Assembly: GCF_902459735.1 (NCBI RefSeq)
Contig: NZ_CABPRV010000008.1
Coordinates: 62,001-126,000 of the forward strand
DNA length: 64,000 bases
Origin: Pandoraea capi
GTDB taxonomy: Bacteria > Pseudomonadota > Gammaproteobacteria > Burkholderiales > Burkholderiaceae
Direction: 5' to 3'
The notes beneath the pieces are model-generated. The model did no database searches. It was not told the DNA's origin and was given only the letters and a program-made list of their open reading frames with translations. A program made the translations under genes and the position numbers. This document shows, in pieces, positions 1 through 64,000 of the stretch (the stretch's first letter is position 1; every line of letters starts with the position of its first letter).

Positions 1-629
1 AGTAACGTCCACGACGCCTCGTCAAGCGTTGCACCGGCACGCTTGGCTTCCGCCAACCCCAGACTCTCGGGGGGCGCCGCACACGTCTCCAACGCTTCGA
101 CGAAACGCGCGATGCCGATGTCACTGGTGCTGTCGTTCGACACGCGCACGAGCGGCACTTCCGTCGGATAGGCCGTGACGGTGCGAGCCAGTCGCGCGAC
201 GATCTGTTCAGGCGTCTCGCGCCCGCGCCCGGCGATGCGCATAGCAAGCACCTCGGCAGGTGCACTGACCTCGATGACAATCAGACGCGGCACCCGGCCA
301 ATGAGCTTGGGCAGAATCGCCCGGGACCCATTGGCCACCACGTGACGGCCCTGCGCAAGATCGTCACGCAGCGTGGCATCGAGCCCGTAGTGCAGCCCAT
401 GTGCCTGCCACGTGACGAGAAACGCGCCCTGCGCATCTCGGGCGGCGAACTCGGCTTCGGTCACGCCGATGTGCGCCTCACCCGGGGCGTCGCCCGGACG
501 GGTAATCGTACGTGTCGCGAACACGTACCGGCCACTGTCGGCGAAGCGCGCCTGCGCCCCGTCGATCAGCGTGTCCTTGCCGGCCCCACTGGGGCCGACC
601 ACGAAGAAGAAAATCCCGGGGCGCGTCAT
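1..629 (-). CDS. phnN: Ribose 1,5-bisphosphate phosphokinase (PhnN-like), 3' end cut by window edge
   Basis: The frame opens with an ATG at 629 and stays open to base 1, giving 209 visible codons with no stop. A guanylate-kinase-like P-loop, GPSGAGKDT, lies at residues 12-20, followed by the acidic and arginine-rich segments expected of PhnN. This family phosphorylates ribose 1,5-bisphosphate with ATP to give PRPP. Most PhnN proteins are about 185-200 residues, so this copy has a C-terminal extension or the stop lies just outside. It follows nadC on the same strand with a 45-bp gap and is probably co-transcribed. NadC consumes PRPP, so the pairing is functionally suggestive. No other phn gene is visible here. 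Confidence 0.8.
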   Translation of the reverse strand, partial: MTRPGIFFFVVGPSGAGKDTLIDGAQARFADSGRYVFATRTITRPGDAPGEAHIGVTEAEFAARDAQGAFLVTWQAHGLHYGLDATLRDDLAQGRHVVANGSRAILPKLIGRVPRLIVIEVSAPAEVLAMRIAGRGRETPEQIVARLARTVTAYPTEVPLVRVSNDSTSDIGIARFVEALETCAAPPESLGLAEAKRAGATLDEASWTL

Positions 630-674
630 GGTCGGCATCGGCGTGTCGAGTGTCGGTAGATGTCGATGCCAGGA

Positions 675-1508
675 TCAGGCTTCGTCCAGGCCGATATCGA
701 CGGCCGGGGCCGACTGCATGATCTTGCTCGTCGAAATGTAGTCGACGCCCGTCTCGGCAATCGGACGAATCGTATCCAGACGAATCCCGCCCGACGCTTC
801 CACCTTGCACTTGCCATTGATCATGCCAACCGCCGTCTTCATGTCTTCGACCGACATGTTGTCGAGCATGATCACGTCCACGTCGGTCTCAAGCGCTTCG
901 CTCACCTGATCGAGGCGGTCGCACTCCACTTCCACCTTGGTCAGCATCGGCACGAGTTTGCGCGCACGCGACACTGCGGCCTTGATGCTGCCGGCCACCG
1001 CAATGTGGTTGTCCTTGATCATCACGCCGTTATCCAGCCCCAGGCGATGGTTCAGCCCGCCGCCACAGCTCACGGCGTGCTTTTCCAGCATGCGCAGACC
1101 CGGCGTCGTCTTGCGGCTGTCGAGCAGTCGGGCACGCGTGCCTTCGATGGCGGCGACATAACGCGCCGTCTCATTGGCGATACCGCTCATGCGCTGCACG
1201 ATGTTCAGTGCAGTGCGCTCCGCCGTGAGAATGCTGCGGGCGTTACCCGACACGTGCAGCAGGATCGCACCCTTCGGGGCATGCTCACCGTCACGCACTT
1301 TCACATCGATCTTGAGCGTCGGATCGTAACGCTCGAAAATTCGCGCAGCCACCTGAATACCGGCAACGATCACCGGTTCACGGGCGTTCATGACAAAAGC
1401 ACCAGTCGCAGATTCGTCGATCATGGTCTGCGCCGTGAGGTCGCAATAACCAATGTCTTCGGTGAGCCACAGGTCGATCAGGCGGTCAACAGCAAAACGG
1501 TCGTACAT
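675..1508 (-). CDS. nadC: Nicotinate-nucleotide pyrophosphorylase (carboxylating), quinolinate phosphoribosyltransferase
   Basis: A 277-residue protein of the NadC family, which converts quinolinate and PRPP to nicotinate mononucleotide, CO2 and pyrophosphate. Family motifs are clear: a TEDIGYCDLT N-terminus, the DSRKTTPGLR substrate loop, GGGLNHRLGL, IKDNHI, a VEVECD strand, LDNM and EASGGI. ATG 1508 has a GAGGAA ribosome site six bases upstream. It is divergent from the MFS gene at 1815, and a NicR-like motif sits about 40 bp upstream of its start. This suggests co-regulation with nicotinate catabolism rather than housekeeping NAD synthesis. A second chromosomal nadC may exist outside the window. 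ModD is a paralogue, but the motifs favour NadC and there are no molybdate transport genes nearby. Confidence 0.88.
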   Translation of the reverse strand: MYDRFAVDRLIDLWLTEDIGYCDLTAQTMIDESATGAFVMNAREPVIVAGIQVAARIFERYDPTLKIDVKVRDGEHAPKGAILLHVSGNARSILTAERTALNIVQRMSGIANETARYVAAIEGTRARLLDSRKTTPGLRMLEKHAVSCGGGLNHRLGLDNGVMIKDNHIAVAGSIKAAVSRARKLVPMLTKVEVECDRLDQVSEALETDVDVIMLDNMSVEDMKTAVGMINGKCKVEASGGIRLDTIRPIAETGVDYISTSKIMQSAPAVDIGLDEA

Positions 1509-1544
1509 GGCGGTTCCTCAGTCAGGACTCGGAAGGGTTATTAG

Positions 1545-1559
1545 TAGCGTACACACTTA
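1545..1559 (+). promoter_or_regulatory. Predicted NicR-type operator, nadC side
   Basis: The sequence TAGCGTACACACTTA is the best copy of a motif recurring only in intergenic regions of the nicotinate locus. It lies 37 bp upstream of the nadC start. Binding by NicR is inferred from recurrence and context. Confidence 0.6.
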
Positions 1560-1703
1560 AAATTGCGCCTTCAAGGAAAACAATTCCCCTTATCGGTAGA
1601 GAAAAACCCTATGTCTTTGATAGGCCCTTAATTTACGGCCTTTCCGGCATTGGCGAGAGCGGTAATTGACGACTTCAGGTCATCGGCGGACCTCTTATTT
1701 TTG

Positions 1704-1718
1704 TAGCGCATACACTTT
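1704..1718 (+). promoter_or_regulatory. Predicted NicR-type operator, transporter side
   Basis: TAGCGCATACACTTT matches the locus motif at most positions and lies about 97 bp upstream of the transporter start at 1815. Binding by NicR is inferred. Confidence 0.5.
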
Positions 1719-1814
1719 TTGTTCGTGCTATACATCCGTCAGTGCCGAGCGCACACGCCCGAATTCTCGCCGGGCGGACGATTCACCCATCCCTTACAGT
1801 CATCGGGAATCGCC

Positions 1815-3131
1815 ATGTCTTATATCTCAACGCCAAATGTGGTTGAAGCTGTGGCCACGTCGAGCGCCGACACCGACGCGGTCTACCGCAAGGTCACGGT
1901 GCGTCTCATCACCTTCTTCTGTCTTTGTTATTTCGCGGCGTATCTCGATCGCATCAACGTCGGGCTGGCCAAACTGCAAATGCTCAGTGCATTGCAGTTC
2001 AGCGATACGGTCTACGGGCTGGGCGCCGGTTTGTTCTTCGCCGGCTACATACTGTTCGAGGTGCCCAGCAACCTGATTCTGCAAAAGGTCGGCGCGAAGC
2101 TCTGGATCGCGCGGATCATGGTCACGTGGGGCCTGATCTCGGGCGCGACGGCCTTCGTCTCGACACCCACGCAGTTCTATGTGTTGCGCTTCCTGCTGGG
2201 CGTAGCCGAAGCCGGGTTTCTGCCGGGCGTGCTGCTGTATCTCACGCGCTGGTATCCGGATGAGCGACGCGCACGCATCATCGCGCTGTTCATGGTCGGC
2301 CTGCCGCTCTCGAGCATGATCGGCAGTCCGCTGTCGGGCTGGATCATGCAGATGTTCGACGGCGCCCATGGCTTTGGCGGCTGGCAATGGCTGTTCGTGA
2401 TCGAGGCCATTCCGTCGGTCGTGCTGGGCATTGCGATCTTCATCTATCTGCCGAACGACATCGCGTCGGCACGCTGGCTCACGCCGCAGGAAAAAGCGCT
2501 GCTCGTCGCCAACCTCGACAAGGACGCCAATGTACAAAAGCGTCACAATCTCGGCGCCGCGTTCTCCGACGTGAAGGTGTGGATGCTGGGACTGATCGAC
2601 CTGTGCGTGCTGCTCGGCCTGTATGGCGTGAGCTTCTGGCTGCCGACGATTCTGAAAGACACCGGCGTCAAGGACCCGTACACGATCGGCTGGCTGATGG
2701 CGATTCCCAACGCGCTGGCCGTTATCGGCGTGCTGGTCTGGGGCGCCCGCTCGGATCGACTGCGCGAACGCCGCTGGCACATCGTGCTGCCCTTCCTGCT
2801 CTCGGCAGTCGCCATGTTCATCTTTGCCAGCGGCTCACACGGCACGGCAATGACGGTCCTTCTGTTCTCGCTGATCAATCTGGGCGCGGCGGCTGCCATG
2901 CCGGTGGTGTGGGCGGTACCGTCGACGTTCCTGAAAGGGGCGGCTGCGGCAGCAGGCATCGCGTTCGCCTGCTCGCTGGCGAACCTGGGCGGCTTCCTGA
3001 GTACCTACTTCATCGGCTGGCTGCGCGACACCTTCCACACACAATCGGCAGGCATTTACGGATTTGCTGCGTGCATGCTGATCGGTTGCGCGCTGGCATT
3101 GGCGTACCCGAAGCACGTCGTAAATCGTTAA
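1815..3131 (+). CDS. nicT: MFS transporter, anion:cation symporter family, probable nicotinate importer
   Basis: A 438-residue inner-membrane protein with about twelve hydrophobic segments and signatures of the ACS family of the major facilitator superfamily: a YLDRINVGLA motif near residues 40-50, a conserved RFLLGVAEAGFLPG segment, and the RWYPDERRAR loop. NicT of Pseudomonas putida belongs to this family. The nicotinate assignment comes from location beside nadC and the nic genes and from the operator-like site upstream. The start was set at ATG 1815, preceded by a GGGAA site; an upstream TTG/GTG-initiated extension has no membrane or family character. Transport of a related pyridine carboxylate is the main alternative. 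A strong hairpin follows the gene. Confidence 0.75.
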   Translation: MSYISTPNVVEAVATSSADTDAVYRKVTVRLITFFCLCYFAAYLDRINVGLAKLQMLSALQFSDTVYGLGAGLFFAGYILFEVPSNLILQKVGAKLWIARIMVTWGLISGATAFVSTPTQFYVLRFLLGVAEAGFLPGVLLYLTRWYPDERRARIIALFMVGLPLSSMIGSPLSGWIMQMFDGAHGFGGWQWLFVIEAIPSVVLGIAIFIYLPNDIASARWLTPQEKALLVANLDKDANVQKRHNLGAAFSDVKVWMLGLIDLCVLLGLYGVSFWLPTILKDTGVKDPYTIGWLMAIPNALAVIGVLVWGARSDRLRERRWHIVLPFLLSAVAMFIFASGSHGTAMTVLLFSLINLGAAAAMPVVWAVPSTFLKGAAAAAGIAFACSLANLGGFLSTYFIGWLRDTFHTQSAGIYGFAACMLIGCALALAYPKHVVNR

Positions 3132-3151
3132 AGATAGCTTGAAGTGAAGGC

Positions 3152-3184
3152 TGTGCGAATCGGATGACTCACATGATTCGCACA
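3152..3184 (+). repeat. Inverted repeat (10-bp stem) after the transporter gene
   Basis: TGTGCGAATC at 3152-3161 pairs perfectly with GATTCGCACA at 3175-3184 around a 13-nt loop. No T-run follows. It lies just upstream of the main terminator and may help 3'-end formation. Confidence 0.6.
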
Positions 3185-3186
3185 AC

Positions 3187-3227
3187 CTCGTCGGCTGAGG
3201 CATTGCGCTTCAGCCGACGAGCGTTTT
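3187..3227 (+). terminator. Rho-independent terminator of the nicT-like gene
   Basis: CTCGTCGGCTGA at 3187-3198 pairs with TCAGCCGACGAG at 3210-3221, followed by CGTTTT. The 12-bp perfect stem plus short T-run is typical. Its right arm overlaps the last codons of the convergent XdhC-like frame. Confidence 0.8.
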
Positions 3228-3713
3228 ACCCGCCTCCACGTCTATGAGCGACGTCACAGGAAGACGATGTCGACGAGCGGTCAGATCCGCCGCAATCGAC
3301 ACCGCAATCTCCGGCCGCGTCCGCCCGCCCAGATACAACCCGACAGGGCCGCGCAACCGCGCAAGCGCCTCGGGCGTCACCCCGAACAATGCCAGCCGCT
3401 CGCGACGCTTCTCGTTGTTGCGACGCGAACCAATCGCACCGACGTAGAACGCCGGCGACATCAACGCCTCCACCAGCGCGAGATCGTCGAGCTTGGGGTC
3501 GTGCGTGAGCGCCACGACCGCCATGCGCGCATCGGGACGCATCCCGACGACGGTATCGCCCGGCATCGTGCGCACCAGCGTCGTGCCGGGCGTATGCCAG
3601 CCGTCCCGATACGCCTCGCGCGGATCGCAAATCGAGAACTTCGCGATCGACGCTGTGCATGGGGGGCTCCGTAAATCGGGCGAACGCTCAGGGATGGTGT
3701 GCGGCGCGCGCAC
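3210..3713 (-). pseudogene. XdhC-family molybdenum-enzyme maturation factor, N-terminally truncated remnant
   Basis: The frame gives at most 167 residues from a GTG at 3713. It matches only the C-terminal Rossmann half of XdhC/CoxI proteins: ICDPRE, VALTHDPKLDD, YVGAIGSRR and the PVGLYLGG...PEIAVSI block. Intact XdhC proteins are roughly 250-370 residues with an N-terminal CoxI domain, which is absent. The upstream DNA is occupied by the nicB-like gene, whose stop at 3688 overlaps this frame by 26 bp. XdhC inserts sulfurated molybdenum cofactor into hydroxylases of the xanthine oxidase family, so its place beside a nicotinate hydroxylase makes sense. It may be a decayed copy, or a domain still translated by coupling; no ribosome site decides this. 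Confidence 0.6.
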
Positions 3714-6147
3714 GGGCAGCGGCGCCGCTCAGGTTTTCCCATGCGGGCTGGTCGGGGGCGTAGCGCGTGCGGATGTAGGCGGCGAGTTCGGCCATCTGGC
3801 GATCGTCGAAAGCGTCGCGGAATCCGGGCATGTAGCCGAGGCCTTCCGTCGCGGGCTGATCGATGCCGTTCATCAGCACATGCATGAGGTTGTCGGGGCT
3901 GGCCTGACTGACGCTCGTATTGAGTCCCATCAGCGGTCGCACGCCAAAGTGCCCCACGCCGCCCGAATCTGTATGGCAAACGGCGCAGGCGGCCTCGAAA
4001 GCGCGACGACCGTTCTCGAGTCCGAGCGTGGTCGCAATGTCCACACCCGCAGCGCGATTACGCACGAGATCGGCCACCTTGGCGGTGTCGGGTTGCGGCG
4101 ACAGCGACGCGATGTAATGCGCAATGGCGCGCACGTCGGATTCGGGCAACGCAGCGAGTCCGGACACCACGGGCGCCATCGGACCCGCGGCGACCCCGTG
4201 CTCCGGCGAAAAGCCGGTGCGCAAATAATCGAAGAGCGCCGCCTCGGTCCACGGCACCGGCGTGTCGGGGGTACCAACGAGCGGCGGCGCACGCCAGCCC
4301 TCCGCTTCGCCGCCGCGCAGATACAGCTTGTCGCGCTCGGCGCCGAGCATGTTGCGCGGCGTATGGCAGGCCCCGCAATGCCCCGCGCCGTCGACAAGGT
4401 AACGACCGCGATTCCACAGGGTCGACTGCGACGGATCGGGACGATATTCCGCGGTGTCGTGATACATCCAGTTCCACCCGGCGACCAGACGTCGTTGATT
4501 GAGCGGGAACGGGAGTTCGGTTTTCGGCGGCGTATTCGAGACGGCCGGTTGCGACATCAGATACCCGTACAGCGCGAGCATGTCCGGCTCGCTCATTTTG
4601 GCAAACGACGTGTACGGAAATGCGGGGTACAGATGCGAGCCGTCTCGGGAGATGCCCTCACGCATGGCGCGCGCGAAGGCGGCATACGACCAGCGACCGA
4701 TACCGGTCTCGGGGTCGGGCGTGAGGTTGGTCGAGTAGACGGTGCCGAACGGTGTTTCCAGCGCGAGGCCACCGGCATTGGTCGCGCCGCCCCGGGTCGT
4801 ATGGCAGACGGCGCAGTCGCCGGCCAGGGCGACCTGTCGTCCGCGCTCCAGCGTCGCAGCAGACCACAACGTGTTGTCTGCCGCCGAGATGGGGGCAATT
4901 TCCGCCGGTCCGGGCAGCATGGCGCAGGCGAGTCCGACCAGCCCGCCGATCAGTCCGCCGATGCCACCGCCCGCGAGCCAGCGACGCCAGCGCGCCGGGC
5001 GACGCCGGTCGGCGGGGGCATTTGCCACCCCGGCAATCTCTGCTGCGACCGGATCGCGAAACGCCTGACGCAGGCTGGCCGGATCGAACGGCGGCCGACG
5101 CAGGCGCACGCCAGTCGCGTCGAACAAGGCATTGGCGATGGCGGCAGCAGCCGACGCCGAGGCGTTCGCCAGACGGCGAGCGTCAGCCTCCGAGAGCTCG
5201 TGAGGCACATGCGCGCCATCCGGCATCTCGCTGGCCTGCGTCAGCGCGCGTTGCAGCGCGAGCGCAACGGCTGCCTGATTGTCGTTGGGGTTATCGGTAC
5301 CGGTTTCGTCGTGCGCCGCTTCGGCGTGCCATGCCATGCCCAGCGCACGCTGCATCGCGTCGGTGATCTGCCACGCGGGCAGACCGCTCACGTGAGGGGC
5401 GGCGTCAGGCTTGCCCGTCGCGGCACCGGCGACCACGCGGCGAATCGCAATGTCCCCCGATTGCGGGTTGACGTCCAGATCGACGATCCACGCCGACCAG
5501 GCGTCCGGCGCGCCGTCCGTCGCGTCAGAGGCGCCACCATCGAATGCGAAACCCCGGCCGCGGCGCCAGCCCTCCGGTACGGCTGGCGCATCGGCGCGCT
5601 CCGGCAGTCCCCACGCGGCGCGCTGCGCCACCATGCGGATGACCTCACGTGCACCGGCGTCTTGCCGGGGATCGAGATGGTGCAGGCGATAGCTGACCGG
5701 GTCGTACCCGGCGTCCGTTGCCGCTTCGTCGATGAACGATTCACGCGCAAACGTGTGCGCTTGCGGCGGAATTCGATGGCCGACGTCGCTCACCTGCATG
5801 GCGCTGACGTCATGACGATAAAGCTGCGGTGGCGGCAGTGCTGTGTCCTGCGATGCCATCATGGGAGGCGCAGCGTCGCCGGGAGTGGCATCGCTGGATA
5901 CCTCTGCCCGGTAGTCCCAGGTGCGCAGTGTGCCGTCGGCACGCGTGCGCGCCGTCACATCGAGCCGGGCGACGGCATCGCCGTCAAGCGTCGGCCAGCC
6001 GTAGGTCGCATGCGGCCCGTCGTCCGGCGTCGGCGATCCGAAGGCACTCCCGGTGGCGGGAAGTGCATCGGCCTTGCCGGCGGGCGCGACGCGGTGCGCG
6101 TCGCTATCGTCACGAGGGACGCCATCGACGCTATCGATCCGTGTCAT
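3688..6147 (-). CDS. nicB: NicB-like nicotinate dehydrogenase cytochrome c subunit with degenerate half molybdopterin domain
   Basis: 819 residues in two parts. Residues about 45-365 resemble only the second half of a xanthine-oxidase-type molybdopterin domain. They end in an ANALFDATGVRLRRPPF segment, but the conserved GAGE catalytic-glutamate loop is replaced by unrelated sequence. A membrane-spanning helix follows at about 392-411. Three c-type heme sites follow: CAVCH at 445-449, CGACH at 591-595 and CAVCH at 721-725. P. putida NicB is one chain of about 1190 residues with a full molybdopterin domain and the same cytochromes. Here the first molybdopterin half is missing, and a complete subunit is encoded separately at 11860. 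The start codon lies within nicA (17-bp overlap), implying translational coupling. Probable role: membrane electron acceptor for nicotinate 6-hydroxylation. Confidence 0.8.
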   Translation of the reverse strand: MTRIDSVDGVPRDDSDAHRVAPAGKADALPATGSAFGSPTPDDGPHATYGWPTLDGDAVARLDVTARTRADGTLRTWDYRAEVSSDATPGDAAPPMMASQDTALPPPQLYRHDVSAMQVSDVGHRIPPQAHTFARESFIDEAATDAGYDPVSYRLHHLDPRQDAGAREVIRMVAQRAAWGLPERADAPAVPEGWRRGRGFAFDGGASDATDGAPDAWSAWIVDLDVNPQSGDIAIRRVVAGAATGKPDAAPHVSGLPAWQITDAMQRALGMAWHAEAAHDETGTDNPNDNQAAVALALQRALTQASEMPDGAHVPHELSEADARRLANASASAAAAIANALFDATGVRLRRPPFDPASLRQAFRDPVAAEIAGVANAPADRRRPARWRRWLAGGGIGGLIGGLVGLACAMLPGPAEIAPISAADNTLWSAATLERGRQVALAGDCAVCHTTRGGATNAGGLALETPFGTVYSTNLTPDPETGIGRWSYAAFARAMREGISRDGSHLYPAFPYTSFAKMSEPDMLALYGYLMSQPAVSNTPPKTELPFPLNQRRLVAGWNWMYHDTAEYRPDPSQSTLWNRGRYLVDGAGHCGACHTPRNMLGAERDKLYLRGGEAEGWRAPPLVGTPDTPVPWTEAALFDYLRTGFSPEHGVAAGPMAPVVSGLAALPESDVRAIAHYIASLSPQPDTAKVADLVRNRAAGVDIATTLGLENGRRAFEAACAVCHTDSGGVGHFGVRPLMGLNTSVSQASPDNLMHVLMNGIDQPATEGLGYMPGFRDAFDDRQMAELAAYIRTRYAPDQPAWENLSGAAARARAAHHP

Positions 6148-6634
6148 GTCGCAGGTATTGCGCCGCGCGATGCACGGCCTTGACGATTTCGTAGTGTGTC
6201 CCGCAGCGGCACAGATTGAAGCGCAATGCGGCGTGAATCTCGCTGTCGTCGGGGGTGGGATTGCGATCGAGCAACGCCTTGGCGCTCATGATCATGCCGT
6301 TCAGGCAATACCCGCACTGCGCCGCCTGCTCGTCGATGAAAGCGCGCTGGATCGGATGCAGATCATCGATCCGGCCCAGCCCTTCGAGCGTGGTGACCTC
6401 GCGTTCGCGAGCGATGCTGACCGGTACCACGCATGAGCGCGTGGGCTGACCGTCCACGAGTACCGTGCACGCGCCGCATTGACCAAGCCCGCAGCCATAC
6501 TTCGGGCCGTTGAGCGCAAGATCGTTACGCAGCACGTAGAGCAGCGGCGTGTCCGGTGTCGCATCCGCCACGCTGTGGCGCTCGCCGTTCACGCACAGCG
6601 TGACTGGTCCTGCGACGGTATTCGATACGGCCAT
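6131..6634 (-). CDS. nicA: Nicotinate dehydrogenase small subunit, two [2Fe-2S] clusters
   Basis: A 167-residue iron-sulfur subunit of the xanthine oxidase family. The plant-type cluster cysteines are C48, C53, C56 and C68 (motif CGLGQCGACT). The second cluster uses C107, C110, C142 and C144 (QCGYC and LCRC). It passes electrons from the molybdenum site to the cytochrome subunit during hydroxylation of nicotinate to 6-hydroxynicotinate. The gene overlaps the nicB-like gene downstream by 17 bp and begins just after a terminator-like hairpin that follows nicC. ATG 6634 has a weak GAG site about eight bases upstream. Length is close to P. putida NicA (157 residues). Confidence 0.88.
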   Translation of the reverse strand: MAVSNTVAGPVTLCVNGERHSVADATPDTPLLYVLRNDLALNGPKYGCGLGQCGACTVLVDGQPTRSCVVPVSIAREREVTTLEGLGRIDDLHPIQRAFIDEQAAQCGYCLNGMIMSAKALLDRNPTPDDSEIHAALRFNLCRCGTHYEIVKAVHRAAQYLRHDTDR

Positions 6635-6650
6635 GGATTACTCGCAGACG

Positions 6651-6691
6651 AAAAATCGGGGTGACGCCGTCCGTACCGGACGCCTCACCCC
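6651..6691 (-). terminator. Hairpin with T-run between nicC and nicA
   Basis: On the minus strand GGGGTGA (6691-6685) pairs with TCACCCC (6664-6658), with an inner GTCCG/CGGAC stem and a 3-nt loop. A CGATTTTT run follows towards nicA. It looks like a factor-independent terminator for nicC, or an attenuator limiting read-through into nicAB. Only about 17 nt separate the end of the structure from the nicA start. Confidence 0.7.
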
Positions 6692-6721
6692 GCAGGTTCA
6701 TGCAAGTCCTGTGCCTGCAAG

Positions 6722-8011
<1,290 letters not shown>

Positions 8012-8111
8012 TCAGGGTTTGCCCCGATGAAGATCGATCAATTCACGCAAACTCCTTGATTCATGCGGCTTCATGCGCGGCAGCGAGGATTTTGTCTTGT
8101 GTTGCGAAAAT

Positions 8112-8126
8112 ATAATGTGTGCGCTA
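8112..8126 (-). promoter_or_regulatory. Predicted NicR-type operator upstream of nicE
   Basis: Read on the minus strand this is TAGCGCACACATTAT, matching the motif consensus. It lies about 91 bp before the nicE start. Confidence 0.5.
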
Positions 8127-8217
8127 GAGTTTCTCGCACCTTGACCATTTATGGCGTGTGCATGGTATTGCTACCGTGCGCCAGCCGGGTCGCCCAACCC
8201 TTCGGGAGAATGCCGTC

Positions 8218-8970
8218 ATGACCAAGCAATTCCGCATCGGCCAGATCGTGCCGAGTTCCAACACCACCATGGAAACCGAGATTCCCGCGATGCTGCGGCT
8301 GCGCGAGACGATCCGCCCCGAGCGCTTCACGTTCCATTCGAGCCGCATGCGCATGAAAAAAGTGGTCAAGGAAGAGCTCGCGGCCATGGACGCCGAATCG
8401 GATCGCTGCGCGCTGGAGCTGAGCGATGCGCGTGTGGACGTGCTCGGCTACGCCTGCCTCGTGGCGATCATGGCCATGGGTCACGGCTATCACCGCGTGT
8501 CGCAGAAGCGTTTGACGGAGAAGACCGTCGAGAATGGCGGCGCGGCCCCGGTGCTCACGAGCGCCGGTGCGCTGGTCGATGCGCTGCGCGTGATCGGTGC
8601 CAAGCGCATCGTCGTGGTGGCGCCGTACATGGTGCCGCTCACCGAACTGGTCGTCGATTACATCCGTAACGAAGGCTTCGAAGTCATCGCTTATCGCGCT
8701 CTCGAAATTCCCGACAACCTCGACGTCGGCCGTCATGATCCGAGCCGTCTGCCGGACATCGTCAAGACGCTGCCCTACGACGATGCCGACGCCATCGTGC
8801 TTTCGGCGTGCGTGCAGATGCCGTCGCTGCCGGCGGTGTCGAAGGTCGAAGCCATGACGGGCAAGCCCGTGATTACGGCGGCAATCGCCACGACCTACGC
8901 CATGCTGCGCGAGCTCGATCTGGAGCCGATCGTGCCGGGCGCCGGGGCATTGCTCTCCGGTGCGTACTGA
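8218..8970 (+). CDS. nicE: Maleate cis-trans isomerase
   Basis: 250 residues of the Asp/Glu racemase superfamily. It converts maleate to fumarate, the last step of the nicotinate pathway. The two catalytic cysteines expected for maleate isomerases are visible at C80 (GYACLVA) and C198 (LSACVQMPS), with the substrate motif VPSSNTTMETE near the N-terminus. ATG 8218 has a GGGAG site nine bases upstream. It is the first gene of a plus-strand operon running through nicD, nicX and nicF. Confidence 0.92.
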   Translation: MTKQFRIGQIVPSSNTTMETEIPAMLRLRETIRPERFTFHSSRMRMKKVVKEELAAMDAESDRCALELSDARVDVLGYACLVAIMAMGHGYHRVSQKRLTEKTVENGGAAPVLTSAGALVDALRVIGAKRIVVVAPYMVPLTELVVDYIRNEGFEVIAYRALEIPDNLDVGRHDPSRLPDIVKTLPYDDADAIVLSACVQMPSLPAVSKVEAMTGKPVITAAIATTYAMLRELDLEPIVPGAGALLSGAY

Positions 8971-9022
8971 CACGCCGCCCCTCCTCCTGCCCCGACATCA
9001 CGACTTTCGCGGAGCCTGCCTC

Positions 9023-9865
9023 ATGCCTTCCACGTTCCAGTACGGCGCCAATGTGGCCGCCAACGGCATTCGCCAGCATTACCTGCGCTATGGCGGCGCA
9101 CACGGTGCGCGCGCATCGCGCCCGGCCATCGTGCTTATTCCCGGCATTACGAGTCCGGCCATCACATGGGGCTTCGTCGGCGAGGTGTTCGGCCGCGAGT
9201 TCGACACCTACGTGCTCGACGTTCGCGGACGCGGCCTGTCGAGCGCTTCGGCTGACCTCGATTACAGCCTCGACGCACAAGCAGATGACGTAGCGGCGCT
9301 CGTTGCCGCCCTGGGGCTGACGCGCGTGATACTCGTGGGCCACTCGATGGGCGCGCGCATCGCCGCACGCGCCGCCCTGCGCGAGCCGCACGGTCTGGTG
9401 TCGGTAGTGCTGGTCGATCCGCCGGTCTCCGGTCCGGGGCGCCGCGAGTATCCGGGCAAGCTGCCTTGGTACGTGGATTCGATGGCACTCGCACGTGCGG
9501 GCACCGATGCCGAGGGCATGCGCGCCTTCTGTCCGACATGGACGGAGGAGGAGCGCACGCTGCGCGCCGAATGGCTGCACACCTGCGACGAACGCGCCGT
9601 GCTGGCGTCCTACGAAGGTTTCCATCACGACGATTTCCACGCCGACGCCGCGCAATTGCGGGTGCCGTCGCTGCTCATCACGGCGCAGAACGGCGACGTG
9701 GTGCGCGACGAAGACGTTGCGGAATTGCAGCGCGCCACGCCGGCCATGCAGCACGTGCGTGTGCCGAACGCCGGCCACATGATTCCGTGGGACAACGCCG
9801 CGGGTTTCTATGCGGCGTTCGGTGACTTCCTCGGCGCACCGCTCGGCGGGCCGGTCGCCGTCTGA
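9023..9865 (+). CDS. nicD: N-formylmaleamate deformylase
   Basis: 280-residue alpha/beta hydrolase. Nucleophile motif GHSMG places Ser108; Asp132 (LVDPP) and His252 (NAGHMIP) complete a plausible triad. It removes formate from N-formylmaleamate to give maleamate. ATG 9023 follows a GGAG site and lies 52 bp after nicE. The assignment as NicD rather than another hydrolase rests on position between nicE and nicX and on the conserved aromatic-rich N-terminus. Confidence 0.88.
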   Translation: MPSTFQYGANVAANGIRQHYLRYGGAHGARASRPAIVLIPGITSPAITWGFVGEVFGREFDTYVLDVRGRGLSSASADLDYSLDAQADDVAALVAALGLTRVILVGHSMGARIAARAALREPHGLVSVVLVDPPVSGPGRREYPGKLPWYVDSMALARAGTDAEGMRAFCPTWTEEERTLRAEWLHTCDERAVLASYEGFHHDDFHADAAQLRVPSLLITAQNGDVVRDEDVAELQRATPAMQHVRVPNAGHMIPWDNAAGFYAAFGDFLGAPLGGPVAV

Positions 9866-9935
9866 CGATCACGCCACGACCGTCACGAGAACCCAACGAA
9901 GGCGCTGTACCAAGAGGTCAACAAGGAGTCAAACG

Positions 9936-10970
9936 ATGGCCATCAGCGATTACCAATTGATCGAAGCCTGGAAGGAAGTACTCACGCTCTCGAAGCTGAC
10001 GCCCGGGCAGACCGTCACGATTCTCACGAGCTCGTCGACACATCCGCAAACGCTGTCGTGCGCGCTGATCGCCACGCAGTCCATGGGCGCGATCGTCAAC
10101 CGGCTCGACCTGCCACCCGTGAACGGCGAAAAGGCGTTCAGCCGCGACTCGCTGGCCTATCTCGGCACCACGCCGCTGACGGGCAACCGCGCCGCCATTG
10201 CCGCGCTCAAGCACAGCGACCTCGTGCTCGATCTGATGACGCTGCTGTTCTCGCCGGAACAGCACGACATTCTCAAAGGCGGCACGAAGATCCTGCTCGC
10301 CGTTGAGCCGCCGGAAGTCCTGGCACGCATGGTGCCGACGCTGGCGGACAAGGCCCGCGTGCTGGCCGCGGCCGAAAAACTGAGCGCAGCGCGCGAGATG
10401 CGCGTGACGTCGCCTGCCGGTACGTCGCTGGTCTGCCCGATGGGCGAATTCGGCCCGACGGCCGAGTACGGCTTCGTCGACGAGCCGGGACGCTGGGATC
10501 ACTGGCCGAGCGGCTTCGCCCTCTCGTATCCGAACGATCACACGGCGCACGGCACCATCGTGATCGATCGCGGCGACATTCTGCTGCCGCAAAAGCGCTA
10601 TGTCACGGAGCCGATCGTGCTGACCGTGGAAAAGGGATATGCCACGCGCATCGAAGGCGGGGTGGACGCCGCGCTGCTGCGCGACTACATGGAGACGTTC
10701 CGCGACCCCGAAGGCTATGCCATCTCGCACATTGGCTGGGGGCTGCAACCGAGGGCGCGCTGGTCGACGCTCGGGTTGTACGACCGCGAAGCGACGATCG
10801 GCATGGATGCGCGCGCTTTCGAAGGCAACTTCCTGTTCTCGCTCGGCCCGAACAACGAAGGCGGCGGCAGCCGCACCACGACGTGCCACATCGACATCCC
10901 CCTGCGCCACTGCACGGTGTCGCTCGACGACGCCGTCGTCGTGCAGGACGGCCGGGTCGTGAACGAATGA
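9936..10970 (+). CDS. nicX: 2,5-dihydroxypyridine 5,6-dioxygenase
   Basis: 344 residues; the P. putida enzyme has 350. It is an Fe(II) extradiol-type ring-cleaving dioxygenase that turns 2,5-dihydroxypyridine into N-formylmaleamate. The metal-site residues known for P. putida NicX are at the same numbers here: His265 (ISHIGWG), His318 and Asp320 (CHID). ATG 9936 is preceded by AAGGAG. It lies 70 bp after nicD in the nicEDXF operon. Confidence 0.93.
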   Translation: MAISDYQLIEAWKEVLTLSKLTPGQTVTILTSSSTHPQTLSCALIATQSMGAIVNRLDLPPVNGEKAFSRDSLAYLGTTPLTGNRAAIAALKHSDLVLDLMTLLFSPEQHDILKGGTKILLAVEPPEVLARMVPTLADKARVLAAAEKLSAAREMRVTSPAGTSLVCPMGEFGPTAEYGFVDEPGRWDHWPSGFALSYPNDHTAHGTIVIDRGDILLPQKRYVTEPIVLTVEKGYATRIEGGVDAALLRDYMETFRDPEGYAISHIGWGLQPRARWSTLGLYDREATIGMDARAFEGNFLFSLGPNNEGGGSRTTTCHIDIPLRHCTVSLDDAVVVQDGRVVNE

Positions 10971-11025
10971 AAGCGAATGATCCGTGCGGCATCGCGCCGC
11001 GCATCCAACCCAGAGACAAGACGTC

Positions 11026-11679
11026 ATGAGTGATACCTCGCAACACGCCGAAGCCCATGTCTATCAACGCCAGGGCTTCGGCACTCCGCTGCCGGTCCGA
11101 GGCAATATCGGCTTGCTGATCATCGATCTGGTGGTCGGTTTTGCCGACCCGAAGACCTTCGGCGGCGGCAACATTCCGCAGGCCATCGCACGCACGGTCG
11201 ATGCGCTGGCGCTAGCGCGTCGCAACGGCTGGCCGGTGGCGCACAGCCGTATCGTGTATGCCGACGACGGCAGCGACGACAACGTGTTTTCGCTCAAGGT
11301 GCCGGGCATGGCAACCCTGACCGAAGATCATCCGAACAGCGCCATCGTGCCGGAGCTGACGCCCGCGCCGGGTGAACTGGTCGTGCGCAAGGTCGTGCCG
11401 TCGGCATTTTTCGGCACGCAGCTCGCACCGTGGCTCTCGCAGCGTGCCGTGCAGACGCTGCTCGTCGCGGGTGCGGTGACCAGCGGCTGCGTGCGCGCGA
11501 GCGTGGTCGACGCCATGTCGCACGGCTTCCGGCCGCTGGTGCTGTCCGACTGCGTGGGCGATCGCGCCATCGCACCGCACGAGGCCAACCTGTTCGACAT
11601 GCAGCAGAAGTATGCGGCCGTGATGCCGCTGGCGGACGCCATCGAAGCCATCGAGGCCGCCGACAAGCGCGCTCGCTGA
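11026..11679 (+). CDS. nicF: Maleamate amidohydrolase
   Basis: 217-residue cysteine hydrolase of the isochorismatase fold. The triad is visible as Asp34 (IIDLVVG), Lys122 (VRKVVPSAF) and Cys155 (TSGCVRAS). It hydrolyses maleamate to maleate and ammonia, feeding nicE. ATG 11026 is 55 bp after nicX, with a weak purine-rich ribosome site. It ends the core catabolic run before the separate molybdopterin subunit gene. Confidence 0.9.
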   Translation: MSDTSQHAEAHVYQRQGFGTPLPVRGNIGLLIIDLVVGFADPKTFGGGNIPQAIARTVDALALARRNGWPVAHSRIVYADDGSDDNVFSLKVPGMATLTEDHPNSAIVPELTPAPGELVVRKVVPSAFFGTQLAPWLSQRAVQTLLVAGAVTSGCVRASVVDAMSHGFRPLVLSDCVGDRAIAPHEANLFDMQQKYAAVMPLADAIEAIEAADKRAR

Positions 11680-11786
11680 CGCACAAAGCCCGCCGCGCGC
11701 CCGTGATCGCGAGCACATGCGGCAGGAATCGCAGGAATAGCGGGAACGGTTGGCAAGTTGAGAAGAACGGCCGCAGGGTGATTGAC

Positions 11787-11802
11787 GGGCCAATATTGGC
11801 CC
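11787..11802. repeat. Perfect 16-bp palindrome upstream of the molybdopterin subunit gene
   Basis: GGGCCAATATTGGCCC is its own reverse complement. It lies in the 180-bp gap after nicF, about 57 bp before the chosen start at 11860. Possible operator or promoter-proximal site for a regulator other than NicR, as it does not resemble the NicR-like motif. Confidence 0.5.
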
Positions 11803-11859
11803 CCTACCGTGACGAATGGCATGGTGCGACGGCACTTGCCGAACCACAGGAATCTGCTT

Positions 11860-14148
11860 GTGAATCGCACCGAATTACTGGCGCGCGACGGCTGCCTGAC
11901 AGTCATCCGCCAGCCCGTCAAACCCATCAAGCCCGCTCCCGGTCAGCCGGGCAGCCATTCGAGCTTCGTGCCCGAAGTCGCCGAAGTGTTCGTCGCCGTG
12001 CTCGACGACGGACGGATTCTCGCGTTCAATGGTCATGTCGATCTGGGCACGGGCATCCGCACGTCGCTCGCGCAGATCGTGGCCGAAGAGCTCGATGTCG
12101 AAGCCGCTCAGGTGTCGATGCAGCTCGGCCATACCGACGCAACGCCCAATCAGGGCCCGACCATCGCGAGCGCCACCATTCAGATTTCCGCCGTACCGCT
12201 GCGATGTGCGGCGGCGCAGGCACGTCATGCGCTGATCGGGCTGGCCAGCCGTCGATTCGACATTCCCGCGCAGCAACTGTCTTGCGATGGCGCACGAGTG
12301 TTCGGTGAAACCGCTGGCGGCTTGGCATGCAGCGCCACTTTCGCCGAACTTGTGCGCGGCGAACGCATTGCGCTCGTGCTGAATCTGGAAACCCCGGTCA
12401 AGGACCCTGCCACCTATCGCGTCGTCGGCAAATCGTCGCGCCGCGTCGATCTTCCGGCCAAGGCGACCGGAGAACTGACCTTTGTGCACGACGTGCGCGT
12501 GCCAGGCATGCTGCACGGCCGTGTCGTTCGCCCCCCTTATAGCGGCATCGATTCGGGCACGTTCGTCGGGGCATCGCTGCTGTGCGTCGACGCGTCGTCC
12601 GTCATGCATTTGCCGGGGGTCAAAGCGGTCGTCGTGATCGGCGACTTCATCGGGGTTGTCGCGCAACGTGAAGAGCAGGCCATTCAGGCGGCGCGAGAGC
12701 TTCGCGTGACATGGAAACCCCTGCCCTCGCTGCCCGCCATGGACGACCCGGCGACGGCAATCTCGGCCGCACCGGCCACGCGTCGCGCACTGCTTGACGA
12801 AGGCGACGTGGCGTCGGTCTTCGCGCGCGATGACGTGGTCACACTCGAACGCACTTACGTCTGGCCCTATCAGATGCACGGCTCGATCGGCCCGTCGTGC
12901 GCAGTGGCCGACTACCGCGCGGAGGACGACGGACGAATCACCGTCTGGTCCGGCACACAAAACCCGGTCTCGCTGCGCTACGACCTGTCGCAGTTGATCG
13001 CCCGCGACGAATCGCAGATCGATATCGTACGCATGGAGGCATCGGGTTGTTACGGCCGCAATTGCGCGGACGACGTCTGCGGCGATGCGCTGCTCCTCTC
13101 ACGCGCCGTGGGCGCGCCGGTACGCGTGCAACTGTCGCGCGCCGACGAACATCTCTGGGAGCCGAAAGGCACGGGCCAGGTCGTGACGGTTCGCGGTGCG
13201 GCAACACGCGACGGCGAGTTGCTGGCCTACGACTTCGCCTCTCGCTACCCGTCCAACGATGCGCCCCTCCTCGCCTCGCTGCTGACCGGTGTGACACCGC
13301 CGACGGGCGGCGTCTTCGAAATGGGCGACCGCACGGCGGTATCGCCTTACGAGAGCCCGAACCGCCGCTTCGTTTGCGACGATATGGCGCCGCTGGTGCG
13401 CGCCTCATGGTTCCGTGGCGTGTCGGCGTTGCCCAACTCGTTTGCCCACGATGCCTTTGCCGATGAAATGGCGGCGGCCACGGGCGTCGACCCGCTGCAA
13501 TTCAAACTGCGCCATCTCAAGGACGAACGCGCCATCGAACTGCTCGAAGCGGTCGCCGCACGCGCGGGCTGGACGCCTCGGTCACACGACACCTCTCGCT
13601 GGGACACCGCGCCGCGTCATGCGCGTGGACGCGGTGTGGCCTACGCGCGCTATGTGCACAGTCGCTTTCCCGGCTTCGGGGCCGCATGGTCGGCGTGGAT
13701 TGTCGATGTCGTCGTCGATCGCGTGACCGGCGAGGTGACGGTGGAGCGCGTGACAGTCGGCCAGGATACGGGCACGATGGTCAACCCCGACGGGGTGCGT
13801 CATCAGTTGCACGGCAACGTCGTGCAGGTGCTCAGCCGCTCGCTCAAGGAGCGCGTGCGCTTCGTGGACGGCAAGGTGTCGAGCCGCGAATGGGGCAGCT
13901 ATCCGATCCTGACCTTCCCTGAACTGCCTGCGCTGGACGTCGTACTCATGCCGCGTCAGGGCGAGCCGCCGATGGGGGCCGGAGAGTCCGCCTCGGTGCC
14001 GGGGCCAGCAGCTTTGGCCAATGCGATTTACGATGCGGTAGGTGTACGCATCGTCGCGCCGCCGTTCACGCCCGAAACCGTGCGCGCCGCGTTGGCGGGT
14101 ACGGGCCGGCTGATGCCGGCGCAACCGAGTCTGGCGCCTTCCCTGTGA
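11860..14148 (+). CDS. Nicotinate dehydrogenase molybdopterin-binding large subunit (stand-alone)
   Basis: 762 residues of the xanthine dehydrogenase molybdopterin family, complete from the N-terminal RTELLARDG segment through the aldehyde-oxidase domain. The C-terminal GAGESASVPGPAALANAI block carries the conserved catalytic glutamate. There is no 2Fe-2S or heme motif, so partners must supply electron transfer; NicA and the cytochrome c protein at 3688-6147 are obvious candidates. I chose GTG 11860 because AGGAA lies eight bases upstream and homology-like sequence begins there; ATG 11821 is the alternative. It follows nicF by 180 bp and is convergent with nicR. It probably supplies the active site for nicotinate 6-hydroxylation. 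Confidence 0.82.
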   Translation: MNRTELLARDGCLTVIRQPVKPIKPAPGQPGSHSSFVPEVAEVFVAVLDDGRILAFNGHVDLGTGIRTSLAQIVAEELDVEAAQVSMQLGHTDATPNQGPTIASATIQISAVPLRCAAAQARHALIGLASRRFDIPAQQLSCDGARVFGETAGGLACSATFAELVRGERIALVLNLETPVKDPATYRVVGKSSRRVDLPAKATGELTFVHDVRVPGMLHGRVVRPPYSGIDSGTFVGASLLCVDASSVMHLPGVKAVVVIGDFIGVVAQREEQAIQAARELRVTWKPLPSLPAMDDPATAISAAPATRRALLDEGDVASVFARDDVVTLERTYVWPYQMHGSIGPSCAVADYRAEDDGRITVWSGTQNPVSLRYDLSQLIARDESQIDIVRMEASGCYGRNCADDVCGDALLLSRAVGAPVRVQLSRADEHLWEPKGTGQVVTVRGAATRDGELLAYDFASRYPSNDAPLLASLLTGVTPPTGGVFEMGDRTAVSPYESPNRRFVCDDMAPLVRASWFRGVSALPNSFAHDAFADEMAAATGVDPLQFKLRHLKDERAIELLEAVAARAGWTPRSHDTSRWDTAPRHARGRGVAYARYVHSRFPGFGAAWSAWIVDVVVDRVTGEVTVERVTVGQDTGTMVNPDGVRHQLHGNVVQVLSRSLKERVRFVDGKVSSREWGSYPILTFPELPALDVVLMPRQGEPPMGAGESASVPGPAALANAIYDAVGVRIVAPPFTPETVRAALAGTGRLMPAQPSLAPSL

Positions 14149-14238
14149 AGGTTTAACGGCATGCACATGAAGGCATGAGCGTGCCGACGAACGATATCGA
14201 GGCAGATACCTGACCTCTGCGGCACGGGTATGCCGGCC

Positions 14239-14694
14239 TTACGCGTCTTTCTCGGTGGTCTCGCTATCCATCATCTTACGCAGCAGGAACACCAGCGCCA
14301 CGCGCTCGGCCGTGTTGAGCGCGCCGTAGGTGCGCTCAGTCACTTCCTTGGCGAACGGCACCGTGTGATTGATGAGGGTGAGGCCTTCGGGGGTGGCGCG
14401 CACGAGCAGCTTGCGACCGTCGCTCGGGTCGGTCGTGACTTCAATGAGATGTCGCGCCTTGAGACGCTCGACCACGCCGCGAATGGTGGCCTGATCGATG
14501 GCCGTGGTCTTGACGATATCGTTGAGCGAGCACGACTGCTTTTCCTTGACGGTGCACAGCGCGACGAACTGCGCGGCGGTCAGGTCCGAATCGGGAATGG
14601 CGTCCTGAAAGATGGCGACGTGGCGCTGGTAAGCGCGGCGCAGCAGGTGGCCGATCTGATCGTGGAAGTCGTAGGAGTCTTTGCGCGACGTCAT
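14239..14694 (-). CDS. nicR: MarR-family regulator NicR
   Basis: 151 residues with a MarR winged helix-turn-helix: the LTAAQFVALC helix, the SLNDIVKTT...ATIRGVVERLKAR recognition segment, and the DPSDGRKLLVRAT wing. In P. putida NicR represses nic genes and is released by 6-hydroxynicotinate. The start at ATG 14694 gives the usual family length; the frame extends to 14784 without MarR similarity. It faces the molybdopterin subunit gene and is divergent from an ABC transporter operon. A weaker operator-like motif 27 bp upstream suggests autoregulation. Confidence 0.85.
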   Translation of the reverse strand: MTSRKDSYDFHDQIGHLLRRAYQRHVAIFQDAIPDSDLTAAQFVALCTVKEKQSCSLNDIVKTTAIDQATIRGVVERLKARHLIEVTTDPSDGRKLLVRATPEGLTLINHTVPFAKEVTERTYGALNTAERVALVFLLRKMMDSETTEKDA

Positions 14695-14720
14695 GAAGCG
14701 ATGCCCGAATGGAAAGTGAT

Positions 14721-14735
14721 GAAGTGTACACCCTG
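14721..14735 (-). promoter_or_regulatory. Weak NicR-type operator upstream of nicR
   Basis: On the minus strand CAGGGTGTACACTTC agrees with the best motif copy at about ten of fifteen positions. It sits directly upstream of the nicR start, where autoregulation would act. Confidence 0.35.
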
Positions 14736-14892
14736 AAAGTGTGACGACCAAAGTGCTGATATTCAGTCGTTTGTGCTGCATCAAACACGTGACGTCACTG
14801 TAAATCGGGGTGCTTCAGGCGAGTGCATACCGCGTGACGGAGCACCAAAGCCGGGAGTGCCTGCACCAGCATACGCCGCACACTGAAATTTA

Positions 14893-14907
14893 TAACGTAC
14901 ACATTAA
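14893..14907 (+). promoter_or_regulatory. Predicted NicR-type operator, ABC transporter side
   Basis: TAACGTACACATTAA matches the best copy at twelve of fifteen positions. It lies about 246 bp upstream of the substrate-binding protein gene and could serve either divergent promoter. Confidence 0.45.
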
Positions 14908-15152
14908 TTTTTTCATTTGAAATTGCACGATCATGATGTGACGATACGTGCACGAAAATGCAGGTGACGCATCGAAAAACCCCTTTATTTCTGCGGCCTT
15001 TTGCATGATGCAGTGCAACTGAGTGCAAACCCCTAGGCTGTGGCACGAACATTGCGTTGCAATGATTATTTGAGTGTCTACAATGTATTTTGCGCGAGCG
15101 GGGTGCGCGCAGAATCCGACAAACCTTTTGCATGTTGGACCCGGAGCTGATA

Positions 15153-16139
15153 ATGACGAATCTGTTCAAGCGCGCTTGCCTGACCTTGAGCGCTGCGGCC
15201 ATGCTGGTGCCCGCGGTACGCGCAGTTCACGCCGAGGAGATCTCGGTGACGCAGTGGGGCAACAGCCTGTACGGGCTACCGTATGCCGTGGCGATCGACA
15301 AGGGCTTGTTCAAAAAAGCCGGTATCGACATTACGGGCATTCTCAGCTCGGGCGGTGGCGGCACGACAGTGCGCAACATCCTCGCGAGCAAGACGCCATA
15401 CGGTGAAGTCGCGGTATCGGCAGCACTCGCCGCGGCGCGCCAGGGCATGGATATCGTCATCGTCAATACGGGCACGCGCAGCGTGGCAGAAGCGTCGATG
15501 GTGACCATGCCTAACAGCAATGTGAAGTCGGTGGAGGATCTCGTCGGCAAGAAGGTGGCGATCACCTCACCCAAGAGCGTGTCGGAAATGTTGTTCATGA
15601 TGGTGTTGCGCGACAAGGGCATCGATCCTGCCAAGGTGACGCGTGTGGCATCGGGCGGCTACGTCAACGGCATGACGATGCTTGAGCAGGGCGCCGTCGC
15701 CGGCGCCGTGGCGATCGAGCCGCTGTCGATCGTGCGCAAGGACAAGTACCGCGTGGTCTATCGTGCCGGCGACGTGCTGCGCCCGATGACCACGTCAGTG
15801 GGCATCACCACGCGCGAATTCGCCAAAGCGCATCCCGACGTGCTGCGTGCGATCATTGCCGGGCGTCGCGCCGGTGTCGAAGCGACGTATGCGGACCCGG
15901 CCGGCGCGGCGAAAATCATCGAAACCAGCTTCAAGCTCTCGCCGGCGGTCGCCAAGGAGGCCGTCGACAACATGGAGCGCTCGCGCATGTGGAGCACGGG
16001 CGAGTTCGATCGCGAGGAGCTCGATCGCATGGTCGACGGGCTCAAGCTCGTCGGGGAAATCAAGGACAACGTGGACTGGTCGAAACTCGTCGACACGAGC
16101 TTCCTGCCGGCCGATCTGAAAGCCAAGGGGAAGCTATGA
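15153..16139 (+). CDS. ABC transporter periplasmic substrate-binding protein, NMT1/SsuA type
   Basis: 328 residues with a signal peptide (LFKRACLTLSAAAMLVPAV, cleavage near HAEE) and a nitrate/taurine/thiamine-precursor type binding fold: SVTQWGNSLYGLPYAVA at the mature N-terminus, KGLFKKAGIDI, and an SVEDLVGKKVAITSP segment. ATG 15153 has GGAG seven bases upstream. The stop overlaps the ATPase start by four bases. The ligand is unknown. The position next to nicR and the operator-like site suggest a pyridine or related compound, but sulfonates or pyrimidine-type ligands are also handled by this family. Confidence 0.82.
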   Translation: MTNLFKRACLTLSAAAMLVPAVRAVHAEEISVTQWGNSLYGLPYAVAIDKGLFKKAGIDITGILSSGGGGTTVRNILASKTPYGEVAVSAALAAARQGMDIVIVNTGTRSVAEASMVTMPNSNVKSVEDLVGKKVAITSPKSVSEMLFMMVLRDKGIDPAKVTRVASGGYVNGMTMLEQGAVAGAVAIEPLSIVRKDKYRVVYRAGDVLRPMTTSVGITTREFAKAHPDVLRAIIAGRRAGVEATYADPAGAAKIIETSFKLSPAVAKEAVDNMERSRMWSTGEFDREELDRMVDGLKLVGEIKDNVDWSKLVDTSFLPADLKAKGKL

Positions 16140-17014
16140 ACCTGATGCAAGCGAATTCCAAGCTCCATATCGTCGAGGCCGTGGCAGCACGCGCGCCCAC
16201 GCCCGTCACGCAACCGGAGGCCCATGCGGTACTCACGGGCGTGATGCGCTACTTCAACAAGCCCGGCGAGCGTGAGCTGTTTCATGCGCTCGGCCCCATC
16301 GATCTGACGCTGCTCAAGGGCGAATTCTTCTCGGTCGTCGGGCCGTCGGGTTGCGGCAAGTCGACGTTGCTCGACGCGCTCGCCGGACTCGCCAAACCCA
16401 GCAGCGGCACCGTGATGTTCGAAGGCAAGCCGGTCAAGGGCGTGCCGGACGGCGTGGGCGTGGTGTTCCAGGAGGACGCCTCGTTTCCCTGGCTCAACGT
16501 GCGCGACAACATCGCGTTCGGCCTGCGCGCGGCGGGCGTCGATGGCGCCGAGATCAACCGTCGCGTGGAATACGCCATGGGGTTCATGGGGCTGCGCGAC
16601 TTCGCCAAGGCGTACCCGGCGCAGCTCTCGGGCGGCATGCGTCAGCGCGTGTGCATTGCGCGCACGCTGGTGATCCAGCCACGGCTGATTCTGCTCGACG
16701 AACCGTTCGGCGCACTCGATCAGCAGACCCGTCTGCTCATGGGCGACGAATTGCTGCGCCTGTGGCGTGAAACGTCGGCCACGGTGCTGCTGATCACGCA
16801 CGCACTCGACGAAGCGGCCATGCTGTCCGATCGCGTGGGCGTGATGTCGTCGCGCCCCGGCCTGTTCATCGATATCGTGGAGACGGGCTGGTCGCGCGAT
16901 CGCGACAGTCAGGTGGTGTCTACACCGCGCTTCGGGGAGATTACGTCGCGCCTGTGGGAGAAGCTGCGTATCGAGTCGCTCAAGGTCATGGGCGCCGACG
17001 GCGCCGCGCACTGA
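16136..17014 (+). CDS. ABC transporter ATP-binding protein (SsuB/TauB type)
   Basis: 292 residues. Walker A is GPSGCGKST, the signature is LSGGMRQR, Walker B is LILLDEPFGALD, and the switch histidine lies in LLITHALDEA. It starts with the ATGA overlap at the end of the binding protein gene, so translation is coupled. About 45 N-terminal residues before the ATPase core are unusual for the family. It energises the two permeases that follow. Confidence 0.88.
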   Translation: MNLMQANSKLHIVEAVAARAPTPVTQPEAHAVLTGVMRYFNKPGERELFHALGPIDLTLLKGEFFSVVGPSGCGKSTLLDALAGLAKPSSGTVMFEGKPVKGVPDGVGVVFQEDASFPWLNVRDNIAFGLRAAGVDGAEINRRVEYAMGFMGLRDFAKAYPAQLSGGMRQRVCIARTLVIQPRLILLDEPFGALDQQTRLLMGDELLRLWRETSATVLLITHALDEAAMLSDRVGVMSSRPGLFIDIVETGWSRDRDSQVVSTPRFGEITSRLWEKLRIESLKVMGADGAAH

Positions 17015-17036
17015 CTTCATGGCCGGAGGAGTCGTG

Positions 17037-17801
17037 ATGACGCAACGAATAATCAAGCGGGAAACCCTGTGGCGCGGCGGCGTGGTGATCGGCTTCGTGC
17101 TGCTCATCGAGTTTCTGTGCCGCGTCGGTGTGATCCCGACCGAAGTAATGATTGCGCCGAGCGCGATGGCCGGTCATGCCATCGAAGTGCTGCGCGACGG
17201 CCGATTCGCCCACGATATTACGACGAGCTTGATCAATATCGTCGCAGCATCGGTGACGGCGGTGGTGCTGGGCTTCGTGCTGGGACTCGCGATTCATGCG
17301 ATGCCCAGCGTGCGGCGCGCGCTTGAACCGATGATCGTGAGCTACTACGCCGTGCCGACGTTCATCTTCTATCCGGTGTTCATCGTGCTGTTCGGCGTGG
17401 GATCGCTGCCGATCATCGCGATTGCCGTGATGCTCGCGGTGGTGACCATGATTACGGCCACGCTCACCGGACTCGATCGCATTCCGCGCTCGCTGTCGAA
17501 GACCGCCAGGGTGATGCGTCTGTCGCCCTTGCAGTCGGCGTTGCGCGTGAAGCTGCCTGCGGCGCTGCCGTATCTGTTCAGCGGCGTGAAGTTGTCGGTG
17601 GCGTATGCGTTTATCGGGGTGATCGCGTCGGAATTCATTCTGTCGGGATCGGGCATCGGATACGCGATCGGATACGCCTACAACAACTTCCAGAACGACG
17701 ACATGTACGCGTTGATGCTGATGGTGCTCGTCACCGTCACGCTGATCAACGTGGTGCTCAACCGGCTCGATGCGCGCTTTCAGGCGCGGCGTCAGCGCTG
17801 A
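17037..17801 (+). CDS. ABC transporter permease (SsuC type) 1
   Basis: 254 residues with about six hydrophobic segments and the BPD_transp_1 coupling loop near LSKTARVMRLSPLQSALRVKL. ATG 17037 is chosen because GGAGGAG lies seven bases upstream; an in-frame ATG at 17019 is less well placed. Cytoplasmic-membrane component. The presence of two different permease genes suggests a heterodimeric channel. Confidence 0.85.
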   Translation: MTQRIIKRETLWRGGVVIGFVLLIEFLCRVGVIPTEVMIAPSAMAGHAIEVLRDGRFAHDITTSLINIVAASVTAVVLGFVLGLAIHAMPSVRRALEPMIVSYYAVPTFIFYPVFIVLFGVGSLPIIAIAVMLAVVTMITATLTGLDRIPRSLSKTARVMRLSPLQSALRVKLPAALPYLFSGVKLSVAYAFIGVIASEFILSGSGIGYAIGYAYNNFQNDDMYALMLMVLVTVTLINVVLNRLDARFQARRQR

Positions 17802-17821
17802 GCGGGCAACGGAGAATTCGC

Positions 17822-18553
17822 ATGAAAAATCTGATCGGACCTACCTGCGTCGTGCTGGTCGTGGTGCTGCTCTGGGAGGCGTTGCATCTCGCCGTGGGTG
17901 GCGCATCGCTGAGCTCACCGGCGCAGACGGTCGCGGAATTGTGGCAGATGCTCGGCACGGCGTCGTTCTGGGATAACGTAGCCGAGACCGGCCGCGCGCT
18001 GATCTACGCGCTGGTGATCGCCGTCGCGGGCGGGATTGCGCTGGGTGTGCTGCTGGGCATCAACCGCATGGCCGGCACGGTGGCCGAGCCGCTGCTGGTC
18101 AATCTGTACTCGCTGCCGAAGGTCACGCTGTACCCGCTGGTGCTGCTGGTCTTCGGGCTGGGACTCTCGGCCAAGGTGGCGTTCGGCGTGATGCACGGCC
18201 TCATCCCGATTCTCGTGTTCACGATGAACGCGATCCGTCAGATGAAGCCCGTGTATCTGCGCGCGGCGCAGACCATGCGCATGCCGTTCCGGGAGACCGT
18301 ATGGCGTGTCGTGCTGCCCGCCATCTTTCCCGAGATCGTCGCCGGAATGCGGCTGGGCTTTTCGCTCACGCTGCTGGGCGTGCTGATCGGTGAAATGTTC
18401 GCCTCGCAAAAGGGACTCGGCTATCTGCTGACCAATGCAATGAACCTTGGCGACATCGGCACGATCATGTCGGTGGCGCTGTTCCTCACCATCTTCGCCC
18501 TGACCTGTAACGGCCTGCTGATGGCGGCGGACAAGCGGCTCACGCATCGGTGA
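17822..18553 (+). CDS. ABC transporter permease (SsuC type) 2
   Basis: 243 residues, about six membrane segments. The coupling loop is around LRAAQTMRMPFRETVWRVVL. ATG 17822 has GGAG eight bases upstream. It ends the four-gene ABC operon and is convergent with the efflux outer-membrane gene 16 bp away. It is diverged from the first permease, so not a recent duplication. Confidence 0.85.
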   Translation: MKNLIGPTCVVLVVVLLWEALHLAVGGASLSSPAQTVAELWQMLGTASFWDNVAETGRALIYALVIAVAGGIALGVLLGINRMAGTVAEPLLVNLYSLPKVTLYPLVLLVFGLGLSAKVAFGVMHGLIPILVFTMNAIRQMKPVYLRAAQTMRMPFRETVWRVVLPAIFPEIVAGMRLGFSLTLLGVLIGEMFASQKGLGYLLTNAMNLGDIGTIMSVALFLTIFALTCNGLLMAADKRLTHR

Positions 18554-18569
18554 TGTGCGACGGCAGGGC

Positions 18570-20078
18570 CTATGCCGGCGGATTCACATCCGACGCGTTC
18601 CCTGCCCCGCCCAGCGCCTTGTAGAGGGCCATGCGATTGTTCAGACGGTTCAGGCGCGTCTGCGCATCGGCGGTCTGCGCAGTGCGCAGCAACTGGAGTT
18701 GTTGGAGCCACGGCTGCACGTCGATCGCCCCTGCCCGATAGCGCAAGCGCAACAGCGTCTCGGCACGTTGCGCCTGCGTGACCGACAAGGCGCGCTGCTC
18801 GCTTTCCCTGGTGAACTGATCTCGTGCGGACAGCGCATTCTCGACTTCGCTCAGCGCGGTGTAGAGGCTCTTGCGGAAATTCACCACCGCTTCCTCGTAC
18901 TGCGTTTGGGACACCTTGATCTGCAACTGCATGGTGTTCCACTGAATGAACGGCAACGCCAGCCCCAGACCTAGCGAGCCGACAGGGTTCTGCAACACGC
19001 GCTCAAGCGAGGCGCTCGTCGTGCCCAACTGCCCGGTGAGCGTGAACGTCGGGTAGAAACTCGTGCGGGTGATGTCGACGTTGGCGAGCGTGCCGCGCAG
19101 GCGCAACTCCGCCGCGCGCAGGTCCGGCCGGCGGCCGAGCAGTTCGGCAGGCAGCCCCGCCGGGACCGCTGGCAGCGCCTGCATCGGCAGCGTCGACGGC
19201 TCCGGCGCCGCCTGTTCAGGCGGACGATCGAACAGGATCGCCAGCGCATTGCGGCTCTCCGTGCGCTGCTGCACCAACGATGTCAGGGCGGCGCGCTGAT
19301 CCGCCAGACTCCCTTCCGTCTGCGCCACATCCAGCCCCGATACCGCGCCCGCCGCGTAGCGCGAACGTACCAGCGCCAGAATGCGCTCGGTGTACGCGAT
19401 GTTGCTTTCCGCGTTGGCGATCTGCTGATTCAGGAAGCCGATCGTCCAGTAAAGCTGCGCCGTGGTGCCGATGAGCGACAGGCGAGCGGCCTCGCGGTCG
19501 GCATCGGTCGCTTCATACTCCCAGCGCGCGGCGTCGCGTTGCGCCGCCAGCTTGCCCCACAGGTCCAGTTCGTACGACGCCGTGGCCTGCAAGGTACTCT
19601 TGCGCCCCATCGCATGCGTATCGAGCGTGCGCGACACGGTGCCGTTGCCGTTGACCGTCACCGACGGCGTCAGGTTCGTGTCCGCCAAACCGGCCTGCAA
19701 CTGCGCCCGGTAGACGCGAATCCCCGCCACCGCCAGATCGTTGTTGACGGCGAGCACGTCGGTGATGAGCTTGTCCAGCACCGGATCGCCAAACGCGCGC
19801 CAGAAGTCGGGGGCGATGACGGCCGCCGTGCCTGCTGCGGCCACGGTGCCGGCTCCTGCCCCCGGCGCTGCCGCCCATTGCGCAGGCACCTGCACGGCGG
19901 GAAGCGGTTCGTGACGCACACCGGCGCACCCCGCGAGCAGCGCCGCCACGCTCGCCAGCGCGAGCACCGAGCGGCTGAGGGACAACACCGGGGAGGGCGA
20001 CGCAAGCGACGCCGTCGACGAATCGGACAAGGGGCGGGTCGGACGAGCGGGACGAGTAGGAGCAATCATTCGGGTCAT
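18570..20078 (-). CDS. Efflux system outer membrane factor lipoprotein (NodT/OprM family)
   Basis: 502 residues from ATG 20078, eleven bases after the macB stop with GAGG upstream. A lipobox (ALLAGC, Cys51) implies a lipid-anchored outer membrane protein. Two OEP repeats follow: YRAQLQAGLADTNLTPSVTV, and later LELRGTL-like and YRAGAIDVQPWLQ segments with long helical stretches. Some 30 residues precede a normal-looking signal peptide, so an internal GTG near codon 31 might be the true start. It forms the exit duct for the MacA-MacB pump encoded upstream in the same operon. Confidence 0.87.
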   Translation of the reverse strand: MTRMIAPTRPARPTRPLSDSSTASLASPSPVLSLSRSVLALASVAALLAGCAGVRHEPLPAVQVPAQWAAAPGAGAGTVAAAGTAAVIAPDFWRAFGDPVLDKLITDVLAVNNDLAVAGIRVYRAQLQAGLADTNLTPSVTVNGNGTVSRTLDTHAMGRKSTLQATASYELDLWGKLAAQRDAARWEYEATDADREAARLSLIGTTAQLYWTIGFLNQQIANAESNIAYTERILALVRSRYAAGAVSGLDVAQTEGSLADQRAALTSLVQQRTESRNALAILFDRPPEQAAPEPSTLPMQALPAVPAGLPAELLGRRPDLRAAELRLRGTLANVDITRTSFYPTFTLTGQLGTTSASLERVLQNPVGSLGLGLALPFIQWNTMQLQIKVSQTQYEEAVVNFRKSLYTALSEVENALSARDQFTRESEQRALSVTQAQRAETLLRLRYRAGAIDVQPWLQQLQLLRTAQTADAQTRLNRLNNRMALYKALGGAGNASDVNPPA

Positions 20079-20089
20079 CTGGCAATACC

Positions 20090-22198
20090 TCAATCGCGGG
20101 CAAGCGCTTCGACCGGGTCCAGCCGCGCCGCATTGCGCGCAGGCATGAAACCGAACACCACGCCGATGAGCGTCGAGCACAGGAATGCTGTGACGACCGA
20201 CCCCATCGAAAACACCATCTTCCATTTCTCGACGAACAGCGAGAACAGGAAGCTCGCCCCGAAGGACAAGGCAATCCCGATCGCGCCGCCGATCAGACAC
20301 ACCATCACCGCTTCCACGAGGAACTGCTGCATGATGTCGCTCTGACGTGCGCCGACCGCCATGCGAATCCCAATCTCCCGCGTGCGCTCGGTCACCGACA
20401 CGATCATGATGTTCATCACCCCGATCCCGCCCACGACTAGCGAAATTACGGCGATCAGCGACAGCAGCAGCGTGAGCGACTGGCTGGTCTTCTCGACCGT
20501 CTTCACCACGCTGTCCATGTTGTACGTAAAGAAGTCCTTGCGGCCGTGGCGCTGCGTCATGAGCGTCTCGAGGCTCTTCTCGGCCACCTTGCTCGGCTGA
20601 CCGTCGCGCACCCGCACGGTGATGCTGTCCACGTTGCGCTGCCCGAACAGCCGCCCGGCCGCCGTCGTGTAAGGCACCCAGATGTTCAGGCTCTTGGTGT
20701 CGCCGAACGCGCTCTTCTTCTCGACCGTCACGCCGATCACCACGCACGGCAGATTGCCCACGAAGATCACTTCGCCCAGCGGGTTCGGATTCGAGCCAAA
20801 GAGCTTGCGACGCGTGTTCTGATCGATCACCGCCACCTGCGCCTGACGTCGCACCTCATCCGGTCCGAATGCAATGCCCTGCCCGATCTTCAGACCGCGC
20901 ACCTGAAAGAAGTGCTCGCCCACGCCCGTGACCATCGCGCTCGCGTCGACGTTGCGGTAACGCAGCAGCAGACTGCGCGCCGTCTCGGGCGTCGCGCTGT
21001 CCACGTAGACCTGCTCCGAGAGCGCCTGCACGTCTTCGGGCACGAGCGTCTGAATCGCCGTGGCGCGGTTATCTCCCCAATCCTTGCCCGGATAGATGTT
21101 GATGGTGTTGGTGCCGATACTGCCGATCTCGGCCAGCATGTAGCGCTTCGCGCCCTCCCCGATCGCCACGATGGAGACGACCGACGTGATACCGATGATG
21201 ATGCCGAGCATCGTCAGGAAGGTGCGCAGACGATGCGAAATCAACGCGATCCACGCCATGCGGAACGCCTCGGCAAAGCGACCGACACCGCCCGTCCAGC
21301 GGCGCGGCGGGATCGCGCCGCCATGGCTGGCATTCACCGACGCCGGATCGGTTGCCGATGCCGCCGAGGCCTCGGCCTGTGCCACCTCCTGGGGCGACTC
21401 GTCCGGCGGCGTGGCGTGCGCAGACGCGTCCGGCTCGACCTCCACCGGCGTATTCTCCCGATCCGCCACGATCTCGCCGTCGCGAATCTCGATGATGCGA
21501 CGGGCGTGCGCGGCCACCTTCTCGTCGTGGGTCACGATGATGACCGTGTGCCCCAGCGCGTTCAGTTCCTTGAGAATGCGGATGACTTCACGGCCGCTGC
21601 GCGTGTCGAGCGCGCCCGTCGGTTCGTCCGCCAGAATGACTTCACCGCCGTTCATCAGCGCGCGCGCGATACTCACGCGCTGCTGCTGACCGCCCGACAA
21701 CTGGCTGGGCCGATGCTCGGTGCGGTCCGCAAGCCCGAGCCGTTCGAGCAGCATGACCGAGCGCGACCGACGCGCGGCATGTGGCGTGCCCGTGTAGACG
21801 GACGGCATTTCCACGTTCGACGCCGCGTCGAGGTGCGGCAGCAGGTGATAGCGCTGGAAGATGAACCCGAAGTGCTCGCGACGCAGTTGCGCCAGCGCGT
21901 CGGCGTCCAGATCGCGCGTCTCGCGTCCAGCCACGCGGTAGCTGCCATCGCTCGGATGATCGAGACACCCGAGAATGTTCATCAGCGTCGACTTGCCCGA
22001 GCCCGACGCGCCCATGATCGCAACGATCTCGCCCGCTTCGATGGTGAGGTTCACATCGCGCAGCACGACGACGTCGCGCTCGCCCGACGGGAAGCGCCGG
22101 GTGATGCCCGTGAGCGACAGCATCGGGTGCGCGCCGACCCCGAGGGCATCCGCCGCGTTTCGAGACGTTTCGGAGGCTTGAGTCATGACGCTCGACAT
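20090..22198 (-). CDS. macB: MacB-type export ATP-binding/permease protein
   Basis: 702 residues. The N-terminal ATPase has Walker A GASGSGKST, signature LSGGQQQR and Walker B VILADEPTGALD. A charged, low-complexity linker of about 60 residues joins it to a four-helix MacB permease with a large periplasmic domain. The C-terminus carries the FtsX-like GIGVMNIMIVSVTERTREIG motif. E. coli MacB has 648 residues, so the linker is longer here. It drives export of macrolides, lipopeptides or siderophores through the outer membrane factor. ATG 22198 has AAGGA upstream; the gene follows macA by 12 bp. Confidence 0.9.
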   Translation of the reverse strand: MSSVMTQASETSRNAADALGVGAHPMLSLTGITRRFPSGERDVVVLRDVNLTIEAGEIVAIMGASGSGKSTLMNILGCLDHPSDGSYRVAGRETRDLDADALAQLRREHFGFIFQRYHLLPHLDAASNVEMPSVYTGTPHAARRSRSVMLLERLGLADRTEHRPSQLSGGQQQRVSIARALMNGGEVILADEPTGALDTRSGREVIRILKELNALGHTVIIVTHDEKVAAHARRIIEIRDGEIVADRENTPVEVEPDASAHATPPDESPQEVAQAEASAASATDPASVNASHGGAIPPRRWTGGVGRFAEAFRMAWIALISHRLRTFLTMLGIIIGITSVVSIVAIGEGAKRYMLAEIGSIGTNTINIYPGKDWGDNRATAIQTLVPEDVQALSEQVYVDSATPETARSLLLRYRNVDASAMVTGVGEHFFQVRGLKIGQGIAFGPDEVRRQAQVAVIDQNTRRKLFGSNPNPLGEVIFVGNLPCVVIGVTVEKKSAFGDTKSLNIWVPYTTAAGRLFGQRNVDSITVRVRDGQPSKVAEKSLETLMTQRHGRKDFFTYNMDSVVKTVEKTSQSLTLLLSLIAVISLVVGGIGVMNIMIVSVTERTREIGIRMAVGARQSDIMQQFLVEAVMVCLIGGAIGIALSFGASFLFSLFVEKWKMVFSMGSVVTAFLCSTLIGVVFGFMPARNAARLDPVEALARD

Positions 22199-22210
22199 CC
22201 TCGACTTCCT

Positions 22211-23413
22211 TTATTGAGCGGCGCCCGACGACGTGTCGGCCGGCGTCGACGCGCCATCGCCCGCCTCGCCGATCACGACCCGGTCGTCTGCCGTGAGACC
22301 TTCACGCACTTCGACGCGCACGTTGTTGTTCAGTCCCGTGACGATCTGACGCGTCACGGCGTGCCCATCCTTGGCGTCCTTGTCCAGCACGCGCACCTCA
22401 TAGCGATCGGGGCCGACCTTCTTGCCCAGCGCCGCCACCGGCACGCTCAGTGCCTGCTTGGCGGTGCCGAGCAACACGTTGACCTGCGCCGTCATCGAAA
22501 TACGCAGGCGATGATCGGTGTTCGGCACGTCGAACAGCGCGTTGTAGAAGACGGCCGTGTTGTTGCGCGTGGCACCGCCGCCCAGCGTGCTCTGCGTGTC
22601 GAGGAAGTTCTGCGGCGCAGGTTCGATGGCGCGCAGCTTGCCGTAGTAACGCTTGTCCGGATCGCCGAGGATCGTGAAGTAGGCGGTCTGGCCCGGGGAG
22701 ATGCGAATGACGTCCGCCTCCGATACCTGCGCCTTCACGGTAATGGTGTCCATATCGGCGAGCTTCAGAATCACCGGCGCCTGCTGCTGCGCGATCACCG
22801 TCTGACCTTCCTGCGTGACGATGGCGACCACCTGGCCGTCGATGGGCGCCACGATACGCGTGTACCCGACGTTCGCGCGTGCCGACTCGATGGCGACGCC
22901 CGCCTTGCGGATCTGGGCATCGAGTCCGGCGAGCGTGGCGCGCTGCGTGTCGAGCGCGGCCTGTGCCGATTCGAAGTCCTGACGGGACGTGGCGTCGTCG
23001 GGCAACATCTGACGCTGCCGGGCAAAGGCCAGCTCGGCCTGCTTCAACTGGGCCGTCGTCGAGCGCTTCTGCGCCTGGAGATTCTGCTCGTCGGCTTCGG
23101 CCTGACGCAAACCGTTCTGCGCGAGCACCGGATCGATCTCGGCGAGCCACTGCCCCTTCTTCACCTTGTCGCCGAGCTTGACCTTGAGCGACTTCAACTG
23201 GCCGCTGACCTGCGCGCCGACGTCGACCTGCTGGAACGCCTGAAGCGTGCCGGTGGCAAGGACCGTGTTTTCGAGGTCGCTGCGCTCGACCCTGGCGCTG
23301 ATGTACTGCGGCGGCTTCGGCGTCGCAAGACTGCGCAGACCGAGCACCACGAGAACGATTAGCACAACGAGGCTGGTGACCAGATAGGGCCGGCGGCGAA
23401 TGAACTGGATCAT
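22211..23413 (-). CDS. macA: MacA-type periplasmic adaptor (membrane fusion protein)
   Basis: 400 residues from ATG 23413. One N-terminal membrane anchor (RRPYLVTSLVVLIVLVVLG) is followed by the biotinyl-lipoyl halves (VDVGAQVSGQLKSL and TRIVAPIDGQVVAI), an alpha-hairpin and a beta-barrel domain. It bridges MacB and the outer membrane factor and stimulates the ATPase. It is first in a macA-macB-OMF operon; no local regulator is encoded. An upstream frame extension to 23446 seems untranslated. Confidence 0.9.
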   Translation of the reverse strand: MIQFIRRRPYLVTSLVVLIVLVVLGLRSLATPKPPQYISARVERSDLENTVLATGTLQAFQQVDVGAQVSGQLKSLKVKLGDKVKKGQWLAEIDPVLAQNGLRQAEADEQNLQAQKRSTTAQLKQAELAFARQRQMLPDDATSRQDFESAQAALDTQRATLAGLDAQIRKAGVAIESARANVGYTRIVAPIDGQVVAIVTQEGQTVIAQQQAPVILKLADMDTITVKAQVSEADVIRISPGQTAYFTILGDPDKRYYGKLRAIEPAPQNFLDTQSTLGGGATRNNTAVFYNALFDVPNTDHRLRISMTAQVNVLLGTAKQALSVPVAALGKKVGPDRYEVRVLDKDAKDGHAVTRQIVTGLNNNVRVEVREGLTADDRVVIGEAGDGASTPADTSSGAAQ

Positions 23414-23733
23414 GGAACGAAGTTGGCGATCAAAAAGGCACGTCAAAAAGGGCAGTACAGGGGCGGTGAAAGCGGCGGTAAGACTGGCTGGCCGGTCGTT
23501 TTGCCGACCGTACGCCGTCCGACACGCTCAGGCACACAAAAGGTTGAGAGTTTAAGGGGTTTGGACAGCCTTGGGGCCGTGTCTGCCCATCTGTCGTTTC
23601 GTTGCCAGCAGTGTCGCACCGGGCCATGCGCCTGAAAACCTGTACAAATCACAGTGAAACGGCGCGCAAACCCTGAAAAACTGGGAAAAAACGCATGAAG
23701 TGATATAGTCGCCCGGCCTTTGCAAGGGACATC
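23414..23733. other. Non-coding region between macA and the TRIC-type gene
   Basis: 320 bp holding the two divergent promoters. A 6-bp inverted repeat, CGGTCG (23493-23498) and CGACCG (23505-23510), is the only ordered element I see; it could be an operator for the efflux operon. A TATAGT box lies near 23703 upstream of the plus-strand gene. Confidence 0.4.
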
Positions 23734-24369
23734 ATGAAAACAGAAATCTTCTACGCCCTGTACCTGATCGCCATCGTGACGGAAGCGATGTCGGGGGCCA
23801 TCATGGGGATGCAGCGCGGCATGGACCGCTTCGGACTCGCCTTCGTCGGCATGGTGACGGCGCTCGGCGGCGGCACGATCCGCGACGTGCTGTTCGGCCG
23901 TCACCCGCTGGTGTGGATCGCGCATCCCGAGTATTTGCTGCTCACGCTGGGCGCGGCGACGCTCGCGTCGATCGTGGCGCGCCACATTCACCGGCTGCGC
24001 ATGACCTTCATCACGGTCGACGCCATCGGGCTGGCGGCTTTCACGATTCTGGGATGCGATATCGGCATGACCGTGAGCACGAGCCCGGTCATCGTGGTCC
24101 TCGCGGGGGTGCTCACCGGCATTGGCGGCGGCATGCTGCGCGACCTGCTATGTGGTCAGGTGCCGCTGGTGCTGCGCCGTGAGATGTATGCAAGCGTGGC
24201 GTGCATCGCAGGCGCGATGTATGTCGCGATGCTGCATTTCGGTGTGCCGAACGGTGTTGCGACGGGTGTGGGTTTCGTCGGCGGCTTCGTGATCCGCATG
24301 CTGGCGGTGTGGTTCGGCTGGCGCTTCCGTACGTTCGAGGACGAAGCCCCTTCCGAACCGTTGCACTGA
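23734..24369 (+). CDS. TRIC/UPF0126 family trimeric cation channel-like membrane protein
   Basis: 211 residues with seven predicted membrane segments and a duplicated three-helix unit containing glycine-rich turns: VTALGGGTIRDVLFG at about 42-56 and LTGIGGGMLRDLLCG at about 128-142. These GGG...RD motifs are diagnostic of the family (YicG/YadS relatives), which includes prokaryotic TRIC potassium channels; a glycine-transport role has also been proposed for relatives. ATG 23734 is preceded by AAGGG. It stands alone and is convergent with the citrate-synthase-like gene. Confidence 0.85.
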   Translation: MKTEIFYALYLIAIVTEAMSGAIMGMQRGMDRFGLAFVGMVTALGGGTIRDVLFGRHPLVWIAHPEYLLLTLGAATLASIVARHIHRLRMTFITVDAIGLAAFTILGCDIGMTVSTSPVIVVLAGVLTGIGGGMLRDLLCGQVPLVLRREMYASVACIAGAMYVAMLHFGVPNGVATGVGFVGGFVIRMLAVWFGWRFRTFEDEAPSEPLH

Positions 24370-24425
24370 CGCGCGCTGCCGGTGGATTGCGCACGACACC
24401 GCCCCGTCCGACATCGCGAGCGGCA

Positions 24426-25751
24426 TTACCGGGTCGACGGCACTTCGAACGACTCGAATGTTTCCGCCACGACCGGGCCGCCATAGCCGTATTTGGCGCG
24501 TGGGCGCAGCATGAACGCCTGCGTGCGTTGCTCCATGACATGCGCCACCCAGCCCGCCGAACGCCCGATGATCCACATCGCGGTCGACGTACCGTCGGGC
24601 AATCCCAGCGCCCGTGCGAGCGCCACCAGTCCGGTCGCCAGACCGGCATGCGCGTTCGCCTCGGTGCGCATGCGCTCCAGAAAGTCGAGCGTCAGCCGGG
24701 TGTTCCTGCGCAGCGTGTCGTCAATGGCGCCGTCATCCGTCTCGTTCATCAGCTCACCCGCGATCTGCATCATCAGATCGGCGCGCGCGTCGCCGCCCGG
24801 ATACAGCGGATGATTGAAGCCAAGCAAACTCGCGCCATATTCGCGAACGCGCTGAACGCGTGTGTCCAGCGCATCGAACGGCTCGCATAGCAACAATGTC
24901 TCGATCTTCTCGGTGCTGGTGCCGGTGGTAAAGCCGATGTGCGAACCGATGGCTGCCGCCACACAGCCGAACAGATCGGCGTTGGTGGACGCCGCCACAC
25001 GCGCGGAGAACGTCGCCGGGGCGAGTTCGTTGTCCGCCAGCACGACGAGTGCCGCGTTCATGGCGCGCAGCCTCGCAGGCGTGACAGCGCTGCCGGCCGC
25101 ACGCAGCAGTTGCGCCGCGACACTCTCGTCTGGCTCGCGCGCTACGAAGCGTCGCTGCGGCCCGAGAAAGCCCACGCATCCGACCATGCAATGCAGCATC
25201 GCGCGCGCCGCCTGCACGGCGGTGCCATCGGCCAGTTCACGGGCGCCGCGCCCGTGCATGGCCAGCGCGAACGGCACCATGCCCAACAAGTTGCCGATGT
25301 CTGCGCTCGCGACTTCGCCGTCGTAGGTCGACAGAAAGCGCAGCACGTCGGGCGGCGTCTCCTGCATCGGCCAGTCGGCGATGCTGTCCTGCCAGATCCC
25401 CGTCATCAACAAATGCACGACCGATTCGAACGACGCCCCGCCGCTCGCCAGATCGATCGCCAGCCGGTTGCGATAGCGCGGACCGTGCGGCGTGATCTGC
25501 GTGATGGCCGAGTGCAGCACCGGGTCGCCGAAGCGCATCGTCGATTCCGCCACGGCGCCGGTCGGGGCCCGTCCCCGCTTGCGGGTCGCCAGACGCTCGA
25601 CGTCGCGCCGCAGGTAAAGGCTCTTGCGGCCGTCCTCATGCGGCCGCGCACGGATCAACCCCCGGCTCACATAGGCATAGAGCGTGGCCGGCTTGATATC
25701 GAGCATCGCCAATACGTCCTCACGCGTCATCAGGTCGGTTTGCTGCGTCAT
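24426..25751 (-). CDS. Helix-turn-helix/citrate-synthase-fold fusion, probably a catalytically inactive sensor-regulator
   Basis: 441 residues from ATG 25751 (GGGAG upstream). Residues about 8-60 form a MerR/excisionase-like helix-turn-helix: MTREDVLAMLDIKPATLYAY, then RRDVERLATRKRGR. The rest has citrate synthase architecture. The substrate-histidine motif GFNHPLYPGGDARAD is retained. By eye, the first active-site motif (usually LHGGANE) is TTGTSTE, replacing the catalytic histidine with Thr. The usual NVDF aspartate region reads NAHAG. Two of the three catalytic residues therefore appear lost. Divergence from a transporter-decarboxylase-aldolase operon suggests it binds DNA and senses a CoA ester or organic acid. 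A weakly active citrate or methylcitrate synthase remains possible. Confidence 0.7.
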   Translation of the reverse strand: MTQQTDLMTREDVLAMLDIKPATLYAYVSRGLIRARPHEDGRKSLYLRRDVERLATRKRGRAPTGAVAESTMRFGDPVLHSAITQITPHGPRYRNRLAIDLASGGASFESVVHLLMTGIWQDSIADWPMQETPPDVLRFLSTYDGEVASADIGNLLGMVPFALAMHGRGARELADGTAVQAARAMLHCMVGCVGFLGPQRRFVAREPDESVAAQLLRAAGSAVTPARLRAMNAALVVLADNELAPATFSARVAASTNADLFGCVAAAIGSHIGFTTGTSTEKIETLLLCEPFDALDTRVQRVREYGASLLGFNHPLYPGGDARADLMMQIAGELMNETDDGAIDDTLRRNTRLTLDFLERMRTEANAHAGLATGLVALARALGLPDGTSTAMWIIGRSAGWVAHVMEQRTQAFMLRPRAKYGYGGPVVAETFESFEVPSTR

Positions 25752-25827
25752 CGTCTCCCTCTGAATGGTCTCGCCACGCACGCCGCCGCCTCGCTGCGAC
25801 GGCTTTGCGGCACATCATGCCACATTC

Positions 25828-25850
25828 ATATTGACTTTAAAAATCAATAT
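25828..25850. promoter_or_regulatory. Inverted repeat operator candidate between the HTH-citrate synthase gene and the MFS gene
   Basis: ATATTGA at 25828-25834 and TCAATAT at 25844-25850 form a perfect 7-bp inverted repeat with a 9-nt AT-only spacer apart from one C. It lies in the 224-bp divergent region, 77 bp upstream of the regulator start. It is a natural candidate for binding by the helix-turn-helix domain. Confidence 0.5.
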
Positions 25851-25975
25851 TGATAAACAAAAAATCGGTCAGTAAAGTCGTCTCCGCGTGCACAGCAAAG
25901 TCATGGCAAGACAACAAAGACACTGCGAGCCGGCTTCGTCCGAGCGTCGACAGGTCGCCCATTCGGAGACAACGC

Positions 25976-27340
25976 ATGGCCCTGGACCTACCCTCGCGGG
26001 CAGGCGAACGCATCGACGTTCGCGACGCCCTGCAATCCGCCCCGCTAGGGGCCTTTCACTACCGGCTCGCGACACTGCTCGCGCTGATCCTGCTGTTCGA
26101 CGGCTTCGATCTGTACAACGCCGCTTACATCGTTCACGACGTCACCCGCCTCTGGCATCTGACACCGAGCCAGATCGGCGTGCTGCTGTCGTGCGGACTG
26201 GCCGGATTCGCCGCCGGCTCGGCCGTCTCGGGGCCGTTCAGCGACCGCATCGGCCGCCGTCGCGTCTTGCTCACCGGCATCTGGCTGTCCGGGGTAATGA
26301 GTCTTGCCATCGGGTTGTTTGCCCACGATCTGCGCACCTTCATCGGACTGCGCTTCGTGATGGGGATCTCGCTGGGCCTGCTCATGCCGGTCGCCGTCAC
26401 CTACATCAACGAAATCGCGCCCAAGCGCAGCGCCAACGTCTTCACCATCGTGTTCTTCTCGTGCGGATGGATCGGTGGCGCAACGGCGTCAGGCTTCATC
26501 GCCGCATGGCTCATCCCGCAATACGGATGGCAGAGCATGTATTACGTGGGCGCGCTGTCGGTCGTGCTGGCGCTGGCGCTTCAGTTCGTGCTGCCGGAGT
26601 CGGTCTCGTTCCTCGCCAGTCGCGGTCATCAGGAAGCGGTGCGGGCGCAGCTCACCCGGCTGTGGCCCGCGCGTGCGGCCGAGTTCGCCACGGCGACGTT
26701 CACATCGCCCGACGCCGGCGTGAAAGCCGGTTCGGTCGCCGCGCTCTTCTCCGGTGAGTTTCGCCGTCAGACGATTTGCCTGTGGTCGATGGGGGCGTTG
26801 TCGCTCTTCTCGTCGTATGGCCTGTCGGGCTGGCTGCCCACCATCATGCTGGCACGCGGCGAGAACCTCTCGACGAGTTTCGCCTACGGGTCGCTGCTGG
26901 TCTTCGCCTCGGCGTTCGGCAGTCTGCTCACCGGTGTGGTGGCCGACCGCATCGGCAACCGCCGTCTGGCGATGTCGCTGGCGTGGTTGTGCGGCGCGGC
27001 GGCCATCGGGGTGCTGGCCACGATCACCGGCGGCTCGGTCACGTTCGTGGGCATCGTGGTCGCGGGCATGTTCGTCATCGGCACGCAGACCGTGCTCAAC
27101 AACCTCGTCGCCGTGAGCTATCCGACAGAGATCCGCAGCACCGGCGTCGGCCTCTATCTCGGCATTGCCCGGGTCGGCGCGATGTGCGGCCCGGCCATCG
27201 CCGGCGTGCTGCAACAGGCAACGGGCGGCGCGGGAACGATGTTCTTCGTGCTCGGCGCCGCACTCGTCACCGCCGCGATGCTCGTCTTCCTCGTCGCACG
27301 CCCGGAAAACCTGCCGAAGGCCCCGGCCTTCGGTCACTGA
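25976..27340 (+). CDS. MFS transporter, aromatic acid:H+ symporter (AAHS) family
   Basis: 454 residues, twelve membrane segments. AAHS markers are visible: LILLFDGFDLYNAA in helix 1 (the DGFD motif essential in PcaK), SGPFSDRIGRRRVL after helix 2, and PESVSFL before the central loop. It probably imports an aromatic carboxylate. ATG 25976 has GGAG nine bases upstream; the frame extends further 5' without membrane character. It is the first gene of a plus-strand run with the decarboxylase-like and aldolase genes, 37 bp apart. Confidence 0.85.
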   Translation: MALDLPSRAGERIDVRDALQSAPLGAFHYRLATLLALILLFDGFDLYNAAYIVHDVTRLWHLTPSQIGVLLSCGLAGFAAGSAVSGPFSDRIGRRRVLLTGIWLSGVMSLAIGLFAHDLRTFIGLRFVMGISLGLLMPVAVTYINEIAPKRSANVFTIVFFSCGWIGGATASGFIAAWLIPQYGWQSMYYVGALSVVLALALQFVLPESVSFLASRGHQEAVRAQLTRLWPARAAEFATATFTSPDAGVKAGSVAALFSGEFRRQTICLWSMGALSLFSSYGLSGWLPTIMLARGENLSTSFAYGSLLVFASAFGSLLTGVVADRIGNRRLAMSLAWLCGAAAIGVLATITGGSVTFVGIVVAGMFVIGTQTVLNNLVAVSYPTEIRSTGVGLYLGIARVGAMCGPAIAGVLQQATGGAGTMFFVLGAALVTAAMLVFLVARPENLPKAPAFGH

Positions 27341-27376
27341 TTCATTGAACCTCTACCGTCTGCATCGAAACGCTTC

Positions 27377-28366
27377 ATGAACAGACTGACCCTTTCGCTC
27401 GCCGTCAACGACTACGACCACGTGCGCGATCTGCTCGACGGTCGTGTCTCGGCCCAAGGCATCGACCTCGTGCCGTCCGTGTTGCCCGTCGAAGAAATCT
27501 TCTATCGCACGACGCATTTTCAGGAGTGGGATCTCTCGGAGATGTCGCTCGCCAAATATGCGTCCCTGCGCTCGCAGGGCGACGACCGGCTGATCGGCTT
27601 GCCCGTGTTTCCGTCGCGCGTGTTTCGTTTGTCGTCGCTCTATGTGCGCGCTGACGGCAGCGTGTCCTCGCCGGCCGACTTGCGCGGCAAGCGAATCGGC
27701 GTGCCCGAGTGGGCACAGACGGCGTCGGTGTACTCGCGCGGCTGGCTGGCGCAGGATCAGGGCGTGGCGCTCGCCGATGTCGAGTGGGTGCAAGGCGGCG
27801 TGAATCAGGCCGGACGCCGGGAGAAGGTCGCGGTGCGCGTGCCGGAGGGCGTGCGTTATCGCCCGTCGCCCGAGAAGTCGCTCACCGCCCTGCTGCTCGA
27901 CGGCGAGATCGACGCGATCCTCAGCGCGCGTCCGCCAGCGCCGCCCCCGAGGCGCGAGCGCGAAGTGGTCCGGCTATTGCCCGACTTCGAGACCGCCGAG
28001 CGGGCCTATTTCTCGCGAACGGGCATCTTCCCGATCATGCATCTGATCGTGATGCGACGCGAGGTCTTCACCGCGAATCGATGGATCGCGAACAACCTCG
28101 TCAAGGCGTTCACGCAGGCGAAGGACGCCAGCATTGCGCGACTCGAAGACATCACGTGTTCGCACTTTCCGTTGCCGTGGATGAGCCAGCGCGCCGCACA
28201 AGCCCGCGAAATGTTCGGCGGCGATCCGTGGCCGTACGGCGTCGCGCCCAACCGGGTCACGCTCGACGCCTTCCTGCGCTTCGCCTTCGAACAGGGTGTG
28301 TGTCATCGCGAGATGCAGGCCGACGACCTGTTTCCGCCCGAAGTCTCGGCGGCCGTGCGGGTTTGA
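27377..28366 (+). CDS. 4,5-dihydroxyphthalate decarboxylase-like protein
   Basis: 329 residues without signal peptide, with a periplasmic-binding-protein fold. The N-terminus LTLSLAVNDYDHVRDLLDGR and the FFR-like blocks around SSPADLRGKRIGVPEW are typical of Pht5-type 4,5-dihydroxyphthalate decarboxylases, which use this fold as a cytosolic enzyme (Pht5 is about 330 residues). The true substrate is unknown; a hydroxylated aromatic di-acid fits the neighbouring transporter. Alternative: a cytosolic ligand-binding protein of the NMT1 group. Start ATG 27377. Confidence 0.7.
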   Translation: MNRLTLSLAVNDYDHVRDLLDGRVSAQGIDLVPSVLPVEEIFYRTTHFQEWDLSEMSLAKYASLRSQGDDRLIGLPVFPSRVFRLSSLYVRADGSVSSPADLRGKRIGVPEWAQTASVYSRGWLAQDQGVALADVEWVQGGVNQAGRREKVAVRVPEGVRYRPSPEKSLTALLLDGEIDAILSARPPAPPPRREREVVRLLPDFETAERAYFSRTGIFPIMHLIVMRREVFTANRWIANNLVKAFTQAKDASIARLEDITCSHFPLPWMSQRAAQAREMFGGDPWPYGVAPNRVTLDAFLRFAFEQGVCHREMQADDLFPPEVSAAVRV

Positions 28367-28433
28367 CCCGACGCGGCGCCTCCCTTCGCTTTCGAACCTT
28401 CCATACGTCTAACCACACCTGCCCGACACCATC

Positions 28434-29204
28434 ATGCAAGCCCATACCTCCCCTGCGCCCTACGTTCCCGCAGAGACCGAACACGATGCGATGACGATCG
28501 CGCAACTGTGCGAAGACCTCGCCGCCGCCAATCACGTGCTCGCCCATCATGAAGTGCTCGACGGCTTCGGTCACGTCAGCGTGCGCGATCCGCGCAATCC
28601 GGCGCATTTCCTGATCGCGCAATCGATGGCGCCCGAACTCGTCTCGCCCGACGACATCCTCACGCTCGACCTCGATTGCCAGCCGGTCGACGGCGACACG
28701 CGCAAGCGGTATCTCGAGACGTGGATTCATAGCGAGATCTATCGCGCCCGTCCGGACGTCAAGGCCATCGTGCACAGTCACTCGCCGTCCGTGATTCCGT
28801 TCGCCGCATCATCGGTACGACTGCGCCCGGTGTATCACATGGCCGGCTTTCTCGGCAGCGGCGCGCCGGTGTTCGACATCCGGCACTGCTTCGGCTGCAC
28901 GGACATGCTCGTGCGCAACGGCGAACAGGGCAAAGCGCTCGCTGAGTCGCTGGGCGACTCGGACGTCGCCCTCATGCGGGGTCATGGTTTCGTGGCGACG
29001 GCACCCTCGCTGCCAGCCGCCGTCTATCGCGCGATCTACACCGAACTCAACGCGGGCATGCAAGCGAAGGCCATCGCGCTCGGCGGCGACGTGACGTATC
29101 TGGACGAAGAAGAAGGCAAGCGCGCCACGCAGACCAATCTCGGCGTGATGGAGCGGCCCTGGACGTTGTGGAAACGTCAGGCGGCAGCCCTGCGCGGCGA
29201 GTGA
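28434..29204 (+). CDS. Class II aldolase/adducin family protein, possible aromatic-acid decarboxylase
   Basis: 256 residues. Metal ligands typical of the family are seen at His114 and His116 (IVHSHSPSV) and His183 (RGHGFVA), with Glu101 in IHSEIY as candidate acid/base. Family members cleave sugar phosphates or decarboxylate aromatic acids (for example the 3,4-dihydroxyphthalate 2-decarboxylase group). Linkage to a dihydroxyphthalate-decarboxylase-like protein and an aromatic acid transporter favours the latter. ATG 28434 is used; an internal ATG at 28491 is closer to the conserved start and could be correct. No clear ribosome site at either. Confidence 0.72.
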   Translation: MQAHTSPAPYVPAETEHDAMTIAQLCEDLAAANHVLAHHEVLDGFGHVSVRDPRNPAHFLIAQSMAPELVSPDDILTLDLDCQPVDGDTRKRYLETWIHSEIYRARPDVKAIVHSHSPSVIPFAASSVRLRPVYHMAGFLGSGAPVFDIRHCFGCTDMLVRNGEQGKALAESLGDSDVALMRGHGFVATAPSLPAAVYRAIYTELNAGMQAKAIALGGDVTYLDEEEGKRATQTNLGVMERPWTLWKRQAAALRGE

Positions 29205-29274
29205 TCGAGCGTCGTATGGTGTGCGCGCAACTCCGTTGTGCGCACCGCAAACGCGCGGGTCGCCGGTGACGCGA

Positions 29275-29991
29275 TCACCACGGCACCGTGCGTCCGAGGT
29301 AATCCACGTAATGCAGCCCGGCGCGGCCCTCGTGCGCGGTGATGGTGTGGATCAGCGCGGGAATGCTTTCGTCGATACTTAATCGCGCCCCGGCGCCGCC
29401 CATGTCCGTGCGCACCCAACCGGGCGCCATCAGCAACAGCGCGCGCGGGTCGTCGCGATGCCGCGCCGCGAAGCTGCGCATGAACATGTTCAGCGCCGCC
29501 TTGCTGCCGCGATACACCTCGTAATTGCCGTTCGTATTGTTCGTGAGGCTGCCCTGCCCCGACGACATGACACCCAGCGTGCCGCTCGCGGGCACCAGAG
29601 ACTCGAACGCCTCGATCACCCGCATCGGACTCAGCGCGTTCGTGACCATCACGCGCACGAACTCGTCGGTAGATACGTCGGCAATCGTTTCCCGGTCGTC
29701 GTTCTTCACCCCGGCGTTGACGAACAGCAAGTCCAGACACCGCCCGGACAGCCGTTCGCGCAAGCACTTGACCTGCAAGGCCACCGTAATGTCGACGGTC
29801 TCGACTTCCAGCGCGCCGTTCGCCTTGGCGGCCAACGTATTGAGCGCGACGCACGAGGCCTCACGCCCCGTCGCGATCACGTGCCAGCCGCGTTCGAGAT
29901 AGCCTTCGACCATCGCGAATCCCAGCCCGCGCGAAGCGCCGATCACCAATGCCGTTTTCCGGCGCGTCGTTTCAGATGTCGTCTTTTGCAT
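29275..29991 (-). CDS. Short-chain dehydrogenase/reductase
   Basis: 238 residues, classical SDR. Cofactor motif GASRGLG at 18-24, NAG motif (FVNAGVK), catalytic Ser in VMSSGQGS and YRGSK as the YxxxK pair. Substrate unknown. ATG 29991 is chosen because GAGGA lies about seven bases upstream; a longer open frame reaches 30132. It is divergent from the LysR-type gene at 30194, which probably controls it. Confidence 0.82.
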   Translation of the reverse strand: MQKTTSETTRRKTALVIGASRGLGFAMVEGYLERGWHVIATGREASCVALNTLAAKANGALEVETVDITVALQVKCLRERLSGRCLDLLFVNAGVKNDDRETIADVSTDEFVRVMVTNALSPMRVIEAFESLVPASGTLGVMSSGQGSLTNNTNGNYEVYRGSKAALNMFMRSFAARHRDDPRALLLMAPGWVRTDMGGAGARLSIDESIPALIHTITAHEGRAGLHYVDYLGRTVPW

Positions 29992-30193
29992 ATGCCATTC
30001 CTCTTCAAAGTCGCTACGCGTGTCGCGCCTTCGCCACCGGCGACATGCCGGGCAGCCTTGCGACGCGACCCGCAGAGCAATATAGAAGGACGGGATACCT
30101 GGCGGAAGACGCAGCGATTGCACTGATAACATGCACGAAACGCCTTATCTCGTGCCAAGCCCCGTGCACGCGCCATCACGACTGGAAACGCCG

Positions 30194-31174
30194 ATGTCCG
30201 ACCCTGATCTGAATCTGCTCGTTGCGCTGGACACCTTGCTCGCGCAAGCGAGCGTGGCAGGTGCCGCGCGACAACTCGGGCTGAGTGCGTCGGCCATGAG
30301 CCGTACGCTCAGCCGTCTGCGAGACGTCACCGGCGACCCGCTGCTGGTGCGTGCCGGCCGACGCATGGTGCTCACGCCGCATGCCGAACACCTGCGTTCG
30401 CGCAGCCGCGGCGCCGTCGATGAGGCCCGCGCCCTACTGACGCCTGCGGCAGCGTCACTGGATCTGGCGAACCTGCAACGGACGTTCACGATTCGGGCGA
30501 ACGATGGCTTTGTGGAGGCGTTCGGCGCGCGCCTGATCGCGGCGGTGACAGCACTCGCGCCGCATGCGGGCCTTCGATTTCTGCCCAAGGCCGAGAAGCA
30601 CGCGGACCCGCTGCGCGAGGGGCGTGCCGATCTCGAGATCGGTGTGCTCGGCGCCGTTGGCGACGCGGGCAACATGGGGCCGGAGATTCGCGTGCAGGCG
30701 CTGTTTCGCGACCGGTTTGTCGGTGCGGTGCGCTCGGGTCATCCGCTGGCGACCGGCATGTCGTCCGGCACTTCGGCCGATAGCCCCAGCGATACGCCAC
30801 CCGGCGTCGAAAGATACGTCGCCTTCGGGCACGTCGTGGCATCGCGCCGGGGCATTGGCAACGGACCGGTCGACGAAGCGCTCGCGGCGTTGGGGCGGCA
30901 ACGGCAGATCGTCGCCGTCGTCCCCAGTTTTCCGGCAGCGCTGGCGGTGGCGCAAGCGTCCGATCTGATCGCGCTGGTGCCGGTGTCGCTGCTGCAAGCG
31001 CCGCACGCACGGCGAGGACCGGCCTCGCCCGCCCCCTTCCACAGCTTCACGCTGCCCGTGGCAACCGCTCCGGTTATCGTGTCGTTGATGTGGCATCCGC
31101 GCATGGACGCCGATGCCGCACATCGCTGGTTGCGTCAGCACATCGTCATGGTGTGCCGTGGTGACGCCGCCTGA
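30194..31174 (+). CDS. LysR-family transcriptional regulator
   Basis: 326 residues from ATG 30194. The N-terminal helix-turn-helix LALDTLLAQASVAGAARQLG...SAMSRTLSRLRDVTGD resembles NodD/LinR-type LysR proteins. A LysR substrate-binding domain follows. A GGAAA site is weak. It is divergent from the SDR gene (202-bp gap), its likely target, and convergent with the AraC gene. Confidence 0.82.
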   Translation: MSDPDLNLLVALDTLLAQASVAGAARQLGLSASAMSRTLSRLRDVTGDPLLVRAGRRMVLTPHAEHLRSRSRGAVDEARALLTPAAASLDLANLQRTFTIRANDGFVEAFGARLIAAVTALAPHAGLRFLPKAEKHADPLREGRADLEIGVLGAVGDAGNMGPEIRVQALFRDRFVGAVRSGHPLATGMSSGTSADSPSDTPPGVERYVAFGHVVASRRGIGNGPVDEALAALGRQRQIVAVVPSFPAALAVAQASDLIALVPVSLLQAPHARRGPASPAPFHSFTLPVATAPVIVSLMWHPRMDADAAHRWLRQHIVMVCRGDAA

Positions 31175-31195
31175 CGGCCGAACACGCCAGCGGTT

Positions 31196-32146
31196 TTAGC
31201 GCCGCTCCGTCTGTCGCGCTTGAGCCCGCCACTGCGCGGGCGTCACGCCGACGACCTTCTTGAACACACGCTGAAATGCGGCATCGGACTGGTAGCCGAC
31301 GGATTCGCCGATGTCGGCGACGGATGCCGTCGTATGCGCAAGCTTGCGGCCTGCGAGCGTCATGCGAATCTCAGTGAGGAAGTCGTGCGCCGAGCATCCG
31401 AGCGCCTCATCGAAGCGGCGTGAGAACGTGGCGCGCGACATGTGGCACAACTCGGCCAGATCGGGCAACGACCACGCACGCTCCGGCGTATCGAACATCG
31501 CCGACAGCGCCGGTTGGAGACGGGGTTCGCGCGCGAGGGCCAGCAAGCCGCGCGGCGAGTTATCGCTCTCGCTTGCCGCGCGCAGCGTCATCGCGAACAA
31601 GGCCCCCGACAGATTGCCGACGAGCGCTTCGCATCCGGCCTCCTGCGCCATCGTTTCGTCGCGCATGAGCGCGATCAGCCGCGCCAGCCGGTCGCCGATA
31701 CTGCCCGGCGCCGGTGCCTGCCCATCGGCCTGCCGCCCCCCTCGCACCACCATGCGCGACGGCAGGTACGTCTGAATCAGCCCATACGGCACCGTACCGA
31801 AGAAGAAGCGTCCGCACAGCACGTCGGCCGCATCGCCGTTGCCCTGACGCAAGATGGTGAAACCCGCGCCCGCTTCGAAGTGCGGCGGGTCCTTCTGACG
31901 TCCCTCCCCCTCATGCAGCGAATGCGCATGCCCCGCCGGAAACATCACGATATCGCCCGCCGTCATCACGACCGGCGGCCCGTCGCCATGCTCGACGGTA
32001 GCGGTGCCGCTCAGCAGCAAGTGCCAGGCGATCTGACTGTCGGGCGCACGCGCTTCGTCGATCCGCCACGGGGTGCCGAAATGACAACGGAAGTCGAGTT
32101 GTCCGGTCACGGGAATCAGTGTCAGGAGGCGATCCAGCAGATTCAT
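31196..32146 (-). CDS. AraC-family regulator with N-terminal cupin domain
   Basis: 316 residues. Residues about 15-170 form a cupin-type sensing domain (GTATVEHGDGPPVVMTAGD, FPAGHAHSL). The C-terminal two helix-turn-helix AraC domain includes LAELCHMSRATFSRRF and the VADIGESVGYQSDAAFQRVF signature. It is divergent from the AhpD-like gene, a common pairing in proteobacteria, and probably controls it. The 148-bp gap holds the promoters. Confidence 0.87.
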   Translation of the reverse strand: MNLLDRLLTLIPVTGQLDFRCHFGTPWRIDEARAPDSQIAWHLLLSGTATVEHGDGPPVVMTAGDIVMFPAGHAHSLHEGEGRQKDPPHFEAGAGFTILRQGNGDAADVLCGRFFFGTVPYGLIQTYLPSRMVVRGGRQADGQAPAPGSIGDRLARLIALMRDETMAQEAGCEALVGNLSGALFAMTLRAASESDNSPRGLLALAREPRLQPALSAMFDTPERAWSLPDLAELCHMSRATFSRRFDEALGCSAHDFLTEIRMTLAGRKLAHTTASVADIGESVGYQSDAAFQRVFKKVVGVTPAQWRAQARQTERR

Positions 32147-32294
32147 AGGGGTGAGGTCCAGGATTCGTCTTGAGACGATTGAGCATAATACCGAGAAAAA
32201 CAGGCATTAAAGATATCACCAATCCTCCCTAAGATGGGATCCATGCCGTCGCCACTCTGTCGCGGTATTTCCAACCCACTGAAGGAGTTACACC

Positions 32295-32831
32295 ATGAGC
32301 CGCATTTCCACTGTTTCGCCCCAAGACGCTACCGGCCGCACCGCCGAACTGTTCGCCAGGATCAAGGCCGGAATGGGCAAGGTGCCTAACCTGTTCGTGA
32401 CGATCGGGACCCACGCCCCGGACGCCCTCGAGACGGCACTCGGCCTCGATGCCGTCATCGGCAAGACCAGTCTCGCAAAGCAGGACATCGAGACGATCCG
32501 CCTGGTGGTCAGCGAAGTCGGCGGTTGCGATTACTGTGTGGCGGCCCACACGATGGTCGGCAAGATGGCCGGTCTTGCACCGGACGCCATGCGCGCCGTG
32601 CGCGCCGGTGTGGTGTCCGGCGACGACCGTCGCGACGCGCTGGCGCACTTCGTCCGTACGTTGGTGACCACGAACGGCACCCTCGGCAACAGCGAATACC
32701 AACGGCTGCGCGACGCCGGTTTCACCGAACGTCAGATCATCGAAATCGCGCTGGTGATGTCAGGCATCACATTCACGAATCTGGTGAACCGCATCAACGA
32801 CACGGATCTGGATTTCCCGCGCGCCGACTGA
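32295..32831 (+). CDS. Carboxymuconolactone decarboxylase/AhpD-family protein
   Basis: 178 residues with the AhpD CxxC pair C78 and C81 and a nearby His85 (CDYCVAAHT). This is the redox site of alkylhydroperoxidase-type members, rather than that of true carboxymuconolactone decarboxylases. Likely role: peroxide or electrophile reduction in the cytoplasm. ATG 32295 has AAGGAG eight bases upstream. A strong terminator follows. Confidence 0.85.
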   Translation: MSRISTVSPQDATGRTAELFARIKAGMGKVPNLFVTIGTHAPDALETALGLDAVIGKTSLAKQDIETIRLVVSEVGGCDYCVAAHTMVGKMAGLAPDAMRAVRAGVVSGDDRRDALAHFVRTLVTTNGTLGNSEYQRLRDAGFTERQIIEIALVMSGITFTNLVNRINDTDLDFPRAD

Positions 32832-32870
32832 CCCCGTCGTTCCGCTCGCGCGGTGTGTGAAAGTGCAAAA

Positions 32871-32900
32871 CGCCTCCCGGTGTGCCCGGGAGGCGCTTTT
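32871..32900. terminator. Bidirectional rho-independent terminator
   Basis: CGCCTCCCGG at 32871-32880 pairs perfectly with CCGGGAGGCG at 32886-32895 around a 5-nt loop. TTTT follows on the plus strand and AAAA precedes it. It can stop both the AhpD-like gene (plus) and the AtoE-type gene (minus). Confidence 0.88.
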
Positions 32901-32981
32901 GCTTTTGCTGATGCTTTTGCCGTTGCCTGAGACGTCGGCCGTGATTGAACACGGCACGACGTGGCACGACGTGGTGTCACA

Positions 32982-34430
32982 TCAGGGCATGACCGGCGGA
33001 TGATAGGTCAGCGTCTGTGCGAGCCACCAGAGCATGATGATGACCACCGGGAAGTGCACCAGCAACTGCGTGAACGTGTAGCCGACCACGTCGCGAGCCC
33101 GCAGACCGAGCACACCCAGCAGCGGCAGCATCCAGAACGGGTTGATCAGGTTCGGCAGCGCTTCGGCCGCGTTGTACACCGTCACGGCCCAGCCCAGATG
33201 CACGTGCAGATCGTTGGCGGCCTGCATCACGTACGGCGCTTCGATGATCCACTTGCCACCGCCCGACGGCACGAAGAAGCCCAGCACCGCCGAATACACA
33301 CCCATCACGCCCGGGAACGATTCCTGCGACGAGATCGCCACGAAAAAGCTCGACAGGTGATGCGAGAGCGTCTGCCCGTCGAGACCGGGCGCCTTCGTGA
33401 GGAGATAGGCAATGCCGCCATACAGCGGGAACTGGATCAGCACGCCCGCGACCGACGGCACCGACTTGGCGATGGCATCGAGAAAGCGGCGCGGACGCCA
33501 GTTCAGCAACATCCCCAGCATCAGGAACAGGAAGTTGTAGGTGTTCAGATTCGAGATCGCCAGCAGCGGGTCCTTGGTCGTGAACTCATGACCGATCCAC
33601 AGCGCGCCCAACGCCACGATCAGCACCGTCACCAGCGGACTGTATTCGAGCCAGTCGCCGGGACGTTGCGGACGCCCGTACGACTTCGTGGCATCGTCGA
33701 GAGACACACCGAGGTCGGCGGCCACCGTCGCACGGTCGTCGCGCGGCGCGGAGTAGTACGCGAGGATCACGGAGATGACTGTCAGCACGGCGGCAATCGC
33801 CATCGATTGCGGCAGGAAGATCGTGTCCGAGAACGGAATGACACCGGTGATCTCGATGATCGCCTTCGGCAAGCTCGCCGGATTCGCCTGCAACTGCGCG
33901 GCCGATGAACTCAGACCCAGCGCCCACGTTGCGCCCATGCCGAGATACGCCGCCGCACCGCCCGCACGATAGTCCATGCGGATGTCGTCGCGCCGGGCGA
34001 TGGCGCGCACCAGCAAGCCGCTGAACACCAGACTGATCGCCCAGTTGAACAGCGAGAGCACGATACTCACGAAGGCCACATAAGCCACAGCGCTGCGACC
34101 GCTGCGCGGCACGGCGGCCATCTTGCGGATGAGCGCAGCGGCCGGCGGGGAGACCGCGACGACGTAACCGGAGATAGCGACGATCGCCATCTGCATCGTG
34201 AACGGAATCAGGCTCCAGAAGCCGTCGCCGAATGCGACACCGACCTTGACGGCCGGCACGCCGATGGCGAGGGCGCCGCCGGCGCAAACCACCACGGCAA
34301 GGGCGGCGAACAGATAGGCGTCGGGAAACCAGCGTTCGGACCAGCGCGTGACCGATGCTGCCAGACGTTCAAGTAGGCCACCGCCTTGCGGCGACGGCGT
34401 GGTGCTCGATAGTGAAGATCCCGGTTTCAT
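32982..34430 (-). CDS. Short-chain fatty acid transporter, AtoE family
   Basis: 482 residues with about eleven to twelve membrane segments, of the AtoE/TIGR00366 family, with a conserved VVVCAGGALAIG helix, the YRAGGAAAYLGMGATWALGL segment and a FVPSGGGKWIIEAPYV loop near the C-terminus. E. coli AtoE imports short-chain fatty acids such as butyrate. The ligand here may differ, because neighbours are an amino-acid-type dehydrogenase and a molybdenum enzyme. ATG 34430 has AGGAA directly upstream. Last gene of the Mo enzyme-cyclodeaminase-transporter run. Confidence 0.85.
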   Translation of the reverse strand: MKPGSSLSSTTPSPQGGGLLERLAASVTRWSERWFPDAYLFAALAVVVCAGGALAIGVPAVKVGVAFGDGFWSLIPFTMQMAIVAISGYVVAVSPPAAALIRKMAAVPRSGRSAVAYVAFVSIVLSLFNWAISLVFSGLLVRAIARRDDIRMDYRAGGAAAYLGMGATWALGLSSSAAQLQANPASLPKAIIEITGVIPFSDTIFLPQSMAIAAVLTVISVILAYYSAPRDDRATVAADLGVSLDDATKSYGRPQRPGDWLEYSPLVTVLIVALGALWIGHEFTTKDPLLAISNLNTYNFLFLMLGMLLNWRPRRFLDAIAKSVPSVAGVLIQFPLYGGIAYLLTKAPGLDGQTLSHHLSSFFVAISSQESFPGVMGVYSAVLGFFVPSGGGKWIIEAPYVMQAANDLHVHLGWAVTVYNAAEALPNLINPFWMLPLLGVLGLRARDVVGYTFTQLLVHFPVVIIMLWWLAQTLTYHPPVMP

Positions 34431-34490
34431 TTCCTGCGTTCCCCTTGCTGTAGTGTGTGCTTGATTGACGTACCGAACGCCCGTAGCCGT

Positions 34491-35444
34491 TCAGTGATCC
34501 TGCTGATCTTGCGTGGCGCGCCAGACGAGCATCGCGGCCGCAAGGTCTTCGAGCGCGGTGCCCACCGCCTTGAAGACGGTGCGTTCGTCGCGGGTATTGC
34601 GACGAATGCGCCCCCCTCGGCAAAGATCGGCGAGCGTGCCTTGCACGTCCTGCGCCGTGAACACGCCGCGCGACATCGGCCCGAGCAACTCGCCCGATTT
34701 CGCCAGCGCCTCTTCGGTGTCGACGAATAACGTCGCACCGGCGAAGCACGCGTCGTCCGCCTCGCGCATCTGCGGCGTGAAACTGCCGATCAGATCCAGA
34801 TGCACACCCGGCGCAAGCCATTCGGCGTGCACCACGGGTTCGGTAGCCAGGGTTGCGCAAGTCACGATGTCGGCTTCTGCGACCGCCGCACGGGCGGTCT
34901 CGCAGACTTGCGCCTCGAAGCCCTGCGCACGCAATCCGTCGACGAGTCGCGCCGCAGCGGCCGCATCGCGATCCCATACGCTCACGCGCTCGATCGGGCG
35001 CACCGTGCGATGCGCGAGCGGCACCAGCGAGCCCACGCGTCCCGCGCCGAGCAGCGCGAGGTGCGACGCGTCTTCACGCGCCAGATACGCCGCGCCCAGT
35101 GCCGACGCGGCTGCGGTGCGGCGCGACGTGATTTCGTTGCCGTCCATTTGCGCGAGCGGCACTCCCGTCGTGGCGTCGTACAGCAGATACGTCGAATGCA
35201 GGCCCGGCACACCGCGCTGGGCGTTGGCCGGTGCAATGTTGACCGTCTTGATGCCGAGGAAGCCGCCCGGCTGCCACGCCGGCATGATGAGCACCGTGGT
35301 GGCTGCGCCCGTGGCCGGATCCGGAATGACGTGCGTGTGGCGCAACGGCACTTCGCATCCCTGCACGAACATGGCGTTGAGCGCGTCGAGCAACGGGCCG
35401 AATGCCAGGGCGTCCCGGGTCGTGGCAGCGTCGATGATTTTCAT
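34491..35444 (-). CDS. Ornithine cyclodeaminase/mu-crystallin family protein
   Basis: 317 residues. NAD(P) fold LLGAGRVGSLVPLAHR with DRD at the following strand end; N-terminal substrate domain with ITSRRTAAASALGA. The family includes ornithine cyclodeaminase, delta-1-pyrroline-2-carboxylate reductase, alanine dehydrogenase and ketimine reductases. This copy is short and lacks the ornithine-specific GNGAQSEFQ block seen in the second family member at 46834, so an imine reductase or amino-acid dehydrogenase role is more likely. It lies 54 bp after the molybdenum enzyme gene in one direction. Confidence 0.78.
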   Translation of the reverse strand: MKIIDAATTRDALAFGPLLDALNAMFVQGCEVPLRHTHVIPDPATGAATTVLIMPAWQPGGFLGIKTVNIAPANAQRGVPGLHSTYLLYDATTGVPLAQMDGNEITSRRTAAASALGAAYLAREDASHLALLGAGRVGSLVPLAHRTVRPIERVSVWDRDAAAAARLVDGLRAQGFEAQVCETARAAVAEADIVTCATLATEPVVHAEWLAPGVHLDLIGSFTPQMREADDACFAGATLFVDTEEALAKSGELLGPMSRGVFTAQDVQGTLADLCRGGRIRRNTRDERTVFKAVGTALEDLAAAMLVWRATQDQQDH

Positions 35445-35498
35445 GGGGGTCGGTTCCTCTCTGAAATGGACGGAAGGAAAAGATGGAGGGAGGGAATC

Positions 35499-38400
35499 TC
35501 AGGCGTCGATGACGACGGCTTCGCGCGGCACGGCCTGACAGGCCAGACACATGCCCGGCTCGTCGAGCGCCACGTCGCCCATGTGATCGACTTCACCTTC
35601 GAGCACGCGCACGGCGCAACTCTCGCACTGTCCGACGCGGCACCCGCTCGGCAGCGACAGTCCCAGCGACTCGGCGAACGACAGCAGACTGCCGTGCGAC
35701 GGCGTCCAGACGGCCTCGCGGCCCGAACGTGCGAAGCGCACAGGCCACGCGGCGTCGGCATCGACACGCGGTGCGCTCGGTGACCGGAAGGCTTCCTTGA
35801 ACATGTCGAACGCCGGCATGCCGCGCGCCGCAAGTCCGCCCATGACGGCTGCCATCATCGGCTCCGGGCCGCACAGGTAGACACGCCCGCGTCGCGCGAT
35901 GAGCGTGTCGGGCACGACCGCCGCCGACAGACGCTCGGACGACGCGTAGTCGCGCCCGAGCACATCGACATCGCGCGGCGCGTCGTAGTAATTGACGATA
36001 TGCACGCTCGGCAATCGTGCCGCCAGCGCCGCCAGACGTTCGCGAAACGCATGCGTCGCGCCGCTGCGATTGGCGTAATGCAGCCAGACTTCCGGTGTCT
36101 GCCCGACACCCCGCTCAGCCTGTTCGGCAAGCGATTCGAGATAGCAGAGGAACGGCGTGATACCGATGCCTCCGGCGAAGCACACGACAGGCTGACGGCT
36201 TTGCAGCGGCATGACGAAGCGTCCGGACGGCGCGCCGAGTTCGATCACGTCGCCCACACGCGCGCCGGTGTTGAGCCAACTGGAGACGATGCCCTCGAAC
36301 GGTTCGCCTGCGGCGGTGCGCCCCTGCTGATGACGCACGGCGATGCGGTAACCCCGGCGGCCCGGCTCGTTCGCCGGTCCGGTGAGCGAGTAGGCACGCG
36401 TGACCGGTTGCGCATGACCGGGCACCGGTACGCGAACGGTGACGTGCTGCCCCGCCAGATAGTCCGGCAGCCCCACGTCGTCCAACGGTTCGAAGGCGAT
36501 GGCGCGCACGCCGTCGGCTGCCGCAGCGAGTTCGCTGATACGAAAGCGCGCCAGACCGTCCCACGGACGATGCGATGGATCGCTCGCGGCATCGCGCGCC
36601 ACATCGCAGCGAAACGAGCGCAACGGCGACGACCCGCTGATCGGATCGATGTCACGCGCGGTCACCAGCGCGTTGAAGTTGCTCGACTGCTCGCCCGTCA
36701 TGACGAAGCCGCGTCGGCCCACGCTGTCGCACGCCTGCCACCAGCCGTACTCGGCGAGCAGTACGTCTTCGCCGACGCCGGTATCGAACGCGGCGCGAAA
36801 CCGCGCGACGCCCGCCGGGGTCGTCACCCGCACCCAGTCGCCCTGCGCGATCTGCTTGCGCTGCGCCAGCGCCGGATGCAGATGCACCACCGGATCCGGC
36901 GCGCGCATGCGCAGGCTCGCGAGGCCGCGATGCTGGCTGTGACAGTAGTAACCGTTCTTGGTCGACCCGAGCACGAGCGGGAATCGTTGCGCTTCGTCCT
37001 CCGTAACGTGACGTGGCGCCACATGCACCGGCACCGGCGGGTAGCCGTGACGCAGCAGACGCTCGGAATACAGTTCGACGCGACGCGTCTCGGTCGCGAA
37101 GCCCCGCACGCCGCCCGCCTCATTACGCGCGTACTTGCGCTCGTACTGCGGTTGGGGACGCGAAATCCCCTCGGGATGCGCACGCAACGTCTGCACATCG
37201 AGCCCGGTCGGGGCGAGTTGATGATTCCACCCGGCTTCGAGGCTTCCACCGAAGAAGGCGTCGCCCATGCCCAGCCGCGCGGCCAGATCGAACACAATGT
37301 CGTTGTCGCTGCGCGACTCGCCGCGCGGCGACACCATGCGCTGACGCAGTTGAATCAGGGCATCCGCCCGATCGTCGATCTCGAAGCCGGGGCGCAGACC
37401 CTCGCGCTCCCACGGCGTATTCACCGGCAGGATGATGTCGGCGTAACGCGACGACGGCGTCTCGAACAGATCGCAGTGCACGTGGAACTCAAGCGCTTCA
37501 AGTGCCTGCTTCGCCATCTCGTAGTCGGCGTGCGATGCCAGCACATTGGTGCCGAAGCAGAACATGGCGCGAACGCGATACGGCTCGCCGTCGAGGATCG
37601 CGCGATACGTGTCGCGTGCCGTCACCCAGCCGCGCGCGGGCGGTCCCAGCGGACGTTCGTCGATGCCCAGCGCCTTCGCCTGCTGCTCGGGACTCAGCAG
37701 TTCATGTTGCGCGACCGCGTTCACCGGCTGACGCGTCATCACGCGATTACCGCCGCGCCGGTCGAAGCTGCCCGTGAGCGCGTACAGCACGGCAATGGCG
37801 CGCTCGATCTGCGTAGCGTTGGCATGCTGCGCCACGCCCGACCATGCGTGATAGGCGATGCGCTGCGCGCCGTCGAAAAGGCTGGCCGCCGCGTCGAGTT
37901 GCTCGGGCGTCACGCCGCATAGCTCCGCGACCGTCTCGGGGTCGTAAGGGGCCAGCCCTTCGCACAGCAGGTCGAACGCAGGACGGCAGGTGATGCGCTT
38001 GCCGTCCCGGCCGTCGACAGTGAACTCGCCGCGCAACGCCGCGTAGTTGGCGGCGTCCCGTGTCAACGCGTGGGCAGTGTCGTAGACGTGCGGGGCGGCA
38101 GCCACTTCGTTCCAGATGACGAAGGCGTCCGGCAACGCGCTGTCGGAAGTCGCCAGTTCGCCAGCCCGAAGGAAATGGCCGTTATCGCTGCGCACGAGCA
38201 TCGGCGCGTTGGTCCAGCGTCGCACGAAGGTGTCGTCGTAGCGCCCCGTGTCGATCAGGCGACGCGCGAGGCCAAGGGCCAGCGCCGCATCGGTGCCGGG
38301 ACGCACCGGCAGCCACGCATCGGCGTCGCCCGCCAGCGGCGTCTTGCGCGGATCGACGACGAGCAGCCTGGCGCCGCGCGCGCGTCCGCGTCCGATGGCG

Positions 38401-38957
38401 TTGGCCTGACTCAGCCACGTGCTCGTCGGGTTATGGCCCCACAGCATGATGACGTCGGCTTGCGCGTAGTCGGCCGTCGGCATGCCGCAGCCGAACGTGA
38501 ACGCGTGCGCGAAGTCTTTGTGCCAGTTGCAGATTTCCGTCGCATAGACGGTGTTGGGGCTGCCGAACACCCGGATGAAGCGCTCGATCCAGTCGATGCT
38601 GTCGGAAAGCGGCGTGCCGCTCGGGGTGGTGACGCCGAACGCCACGGCATGGGCGCCGCTCTCGCGCCGGATGTCCCCCAGACGCGTGGCGATTTCGGTG
38701 AGGGCCTGATCCCACGAGATACGCTCCCAACGCGGGTCGTCGTCGCCCTTCGGGGCCGTACGGCGCAGCGGCGTGGTCAGGCGATCGGGGTGATGCACCA
38801 GCTCCGGCGCCGCCTTACCCTTGCGGCACATGGCGGCGCCGTTCGGGTGCGACGGATCGGGCTCGACCGCGATCAGCGCGTCGTTTTCCACGCGATTGAG
38901 CGTACCGCAGCGGGATCGGCACAGCGTGCAGAACCCGGGCTTGACCTCCTGAACCAT
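35499..38957 (-). CDS. Molybdopterin oxidoreductase fused to FAD/NAD(P)/[2Fe-2S] reductase
   Basis: 1152 residues. The N-terminus has a 4Fe-4S site (C10, C13, C17, C44). The DMSO-reductase-type molybdopterin domains run to about residue 780, with Cys143 (EICNWH) at the expected metal-ligand position. From about 840 comes a phthalate-dioxygenase-reductase-like module: RAYSL flavin motif, GGIGITPFL and YLCGPEPM. It ends in a plant-type 2Fe-2S domain (C1106, C1111, C1114 and C1137 or C1140). No signal peptide, so cytoplasmic. The architecture would pass electrons between NAD(P)H and the molybdenum site in one chain, as assimilatory nitrate reductases do with separate reductases. The substrate is unknown. 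It is divergent from a LysR gene and first in its operon. Confidence 0.83.
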   Translation of the reverse strand: MVQEVKPGFCTLCRSRCGTLNRVENDALIAVEPDPSHPNGAAMCRKGKAAPELVHHPDRLTTPLRRTAPKGDDDPRWERISWDQALTEIATRLGDIRRESGAHAVAFGVTTPSGTPLSDSIDWIERFIRVFGSPNTVYATEICNWHKDFAHAFTFGCGMPTADYAQADVIMLWGHNPTSTWLSQANAIGRGRARGARLLVVDPRKTPLAGDADAWLPVRPGTDAALALGLARRLIDTGRYDDTFVRRWTNAPMLVRSDNGHFLRAGELATSDSALPDAFVIWNEVAAAPHVYDTAHALTRDAANYAALRGEFTVDGRDGKRITCRPAFDLLCEGLAPYDPETVAELCGVTPEQLDAAASLFDGAQRIAYHAWSGVAQHANATQIERAIAVLYALTGSFDRRGGNRVMTRQPVNAVAQHELLSPEQQAKALGIDERPLGPPARGWVTARDTYRAILDGEPYRVRAMFCFGTNVLASHADYEMAKQALEALEFHVHCDLFETPSSRYADIILPVNTPWEREGLRPGFEIDDRADALIQLRQRMVSPRGESRSDNDIVFDLAARLGMGDAFFGGSLEAGWNHQLAPTGLDVQTLRAHPEGISRPQPQYERKYARNEAGGVRGFATETRRVELYSERLLRHGYPPVPVHVAPRHVTEDEAQRFPLVLGSTKNGYYCHSQHRGLASLRMRAPDPVVHLHPALAQRKQIAQGDWVRVTTPAGVARFRAAFDTGVGEDVLLAEYGWWQACDSVGRRGFVMTGEQSSNFNALVTARDIDPISGSSPLRSFRCDVARDAASDPSHRPWDGLARFRISELAAAADGVRAIAFEPLDDVGLPDYLAGQHVTVRVPVPGHAQPVTRAYSLTGPANEPGRRGYRIAVRHQQGRTAAGEPFEGIVSSWLNTGARVGDVIELGAPSGRFVMPLQSRQPVVCFAGGIGITPFLCYLESLAEQAERGVGQTPEVWLHYANRSGATHAFRERLAALAARLPSVHIVNYYDAPRDVDVLGRDYASSERLSAAVVPDTLIARRGRVYLCGPEPMMAAVMGGLAARGMPAFDMFKEAFRSPSAPRVDADAAWPVRFARSGREAVWTPSHGSLLSFAESLGLSLPSGCRVGQCESCAVRVLEGEVDHMGDVALDEPGMCLACQAVPREAVVIDA

Positions 38958-38971
38958 GTCCCGTGCATCTC

Positions 38972-38998
38972 TATAGGAATTGATATTCCGATGCTATA
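38972..38998. promoter_or_regulatory. Nested inverted repeats between the Mo-enzyme gene and its LysR gene
   Basis: GGAAT-TGAT-ATTCC at 38976-38989 is flanked by TATAG (38972-38976) and CTATA (38994-38998). A dyad in a divergent lysR/target region is the expected LysR binding site. It is 15 bp upstream of the Mo-enzyme start, so it may lie in or near that promoter. Confidence 0.45.
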
Positions 38999-39055
38999 CA
39001 GGGGTCAGTTTTATTACTAATATAAAAAATATAGTTTGCAATATTGATTTTTTCA

Positions 39056-39982
39056 ATGAAACCAACCCTGCGTCAGATCGAGTATTTCGTGGCGGTGGCC
39101 GAGACGGGGCAAGTGATGCGCGCCGCCGAGCGGTGCAGCGCGTCGCAGTCGTCGCTCACGATCGCCTTGCAGAACCTGGAGGTCATCGTAGGCACGCCGC
39201 TGTTCGTGCGCCACGCGAAAGGATTGCGACCGACGGAAGCCGGCGAGCGCTTCCTGCGACATGCCTACCGCATTCTCAACGCCACGGACGATGCGCTGCA
39301 TGAAGCGCGCACCCTGCCCGACGACGCCGGCGGCCGGTTGCGTCTGGCCGTCACCGAGACGATCTCCGCCTACCTGCTGCCATCGGTCGCGAGCACGCTG
39401 TCGAAGCGCTTCCCCAACGTCGAACTCACGCTGATCGAAGGCGACCGACAGGAACTGGAGGCGGGGGTACTCGCGGGGGATGTGGATCTTGCGCTGCTGC
39501 TGGTATCGAACGTCGTCGCCGACGGTCTCGTCTCACACACGCTGCTGCGCTCGACGCGCCGTTTATGGACAAGTCCGGGGCATCCGCTGCTGGACAAACC
39601 GACGGTTACGCTCGACGACGTGCGCGGCCAGCGCTTCCTGCTGCTCGACATGGACGAGCACGTGCAGACGGTCGAGCGCTACTGGCACGCGGCGAAGGTC
39701 GAACCGGTGGTGCATTTCCGAACGCGCTCGATCGAGTCGATTCGCAGTCTGGTGGCGCAGGGGTATGGCGTATCGATTCTCTCGGATCTCGTCTACCGGC
39801 CATGGTCGATCGATGGCGGACGGATTCTGCGACGGGATCTGGGCACAGGCGTGCCGTCGATGGATGTGGGACTGGTGTGGGCCGCGCAACGTCCGCCTCA
39901 AGGGCTGACGGAGCGTCTCGTCGGTGCGCTACGCACGCTCATCCGCGAAATCAACGATCGCGGGCATATGGGCATCGAGTGA
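39056..39982 (+). CDS. LysR-family transcriptional regulator
   Basis: 308 residues from ATG 39056. N-terminal helix-turn-helix: RQIEYFVAVAETGQVMRAAE and SSLTIALQNLE. The effector domain begins near GRLRLAVTETISAYLLPS. A TTG 12 bases upstream also opens the frame, but the ATG fits the family start. Divergent from the fused molybdenum enzyme operon, which it probably activates, and followed by the convergent pdxA2 gene. Confidence 0.85.
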   Translation: MKPTLRQIEYFVAVAETGQVMRAAERCSASQSSLTIALQNLEVIVGTPLFVRHAKGLRPTEAGERFLRHAYRILNATDDALHEARTLPDDAGGRLRLAVTETISAYLLPSVASTLSKRFPNVELTLIEGDRQELEAGVLAGDVDLALLLVSNVVADGLVSHTLLRSTRRLWTSPGHPLLDKPTVTLDDVRGQRFLLLDMDEHVQTVERYWHAAKVEPVVHFRTRSIESIRSLVAQGYGVSILSDLVYRPWSIDGGRILRRDLGTGVPSMDVGLVWAAQRPPQGLTERLVGALRTLIREINDRGHMGIE

Positions 39983-40023
39983 GGGGCTGACGACGGCTTG
40001 CGCGCCGCCGCCCCGCATCCGGA

Positions 40024-41025
40024 TCACGCGCGGCGCGTGGCCAGCTCGGCGCCCTGACGCAGCGCTTCGAGCAGACTGCCTTCGTCGGCAATGCCCTTGC
40101 CTGCGATGTCGAAGGCCGTGCCGTGATCGACCGACGTGCGCACCACTTGCAGGCCGACCGTCACGTTCACGCCAGCCTCGAGACCCAGCACCTTCACCGG
40201 GCCATGGCCCTGATCGTGGTACATGGCGACGACGAGGTCGAAGTCGCCGCGACCGGCGCGGAAGAACAGCGTGTCGGCAGGCAGCGGTCCTTCGATGTCC
40301 CAGCCGCGCTCGCGCAACAGTTGCACCGCCGGCACGATCTTCTCTTCCTCTTCGCCGTAACCGAACAGACCGTTCTCACCCGCATGCGGATTGATGCCGC
40401 ACACCGCGATGCGCGGGTTCGCGATACCCGCCTTCACCAGCGTGGCATGACCGCGCTCGATGGTCCGTTGCACCAGACCCGGTTCGATCTTGCGGATGGC
40501 GTCGATGATCCCGATGTGCGTCGTGACGTGAATCACGCGCAGTTGCGGCGCGACCAGCATCATCGACACTTCGTCCACGCCCGTCAGATGCGCAAGCATC
40601 TCGGTATGGCCCGGGAACTTGTGACCGCCTGCGTGCAGGGCTTCCTTGTTGAGCGGCGCCGTGCAGATGGCGTCGATCTCACCCGCTTCCGCAAGCTTCG
40701 CCGCATGCGCGATGTACTGATACGCGGCGTCGCCCGCGATGGCCGACAGTTCGCCGAACGGCAGGTCTTCCGGAATCAGGTTCAGGTCGATGCACTCGAT
40801 CACGCCACGCGCGAACGTCGCCTCGGAGACCGTCTTGATGCGACGCACGGTCAGCGGCGTCTTGACGATGGCGATGGCCTGTTCGAGACGGCGTGCGTCT
40901 CCGATCACCACCGGACGGCACTGCGCATAAACGCTCTCGTGCGCCAGACTCTTGACGATGATTTCCGGGCCGACGCCAGCCGCATCACCCATGGTGATGC
41001 CAATGACAGGGAGGTAAGGGTTCAT
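40024..41025 (-). CDS. pdxA2: PdxA2-type 4-phospho-D-threonate/erythronate dehydrogenase
   Basis: 333 residues of the PdxA family: ITMGDAAGVGPEI near the N-terminus, metal histidines in PGHTEML, THIG and YHDQGHGP. Association with a DUF1537 kinase and a sugar-acid permease, instead of pdxJ or ksgA, marks it as PdxA2, which oxidises and decarboxylates 4-phospho-threonate or -erythronate to dihydroxyacetone phosphate. ATG 41025 has AGGAA upstream; the frame opens earlier without homology. Third gene of the minus-strand sugar-acid operon. Confidence 0.85.
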   Translation of the reverse strand: MNPYLPVIGITMGDAAGVGPEIIVKSLAHESVYAQCRPVVIGDARRLEQAIAIVKTPLTVRRIKTVSEATFARGVIECIDLNLIPEDLPFGELSAIAGDAAYQYIAHAAKLAEAGEIDAICTAPLNKEALHAGGHKFPGHTEMLAHLTGVDEVSMMLVAPQLRVIHVTTHIGIIDAIRKIEPGLVQRTIERGHATLVKAGIANPRIAVCGINPHAGENGLFGYGEEEEKIVPAVQLLRERGWDIEGPLPADTLFFRAGRGDFDLVVAMYHDQGHGPVKVLGLEAGVNVTVGLQVVRTSVDHGTAFDIAGKGIADEGSLLEALRQGAELATRRA

Positions 41026-41125
41026 GGCGTTTGCGTTCCTATCCGTTTCGTTGGGGGTGTCCGGCCTGTCACTGCGATGGCCGGAACGATATCCAAATGT
41101 GATGCTGTTGTGCTGACGGTATCGC

Positions 41126-42412
41126 TCACCCGCGCGCCGCAGCGCGCAAATGCCGATAGGCGCTGTGAAGCGCAGCCTCGCCACCAAAGGCGCCGGCCTT
41201 TGTGACGACATGCATCGGCGTGCCGTTGGCGGGTCGCCCCACGGCCACACCCGGTTCGACTTCGGAGAGCAGTTCCAAAGCCCCGATGTTCGCCGCGCTC
41301 AGCATCGCGCGCGCGGTCTCGCCGCCCGTCACGATCAAGCCCGACAATTGCGTGAAATGCGGTGCGATCAGCGCCGCCAGTGCGGCCGACAACTGCGCGC
41401 CTTCGGCGGGATCGAACGCCTCGTCGCGTCCGATACGCACCAGCAGATCGGTGCCCTGCCCGATCGCCTCGCCGATGCGCGCGCACCAGCCCTCGCTCTC
41501 GGGATGCGACGCGCCCGCGCGCAGCACCTCCGGCGGAACGATCCACTCGACGACGTCGTTGTCCTCGCACAGCCGCGCGCACTGCTGACGCGAAACGGCC
41601 GACAGACTGCCGACCAGCGTCAGGATGCGGCCAGCGCCAGCGCGACGATCATTCGTCGTGTCGTTCGCTGTCGCTTCCGCTTTCTCGATCTCGCCCGTCA
41701 GCGCAGCGCTTTCCGGCGTCTCGAACAACGCCGGCAATTCGGCCAGCTCGCGCGCGAGACCGCCCGAACCGACCCAGAAGATATCCGTGAGCGTAGCGCT
41801 CGCCCGCGCGAGCATGGCGAGATCGTCGTCCGTCTGCGCATCGACGATCAATGCGGTGACGCCATCTTCGCGCGCCTGCGCAGTGGCTTCACCGAGCGCC
41901 GCCTGCACTTGCGCGAGTTCGCCACGCAAGGCACTTGCGGGCACAATGCGCGACGTCATGCCGGCCGCGGCCAGCATCAGCGCCAGACGCGCTTCCTGCC
42001 CTTCGTGCTCAAGTTGCCAGGTGTCCGTCTCGGCCAGTGGTACGCCGCGCACGAACACTTCGCCGTTGCGCACGGTGCGGCCCGTGGCGGGGAATGCGGG
42101 CGCGACGATCGCAAGCCCCGCGAGCGGCTGCAACGCCGCGACTTCTGCGACCCAGTTGCCACGCAACGTGGAGTCGATTTTCTTGTAGAGACGACGGCCC
42201 GGGGCCGCCAGTCGCTGCCAGGCGGCAACGGCACGCGCCGCTGCGTCGGCCGGGGCGAGACGACGCGTATCCGTGTCGATCGCAACGACCTGCGCCGAGG
42301 CATTGAAGCCGTCGACATCCAGCGACACCACACTACGCCGTCCGGCATTGGTAAAGCCGATGGCACAGTCGGCAGCGCCGGACAGATCGTCGGCGACAAT
42401 CAGAACACTCAC
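41126..42412 (-). CDS. dtnK: DUF1537 four-carbon acid sugar kinase (DtnK/OtnK type)
   Basis: 428 residues. N-terminal substrate domain with [13 protein letters not shown] and [11 protein letters not shown]-terminal nucleotide domain with [13 protein letters not shown] and TKAGAFGG. The family phosphorylates D-threonate, D-erythronate or 3-oxo-tetronates at O4. The exact substrate cannot be read from sequence; PdxA2 downstream suggests D-threonate or D-erythronate. It starts with GTG 42412, overlapping the kdgT stop by four bases (GTGA), so translation is coupled. Confidence 0.85.
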
Positions 42413-43395
42413 CGCACCGCCCCCTTGCCTGCCATCGCACTGCGCGCCATGGCACGCTTGGCAACGGCGGCTGTCAGGATCGGCGAGACGATGGCCGTCA
42501 CGACCACGCAGGCGGCCACGAGCAACGTCGCGCTCTTGGCCGCTTCTTCATAAACAGGGTTCGCCGCCGCGATCAGCGCAGGCACCGCTGCCGCATTGCC
42601 CGCCGTGTTGGCGGCGGCCGTACCGGCCACCCCCGTGCCGCCCGTCAGACGGTCGACGATGTACAGCGGAATGCCCGTCACGACGACCACGGCGAAACCG
42701 AGCAGGATGCCCAGCAGGCCGGCTTGCCAGACCTTGTGCAGATCGAGACCGGCGCCGAGCGCCAGCGCGAAGAACGGGATCATGACCGGTACGGCGCGTC
42801 CGAGAAAGTCGCGCATCTCGCGGTCGAGGTTACCCAGCAGCATGCCCAAGGCCAGCGGCAGAATGCTGCCCACCAGCGTCGGCCACGGGAACGCCGACAG
42901 ACCGGCAACGCCCAGCGTGACCATCGTCAGGAACGGGCCCGATTCGAGCGACATGATCGTATAGGCGCCCACGTCTTCCGACCGGCCGTATTGCCCCATC
43001 AGCGCCATGTAAAGGCCGCCGTTGGTGTCGTTCATTGCGGCGACCACGGCCAACGTGGAGATGCCGGCGAACATGCCCGACGACACCGGCGCTTCACCGA
43101 GGAAGTGACCGAGCACGATACCCACGACGATCGCCGCACCCACCTTGGCCGCGAACAGCGCGCCGCCCTTCTTGACGAGGTAAGGCGTGGCCTTCACGTC
43201 GATGCTCGCGCCCATGCAGACGTAGAACACCGCCAGAATCGGCAGCGCGCCCGTGAACAGCGCATTCGTGAACGAGCCGAAGAACTTCGGCATGCCCGGC
43301 ATGAACGTGGCGATCAAGGAGCCGATCAGCAGGGGGACAATCATCATCCCGCCCGGCACGCGCTCGATCCCGCGCTTGATACGAATTTGAGCCAT
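42409..43395 (-). CDS. kdgT: 2-keto-3-deoxygluconate permease family transporter
   Basis: 328 residues with about ten membrane segments. KdgT markers: [19 protein letters not shown] at the N-terminus, [20 protein letters not shown], and [16 protein letters not shown]. In this operon the cargo is likely a four-carbon sugar acid such as threonate, not ketodeoxygluconate. ATG 43395 has GGGAG eight bases upstream. First gene of the operon; a palindromic operator lies 32 bp upstream. Confidence 0.85.
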
Positions 43396-43426
43396 TGTTG
43401 TCTCCCGACTGGTATCGATATTGATT

Positions 43427-43450
43427 AATCGATCATTTTTTTGATCGATT
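43427..43450. promoter_or_regulatory. Palindromic operator 1 for the DeoR-type regulator
   Basis: AATCGATCA (43427-43435), six T residues, then TGATCGATT (43442-43450): a perfect 9-bp inverted repeat. It lies 32 bp upstream of the kdgT start. Confidence 0.7.
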
Positions 43451-43564
43451 TGAGCAGACGGAAGTCTAATCGTTGCCAGAAAAATGTGCAAATTTTGTGA
43501 CTAGGGGTTTATCCTCGGGTGAAATCGATCAAAACGGCATCATCGAGCCACGTCAAAATGATTG

Positions 43565-43586
43565 AATCGATCATTTTTGATCGACG
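43565..43586. promoter_or_regulatory. Palindromic operator 2 for the DeoR-type regulator
   Basis: AATCGATCA (43565-43573), four T residues, then TGATCGACG (43578-43586). It shares the half-site with operator 1, but the spacer is two bases shorter. The centres are about 137 bp apart, compatible with looping. Confidence 0.6.
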
Positions 43587-43770
43587 CCAGTCACTGGCAC
43601 CGCCCGACGACCACGCCTCTCGCTCACTGATCGATTTCCGGACGCGGCAAGCTACACTATGCGCGCCGCATGGCGATCCTGCTGTCGGCCGCTGTGTGGG
43701 TGCCTGTGCGGGCAACTTCGTAGCGTCCGGCTGTGCAGACCTACGGCATCCATCCGCTGACTGAACTTCC

Positions 43771-44535
43771 ATGAAAGTAGCCAACCGCCGCGAGGCGATA
43801 TTCAAAGCTGTCCTGTCGGGCATGACCGATGTCGCGGCGCTGTGCGCACATTTCGGCATGTCGGAGGCGACCGTGCGGCGCGACTTGCGCGCACTGGCGG
43901 ACGAGCGGCGCATCGTGCGCACCTACGGCGGCGCGGCCGCGCCGGTGCGCATGCACGAACCCGAAGAGTCGCTGGAGCTGCGACGCGAGAGTTTTCGCGA
44001 GCAGAAGGACGCCATCGCGCGCGCCGCCGTCGCGCATGTGGCCGACGGCGACACCATCTTTCTCGATGGCGGCACCACGACCGAAGCGATGGCGCGCTTT
44101 CTGGCCGGACGCGAAAACGTTCAGGTGGTGACGAACAACCTCCTGGCCGTGGGCGCGCTCGCCGCCAATAAGGTGCCCGTCACGTTGATCGGTGGCGACG
44201 TGCGCCCGTCGAGCATGAGCGTGCTCGGGCCGCTGGCACAACTCGCGCTCTCGCGCGTGTCCGTCGACAAGGCCTTTCTCGGTGCGGACGGCGTGGTCGC
44301 TGGTCGCGGCCTGTGCGAAGCCTCGGCGGAACAGGCATGGCTCAAGGAATGCATCATTCGCCAGTCGGCCAGCGTCTATGTATTAGTGACGGCCAACAAG
44401 CTCGACCGCGCGAACCAGCAGCACTGGACCCCATTGGAGCGCGCGTGGACCCTCGTCACCGACGCACCGGCCGATGCCGACGCCCTCGCCGAATTCCATA
44501 AACACGCCGAAATCGCCGTCGAGTCAGTGCGATGA
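43771..44535 (+). CDS. DeoR-family transcriptional repressor
   Basis: 254 residues. The DeoR helix-turn-helix lies at about 20-50 (AALCAHFGMSEATVRRDLRAL). The sugar-phosphate sensing domain has FLDGGTTTEAMARFL, VVTNNLLAV and FLGADGV. It probably represses the divergent kdgT-dtnK-pdxA2 operon and itself, with a phosphorylated sugar acid as inducer. The ribosome site is weak. The stop codon lies in the first copy of a 14-bp tandem repeat. Confidence 0.87.
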   Translation: MKVANRREAIFKAVLSGMTDVAALCAHFGMSEATVRRDLRALADERRIVRTYGGAAAPVRMHEPEESLELRRESFREQKDAIARAAVAHVADGDTIFLDGGTTTEAMARFLAGRENVQVVTNNLLAVGALAANKVPVTLIGGDVRPSSMSVLGPLAQLALSRVSVDKAFLGADGVVAGRGLCEASAEQAWLKECIIRQSASVYVLVTANKLDRANQQHWTPLERAWTLVTDAPADADALAEFHKHAEIAVESVR

Positions 44536-44563
44536 AGTCGGTGCGATGAAGTCAGTGCGCTGA
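44522..44563 (+). repeat. Three tandem copies of a 14-bp unit at the deoR 3' end
   Basis: Unit AGTCAGTGCGATGA at 44522-44535, with one mismatch in each of the next two copies (44536-44549, 44550-44563). The first copy includes the deoR stop codon; each copy contains an in-frame or near-frame TGA. Likely slippage-generated. Confidence 0.75.
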
Positions 44564-44748
44564 ACGCCGTCTGAGCCTGACCTTGTGTGGCGATTCGTAA
44601 CGTCGCTGGTCCCGGTCGGCCTTGTAATCTGCCGAGACATTTATCCCCCTCAACGCGACGTCAATTCGTTGGGGTGTGCCATCGGGATTTGTCCCGCGCA
44701 GAATATCTGTCGTTGCGCGATGCGCGCGTTTGCCCGAGCGAGACCCCG

Positions 44749-45699
44749 ATGACGATGAACCGACGCACGCTGCTGCGCTCCATGACCCTGGCGAGCATGG
44801 CCGCAATGGCTGGCTCCCTGCGCGCCGCCCCGCGTGCCTTTGATACGCGTGCGACGCAGATCCTGCTATGGCCGGGCACGCCGCCCGGTGGCGGCGGCCC
44901 CGGCGGTCAAGTGGAAACGAGTGTCAAGGGCGCCGTCAGCAATGTCGCCGCGCCGTATCTCGACGTCTACGTCCCTGAGCGTCCCAATGGCGCGGCGATG
45001 CTCGTGGCGGCCGGCGGCGGTTACAAGCGCGAACAGATGGGTTCCGAAGCGATTCCCGCCGCGCAGTGGCTCGCCGAGCGCGGTATCACCGCGTTCGTGC
45101 TGGCGTACCGTCTGCCGAACGAGGAATGGGTCGACGGCGCGCTCGCGCCATTGCAGGACGCCCAACGCGCCATGCGCATCATCCGTTCGCAAGCACACCA
45201 GCGCGGGCTGGACGCGGAGCGCGTCGGGGTCCTCGGCTTCTCCGCAGGCGGACATCTGATGGGATTGACGGCAACGCGCTCAGGCTTCGCGTCGTATCGT
45301 CCGGTCGACGACATCGACACGCATTCGGCGCGACCGGCCAACGCCGCGCTGATCTACCCCGTCATCACCCTGCTGCCGCCGTACGACCACACGTCCACGC
45401 GTCGTATCCTCGTCGGCAATCATCCGACGAAGCAGGAAAGCGCAGAGTGGTCCGTGGAAACGCATGTGAAGCACGGGTGCCCGCCGGTCTTTCTGACGCA
45501 GGCGGACGACGATCCCATCTCCAACCCGGAGAACACCCGCATCATGAAGCGCGCCTGCGAGCAGGCCGGGGTGCCGGTCGAGTTCCATCCGCTTGCCAGC
45601 GGAGGTCATGGTTTCGGTATGGGGAAGCCGGGCACGCCGACCGCCGAATGGCCCGCCTTTTACGAGACATGGTTACGCGCTCGCCAGATGATCGCCTGA
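44749..45699 (+). CDS. Exported alpha/beta hydrolase (acetyl xylan esterase/BD-FAE type)
   Basis: 316 residues. The N-terminus NRRTLLRSMTLASMAAMAG has a twin-arginine-like motif followed by a hydrophobic stretch and an AXA-type cleavage site near LRAAPRA. Catalytic features: oxyanion-loop AAGGGYKRE, nucleophile GFSAGGHL, Asp in TQADDDPIS and His in GGHGFG. The family removes acyl groups from carbohydrates or small esters. ATG 44749 is chosen, with ATG 44755 equally possible. No partner genes are obvious. Confidence 0.8.
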   Translation: MTMNRRTLLRSMTLASMAAMAGSLRAAPRAFDTRATQILLWPGTPPGGGGPGGQVETSVKGAVSNVAAPYLDVYVPERPNGAAMLVAAGGGYKREQMGSEAIPAAQWLAERGITAFVLAYRLPNEEWVDGALAPLQDAQRAMRIIRSQAHQRGLDAERVGVLGFSAGGHLMGLTATRSGFASYRPVDDIDTHSARPANAALIYPVITLLPPYDHTSTRRILVGNHPTKQESAEWSVETHVKHGCPPVFLTQADDDPISNPENTRIMKRACEQAGVPVEFHPLASGGHGFGMGKPGTPTAEWPAFYETWLRARQMIA

Positions 45700-45770
45700 A
45701 TGGGAGACGGCAGCCGGTAGCGAGGCGCAAGACGCCTCGCGACTGTCAGTCCGCCGATTAGCCCGCAGCG

Positions 45771-46703
45771 TCAGCCCGCCGTATTCCTCGCCGCAGGCCC
45801 GTGCACCAGACGCGAGTACGAGACGAGCATCGACACCAGTTCCTGCGTGGCCAGCGTGAACGGCGCCGAGCGGCGCGCCACGAGACAGACGTCGCGCGGA
45901 TCGAACGCCTCCCGAATCGGAATGCTCGTCAGCGCGCCGGAGAACAGCGTCAGCTCCGAGAGCACGCGCGGTTCGATCGTCAGATAGTCGGACTCGCAGA
46001 CGATGTGAAGCGTCTCCAGCAGCGACTCCGCCGTCAGCACGATCTTCGGTGCGCCGAGATTCTCGGTATTGAACAGGCTGATCAGCCGGTTTTCGGCGCC
46101 CCCGACAATGCCTGCCGGACGAATACTCACCCACTCGCAATCGACCAGATCACGAATGGACGTGACGTGCGCCTTCGGATGCCCCTTGCGCGCGATCACG
46201 CTGGGCACCGACCGGTACAGACGCTCGATGGACAGATCGACGTCGCTCACCTGCGGGGCGAGCGGCGCGAGCGCGAAATCGAGCCGCCCGTCGCGAATGC
46301 GCTCGATCAGCATCTTCGTGTAGCCGCTGGTGACATGCACCTTCACGCGGGGAAAGCGCTCGACAAAGCGTTTGACCACCGGCAGCAGCAACTCGGCCAG
46401 CGGTTCCGACGTCACGCCGAGCGTGATGTTGCCTTCCTCTTCGCCGCGAGACTGCATGACGTCCTGCGACGCGAGTTCGCAGTCGCGCAAGATCGCGTTG
46501 GCGCGCACCAGAAAGCGCTCACCGATGGGCGTGAGGCTGATGCCCTGATGCGAGCGGTTGAGCAGCGTGACGCCCAACTCGCCCTCCAGGCCCTGAATTG
46601 CCTGCGTCAGGGTGCTTTGTGCGATGTCGAGCGTGCGCGCCGCGGCGCGAAAACTTCCCTGCTCCACCACTGCGCAGAACACTCGAAGCTGGACTAATGT
46701 CAT
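45771..46703 (-). CDS. LysR-family transcriptional regulator (Nac/CynR-like)
   Basis: 310 residues from ATG 46703, which has AGAGG upstream. Helix-turn-helix LRVFCAVVEQGSFRAAARTL and STLTQAIQGLE; effector domain with ITLGVTSEPLAELLLP. It lies at the downstream end of the minus-strand hydrolase-transporter-deacylase-cyclodeaminase cluster, 130 bp after the cyclodeaminase gene, and is its most likely regulator. Confidence 0.85.
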   Translation of the reverse strand: MTLVQLRVFCAVVEQGSFRAAARTLDIAQSTLTQAIQGLEGELGVTLLNRSHQGISLTPIGERFLVRANAILRDCELASQDVMQSRGEEEGNITLGVTSEPLAELLLPVVKRFVERFPRVKVHVTSGYTKMLIERIRDGRLDFALAPLAPQVSDVDLSIERLYRSVPSVIARKGHPKAHVTSIRDLVDCEWVSIRPAGIVGGAENRLISLFNTENLGAPKIVLTAESLLETLHIVCESDYLTIEPRVLSELTLFSGALTSIPIREAFDPRDVCLVARRSAPFTLATQELVSMLVSYSRLVHGPAARNTAG

Positions 46704-46833
46704 GGGACCTCTCATCGTCTTGACGGGCCGGCGCGAGGATCGCGGACATGGCAGTCATGCCCGGGCCGGTTCGCTTGCGCCGCAAACGCGCCATCGTACC
46801 GCACTACCCCGGCGCCCAAGGCCTTCCCGGAAG

Positions 46834-47886
46834 TCAGGCGGCGCGAACGGTCGCGCTGGCCTGCGTCGCCACGGGGGCGACGAGCTGGTACAAGTCCTTG
46901 CAGTTGTCCAGTTCGGGGATCAGATCGATCACACGGCCCACACCCGCGTCGCGCGCGAGGTCGTGCAAATAGCGCAACGTGGAGAAATCTTCGAGCGCGA
47001 AGCCCACGGAGTCGAACACCGTGACCTGTTCGGCCGTCTCACGTCCCGCCACTTCGCCCGACAGCACTTGCCAGAAATGGATGACCGGCGAATTTTCGGG
47101 CAGATGTTGAATCTCGCCCTCGATACGCGTCTGCGGTTCGAACTCCACCATGACGCGCGCCGCCGTCACGATGTCGGTATGCAATTCGGTCTTGCCCGGG
47201 CAGTCGCCGCCAACGGCGTTCAGGTGCATGCCCGGCTCGATCATGTCCGGCGTGAGGATGGTGGCGTTCGCCTTGTCGGCCGTGACGGTCGTCACGATGT
47301 CCGCACCGCGCACGGCGTCGCGCGCTGAGGCGGCGCACACGATGCGCAGGCCGGGCACGTTCGAGAGGTTGCGCACGAGCTTGGCGGTGGCATCCGGATC
47401 GACGTCGAACAGACGGATCTCTTCGATGCCCAGCATCGCGTGAAACGCGAGCGCCTGGAATTCGCTCTGCGCGCCGTTGCCGATCAGGGCCATCACGCGG
47501 CTGTCGGGGCGTGCCTGCATCCTTGCGGCGAGCGCCGACGTGGCGGCCGTGCGCAGCGCGGTCATCAGCGTGAATTCGGACAGCAGCAGCGGCGCGCCGG
47601 TGTGCACGTCGGCCAGCACCGAGAACGCCATCACGGTCAGCAGATTGCGACGCGTATTGATCGGGTGACCGTTGACGTACTTGAAACCGTACAGGTCGCT
47701 GTCGGAGACGGGCATCAGTTCGATGACACCGTCCTTGGAGTGGTTGGCCACACGCGCCGACTTGTCGAACTCGGGCCAGCGCAGGTAGTCGTCGCGGATG
47801 TAATCGGCCAGTGTCTGGATGAACGGTGCGACACCGGTTTTTCGTAACAGCTTTTGAACGTCGTGAATGTCGATATAGCGAGTCAT
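46834..47886 (-). CDS. ocd: Ornithine cyclodeaminase
   Basis: 350 residues, the length of Pseudomonas ornithine cyclodeaminases. It has the characteristic IGNGAQSEFQALAFHAMLG NAD-binding block, LMTALRTAATSALAA substrate segment and DIVTTVTADKANATI. It converts L-ornithine to L-proline and ammonia with bound NAD+. Start ATG 47886. It follows the AstE-like deacylase gene by 94 bp, suggesting that the cluster frees an amino acid and cyclises it. Confidence 0.85.
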   Translation of the reverse strand: MTRYIDIHDVQKLLRKTGVAPFIQTLADYIRDDYLRWPEFDKSARVANHSKDGVIELMPVSDSDLYGFKYVNGHPINTRRNLLTVMAFSVLADVHTGAPLLLSEFTLMTALRTAATSALAARMQARPDSRVMALIGNGAQSEFQALAFHAMLGIEEIRLFDVDPDATAKLVRNLSNVPGLRIVCAASARDAVRGADIVTTVTADKANATILTPDMIEPGMHLNAVGGDCPGKTELHTDIVTAARVMVEFEPQTRIEGEIQHLPENSPVIHFWQVLSGEVAGRETAEQVTVFDSVGFALEDFSTLRYLHDLARDAGVGRVIDLIPELDNCKDLYQLVAPVATQASATVRAA

Positions 47887-47980
47887 GGATTGTCTCGTTG
47901 TCAGAATCAGGTTCGGCCTACATTGGCGTCTGGCTTGGCGAAAATGACGGAAGTGTCGAAGTCGATGGATCGGGCGCCGA

Positions 47981-49108
47981 TCACGCGCCCAGCAGCATGC
48001 CGGTGCGTTGCGAGCGATGCCCCGTGACGCGCCCCAGCGGGTCGCCCGCGTTGACGAAGCGCACGTCGCGTCGCATGTACATCACGCCCTGCGTGCGGCT
48101 CACCAGCGTGGTGATGTCGCCCGTGACCGGGTCCACGATGTCGAAGACCGGCTGATCGATCTCGACCAGCGCGCCGAGGGCAGCCCGATGCACGAGCACG
48201 CCCGCGCACGGTGCGCGGAACTGCTCGCTGCCGGCGAGCGGCGTGGCCGGATACGGCAAGTCGGGCAGCGGCGAGACTTGCCCGTCCACATCGCCCGTGT
48301 AGGTCAGGTATTGCAGGATGGCACTGGCGTCGGCTTCGGCCTGCTCGTACGACACGTCGCGCTGACCGCGATGCTCGACCGTGACCGACACCGGACCGGA
48401 GGGCATCGGATACGTCGCGCCGAAATGCTGGCGAAGCTGATACCACGTGTAGCTCTGCGCTTCGTCGAACGAATGCGCGCCCGAGTCCAGCGCCAGCAGG
48501 TTCGCCTTCGAGCCGAGATAACGGGCCAACGGCTCGACGGCGGGCCAGCATTCGTCGCCGGTGTAAAGATGCATCGTCGCTTCGCGCGAGCAATGCAGAT
48601 CGAGCACGATGTCGGCGTCATGCGCCTGAAGCATCAGCAGCGACTGGAGCGCCCCGAAGGCATCGGTGACGGGACGCGCCAGCAACGCCTCGCGCCATGC
48701 GGCACGCACACGATCCCGGTTGCGCGCGACGTCGTCCGTCAACGCTTCCGGCTGCTGTTCCAGCAACTTCACGACGGCGTCGAACAGCATCGGGAAGCTG
48801 CGGTTGTAGTTGCGACCGCTGGCAAGCTCGAAGCGCCCCTGCGGCGCGCCCATCAACCACTGGTTCAGACCGAGCGGGTTCGCCACGCTCAGCAGCACGA
48901 CTTCCGCGCGCAGACGGCCCTGCGCTTCGAGCACGAGCAACTTCTCGCGAAGCCGGGTGGCGACGAGCATGGCCGGGATCTCGTCGGCGTGCAGCGCGGC
49001 CTGCACATAGACCTTGCGCCCGCAGTTCGCCTCACCGAAGTGCTGTGCCACGACGGATTGCGCGGTGCCGGTACCAACGAACGGCAGGGGGTGGATTACG
49101 CTTTGCAT
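47981..49108 (-). CDS. Succinylglutamate desuccinylase/aspartoacylase family metallohydrolase
   Basis: 375 residues. Zinc ligands match the family: His40 and Glu43 (LHADE), then His172 (LDLHCS). GRNYNRSFP at about 98-106 corresponds to the substrate-binding RNxNR-type motif, and TVEHRG carries the candidate catalytic Glu. The family removes acyl groups from N-acyl amino acids. There are no ast operon genes nearby, so the arginine succinyltransferase pathway is not implied. It is likely co-transcribed with the ornithine cyclodeaminase gene. Confidence 0.8.
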   Translation of the reverse strand: MQSVIHPLPFVGTGTAQSVVAQHFGEANCGRKVYVQAALHADEIPAMLVATRLREKLLVLEAQGRLRAEVVLLSVANPLGLNQWLMGAPQGRFELASGRNYNRSFPMLFDAVVKLLEQQPEALTDDVARNRDRVRAAWREALLARPVTDAFGALQSLLMLQAHDADIVLDLHCSREATMHLYTGDECWPAVEPLARYLGSKANLLALDSGAHSFDEAQSYTWYQLRQHFGATYPMPSGPVSVTVEHRGQRDVSYEQAEADASAILQYLTYTGDVDGQVSPLPDLPYPATPLAGSEQFRAPCAGVLVHRAALGALVEIDQPVFDIVDPVTGDITTLVSRTQGVMYMRRDVRFVNAGDPLGRVTGHRSQRTGMLLGA

Positions 49109-49241
49109 GAATGAAATCGAATCAGGTCGTACAGGTATAGCCAGGGCCGGATCGTGAAAGCACCGGCCGATGAGTCAGTGTAGGCAGACGGGCGTCGCTC
49201 AGGAATGCGGCCGCACCGATCAGGATCATCTTTGCCAATCA

Positions 49242-49273
49242 CCCGGGGGCATCGGAAAACCGATTCCCCCGGG
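49242..49273 (-). terminator. Strong hairpin after the peptide ABC transporter operon
   Basis: CCCGGGGG (49242-49249) and CCCCCGGG (49266-49273), together with an inner CATCGG/CCGAT stem, close a 4-nt loop. No T-run follows on the minus strand. It may terminate, or stabilise, the transporter mRNA and separate it from the deacylase-cyclodeaminase part. Confidence 0.6.
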
Positions 49274-49281
49274 GGCGAACA

Positions 49282-51101
<1,820 letters not shown>

Positions 51102-51105
<4 letters not shown>

Positions 51106-51923
51106 TTCGCCTCCTTCATGCGGGGGTCCAGCAGGTCGCGCACGGCGTCTCCCAGCAGGTTGATGCCGAACAGCGCCAGCGAGATCGCCGTGCCGGGGAA
51201 CAGCACGAGCCAGAACGCCTGCTCGATGGACGAGCGGCCATCGGCCAGCATGCCGCCCCACGTCGGTTCCGGTGCGGGTACGCCCAGCCCCAGAAAGCTC
51301 AGCGCGCTCTCGGCAAGCAAAGCCGAGCCGAACAGCGACGTCGAGAAGATCAGCAACGGCTGCACGCAGTGCGGCAGCACATGCCGGATGAACGTCCAGA
51401 CTTCGGAATTGCCCATCGTGCGCGAGGCGATCACGTAGTCGCGGGTGCGCAACGACAGCACGGCGCCTCGGGCGATACGGCTCACGGACGGCGTGTAAGC
51501 CAGCCCGAGCGCGAGCACTACGCCCCACTTCGACGGCCCGAGCACCGTCATGATGCCCAGCGCCAGCAACAGACCGGGGAACGCCATGAGGGCGTCGACC
51601 AGCATGCCGGCGATACGGTCGAGCCAGCCGCCGACGTAGCCGCAAATGGCGCCGATCAGCGTGCCGCCGGCCAGCGCCAGCATTACCGACGCGAGACTGA
51701 CCGTGATGCTCACGCCCGCACCCGCCATCAGACGCGAGAGCACGTCGCGACCGAAGGCATCGGTGCCGAACCAGTGCTGCATGCTCGGCGCGGCGTAGCG
51801 GGCATAGAGATCCACGTCGATCGGGTTATAGGGGGTGTAGACGAGATCGACCGCGGCGATCAGCACCAGCAGCCCGACCAGAAAGCCGCCAATCCAGAGG
51901 TTGGCGCGATGTAAAGATTTCAT
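51102..51923 (-). CDS. Peptide-type ABC transporter permease (DppC)
   Basis: 273 residues, about six membrane segments. The DppC N-terminus is followed by FGTDAFGRDVLSRLMAG, and the coupling loop is VIASRTMGNSEVWTFIRHVLP. ATG 51923 is five bases after the DppB stop. Stop overlaps the ATPase start. Confidence 0.88.
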
Positions 51924-51928
51924 GGCGT

Positions 51929-52870
51929 TCAGTGTTTGAGTCGGGGGTCGAACAGCGGATAGAGCAGATCCACGATCAGGTTGATCACGACGTAGATCAG
52001 CGCGATCACCAGCAGACATCCCTGCACGACGGGGTAGTCGCGTGCATAAATGCTCTCGACCAGCAAACGCCCCATGCCCGGCAACGTGAAGACGGTTTCG
52101 ATCACGGCGCCGCCCGCGAGCAAGTGCCCCACGACCAGACCGATCACGGTGAGCGCCGGACCGAACGCGTTCGGCAGCGTGTGACGGGCGAGCACGCGTC
52201 GCTCGCTGAGTCCCTTCGCCCGCGCGTGAGCGATGTATTCGAGACGCAGCACGTCGATGCTGCTTGCGCGGATCATGCGCGTGACGACCGCAATTTCCCC
52301 AAGGCTCACGGCAATGACCGGCAGCACGAGATACTTCAGCGACCCCCAACCGGCCTGCGCGAACGTCTGATAGCCGAACGTCGGCAACCAGTGCAGCTTC
52401 ACGCCGAAGACCCAGATCAGCAGAATGCCGGACCAGAAACTCGGGATCGAGACGAGCAGGATCGTCGTCATGACGACAGCCAGATCGCTGCGATGGTTCT
52501 GACGCCATGCGGCGAACAGGCCCGCCGGAATCGCCACGAGACACGCGATTACCGTCGCGCTCAGCACGATCTGCGCCGTCACCGGGAACGCCTCGGCGAT
52601 GAGCGTCGAGACCGGACGATGACGCGCGATCGACATGCCCAGATCACCGCGCAGCAGATGCTCGATCCAGTGCAGGAACTGCATGGGCAGCGACTCGTCG
52701 AGACCGAACTCATGGCGCAGGTGCGCGAGCAATGCCGGGTCGTGGATATCGCCCAGCATCAGCGTGGCCGGATCGCCCGGAATGGCGCGGATCATCGCGA
52801 AGACGAGCACCGCCACGATCACCACCGTGGGGAATGCCATCGCGATACGTTTGAACAGATACGTCGGCAT
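51929..52870 (-). CDS. Peptide-type ABC transporter permease (DppB)
   Basis: 313 residues with the DppB N-terminal PGDPATLMLGD segment and the coupling loop RLEYIAHARAKGLSERRVL. About six membrane segments. Starts four bases after the binding protein stop. Forms the transmembrane channel with DppC. Confidence 0.88.
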   Translation of the reverse strand: MPTYLFKRIAMAFPTVVIVAVLVFAMIRAIPGDPATLMLGDIHDPALLAHLRHEFGLDESLPMQFLHWIEHLLRGDLGMSIARHRPVSTLIAEAFPVTAQIVLSATVIACLVAIPAGLFAAWRQNHRSDLAVVMTTILLVSIPSFWSGILLIWVFGVKLHWLPTFGYQTFAQAGWGSLKYLVLPVIAVSLGEIAVVTRMIRASSIDVLRLEYIAHARAKGLSERRVLARHTLPNAFGPALTVIGLVVGHLLAGGAVIETVFTLPGMGRLLVESIYARDYPVVQGCLLVIALIYVVINLIVDLLYPLFDPRLKH

Positions 52871-52874
52871 GGCC

Positions 52875-54524
52875 TCAGTCCTTCGTCACGTTATAGAAGC
52901 GCTTCAGACGCAGCGGCCAGGTCGTCACGCCATGCAGGCGCGAGCTGACCAGAATCAGGTCCGGCGAGTCGTAGAGCACGAGCATCGGCGCGTCGGCCAG
53001 CATGCGTCGATGCAGTTCGGCGAGCACTTTGGCGCGCACGGCTTCGTTGGTCTCGCCCGAGATGCTGCGCAGCAGCGCAAGCGCATCCGGGTCTTCCCAC
53101 TGCACCAGCGGGTTGCGCGACTTGTCGCCCAGTACGTCGGCGAAGATCAGCGCAGGGTCGGTACGCGCGGTGTAGCCGAAGGCCATCAACTGGAAACGGC
53201 CCGCGCGGTAGTCGGCGAGTTGCTTGCCCCACTCGACCACCTGCAACTTGACGTTGATCCCGGCACGCGAGAGCAACGATTGCAGGTACACGGCCATCGT
53301 GAACATGTGCGAGTAACGACGGTTCGTCTCCAGCGTGATCGTCTGCCCGTGATAGCCCGCTTCCTTGAGCAGCCGTTTGACCTCGGGCAACGACTGCACG
53401 TAGCCCGCTTTCGTGACGTCGGTCGCAAGCGCGCTGGCGTTGGGCACGAGCGACGGGTTGTAGCCCGTGCGCCCTTCCGTGACGGCATTGGCGATGCCCG
53501 GCAGGTCGGCGGCCAGTGCGATGGCGCGTCGCATGCGCACGTCGGAGAGCAGCGGATCGCGGTTCTGGATCAGCAACGCGGCCGGATCGGCGCCGGGTCC
53601 GGCGACGATATGCCAGCCCGGATCCTTCGGCGGCACGATCTGCTCCGACATGTTCATCGCATCGATCTGCCCGGCCATGAGCGCCGAGAGTTGCGACGTC
53701 TCGTCGGGAATCACGACGAAACGCACGTCGGCGTGAGCGATCTTGCTGCCCGCCAGACCGCTGGCTTCTTCCTTGCGCGGCTGGTACCCCTCGAACGGCT
53801 TGAGCAGCACGTACTGCCCCGGCTGCCAGTCGCTGAACCGGTATGGTCCCGTGCCGATGGGATGCACCCACTTGCCCTGTGCATCCACGCTTTCCGGACT
53901 GAGCACCGCCATCGGGCAGCGCGGGTCGGTCATGTGATTGAGGAACAGCGCCGAGGGTTTGTCGAGCGAAAACACCACGGTATTGCGATCCGGCGCTTGC
54001 ACGTCCAGCACCTTGGCCCCGGCATGCCCGTCGTAGGCGCGGCGGCAGTAGAACCCGGTCTTCGGGTTCATGAAGTACTCGTAGCTCCACTTCACATCAG
54101 CGGCGGTCACCGTCTTGCCGTTGTGGAAGTGCACGCCGTGACGCAGATGGAACGTGTAAGTCTTGCCGTCCGGCGAGATGTCCCAGGAGTCGGCGAGCAT
54201 CGGCCCGATGCTCATGTCGGCGCGCAGCGCGACGAGCGACTCGACCACGTGCGCGAGGATGGTGTCGGTCGCGGTATTGCGCAGAATGCTGCCCGGCATC
54301 GACGTGGGCGTGTCGGTACTAAGCGCGAAGCGGATCTCGCGATGCGGCGCTGGCGTAATTGGTGTCGGCGATGCCTGCTGTGCCTGCCCCGCGTCGGTTT
54401 GCGCGACTGCCGTGCCCGCGAGTGCGAGGGCGGCGAGCGTCGTGGCGGCTGCGGCAAGGGTCGCGCCGCGCAGACGTGCACGTATGCCGGGACGCGACGT
54501 TGTCGTCATTGTTTTTGGGAACAT
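52875..54524 (-). CDS. Peptide-type ABC transporter substrate-binding protein (DppA/OppA family)
   Basis: 549 residues with a signal peptide ending near GTAVAQ and the SBP_bac_5 fold: the ALSTDTPTSMPGS start, the WDISPDGKTYTFHLRHGVHFHNG signature, and GTGPYRFSDW. It captures a peptide or peptide-like ligand in the periplasm. Neighbouring C45 hydrolase and deacylase genes hint at an N-acylated amino compound. ATG 54524 lacks a clear ribosome site and ATG 54509 is an alternative start. Confidence 0.87.
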   Translation of the reverse strand: MFPKTMTTTSRPGIRARLRGATLAAAATTLAALALAGTAVAQTDAGQAQQASPTPITPAPHREIRFALSTDTPTSMPGSILRNTATDTILAHVVESLVALRADMSIGPMLADSWDISPDGKTYTFHLRHGVHFHNGKTVTAADVKWSYEYFMNPKTGFYCRRAYDGHAGAKVLDVQAPDRNTVVFSLDKPSALFLNHMTDPRCPMAVLSPESVDAQGKWVHPIGTGPYRFSDWQPGQYVLLKPFEGYQPRKEEASGLAGSKIAHADVRFVVIPDETSQLSALMAGQIDAMNMSEQIVPPKDPGWHIVAGPGADPAALLIQNRDPLLSDVRMRRAIALAADLPGIANAVTEGRTGYNPSLVPNASALATDVTKAGYVQSLPEVKRLLKEAGYHGQTITLETNRRYSHMFTMAVYLQSLLSRAGINVKLQVVEWGKQLADYRAGRFQLMAFGYTARTDPALIFADVLGDKSRNPLVQWEDPDALALLRSISGETNEAVRAKVLAELHRRMLADAPMLVLYDSPDLILVSSRLHGVTTWPLRLKRFYNVTKD

Positions 54525-54612
54525 CGGAAATCGTTGGGATAGAAAGAGCCGGCGCCGGGACGTCGTCTCCCGAAGACGTCACGCGGCGCGTCTGAACGAC
54601 CGGCTGGCGATC

Positions 54613-55734
54613 TCAGCGCAGGCGGTATTCCACGAATTCGCGAGATTCGTACGGCTTGCGCGCGATCCACAGCACGCCCTCGGCGGCGTCCATGAGCGTG
54701 GTCGAGACCGTCGCGGCAATGCTGTCGAAGCTGACCTTGCGCGGCACGCGCAGCACGCCGACCGGTGCGCCGAAGTCGTCCGCCAGCACCGCCTTGATGA
54801 CGTTCCAGTCGATCTTGCCCTGCGTGCGACGCGCGTCTTGCAGCGCCTGCGTGACGCGGCGCTGACGGTAGATCGAGTCCGGGCTCTTGGCCAGACCGAG
54901 ATCGCGCAGCTTGGTGCGCGCCACCGGGCACATCCAGTGGTTGGCGTGCACGAGCACGTCGTCTTGCGGCGTGAGCCAGAAGATTTCGTCCGGCGCGCAT
55001 TCGAGATCGACGGCTTCGCCCTTGGCGTCGGCAAGCATCAGATTGTTCGAGGCATAACGACGCGTGCTCCACAGCGCCTTCATGGCGTCGGCCATGCTGG
55101 TCGAGTCGAGCATGCGGCGGCGAATCAGGGCGAGCGGCGTGTCCGCCTGGCTGGCGTTGACGTAATCGCGATCGGACGTGAGGAAGTTGCCGGAGAGCGA
55201 GAGCCCGGCGCTGTTGATGCCATGACGGCCCAGCGTGCCGGCCTCGGTGAACACCAGCAGGTCGGGACCGTCGTCGCGCCGCATGCGCAGCACGATGCCG
55301 GTATCGGCGCACTCCGCACGCCAGTCCCAGTTGTGCGCGTGCATCAGGCGGCCGGTCGCGCTGGACGGCGGCATGACGATGAGTCCGGTACACCCGTCGT
55401 CGAGCGCCTTGCGGGCTTCGCCGATCTCATCGTGGCCGTACATCATTTCCGTGCGGCAGTTGATGAGCACGATGTCCTCGATCGTGAGCCCTGCGCCTTC
55501 GGCAATGCCGCGCATCTCTTCGAGATAGCTCGCATCGAACGCTTCGATGATCGGCACCATGCGTGCGGACAGGGCGCGCTGACGCTCGTGCGACACACCG
55601 CGCTTGTCGAGTTGCGAGCGATACAGGGCGAGGCTGCGCGCCACGCGCTCAGGCACCTGACGTCCGTGCGCAAGTCCTCGCTCGAAGGGGCCGCCGCTCA
55701 CATCGACCAGCGGAAAGGCTTCATTGGCATTCAT
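54613..55734 (-). CDS. C45-type N-terminal nucleophile hydrolase (acyl-CoA:6-APA acyltransferase-like)
   Basis: 373 residues. The autocatalytic cysteine of the family is seen as Cys115 in DDGCTGLIV, followed by HNWDW and GINSAGLSLSGN segments. Related enzymes hydrolyse or transfer acyl groups on amides, for example isopenicillin N acyltransferase and carcinine hydrolase. Processing before Cys115 would give an alpha chain and a beta chain. No signal peptide, so a cytoplasmic deacylase acting after uptake is plausible. The start is taken as ATG 55734; a TTG at 55752 is possible. Head of the transporter cluster. Confidence 0.8.
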   Translation of the reverse strand: MNANEAFPLVDVSGGPFERGLAHGRQVPERVARSLALYRSQLDKRGVSHERQRALSARMVPIIEAFDASYLEEMRGIAEGAGLTIEDIVLINCRTEMMYGHDEIGEARKALDDGCTGLIVMPPSSATGRLMHAHNWDWRAECADTGIVLRMRRDDGPDLLVFTEAGTLGRHGINSAGLSLSGNFLTSDRDYVNASQADTPLALIRRRMLDSTSMADAMKALWSTRRYASNNLMLADAKGEAVDLECAPDEIFWLTPQDDVLVHANHWMCPVARTKLRDLGLAKSPDSIYRQRRVTQALQDARRTQGKIDWNVIKAVLADDFGAPVGVLRVPRKVSFDSIAATVSTTLMDAAEGVLWIARKPYESREFVEYRLR

Positions 55735-56244
55735 CGTGTTTTGTCTCGTCAAGTCCTGAATCTGGCTGGATTTTCATGGGTTTCCTGCATGCAAGGCACA
55801 TGTCGGAACCATGACACCCAATCATCGTAAGAGGCCAAATCTCGCCCGGGAAGCACGGACTCGGCGATCGGTATCGCTTTTGCCGATCACGACGCCTCGC
55901 GCCCGCAGAAAAACCGTTCATCTGCCGGAGCGCGCGCGCCGCGAAGTCCCATCGGCGTTGTCGGCGGCGATTCCCTCCAAACAGGCTCGAATCAGGGTTT
56001 TCCCGAAGACTAAAACCCTATCGGAAAAATCGATCGTGAACCGTAGAAGTTGGCTTCCGCGACATTTCTTTTTCTTGAAAACTCTGCCCTCGTCAATGCA
56101 GGCGGCCCGCCGCCGCTTGACGTGCGGACCGTCGATCCGGCGGCGGACGCTCGACTTGCGAATCACTCTTACAACAACCCCGCACGGCAACGCCGACTCG
56201 CCGCGCTGCGCCGTCGCGGGTTCAAGTCCCTTGGAGATGTCACG
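55735..56244. other. Non-coding region between the C45 hydrolase and porin genes
   Basis: 510 bp carrying two divergent promoters. I see no conserved gene, repeat or convincing hairpin. A GGGTTCAAGTCCC stretch near 56218-56230 recalls a tRNA T-arm, but no cloverleaf surrounds it. Confidence 0.5.
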
Positions 56245-57450
56245 ATGAAGTATGGAATGCCGGCGATTGCGCTCGCCAGTTGTCTGGTTTGCGGCAGCGC
56301 TTTCGCACAGAGCAGCAACGTCCGTTTGTACGGGTTGATCGACAACGGATTCGTCTACAACAACAACGCAAAGGGCACGTCGCAATACCAGCTGGCCTCA
56401 GGCAACCTGCAAGGCAGCCGCTGGGGCATCGCAGGCACGGAAGACCTCGGTGGCGGGCTGTCGGCCGTGTTCCGTCTCGAAGGCGGCTACAGCATCGACA
56501 CCGGCGCCCTCGGTCAGGGCGGCTCGCTGTTCGGCCGACGTGCGACGGTCGGGCTGGCCAACCGCTACGGCACCTTCTCGCTGGGGCGTCAGTACGACGC
56601 CCTCACGGATTACATGGCGGGCTACTCCGCCGCGGGATCGGCGCGCGGCGACGTGGTCAAGTCGTGGGCCGGCGTGTACGGCGCACACCCGGGCGATCTG
56701 GATAACCTCGGCGGTTCGAACCGTACCAACAACGTCGTGAAGTATTCGAGCGCGAACTTCAACGGTCTGTCGTTCGAGTCCGCTTACAGCTTCGGCAACA
56801 AGGCGGGCGATTTCAGCAGCAGCCAGAGCTTCAGCTTCGCCGGCGCGTATCGCAACGGCCCGCTCGACGCCGGTGTCGCTTATCAGAACGTGCGCAACCC
56901 GAACTACGCCAACTGGGGCGTGAATCCGAGCGCGAACAACGCCACGTCGGCCAGTTCGCTCAACATGAACAGCCCGGTGTACAGCGGCTTTGCGTCTGCC
57001 AAGACGATGCAGGTCGTCGCGGCCGGCGCGGCGTATCAGATCGGCACCTTGCGTATCGGCGGGATCTACACGAACGTCGAGTTCCAGCATCTGGGCGGCA
57101 CGCCGGGCAACGGCCTGAATCCGCTGAAGCTGGCGGGCACTGCCGTGTTCAACACGTATGAGCTGAACGTCGCATGGCGTCCGATTCCGGTGGTGCAACT
57201 CGCCCTGTCGTACGCGCTCACGCGCGGCAATTCGGTCGGCAGCGTGTCCGGCGCGAACTACGGTCAGTGGAACCTCGGGGCGGACTATGCCCTGTCGAAG
57301 CGCACCGATCTGTATGCCGTAATGGTGTACCAGCGCGCGTCGGGCGTCGATTCGACGGGCAAGGCGGCTGTCGCGGCCGTGGCAAACCTGACGGCGTCGT
57401 CGACCCATTCGCAGGTCGGCGCGACGGTCGGCATTCGTCACGTGTTCTGA
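56245..57450 (+). CDS. Gram-negative porin (OmpC/Porin_4 family)
   Basis: 401 residues. Signal peptide with cleavage after GSAFA, mature start QSSNVRLYGLIDNGF, and the loop-strand block GSRWGIAGTEDLGGGLSAVF that is typical of Burkholderiales porins. It ends in a C-terminal Phe (GIRHVF) needed for outer membrane assembly. Trimeric general diffusion channel. ATG 56245 has GGAG about ten bases upstream. It is divergent from the peptide/acyl-compound uptake cluster and may be its outer membrane entry. Confidence 0.92.
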   Translation: MKYGMPAIALASCLVCGSAFAQSSNVRLYGLIDNGFVYNNNAKGTSQYQLASGNLQGSRWGIAGTEDLGGGLSAVFRLEGGYSIDTGALGQGGSLFGRRATVGLANRYGTFSLGRQYDALTDYMAGYSAAGSARGDVVKSWAGVYGAHPGDLDNLGGSNRTNNVVKYSSANFNGLSFESAYSFGNKAGDFSSSQSFSFAGAYRNGPLDAGVAYQNVRNPNYANWGVNPSANNATSASSLNMNSPVYSGFASAKTMQVVAAGAAYQIGTLRIGGIYTNVEFQHLGGTPGNGLNPLKLAGTAVFNTYELNVAWRPIPVVQLALSYALTRGNSVGSVSGANYGQWNLGADYALSKRTDLYAVMVYQRASGVDSTGKAAVAAVANLTASSTHSQVGATVGIRHVF

Positions 57451-57485
57451 TATCGTCTGCGCCTATCGCCACTCTGCCTTGCGTT

Positions 57486-58607
57486 ATGCAACGTTTGCCC
57501 AGAACTTCGCGCACCCTCGCACTGCTGGGCGATAGCTGGGTGCGCGGCTCGGGACTGCCGTTCGCGGCAACCGGTCGCGCCCCCACCTACTTCGTCCCTC
57601 AACTCGCACGCACGTTACGAGAACGCTTTGGAGACGCCGGCGGCGGCTGGTGCGGTCTGTCGTACACCACGGACACAGATCGGCGCGGCGGCTCTGCCGA
57701 GCCCGACCGGTGGCATCAGTCCGGGGTCGGCAGTTGGCGGACCAACGTCCGCAATCAGCCAACGCCGGACATCTGCACCAGCGTGAGCGACACGCCCGGC
57801 GATCTGATTCACGTGACGTGGCTGGGCGACGCGACATCTGCGGTCGTGCTGCATGCGTTCGCGGGTGGCGCCATCAACTACCGATGGAACAGCGGACGCT
57901 GGCACGGCCTGACGCTCGGCGGCGCGGCCGGTCAATCCCGGTATGCCTTGCAGGACTTCCCGGAAACCGGCGCATGGACGCTGGATATCGCCGTGGCCCA
58001 GGGCACGGTCACGCTGTCCGGCATCGAACATCGCGCCGACATGATCGGTGTGGTCGATATGGACGATGTGGTCGATGTGGTCGATGTGGCCCCTGTTTCC
58101 GACACGCCCGGCATCCGTGTCCACAATCTCGGTGCGGGCGGAAGCACCACGGCCGACTGGCTTGCCGCCATGCGCTCGGCCTCCTGGTTCACGGGCGTTC
58201 ACTCGCTGGGGATCGACGCCGCAGTGCTCCTGCTGGGCACCAACGATCAACGCGATTTCGACGCGGCCACCTACCGCGCCCATCTCGACGAGATCGTCGA
58301 ACGTCTGCGCAGCCAGTTGCCGTCGATGAGACTCACGCTCGCATGCTCCCCCGAGAATAGTGGCGACGAACCGCAACGCGGTGCGCGTCCGATGGCGGCC
58401 TATCAGGACGCCGCAGCCACCGTCGCCTCGCGTCACGGTTTGTCGGTGGTGGATTTGCAGCAGACATTCGGCGACGTGGCGCAGTACCGCCACGACGGCC
58501 CCAATCCCTTGCTCGACGCGTCGCGCCTCCATCCGAATGCGCTCGGCAGCACGGTACTGTGCGAACGCATGACACAAGCGTGTCTGGCGATGCTGGAAGC
58601 CCATTGA
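57486..58607 (+). CDS. SGNH/GDSL-type hydrolase
   Basis: 373 residues. Block I has LLGDSWVRG with the nucleophile Ser at about 17, block III has LLLGTNDQ, and block V is SRLHPN with the catalytic His. Esterase or acyl-hydrolase activity is expected on an unknown substrate. There is no clear signal peptide. Residues around 190-205 are a low-complexity VVDMDD/VVDVVDV stretch encoded by a short DNA repeat. It starts 35 bp after the porin gene, with no obvious ribosome site. A terminator follows. Confidence 0.75.
   Translation: MQRLPRTSRTLALLGDSWVRGSGLPFAATGRAPTYFVPQLARTLRERFGDAGGGWCGLSYTTDTDRRGGSAEPDRWHQSGVGSWRTNVRNQPTPDICTSVSDTPGDLIHVTWLGDATSAVVLHAFAGGAINYRWNSGRWHGLTLGGAAGQSRYALQDFPETGAWTLDIAVAQGTVTLSGIEHRADMIGVVDMDDVVDVVDVAPVSDTPGIRVHNLGAGGSTTADWLAAMRSASWFTGVHSLGIDAAVLLLGTNDQRDFDAATYRAHLDEIVERLRSQLPSMRLTLACSPENSGDEPQRGARPMAAYQDAAATVASRHGLSVVDLQQTFGDVAQYRHDGPNPLLDASRLHPNALGSTVLCERMTQACLAMLEAH
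58048..58090 (+). repeat. In-frame 9-bp repeat (GATGTGGTC-type) inside the SGNH hydrolase gene
   Basis: Imperfect tandem copies of TGGTCGATG/A encode an Asp-Val-rich loop between blocks I and III. The frame is preserved because the unit is a multiple of three. Likely a slippage-prone surface loop. Confidence 0.6.
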
Positions 58608-58613
58608 TCCCTC

Positions 58614-58652
58614 GATCGACGCAAGGTCTGCCCTCGCGTCGATCTTATTTTT
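58614..58652 (+). terminator. Rho-independent terminator after the SGNH hydrolase gene
   Basis: GATCGACGC (58614-58622) pairs with GCGTCGATC (58636-58644) and TTATTTTT follows. It ends the porin-hydrolase unit and insulates the marR-type gene. Confidence 0.82.
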
Positions 58653-58665
58653 CGCCGTTTGACTT

Positions 58666-58681
58666 ATACGGGCATATGCCC
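58666..58681. promoter_or_regulatory. Operator candidate with palindrome GGGCATATGCCC upstream of the marR-type gene
   Basis: The perfect 12-bp palindrome at 58670-58681 lies 30 bp upstream of the regulator start. Thirteen bases, ATACGGGCATATG (58666-58678), recur exactly at 59235-59247. Confidence 0.65.
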
Positions 58682-58711
58682 ACATAATCCGGACATCGCC
58701 TCACCCTGAGC

Positions 58712-59185
58712 ATGAAACCTCGTATGAACGCATCGAACCCGGTCCCCGGCGTGTGCAACAACACGGCCCTGCGCAAAGCGGCGCGGCACGTGACGCGTTT
58801 TTACGATACGTGTCTGGCCGAAACGGGGTTGCGCGGCACGCAATACGCCATCCTCAATCTGGTCGCGACGCGGGGGCCGTCGACCATTGCCGATCTGGCC
58901 GAGACGCTTGTCATGGACCGCGCGACGATGGGTCACAATCTGCGCCCGCTTGAGCGCGACGGACTCATCGCGATCCGCGTCGGGCAACGCGACCGGCGCG
59001 AGCGCGAAGTCACGCTGACCGACGAAGGCACGGCCCTCGAAGCCGAAGGCAAGCTCGCGTGGAACCGCGCGCAGAAACAGTTCGAAACCCTGTTCGGCAA
59101 GGAAGACGCGCTCGCCATGCGCCGTGTCATGGCGCGAATTGCCGCGCTCGACCTCCAGGACAACGACGCTACCGAGCGTCGATAA
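58712..59185 (+). CDS. MarR-family transcriptional regulator
   Basis: 157 residues with a winged helix-turn-helix: LRGTQYAILNLVATRG, STIADLAETLVMDRATMGHNL, and wing GQRDRREREVTLT. Cys residues at about 15 and 34 might give redox sensing, which is only inference. The start may be ATG 58712 or 58724. The same 13-bp sequence lies upstream of this gene and of the following operon, so it probably represses both. The operon content suggests response to quinones or similar electrophiles. Confidence 0.85.
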   Translation: MKPRMNASNPVPGVCNNTALRKAARHVTRFYDTCLAETGLRGTQYAILNLVATRGPSTIADLAETLVMDRATMGHNLRPLERDGLIAIRVGQRDRREREVTLTDEGTALEAEGKLAWNRAQKQFETLFGKEDALAMRRVMARIAALDLQDNDATERR

Positions 59186-59234
59186 GCACACACCGGATCA
59201 CGCGGGCCGCCCAGTCCGCGTTTTCATTTCTCGA

Positions 59235-59247
59235 ATACGGGCATATG
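59235..59247 (+). promoter_or_regulatory. Second copy of the MarR operator half-site
   Basis: ATACGGGCATATG is identical to 58666-58678 but lacks the full palindrome. It ends ten bases before the start codon of the first exported protein, where bound repressor would block transcription. Confidence 0.55.
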
Positions 59248-59256
59248 AGGATATTT

Positions 59257-59748
59257 ATGCGGCATTCCCTTCGTAGTTACACACTGCTTCCGATGATGGC
59301 GCTCGCCATGATGCATGCCAGCGTATCGCTTGCCGCCACCTGGTCGCCGAACGACGAGCAGCGGGTCCGCTCGCTGTTTCTCACACAGGTCGCGGCCGAA
59401 AACGCCCACGACATCGCGACGCTCGACACCGTTCTGGCGGACAGCGATGCCGGACGCCCATCCCCCGTGTCGTTCGTCGCGCGGGCCTATCGCTTCTGGG
59501 GTAAAGACGCCGTCATGCAGCACTTCCGCGAAGCCTTCGCCGGGACATGGCACCTCGAACCGGATGCGGCCCAGATTCAGGTGATTCCGCTGAGCGACGA
59601 CACCGCCCAACTCTACGCGCCGACGCAAGTCACGCTCGGCGGACCGGGCAAACCTGCCGTCACGGCCCCATTCCTCATCAACCAGTTTGCCGTTCGCACG
59701 CCGCAAGGCTGGAAGTTCACGGCAATTCTTCCCGTCCCCGCGCAATAA
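59257..59748 (+). CDS. Exported SnoaL/NTF2-like protein 1 (SgcJ/EcaC type)
   Basis: 163 residues with a signal peptide cleaved near SLAA and a SnoaL-like alpha+beta domain: FVARAYRFWGKDAVMQHFRE and LYAPTQVTLG. Function unknown; such periplasmic NTF2-like proteins often bind small hydrophobic molecules. ATG 59257 is preferred over ATG 59245 because AGGA precedes it by seven bases. A clear paralogue follows after 11 bp. Confidence 0.75.
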   Translation: MRHSLRSYTLLPMMALAMMHASVSLAATWSPNDEQRVRSLFLTQVAAENAHDIATLDTVLADSDAGRPSPVSFVARAYRFWGKDAVMQHFREAFAGTWHLEPDAAQIQVIPLSDDTAQLYAPTQVTLGGPGKPAVTAPFLINQFAVRTPQGWKFTAILPVPAQ

Positions 59749-59759
59749 GGAGGCCGACG

Positions 59760-60254
59760 ATGTTCCGGCAAACCCTCACGACATTCGGCGTTGCGCTCGC
59801 GTGCGCGATGTCCGTCCTCCCGCAATCGAGCCACGCGGCGACGAGTTTCAGCGACAGCGATCGCGAGCAGGTGACGGCACTGTTCGCGAAGCAGGCGAAC
59901 GCCGCTACCGCACACGATCTTGCCGCGTTCGAATCGGTACTGGCCAACCCGTCGTCCGACGGCACGGACCCCGTCGTCTTCGTCGCGCGCGCCTACCGTT
60001 ACTGGGGCAAAGCGGCGCTGGTCGAGCATTTCCGCGAGACGTTCAAAGGCGTATGGAAATTCGAGCCCGATATGGCGCAGTTGCGCATCGTGGCACTGAC
60101 GCCGGATGTCGCCCAGTTGTACGCGCCCACGCAAATCACATTGGGACACACCGATGCCGACGCGCGAACCGCCCCCTATCTCGTTTATGAAGTCGCCGTA
60201 CGCACGACCGAGGGCTGGCGTATTGGCTCGATCGTGCCAATTGCCGCGCAATGA
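59760..60254 (+). CDS. Exported SnoaL/NTF2-like protein 2, tandem paralogue
   Basis: 164 residues with a signal peptide (cleavage near SSHAA). It shares with its neighbour the blocks FVARAYRYWGK, HFRE-F-G-W, FEPD-AQ and AQLYAPTQITLG, so the pair arose by tandem duplication and has since diverged. AAGGAGG at 59747 gives strong initiation at ATG 59760. Substrate or partner unknown. Confidence 0.75.
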   Translation: MFRQTLTTFGVALACAMSVLPQSSHAATSFSDSDREQVTALFAKQANAATAHDLAAFESVLANPSSDGTDPVVFVARAYRYWGKAALVEHFRETFKGVWKFEPDMAQLRIVALTPDVAQLYAPTQITLGHTDADARTAPYLVYEVAVRTTEGWRIGSIVPIAAQ

Positions 60255-60278
60255 TCGCAGCACAGGAGAAACACTGAA

Positions 60279-61247
60279 ATGAAAGCAGCCGTGTACTACG
60301 TGAACGGAGGCCCCGAGGTCTTCCGCTTCGAATCCGTGGACGATCCCGTCTGCGGCCCCGGTGACGTCGTCATCGACATTCAGGCCATCTCGCTCGAGGG
60401 CGGCGATCTCATCAATCGTGAGATTCGTCCACTGGCGCGCGTGCCTCACATCGTCGGCTATCAATGCGCGGGCGTCGTCTGCGAGGTTGGCGCGCACGTG
60501 CGCAACCGTCAGGTGGGGCAGCGTGTCGTTGCCGTGCTTGCATGGGGATCGCACGCCGAACGCGTGGCGGCTCCGGCGGCGGACACGTGGGTCGTGCCCG
60601 ATGCGCTCGATCTGATGGCCGCCGCCGCGATTCCGGTGGCATGGGGCACCGCGCATGAGTGCCTGTTCCACACCGGCGGCCTTCAGGCCGGGCAAACCGT
60701 GCTGGTGCACGCCGGGGCGGGCGCGCTCGGGCTTGCGGCCATCCAGTTGGCGAGCGCCGCCGGCGCTACGGTCTACGCGACAGCGTCCAGCGACGAGCGG
60801 CTGTCGCGCCTGACGCCTTTCGGCATGAGCGCCGGCATCAACTACGCCACCGACGACTTCGTCGCGCGCGTGAAGACGCTCACCGGAGGACGAGGCGTCG
60901 ACCTCATCGTCGACAGCATTGCAGGGAGCACGCTCGTGCGCGGCGTGGAGGCACTCGCTTACGGTGGACGCATCGTGACCGTAGGCGTATCCGGGCGCGA
61001 TACCACCCGGCTGGACCCGGTCAGCCTATGGCGCGGCAATCAGAGCGTGCACGGCGTGTATTTCCCGACGCGTCTGGATCGTGAACACGACCGAGTGCAT
61101 GCGGTCGTCGACGCGTTGATTTGTCGCGTCGCCGATGGCGAGCTCAAGGTCGTGATCGACCAGACCTTCCCGCTCGATCAGGCGCAGATCGCGCACGCCT
61201 ACGTGCAATCGCGAAGGGCGTTCGGGCGTGTAATGATGACGCCCTGA
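60279..61247 (+). CDS. Quinone oxidoreductase, zinc-independent MDR family (Qor-like)
   Basis: 322 residues. The medium-chain dehydrogenase fold has a GroES-like N-terminus and a cofactor fold near LVHAGAGALGLAAIQLA. The structural and catalytic zinc cysteines are lacking, as in NADPH:quinone reductases. ATG 60279 has AGGAG upstream. It ends a MarR-regulated unit with the two exported proteins, supporting a role in quinone or enal detoxification. Confidence 0.82.
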   Translation: MKAAVYYVNGGPEVFRFESVDDPVCGPGDVVIDIQAISLEGGDLINREIRPLARVPHIVGYQCAGVVCEVGAHVRNRQVGQRVVAVLAWGSHAERVAAPAADTWVVPDALDLMAAAAIPVAWGTAHECLFHTGGLQAGQTVLVHAGAGALGLAAIQLASAAGATVYATASSDERLSRLTPFGMSAGINYATDDFVARVKTLTGGRGVDLIVDSIAGSTLVRGVEALAYGGRIVTVGVSGRDTTRLDPVSLWRGNQSVHGVYFPTRLDREHDRVHAVVDALICRVADGELKVVIDQTFPLDQAQIAHAYVQSRRAFGRVMMTP

Positions 61248-61274
61248 ATCGCGCACTGAATCGTGCAGGAACGC

Positions 61275-61733
61275 TCAGAGATCGCTGGTGCGCGGGATGA
61301 CGACGGCTTGCCCATGCAGCTTGCCGTCGTCATCGATCAGTTGCCAGAGCGTGGCCTCTTCGATCATGAATCGCTCACCGGTCTTGGTGATACGCACGCC
61401 CTTGTAACCCGACTCGTAGCCCAGACGCTGCACGCGTTCTAGAAACTGCTGACGCTCCTCGCGATTGGGGGCTTCGGCCGAGAGCCGCGACGGCAGCGCC
61501 GTGATCTCGTTCCAGTCGTAACCGAAACGACGCTGCGCAGCCTTGTTGCCGTACATGAACACCGGATCGGTTGCCGCGTTGTGGGCCAGCACTGCGAACG
61601 GAGCACGCTCGTAAAGCCATTCGACGGCTTGCTCGGCAGGGATGTCTTCAGGGACTAGCGGGCGGCCAAGCAGCCGGGCATGGCTATCCGCGAGGAGTTG
61701 AAAAAACGCGGGATCAGAGTGACGCGGAATCAT
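61275..61733 (-). CDS. MEKHLA/PAS-domain protein
   Basis: 152 residues forming a single PAS-like MEKHLA domain: residues about 35-60 (LYERAPFAVLAHN and VFMYGNKAAQRRFGYDWNEI) and RFMIEEATLWQLIDDDGK. There is no output domain, so it may be a stand-alone sensor. ATG 61733. It is adjacent to argC but separated by a terminator; no partner is evident. Confidence 0.78.
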   Translation of the reverse strand: MIPRHSDPAFFQLLADSHARLLGRPLVPEDIPAEQAVEWLYERAPFAVLAHNAATDPVFMYGNKAAQRRFGYDWNEITALPSRLSAEAPNREERQQFLERVQRLGYESGYKGVRITKTGERFMIEEATLWQLIDDDGKLHGQAVVIPRTSDL

Positions 61734-61790
61734 GTGGCAACTTCAACTACGAATGACGGAAGGCTCCCACGATACCGCATCCTCATGAAC

Positions 61791-61831
61791 AAAAAAGGGC
61801 AGTGACCGGAGATACCCCATCGTCCGGTCAC
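61791..61831 (-). terminator. Rho-independent terminator of argC
   Basis: On the minus strand GTGACCGGA (61831-61823) pairs with TCCGGTCAC (61810-61802), followed by TGCCC and six T residues (61796-61791). It ends argC. Confidence 0.85.
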
Positions 61832-61850
61832 CCTCGTTGGCAACAAACGC

Positions 61851-62777
61851 TCACTGTCCGAGCATCAGTTCCAGATTCTGAACCGCCGCCCCCGACGCGC
61901 CCTTGCCGAGGTTGTCGAGCACCGCCGCCAGCAGAATCTGGCCGTTTTCCTTGTGAGAGAAGACGCTCAGCTGCATCAGGTTGGTCCCGTTCAGCGCTTC
62001 GGGATCGAGTTGCTTCCCAACGTCTGACAGGTCCTGCGGCATCACCTGCACATATTTTTCATCGGCGTAGTGAGCCGACAGGCAGCGGTGCAGCGTTTCG
62101 CCGTCCACGCCCGGGGCCAGCAGACGCGTCTCCAGCGGAATCGTCAGCACGATCCCTTGCCGGTACGAACTGTACGAAGGGATGAACATTGGCCGGAACG
62201 CCAGTCCCGAATGCTGCTGGATTTCAGGCACATGCTTGTGCACCAGTTCCAGGCCGTACACGCGGTGCTGCGAACGGCTTATCGCATTCGGTCCTTCGTG
62301 CTCGTCGACGCCCGCACGTCCGCGACCGGAATACCCCGCCACGGCGTTGATGCTCACAGGGTAGTCGCGCGGAATCAGCCCGGCATCGAGCAACGGCCGC
62401 AGCAGCCCGACAGCGGCCGTCGGATAGCACCCCGGGTTGGAGACGCGGCGAGCGCTCGCAACGAGTGACGCCTGCTCTCTCGTCAGTTCCGGCAGGCCAT
62501 ACACCCACTCGGCGTGCGTGCGGTGGGCGGAACTGGCATCGATGACCCGCACACGCGGATTGACGATGGACGCCGCCGCCTCGCGCGCTGCGGCATCCGG
62601 CAAACAAAGAATCGCGATATCGCAATCGTTGATCGCTTCGGCACGGCGTTGCGGATCCTTGCGATGCGCGTCCGGCAGCGTGACCAGTTGAATATCGGTG
62701 CGCCCGCGCAGCCTGTCATGAATCTGCAAGCCCGTGGTGCCCTGATCGCCATCGATGAAAATCAGCGGAGAAGCCAT
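61851..62777 (-). CDS. argC: N-acetyl-gamma-glutamyl-phosphate reductase, short type
   Basis: 308 residues, the short ArgC form. NADP fold [11 protein letters not shown], catalytic Cys117 in [10 protein letters not shown], and the GYSGRGRAG region of the glutamyl phosphate site. It reduces N-acetylglutamyl phosphate to the semialdehyde in arginine synthesis. The start ATG 62777 is 125 bp from the divergent LysR start. No other arg genes are adjacent. Confidence 0.9.
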
Positions 62778-62854
62778 GTCCGATTACCCCTATCTCTCGT
62801 TCGTGAACCGTATCGAACTGTTATCTTCGCGCTGCGGGTAAAATAAAAAAAGTT

Positions 62855-62876
62855 GAATTTCATGAACCTGAAATTC
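62855..62876. promoter_or_regulatory. Inverted repeat between argC and the divergent LysR gene
   Basis: GAATTTCA (62855-62862), six bases, then TGAAATTC (62869-62876) is a perfect 8-bp dyad. It lies 25 bp upstream of the LysR start and is a likely autoregulatory LysR site. Confidence 0.55.
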
Positions 62877-62901
62877 CATTTTTCTGAATCAGGACATTGC
62901 G

Positions 62902-63786
62902 ATGCGAGAGATCAGCCTGGACCGCTTGAAGACGCTCGTAGCCGTGGCCGACAGCGGCTCGTTTGCCGACGCCGCGCAGGCGCTGCATCTCTCGCCGCCG
63001 ACCGTCAGCCTGCACATCTCGGATCTGGAAGCCCGCGTGGGGGCGCAGTTGCTCTCGCGCAAGCGCGGGCATGTGCGGCCGACGTCCGTCGGCGAGGCGC
63101 TGGTCGAGCGCGCCCGGCGTTTGCTGGCCGACGCCGAGCGCACGCTGGAGGACATCGAGCGTCATGCACAGGGGCTGGCCGGACGCGTACGGATCGGCGC
63201 GTCCACCGGGGCCATCGCGCATATCCTGCCGCAGGCGCTCGAAACGCTGCGGCTGGATCATCCGGACATTGACGTCCAGGTCGCGATTCTGACGTCTCAG
63301 GAGACGCTCAGCCGTCTGCACCGCGGCGCGCTGGATCTGGGGCTGGTCGCCCTGCCGCAGCCGGAGGTCAAAGGGCTGACGATCCGGCAATGGCGACGCG
63401 ATCCCGTCATGGCCTTCCTGCCTGCGCACTGGTCCAGCCCGAAGACCGTGACGCCCGACTGGCTGGCCAGCCAGCCGCTCATCCTGAACGACAGCACCAC
63501 ACGCCTGTCGCGCCAGACAGCCGAGTGGTTTGCCGTGGCAGGCCATCGTCCGACGCCGCGTATCGAACTGAACTACAACGATGCGATCAAGAGTCTCGTC
63601 GCGGCTGGTTACGGCGCAGCCCTGCTGCCACACGAGGCCACGACACCCCATACCGACGAGCGCATTGCCATGCGTGCGCTACGTCCGGCGCTGTGGCGGG
63701 AGTTGGGCATCGCACACGCCACCGGCACGCTCGAACGCTCCACCCGGCACGTGCTCGACGCCCTGTGGGGACTACGCGTGCGCTGA
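62902..63786 (+). CDS. LysR-family transcriptional regulator
   Basis: 294 residues: DRLKTLVAVADSGSFADAAQ and SLHISDLEARVG make the helix-turn-helix, and the effector domain begins near RVRIGASTGAI. ATG 62902 has AGGA upstream. It is divergent from argC, but whether it controls argC is unknown. It is convergent with the chemoreceptor fragment 28 bp away. Confidence 0.85.
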   Translation: MREISLDRLKTLVAVADSGSFADAAQALHLSPPTVSLHISDLEARVGAQLLSRKRGHVRPTSVGEALVERARRLLADAERTLEDIERHAQGLAGRVRIGASTGAIAHILPQALETLRLDHPDIDVQVAILTSQETLSRLHRGALDLGLVALPQPEVKGLTIRQWRRDPVMAFLPAHWSSPKTVTPDWLASQPLILNDSTTRLSRQTAEWFAVAGHRPTPRIELNYNDAIKSLVAAGYGAALLPHEATTPHTDERIAMRALRPALWRELGIAHATGTLERSTRHVLDALWGLRVR

Positions 63787-63814
63787 CCTTCCTCTGCGCC
63801 TGCCAATCCCCCAT

Positions 63815-64000
63815 TCACGCCGCCGCGGCCACCGTGAACACGGCGACCGTGCCGCGCATGCGAGTGGCCTGCTCGTCGAGCGACTGGGAGGCTGCGGCCG
63901 CCTCCTCGACGAGCGCGGCATTTTGCTGGGTGACTTCTTCGATCTGCCCGATGGCCTGATGAATCTGCTGGATGCGGTGCCCCTGATCGTCCGACGCCGA
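63815..64000 (-). CDS. Methyl-accepting chemotaxis protein, C-terminal fragment (cut by window edge)
   Basis: The 61 codons before the stop at 63815 read IHQAIGQIEEVTQQNAALVE, then EEAAAASQSLDEQATRMR and a hydrophobic tail. This is the conserved distal end of the receptor signalling hairpin of Tar/Tsr-like chemoreceptors. The ligand-binding and membrane parts lie beyond the window. Confidence 0.88.
   Translation of the reverse strand, partial: SASDDQGHRIQQIHQAIGQIEEVTQQNAALVEEAAAASQSLDEQATRMRGTVAVFTVAAAA

Follow-up and report, generated by a model that had tools for sequence, protein, structure and literature searches.

The gene at positions 24426–25751 (minus strand) of a 64,000-nucleotide stretch of the Pandoraea capi genome, hereafter the window, quite likely encodes a one-component regulator with a citrate-synthase-fold sensor, which would control the divergent operon as well as itself and for which, judging from sequence comparison, a dicarboxylate is the most likely signal. 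In the proposed mechanism the citrate-synthase fold would act as the sensor and the N-terminal helix-turn-helix (HTH) would bind DNA, such that the regulator, presumably as a dimer, occupies the palindrome ATATTGA-N9-TCAATAT in the intergenic region that separates its own gene from the divergent transporter/decarboxylase operon. The bound regulator would overlap the -35 box of the operon and thereby control both the operon and its own gene. The acyl-CoA-activating residues of the active site are gone and the site that grips carboxylates (the equivalents of His305, Arg314, Arg387 and Arg407) is intact, and the signal is perhaps an aromatic dicarboxylate that is taken up and decarboxylated by the products of the operon. 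We infer DNA binding, binding as a dimer, the ligand and the sign of control; repression is slightly favoured over activation, because the operator overlaps the -35 box.

The fusion gene and its active site

The window corresponds to C8:62001-126000 of the 5.85-Mb genome. The fusion gene lies within an open frame at 24426–25781 (minus strand) that offers GTG 25781 as an alternative start, but ATG 25751, which yields a protein of 441 amino acids, is the likely start, since GGGAG directly precedes it and a methionine occupies the same column of the Pandoraea orthologues. The fusion of a helix-turn-helix to a citrate-synthase domain, as put forward in the original prediction, is confirmed by Pfam, which at E up to 0.001 identifies only an HTH_17 DNA-binding domain (25578–25733, minus strand; E 2.5e-6, 28.1 bits, barely above the cut-off of 27) and Citrate_synt (PF00285; 24498–25523, minus strand; E 3.5e-41, 141.9 bits against a cut-off of 27). 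The protein has both traits of the family, namely the fused citrate-synthase domain and an HTH_17-type domain with the motif TLYxYVSRG, which is nearly invariant throughout HTH-citrate-synthase fusions. Its nearest named relatives are from Pandoraea species, with an identity of up to 94%, and orthologous loci number 21. A pseudogene was considered and rejected: dN/dS is 0.045–0.182 in 11 comparisons of the window fusion with other Pandoraea, indicating that the gene is not decaying and is under purifying selection; three other comparisons gave 0.094–0.115.

Residue equivalences were obtained with MAFFT and with profile-profile alignment (hhalign), which agree, using GltA and PrpC of the same genome as references; positions are given in what we take to be the E. 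coli citrate synthase numbering (His229, His264, His305, Arg314, Asp362, Arg387, Arg407), and residue counts cover the window gene and its 21 orthologues (L001-L020 and L023; n = 22). All codons are on the minus strand. The place of the catalytic His264 is taken by Thr276 (codon 24924–24926), which is a threonine in 22/22, and that of the catalytic Asp362 by Ala372 (24636–24638), which is alanine in 21 and serine in one; both assignments are agreed upon by hhalign. Alignment with real synthases therefore bears out the predicted replacement of the catalytic histidine, and the conservation expected of the substitutions among orthologues is found at both places. The predicted loss of the aspartate also stands, but not the site proposed for it, NAHAG, since the aligned residue is the alanine of GLATG, four residues past the histidine of NAHAG. 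A third loss, absent from the original prediction, affects His229, where DHE has become DNE and Asn241 (25029–25031) is an asparagine in all 22 sequences. By contrast, the motif GFNHPLYPGG is retained as described and includes His314 (24810–24812), the equivalent of His305, which is kept in 22/22, as are the equivalents of Arg314 of the oxaloacetate site (Arg323, 24783–24785), Arg387 (Arg397, 24561–24563) and Arg407 (Arg418, 24498–24500).

All 19 listed matches to curated NCBIfam models stay below their cut-offs, the best being TIGR01800 with 105.1 bits against 421.3. These scores, together with the exchange of His264 for Thr276 and of Asp362 for Ala372, led us to reject an active citrate/2-methylcitrate synthase. 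Because the acyl-CoA-activating His264 and Asp362 are gone, and His229 too, the sensor should no longer make citrate, and loss of synthase activity should hold for the window protein, as far as its residues tell. Some other enzymatic function, for example that of a citryl-CoA lyase or of a different condensing enzyme, might instead survive in a protein that carries a DNA-binding domain, as citryl-CoA lyase profiles match weakly and His305 and the three arginines remain; the loss of the catalytic histidine and aspartate and the same 19 sub-threshold scores make this hardly credible. Elsewhere in the genome, a 278-residue citrate-synthase-like protein without HTH (L044:1426-2262, G000:C16) is perhaps an enzyme of the citryl-CoA lyase type; the genes beside it resemble, by eye, a CaiB-type CoA-transferase and an IclR-type regulator.

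The fusion family and the clade without Asp362

Homologue searches covered the order (300 genomes, matches in 15 at E up to 1e-50), the class (369 genomes, matches in 5), the phylum (398 genomes, matches in 44) and the family (299 genomes, matches in 45), the last three with an E limit of 1e-60; the genome of the window itself is among those counted. Outside the window's order the catalytic site is usually intact, with His229, His264, His305 and Asp362 all kept in 19 of the 21 rows read (from the best 30 loci per search, with L076, L083, L086 and L088 left out), the other two differing at His305. The Pandoraea capi genome itself carries an intact paralogue (L042:1288-2505, which is G000:C2:173308-174507 and also L061), an HTH-citrate-synthase fusion with all four catalytic-site residues, divergent from a type III CoA-transferase gene and with an exact operator upstream.

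Asp362 is kept in 31 of 54 tree rows, and His264 in 30 of those 31. In the 54-row tree, which was set to omit the seven active-site columns, the 23 rows lacking Asp362 group in a single clade (support 100/100). Ten close rows (L001, L003, L005-L008, L016-L018 and L020) were excluded from both trees, and two outgroups and the long-branch L114 from this careful one. On this tree a single loss of Asp362 suffices, and the absence of His264 requires two, the second in L133. All rows of this dead clade come from the order to which the window belongs or, in the case of L021 and L022, carry the label betaproteobacterial. The proposal of a pseudoenzyme regulator class is supported for one clade and fails for the family as a whole.

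Of the 59 columns with a conservation of 93% or more across the 31 Asp362-bearing rows, 36 persist in 22 or all of the 23 dead-clade rows, the dead set being the 23-row clade of the tree that was set to omit the Asp362 column. Five of the 59 are lost in all 23, namely those of His264 and Asp362 and of residues 212, 219 and 232 of the window protein; for Asp362 this follows from the way in which the row sets were divided. The clade retains His305 in 20/23, Arg314 in 23/23, Arg387 in 22/23 and Arg407 in 22/23 with one gap. In 49 further rows, which were found with a profile of the window clade, and therefore lean to dead members, and which include the window's own gene (L136) and one gene twice (L165, L166), neither His264 nor Asp362 occurs in any, and His305 and the three arginines are present in all. 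Their states at positions 229, 264, 305 and 362 include HTHE, HSHE, HTHA, HVHA, HTHS, FTHA, NQHF and NTHA. The site was perhaps dismantled stepwise, with His264 lost and Asp362 changed to glutamate, then to alanine, followed by His229 to asparagine, an order guessed from the states seen.

Candidate operator, divergent operon and proposed signal

The inverted repeat that had been noticed between the divergent genes is an exact palindrome, ATATTGA-N9-TCAATAT, at 25828–25850, and represents a candidate operator; when two mismatches are tolerated, the expected number of matches in the window is 0.04. The full consensus, TCAATMTTGA-N9-TCAAYMT, covers the same site at 25828–25853 on the minus strand. 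The divergent operon has a promoter-like site, TTGATA-17-TAAAGT, at 25850–25878 on the plus strand (one found versus 0.2 expected), the -35 box of which (25850–25855) shares 1 to 4 bases with the operator. Operator and promoter-like site lie in ungapped register in the window and all 21 loci (22/22), with TTGAT and TAnAGT invariant. The overlap with the -35 box implies that binding would affect the divergent operon, and the closeness of the operator to the fusion's own start suggests autoregulation. MerR operators are located between -35 and -10 boxes with a 19–20 bp spacer. Membership of this family was rejected, given that the spacer of the best promoter-like site is 17, that the operator lies upstream of and overlaps its -35 box, and that the fusion protein matches none of the MerR family models (Pfam, E up to 0.001).

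When the 5.85-Mb genome was searched with the full consensus, two exact sites were found, each upstream of one of the two HTH-citrate-synthase fusions. No site has one mismatch. Two mismatches occur in two rows, one of which is the window site read in the opposite orientation, and three mismatches in 15 rows; a control with the consensus written backwards gave 3 and 2 rows. That the genome's only two exact sites belong to these two genes, and that the helices of both proteins share TLYAYVSRG, would fit a regulator that acts together with the intact paralogue, as a heteromer or as a competitor on a shared operator. Since the two proteins are only 29–32% identical, mixed dimers are doubtful, and we regard such a partnership as improbable.

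The short form of the operator accompanies the family widely, and the window fusion has this family trait, TCAATNTTGA-N9-TCAA, upstream. Within 215 bases around the HTH start, TTGA-N9-TCAA is present at 49 of 64 fusion genes (63 loci), compared with 4 of 503 other called genes, a control that omits genes starting less than 700 bases from a fusion start or less than 215 from the end of a locus and in which some calls may be shadows. In total, the 807 kb of fusion loci hold 58 such sites, while spacers of 5–8 and 10–13 give 2–17 each. When classes are assigned by the Asp362 residue itself, the site lies upstream of 28/32 Asp362-bearing fusions (including L114, whose residues are not tabulated, and L133, which is without His264), at 21/21 loci of the window clade and at 0/11 other dead-clade members. 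Four of these eleven (L120, L121, L123 and L117) have an N8 form instead, as if the spacing of the half-sites had shifted. With 4 N9, 2 N8 and 13 exactly neither among 19 further dead-clade loci, the N9 operator is not universal in the dead clade. The nearly invariant HTH motif and the conserved operator together suggest that the family binds this site, and the use of the same operator by intact-site fusions means that regulation does not need the loss of catalysis. The fusion of L111 has no operator site of its own; two operator-like sites (L111:3101–3290) precede a 2-hydroxyacid dehydrogenase-type gene located about 3 kb away from it. A gene of the same type is also present in L112, where it is divergent from a fusion that has the operator upstream.

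The operon spans 25976–29204 on the plus strand and comprises three genes, in agreement with the original description of a divergent aromatic-acid operon. The first (25976–27340) encodes an MFS transporter of the aromatic acid/H+ symport type (TIGR00895, 291.5 bits, below the cut-off of 418.55). It is followed by a relative of 4,5-dihydroxyphthalate decarboxylase (27377–28366), which matches its nearest solved relative, PDB 9jp7, over nearly its full length (E 8.8e-80) and Pfam NMT1, and has no NCBIfam match. The third product (28434–29204) is of the class II aldolase type, and its nearest solved relative is Mlr6791 (PDB 2z7b, E 3.9e-49), which we take to be a pyridine-dicarboxylate decarboxylase; it scores 89.1 bits with the NCBIfam model for 3,4-dihydroxyphthalate decarboxylase, below the cut-off of 200, and is, by homology, probably a decarboxylase of an aromatic dicarboxylate. 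The transporter gene is divergent from the fusion in 21/21 orthologous loci and the class II aldolase gene is present in 20/21, one contig ending. The decarboxylase gene stands beside the operon in 14/21, one contig ending before reaching it, and is absent there in 6/21, all Caballeronia/Burkholderia, which weakens a specific phthalate-type ligand.

A LysR gene (30131–31174) and an AraC gene (31196–32146) are found nearby in the window by Pfam, so that the palindrome might belong to another transcription factor and the fusion might not regulate the operon, given that binding of the fusion to this operator is a prediction. However, the same palindrome accompanies HTH-citrate-synthase fusions in several classes of the phylum, and the presence of the LysR and AraC genes varies from one Pandoraea locus to the next, whereas the fusion is constant, in loci that were fetched by the fusion itself; we therefore give this explanation very little weight. 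The reading in which the fusion regulates the operon, as the original prediction had it, is favoured by the conservation of the operator, by its being nearly unique in the genome and by its association with such fusions across the phylum.

Less well borne out is the acyl-CoA part of its proposed signal, an acyl-CoA or oxaloacetate-like metabolite, because the activating residues are lost. The loss of the acyl-CoA-activating residues and the retention of the dicarboxylate-binding ones make a dicarboxylate the likelier signal, and the two decarboxylase-like enzymes of the operon point to an aromatic one. The same regulator could nevertheless respond to acyl-CoA or oxaloacetate itself, as it has the fold of an enzyme of both and keeps the oxaloacetate arginines, and as three dead-clade genes adjoin a CoA-transferase (L119, L022) or an enoyl-CoA hydratase (L117). 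Against acyl-CoA, His264 and Asp362 are missing from all 23 dead-clade rows, and Pfam and NCBIfam gave no match to a CoA-dependent family for any of the three operon genes. His229 is an oxaloacetate contact in citrate synthase, and its replacement by asparagine in 22/22 speaks against oxaloacetate. Overall, we consider either of these signals rather unlikely.

The genes divergent from Asp362-bearing fusions are often enzymes of the parent chemistry; the identities of neighbours rest on profile matches unless otherwise stated. In G+C-rich loci all open frames were searched and genes were then called by a home-made composition score, the calls of which include shadows, for example in L117 and L119. 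In other classes of the phylum, the Asp362-bearing fusion is divergent from a standalone citrate synthase in 11/12 loci (one NCBIfam-checked). In other orders of the class it is divergent from prpB, with a prpC-like gene behind, in 4/6 loci (L096, L097, L098 and L135); prpB scores above its curated cut-off in all four, the prpC-like gene was checked with NCBIfam in L096 and by motif in the other three, and acnD of the methylcitrate cycle was checked in L096 only. This arrangement suggests that intact fusions beside prp genes are citrate-synthase-fold regulators of propionate use. Within the window's order, the Asp362-bearing fusion is divergent from a type III CoA-transferase in 5/9 tested loci, the divergent genes of the other four being a methyltransferase, a cupin, a prolyl oligopeptidase and a TonB receptor.

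Relatives in the dead clade adjoin a mixed set, comprising TctC receptors (L120, L123), class II aldolases (L123, L021), CoA-transferases (L119, L022), a Rieske oxygenase with an enoyl-CoA hydratase (L117) and UbiD (L021), and also LysE, SDR, EutA, flavoprotein, luciferase-type and TPP-enzyme genes; L118:3756-5192 has no Pfam family match. In L123 (7385–11327), the fusion is divergent from genes for a TctC receptor and class II aldolase-type, cupin and fumarylacetoacetate hydrolase-type proteins, which looks like an aromatic-acid (gentisate-like) cluster. The chances seem about even that the fusions are Pseudomonadota-wide metabolite-sensing factors with a common operator, which arose from citrate synthase and sense (methyl)citrate-type signals, and that one clade, in the window's order, dismantled the acyl-CoA half and kept the dicarboxylate half for new, often aromatic, acids.

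Comparison with known systems

If these readings are correct, proteins annotated as citrate synthase include regulators, some of them located next to prp genes for propionate use, and active sites that range from intact to dead make the conversion of an enzyme into a sensor directly testable. The operator, the promoter and the predicted class of ligand make the regulator reading testable. Compared with citrate/2-methylcitrate synthase (PF00285; TIGR01800), the window protein shares homology over the whole domain, the GFxHPxY motif with the His305-type histidine and the three substrate arginines, but differs in its N-terminal HTH and in the exchanges of His264 for threonine, Asp362 for alanine and His229 for asparagine. 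With the intact-site fusions (L042/L061 and the homologues of the phylum) it has in common the HTH with TLYxYVSRG, the citrate-synthase domain and TTGA-N9-TCAA (28/32). Those fusions keep His264 and Asp362 (30/31 and 31/31), both of which the window protein has lost, and many of them adjoin a citrate synthase, prpB or a CoA-transferase, whereas the window gene adjoins an aromatic-acid operon.

A role of a citrate-synthase protein beyond catalysis is described for Caulobacter CitA, which acts on the cell cycle (PMC7083601). In that study an E. coli gltA mutant was rescued by CitB and not by CitC, and citB and citC bear consecutive locus tags (PMC7083601). This arrangement recalls the gene pairs of the loci described above. 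The study differs in that its text does not mention a helix-turn-helix and refers to DNA-binding only for CtrA (PMC7083601).

In a full-text search, outside which most subscription journals fall, no description of the citrate-synthase fold as a DNA-bound sensor, of its operator or of the dead branch was recognised. Part of the intact class may already have been predicted in a 2012 study that used comparative genomics to examine propionate regulation in proteobacteria; PrpQ, a possible name, does not occur in the papers listed among the matches of the literature search. Regulators built from enzyme folds are known as such. PrpR and CcpC, the regulators for propionate and citrate, control related pathways and respond to metabolites of the same chemistry as proposed for the window regulator, but use other sensor folds. 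In MocR/GabR, an HTH is fused to an enzyme fold that serves as the sensor, in this case an aminotransferase fold joined to a winged helix, so that these proteins and the window regulator would be alike in their working, combining an HTH with an enzyme-fold sensor, without being homologous.
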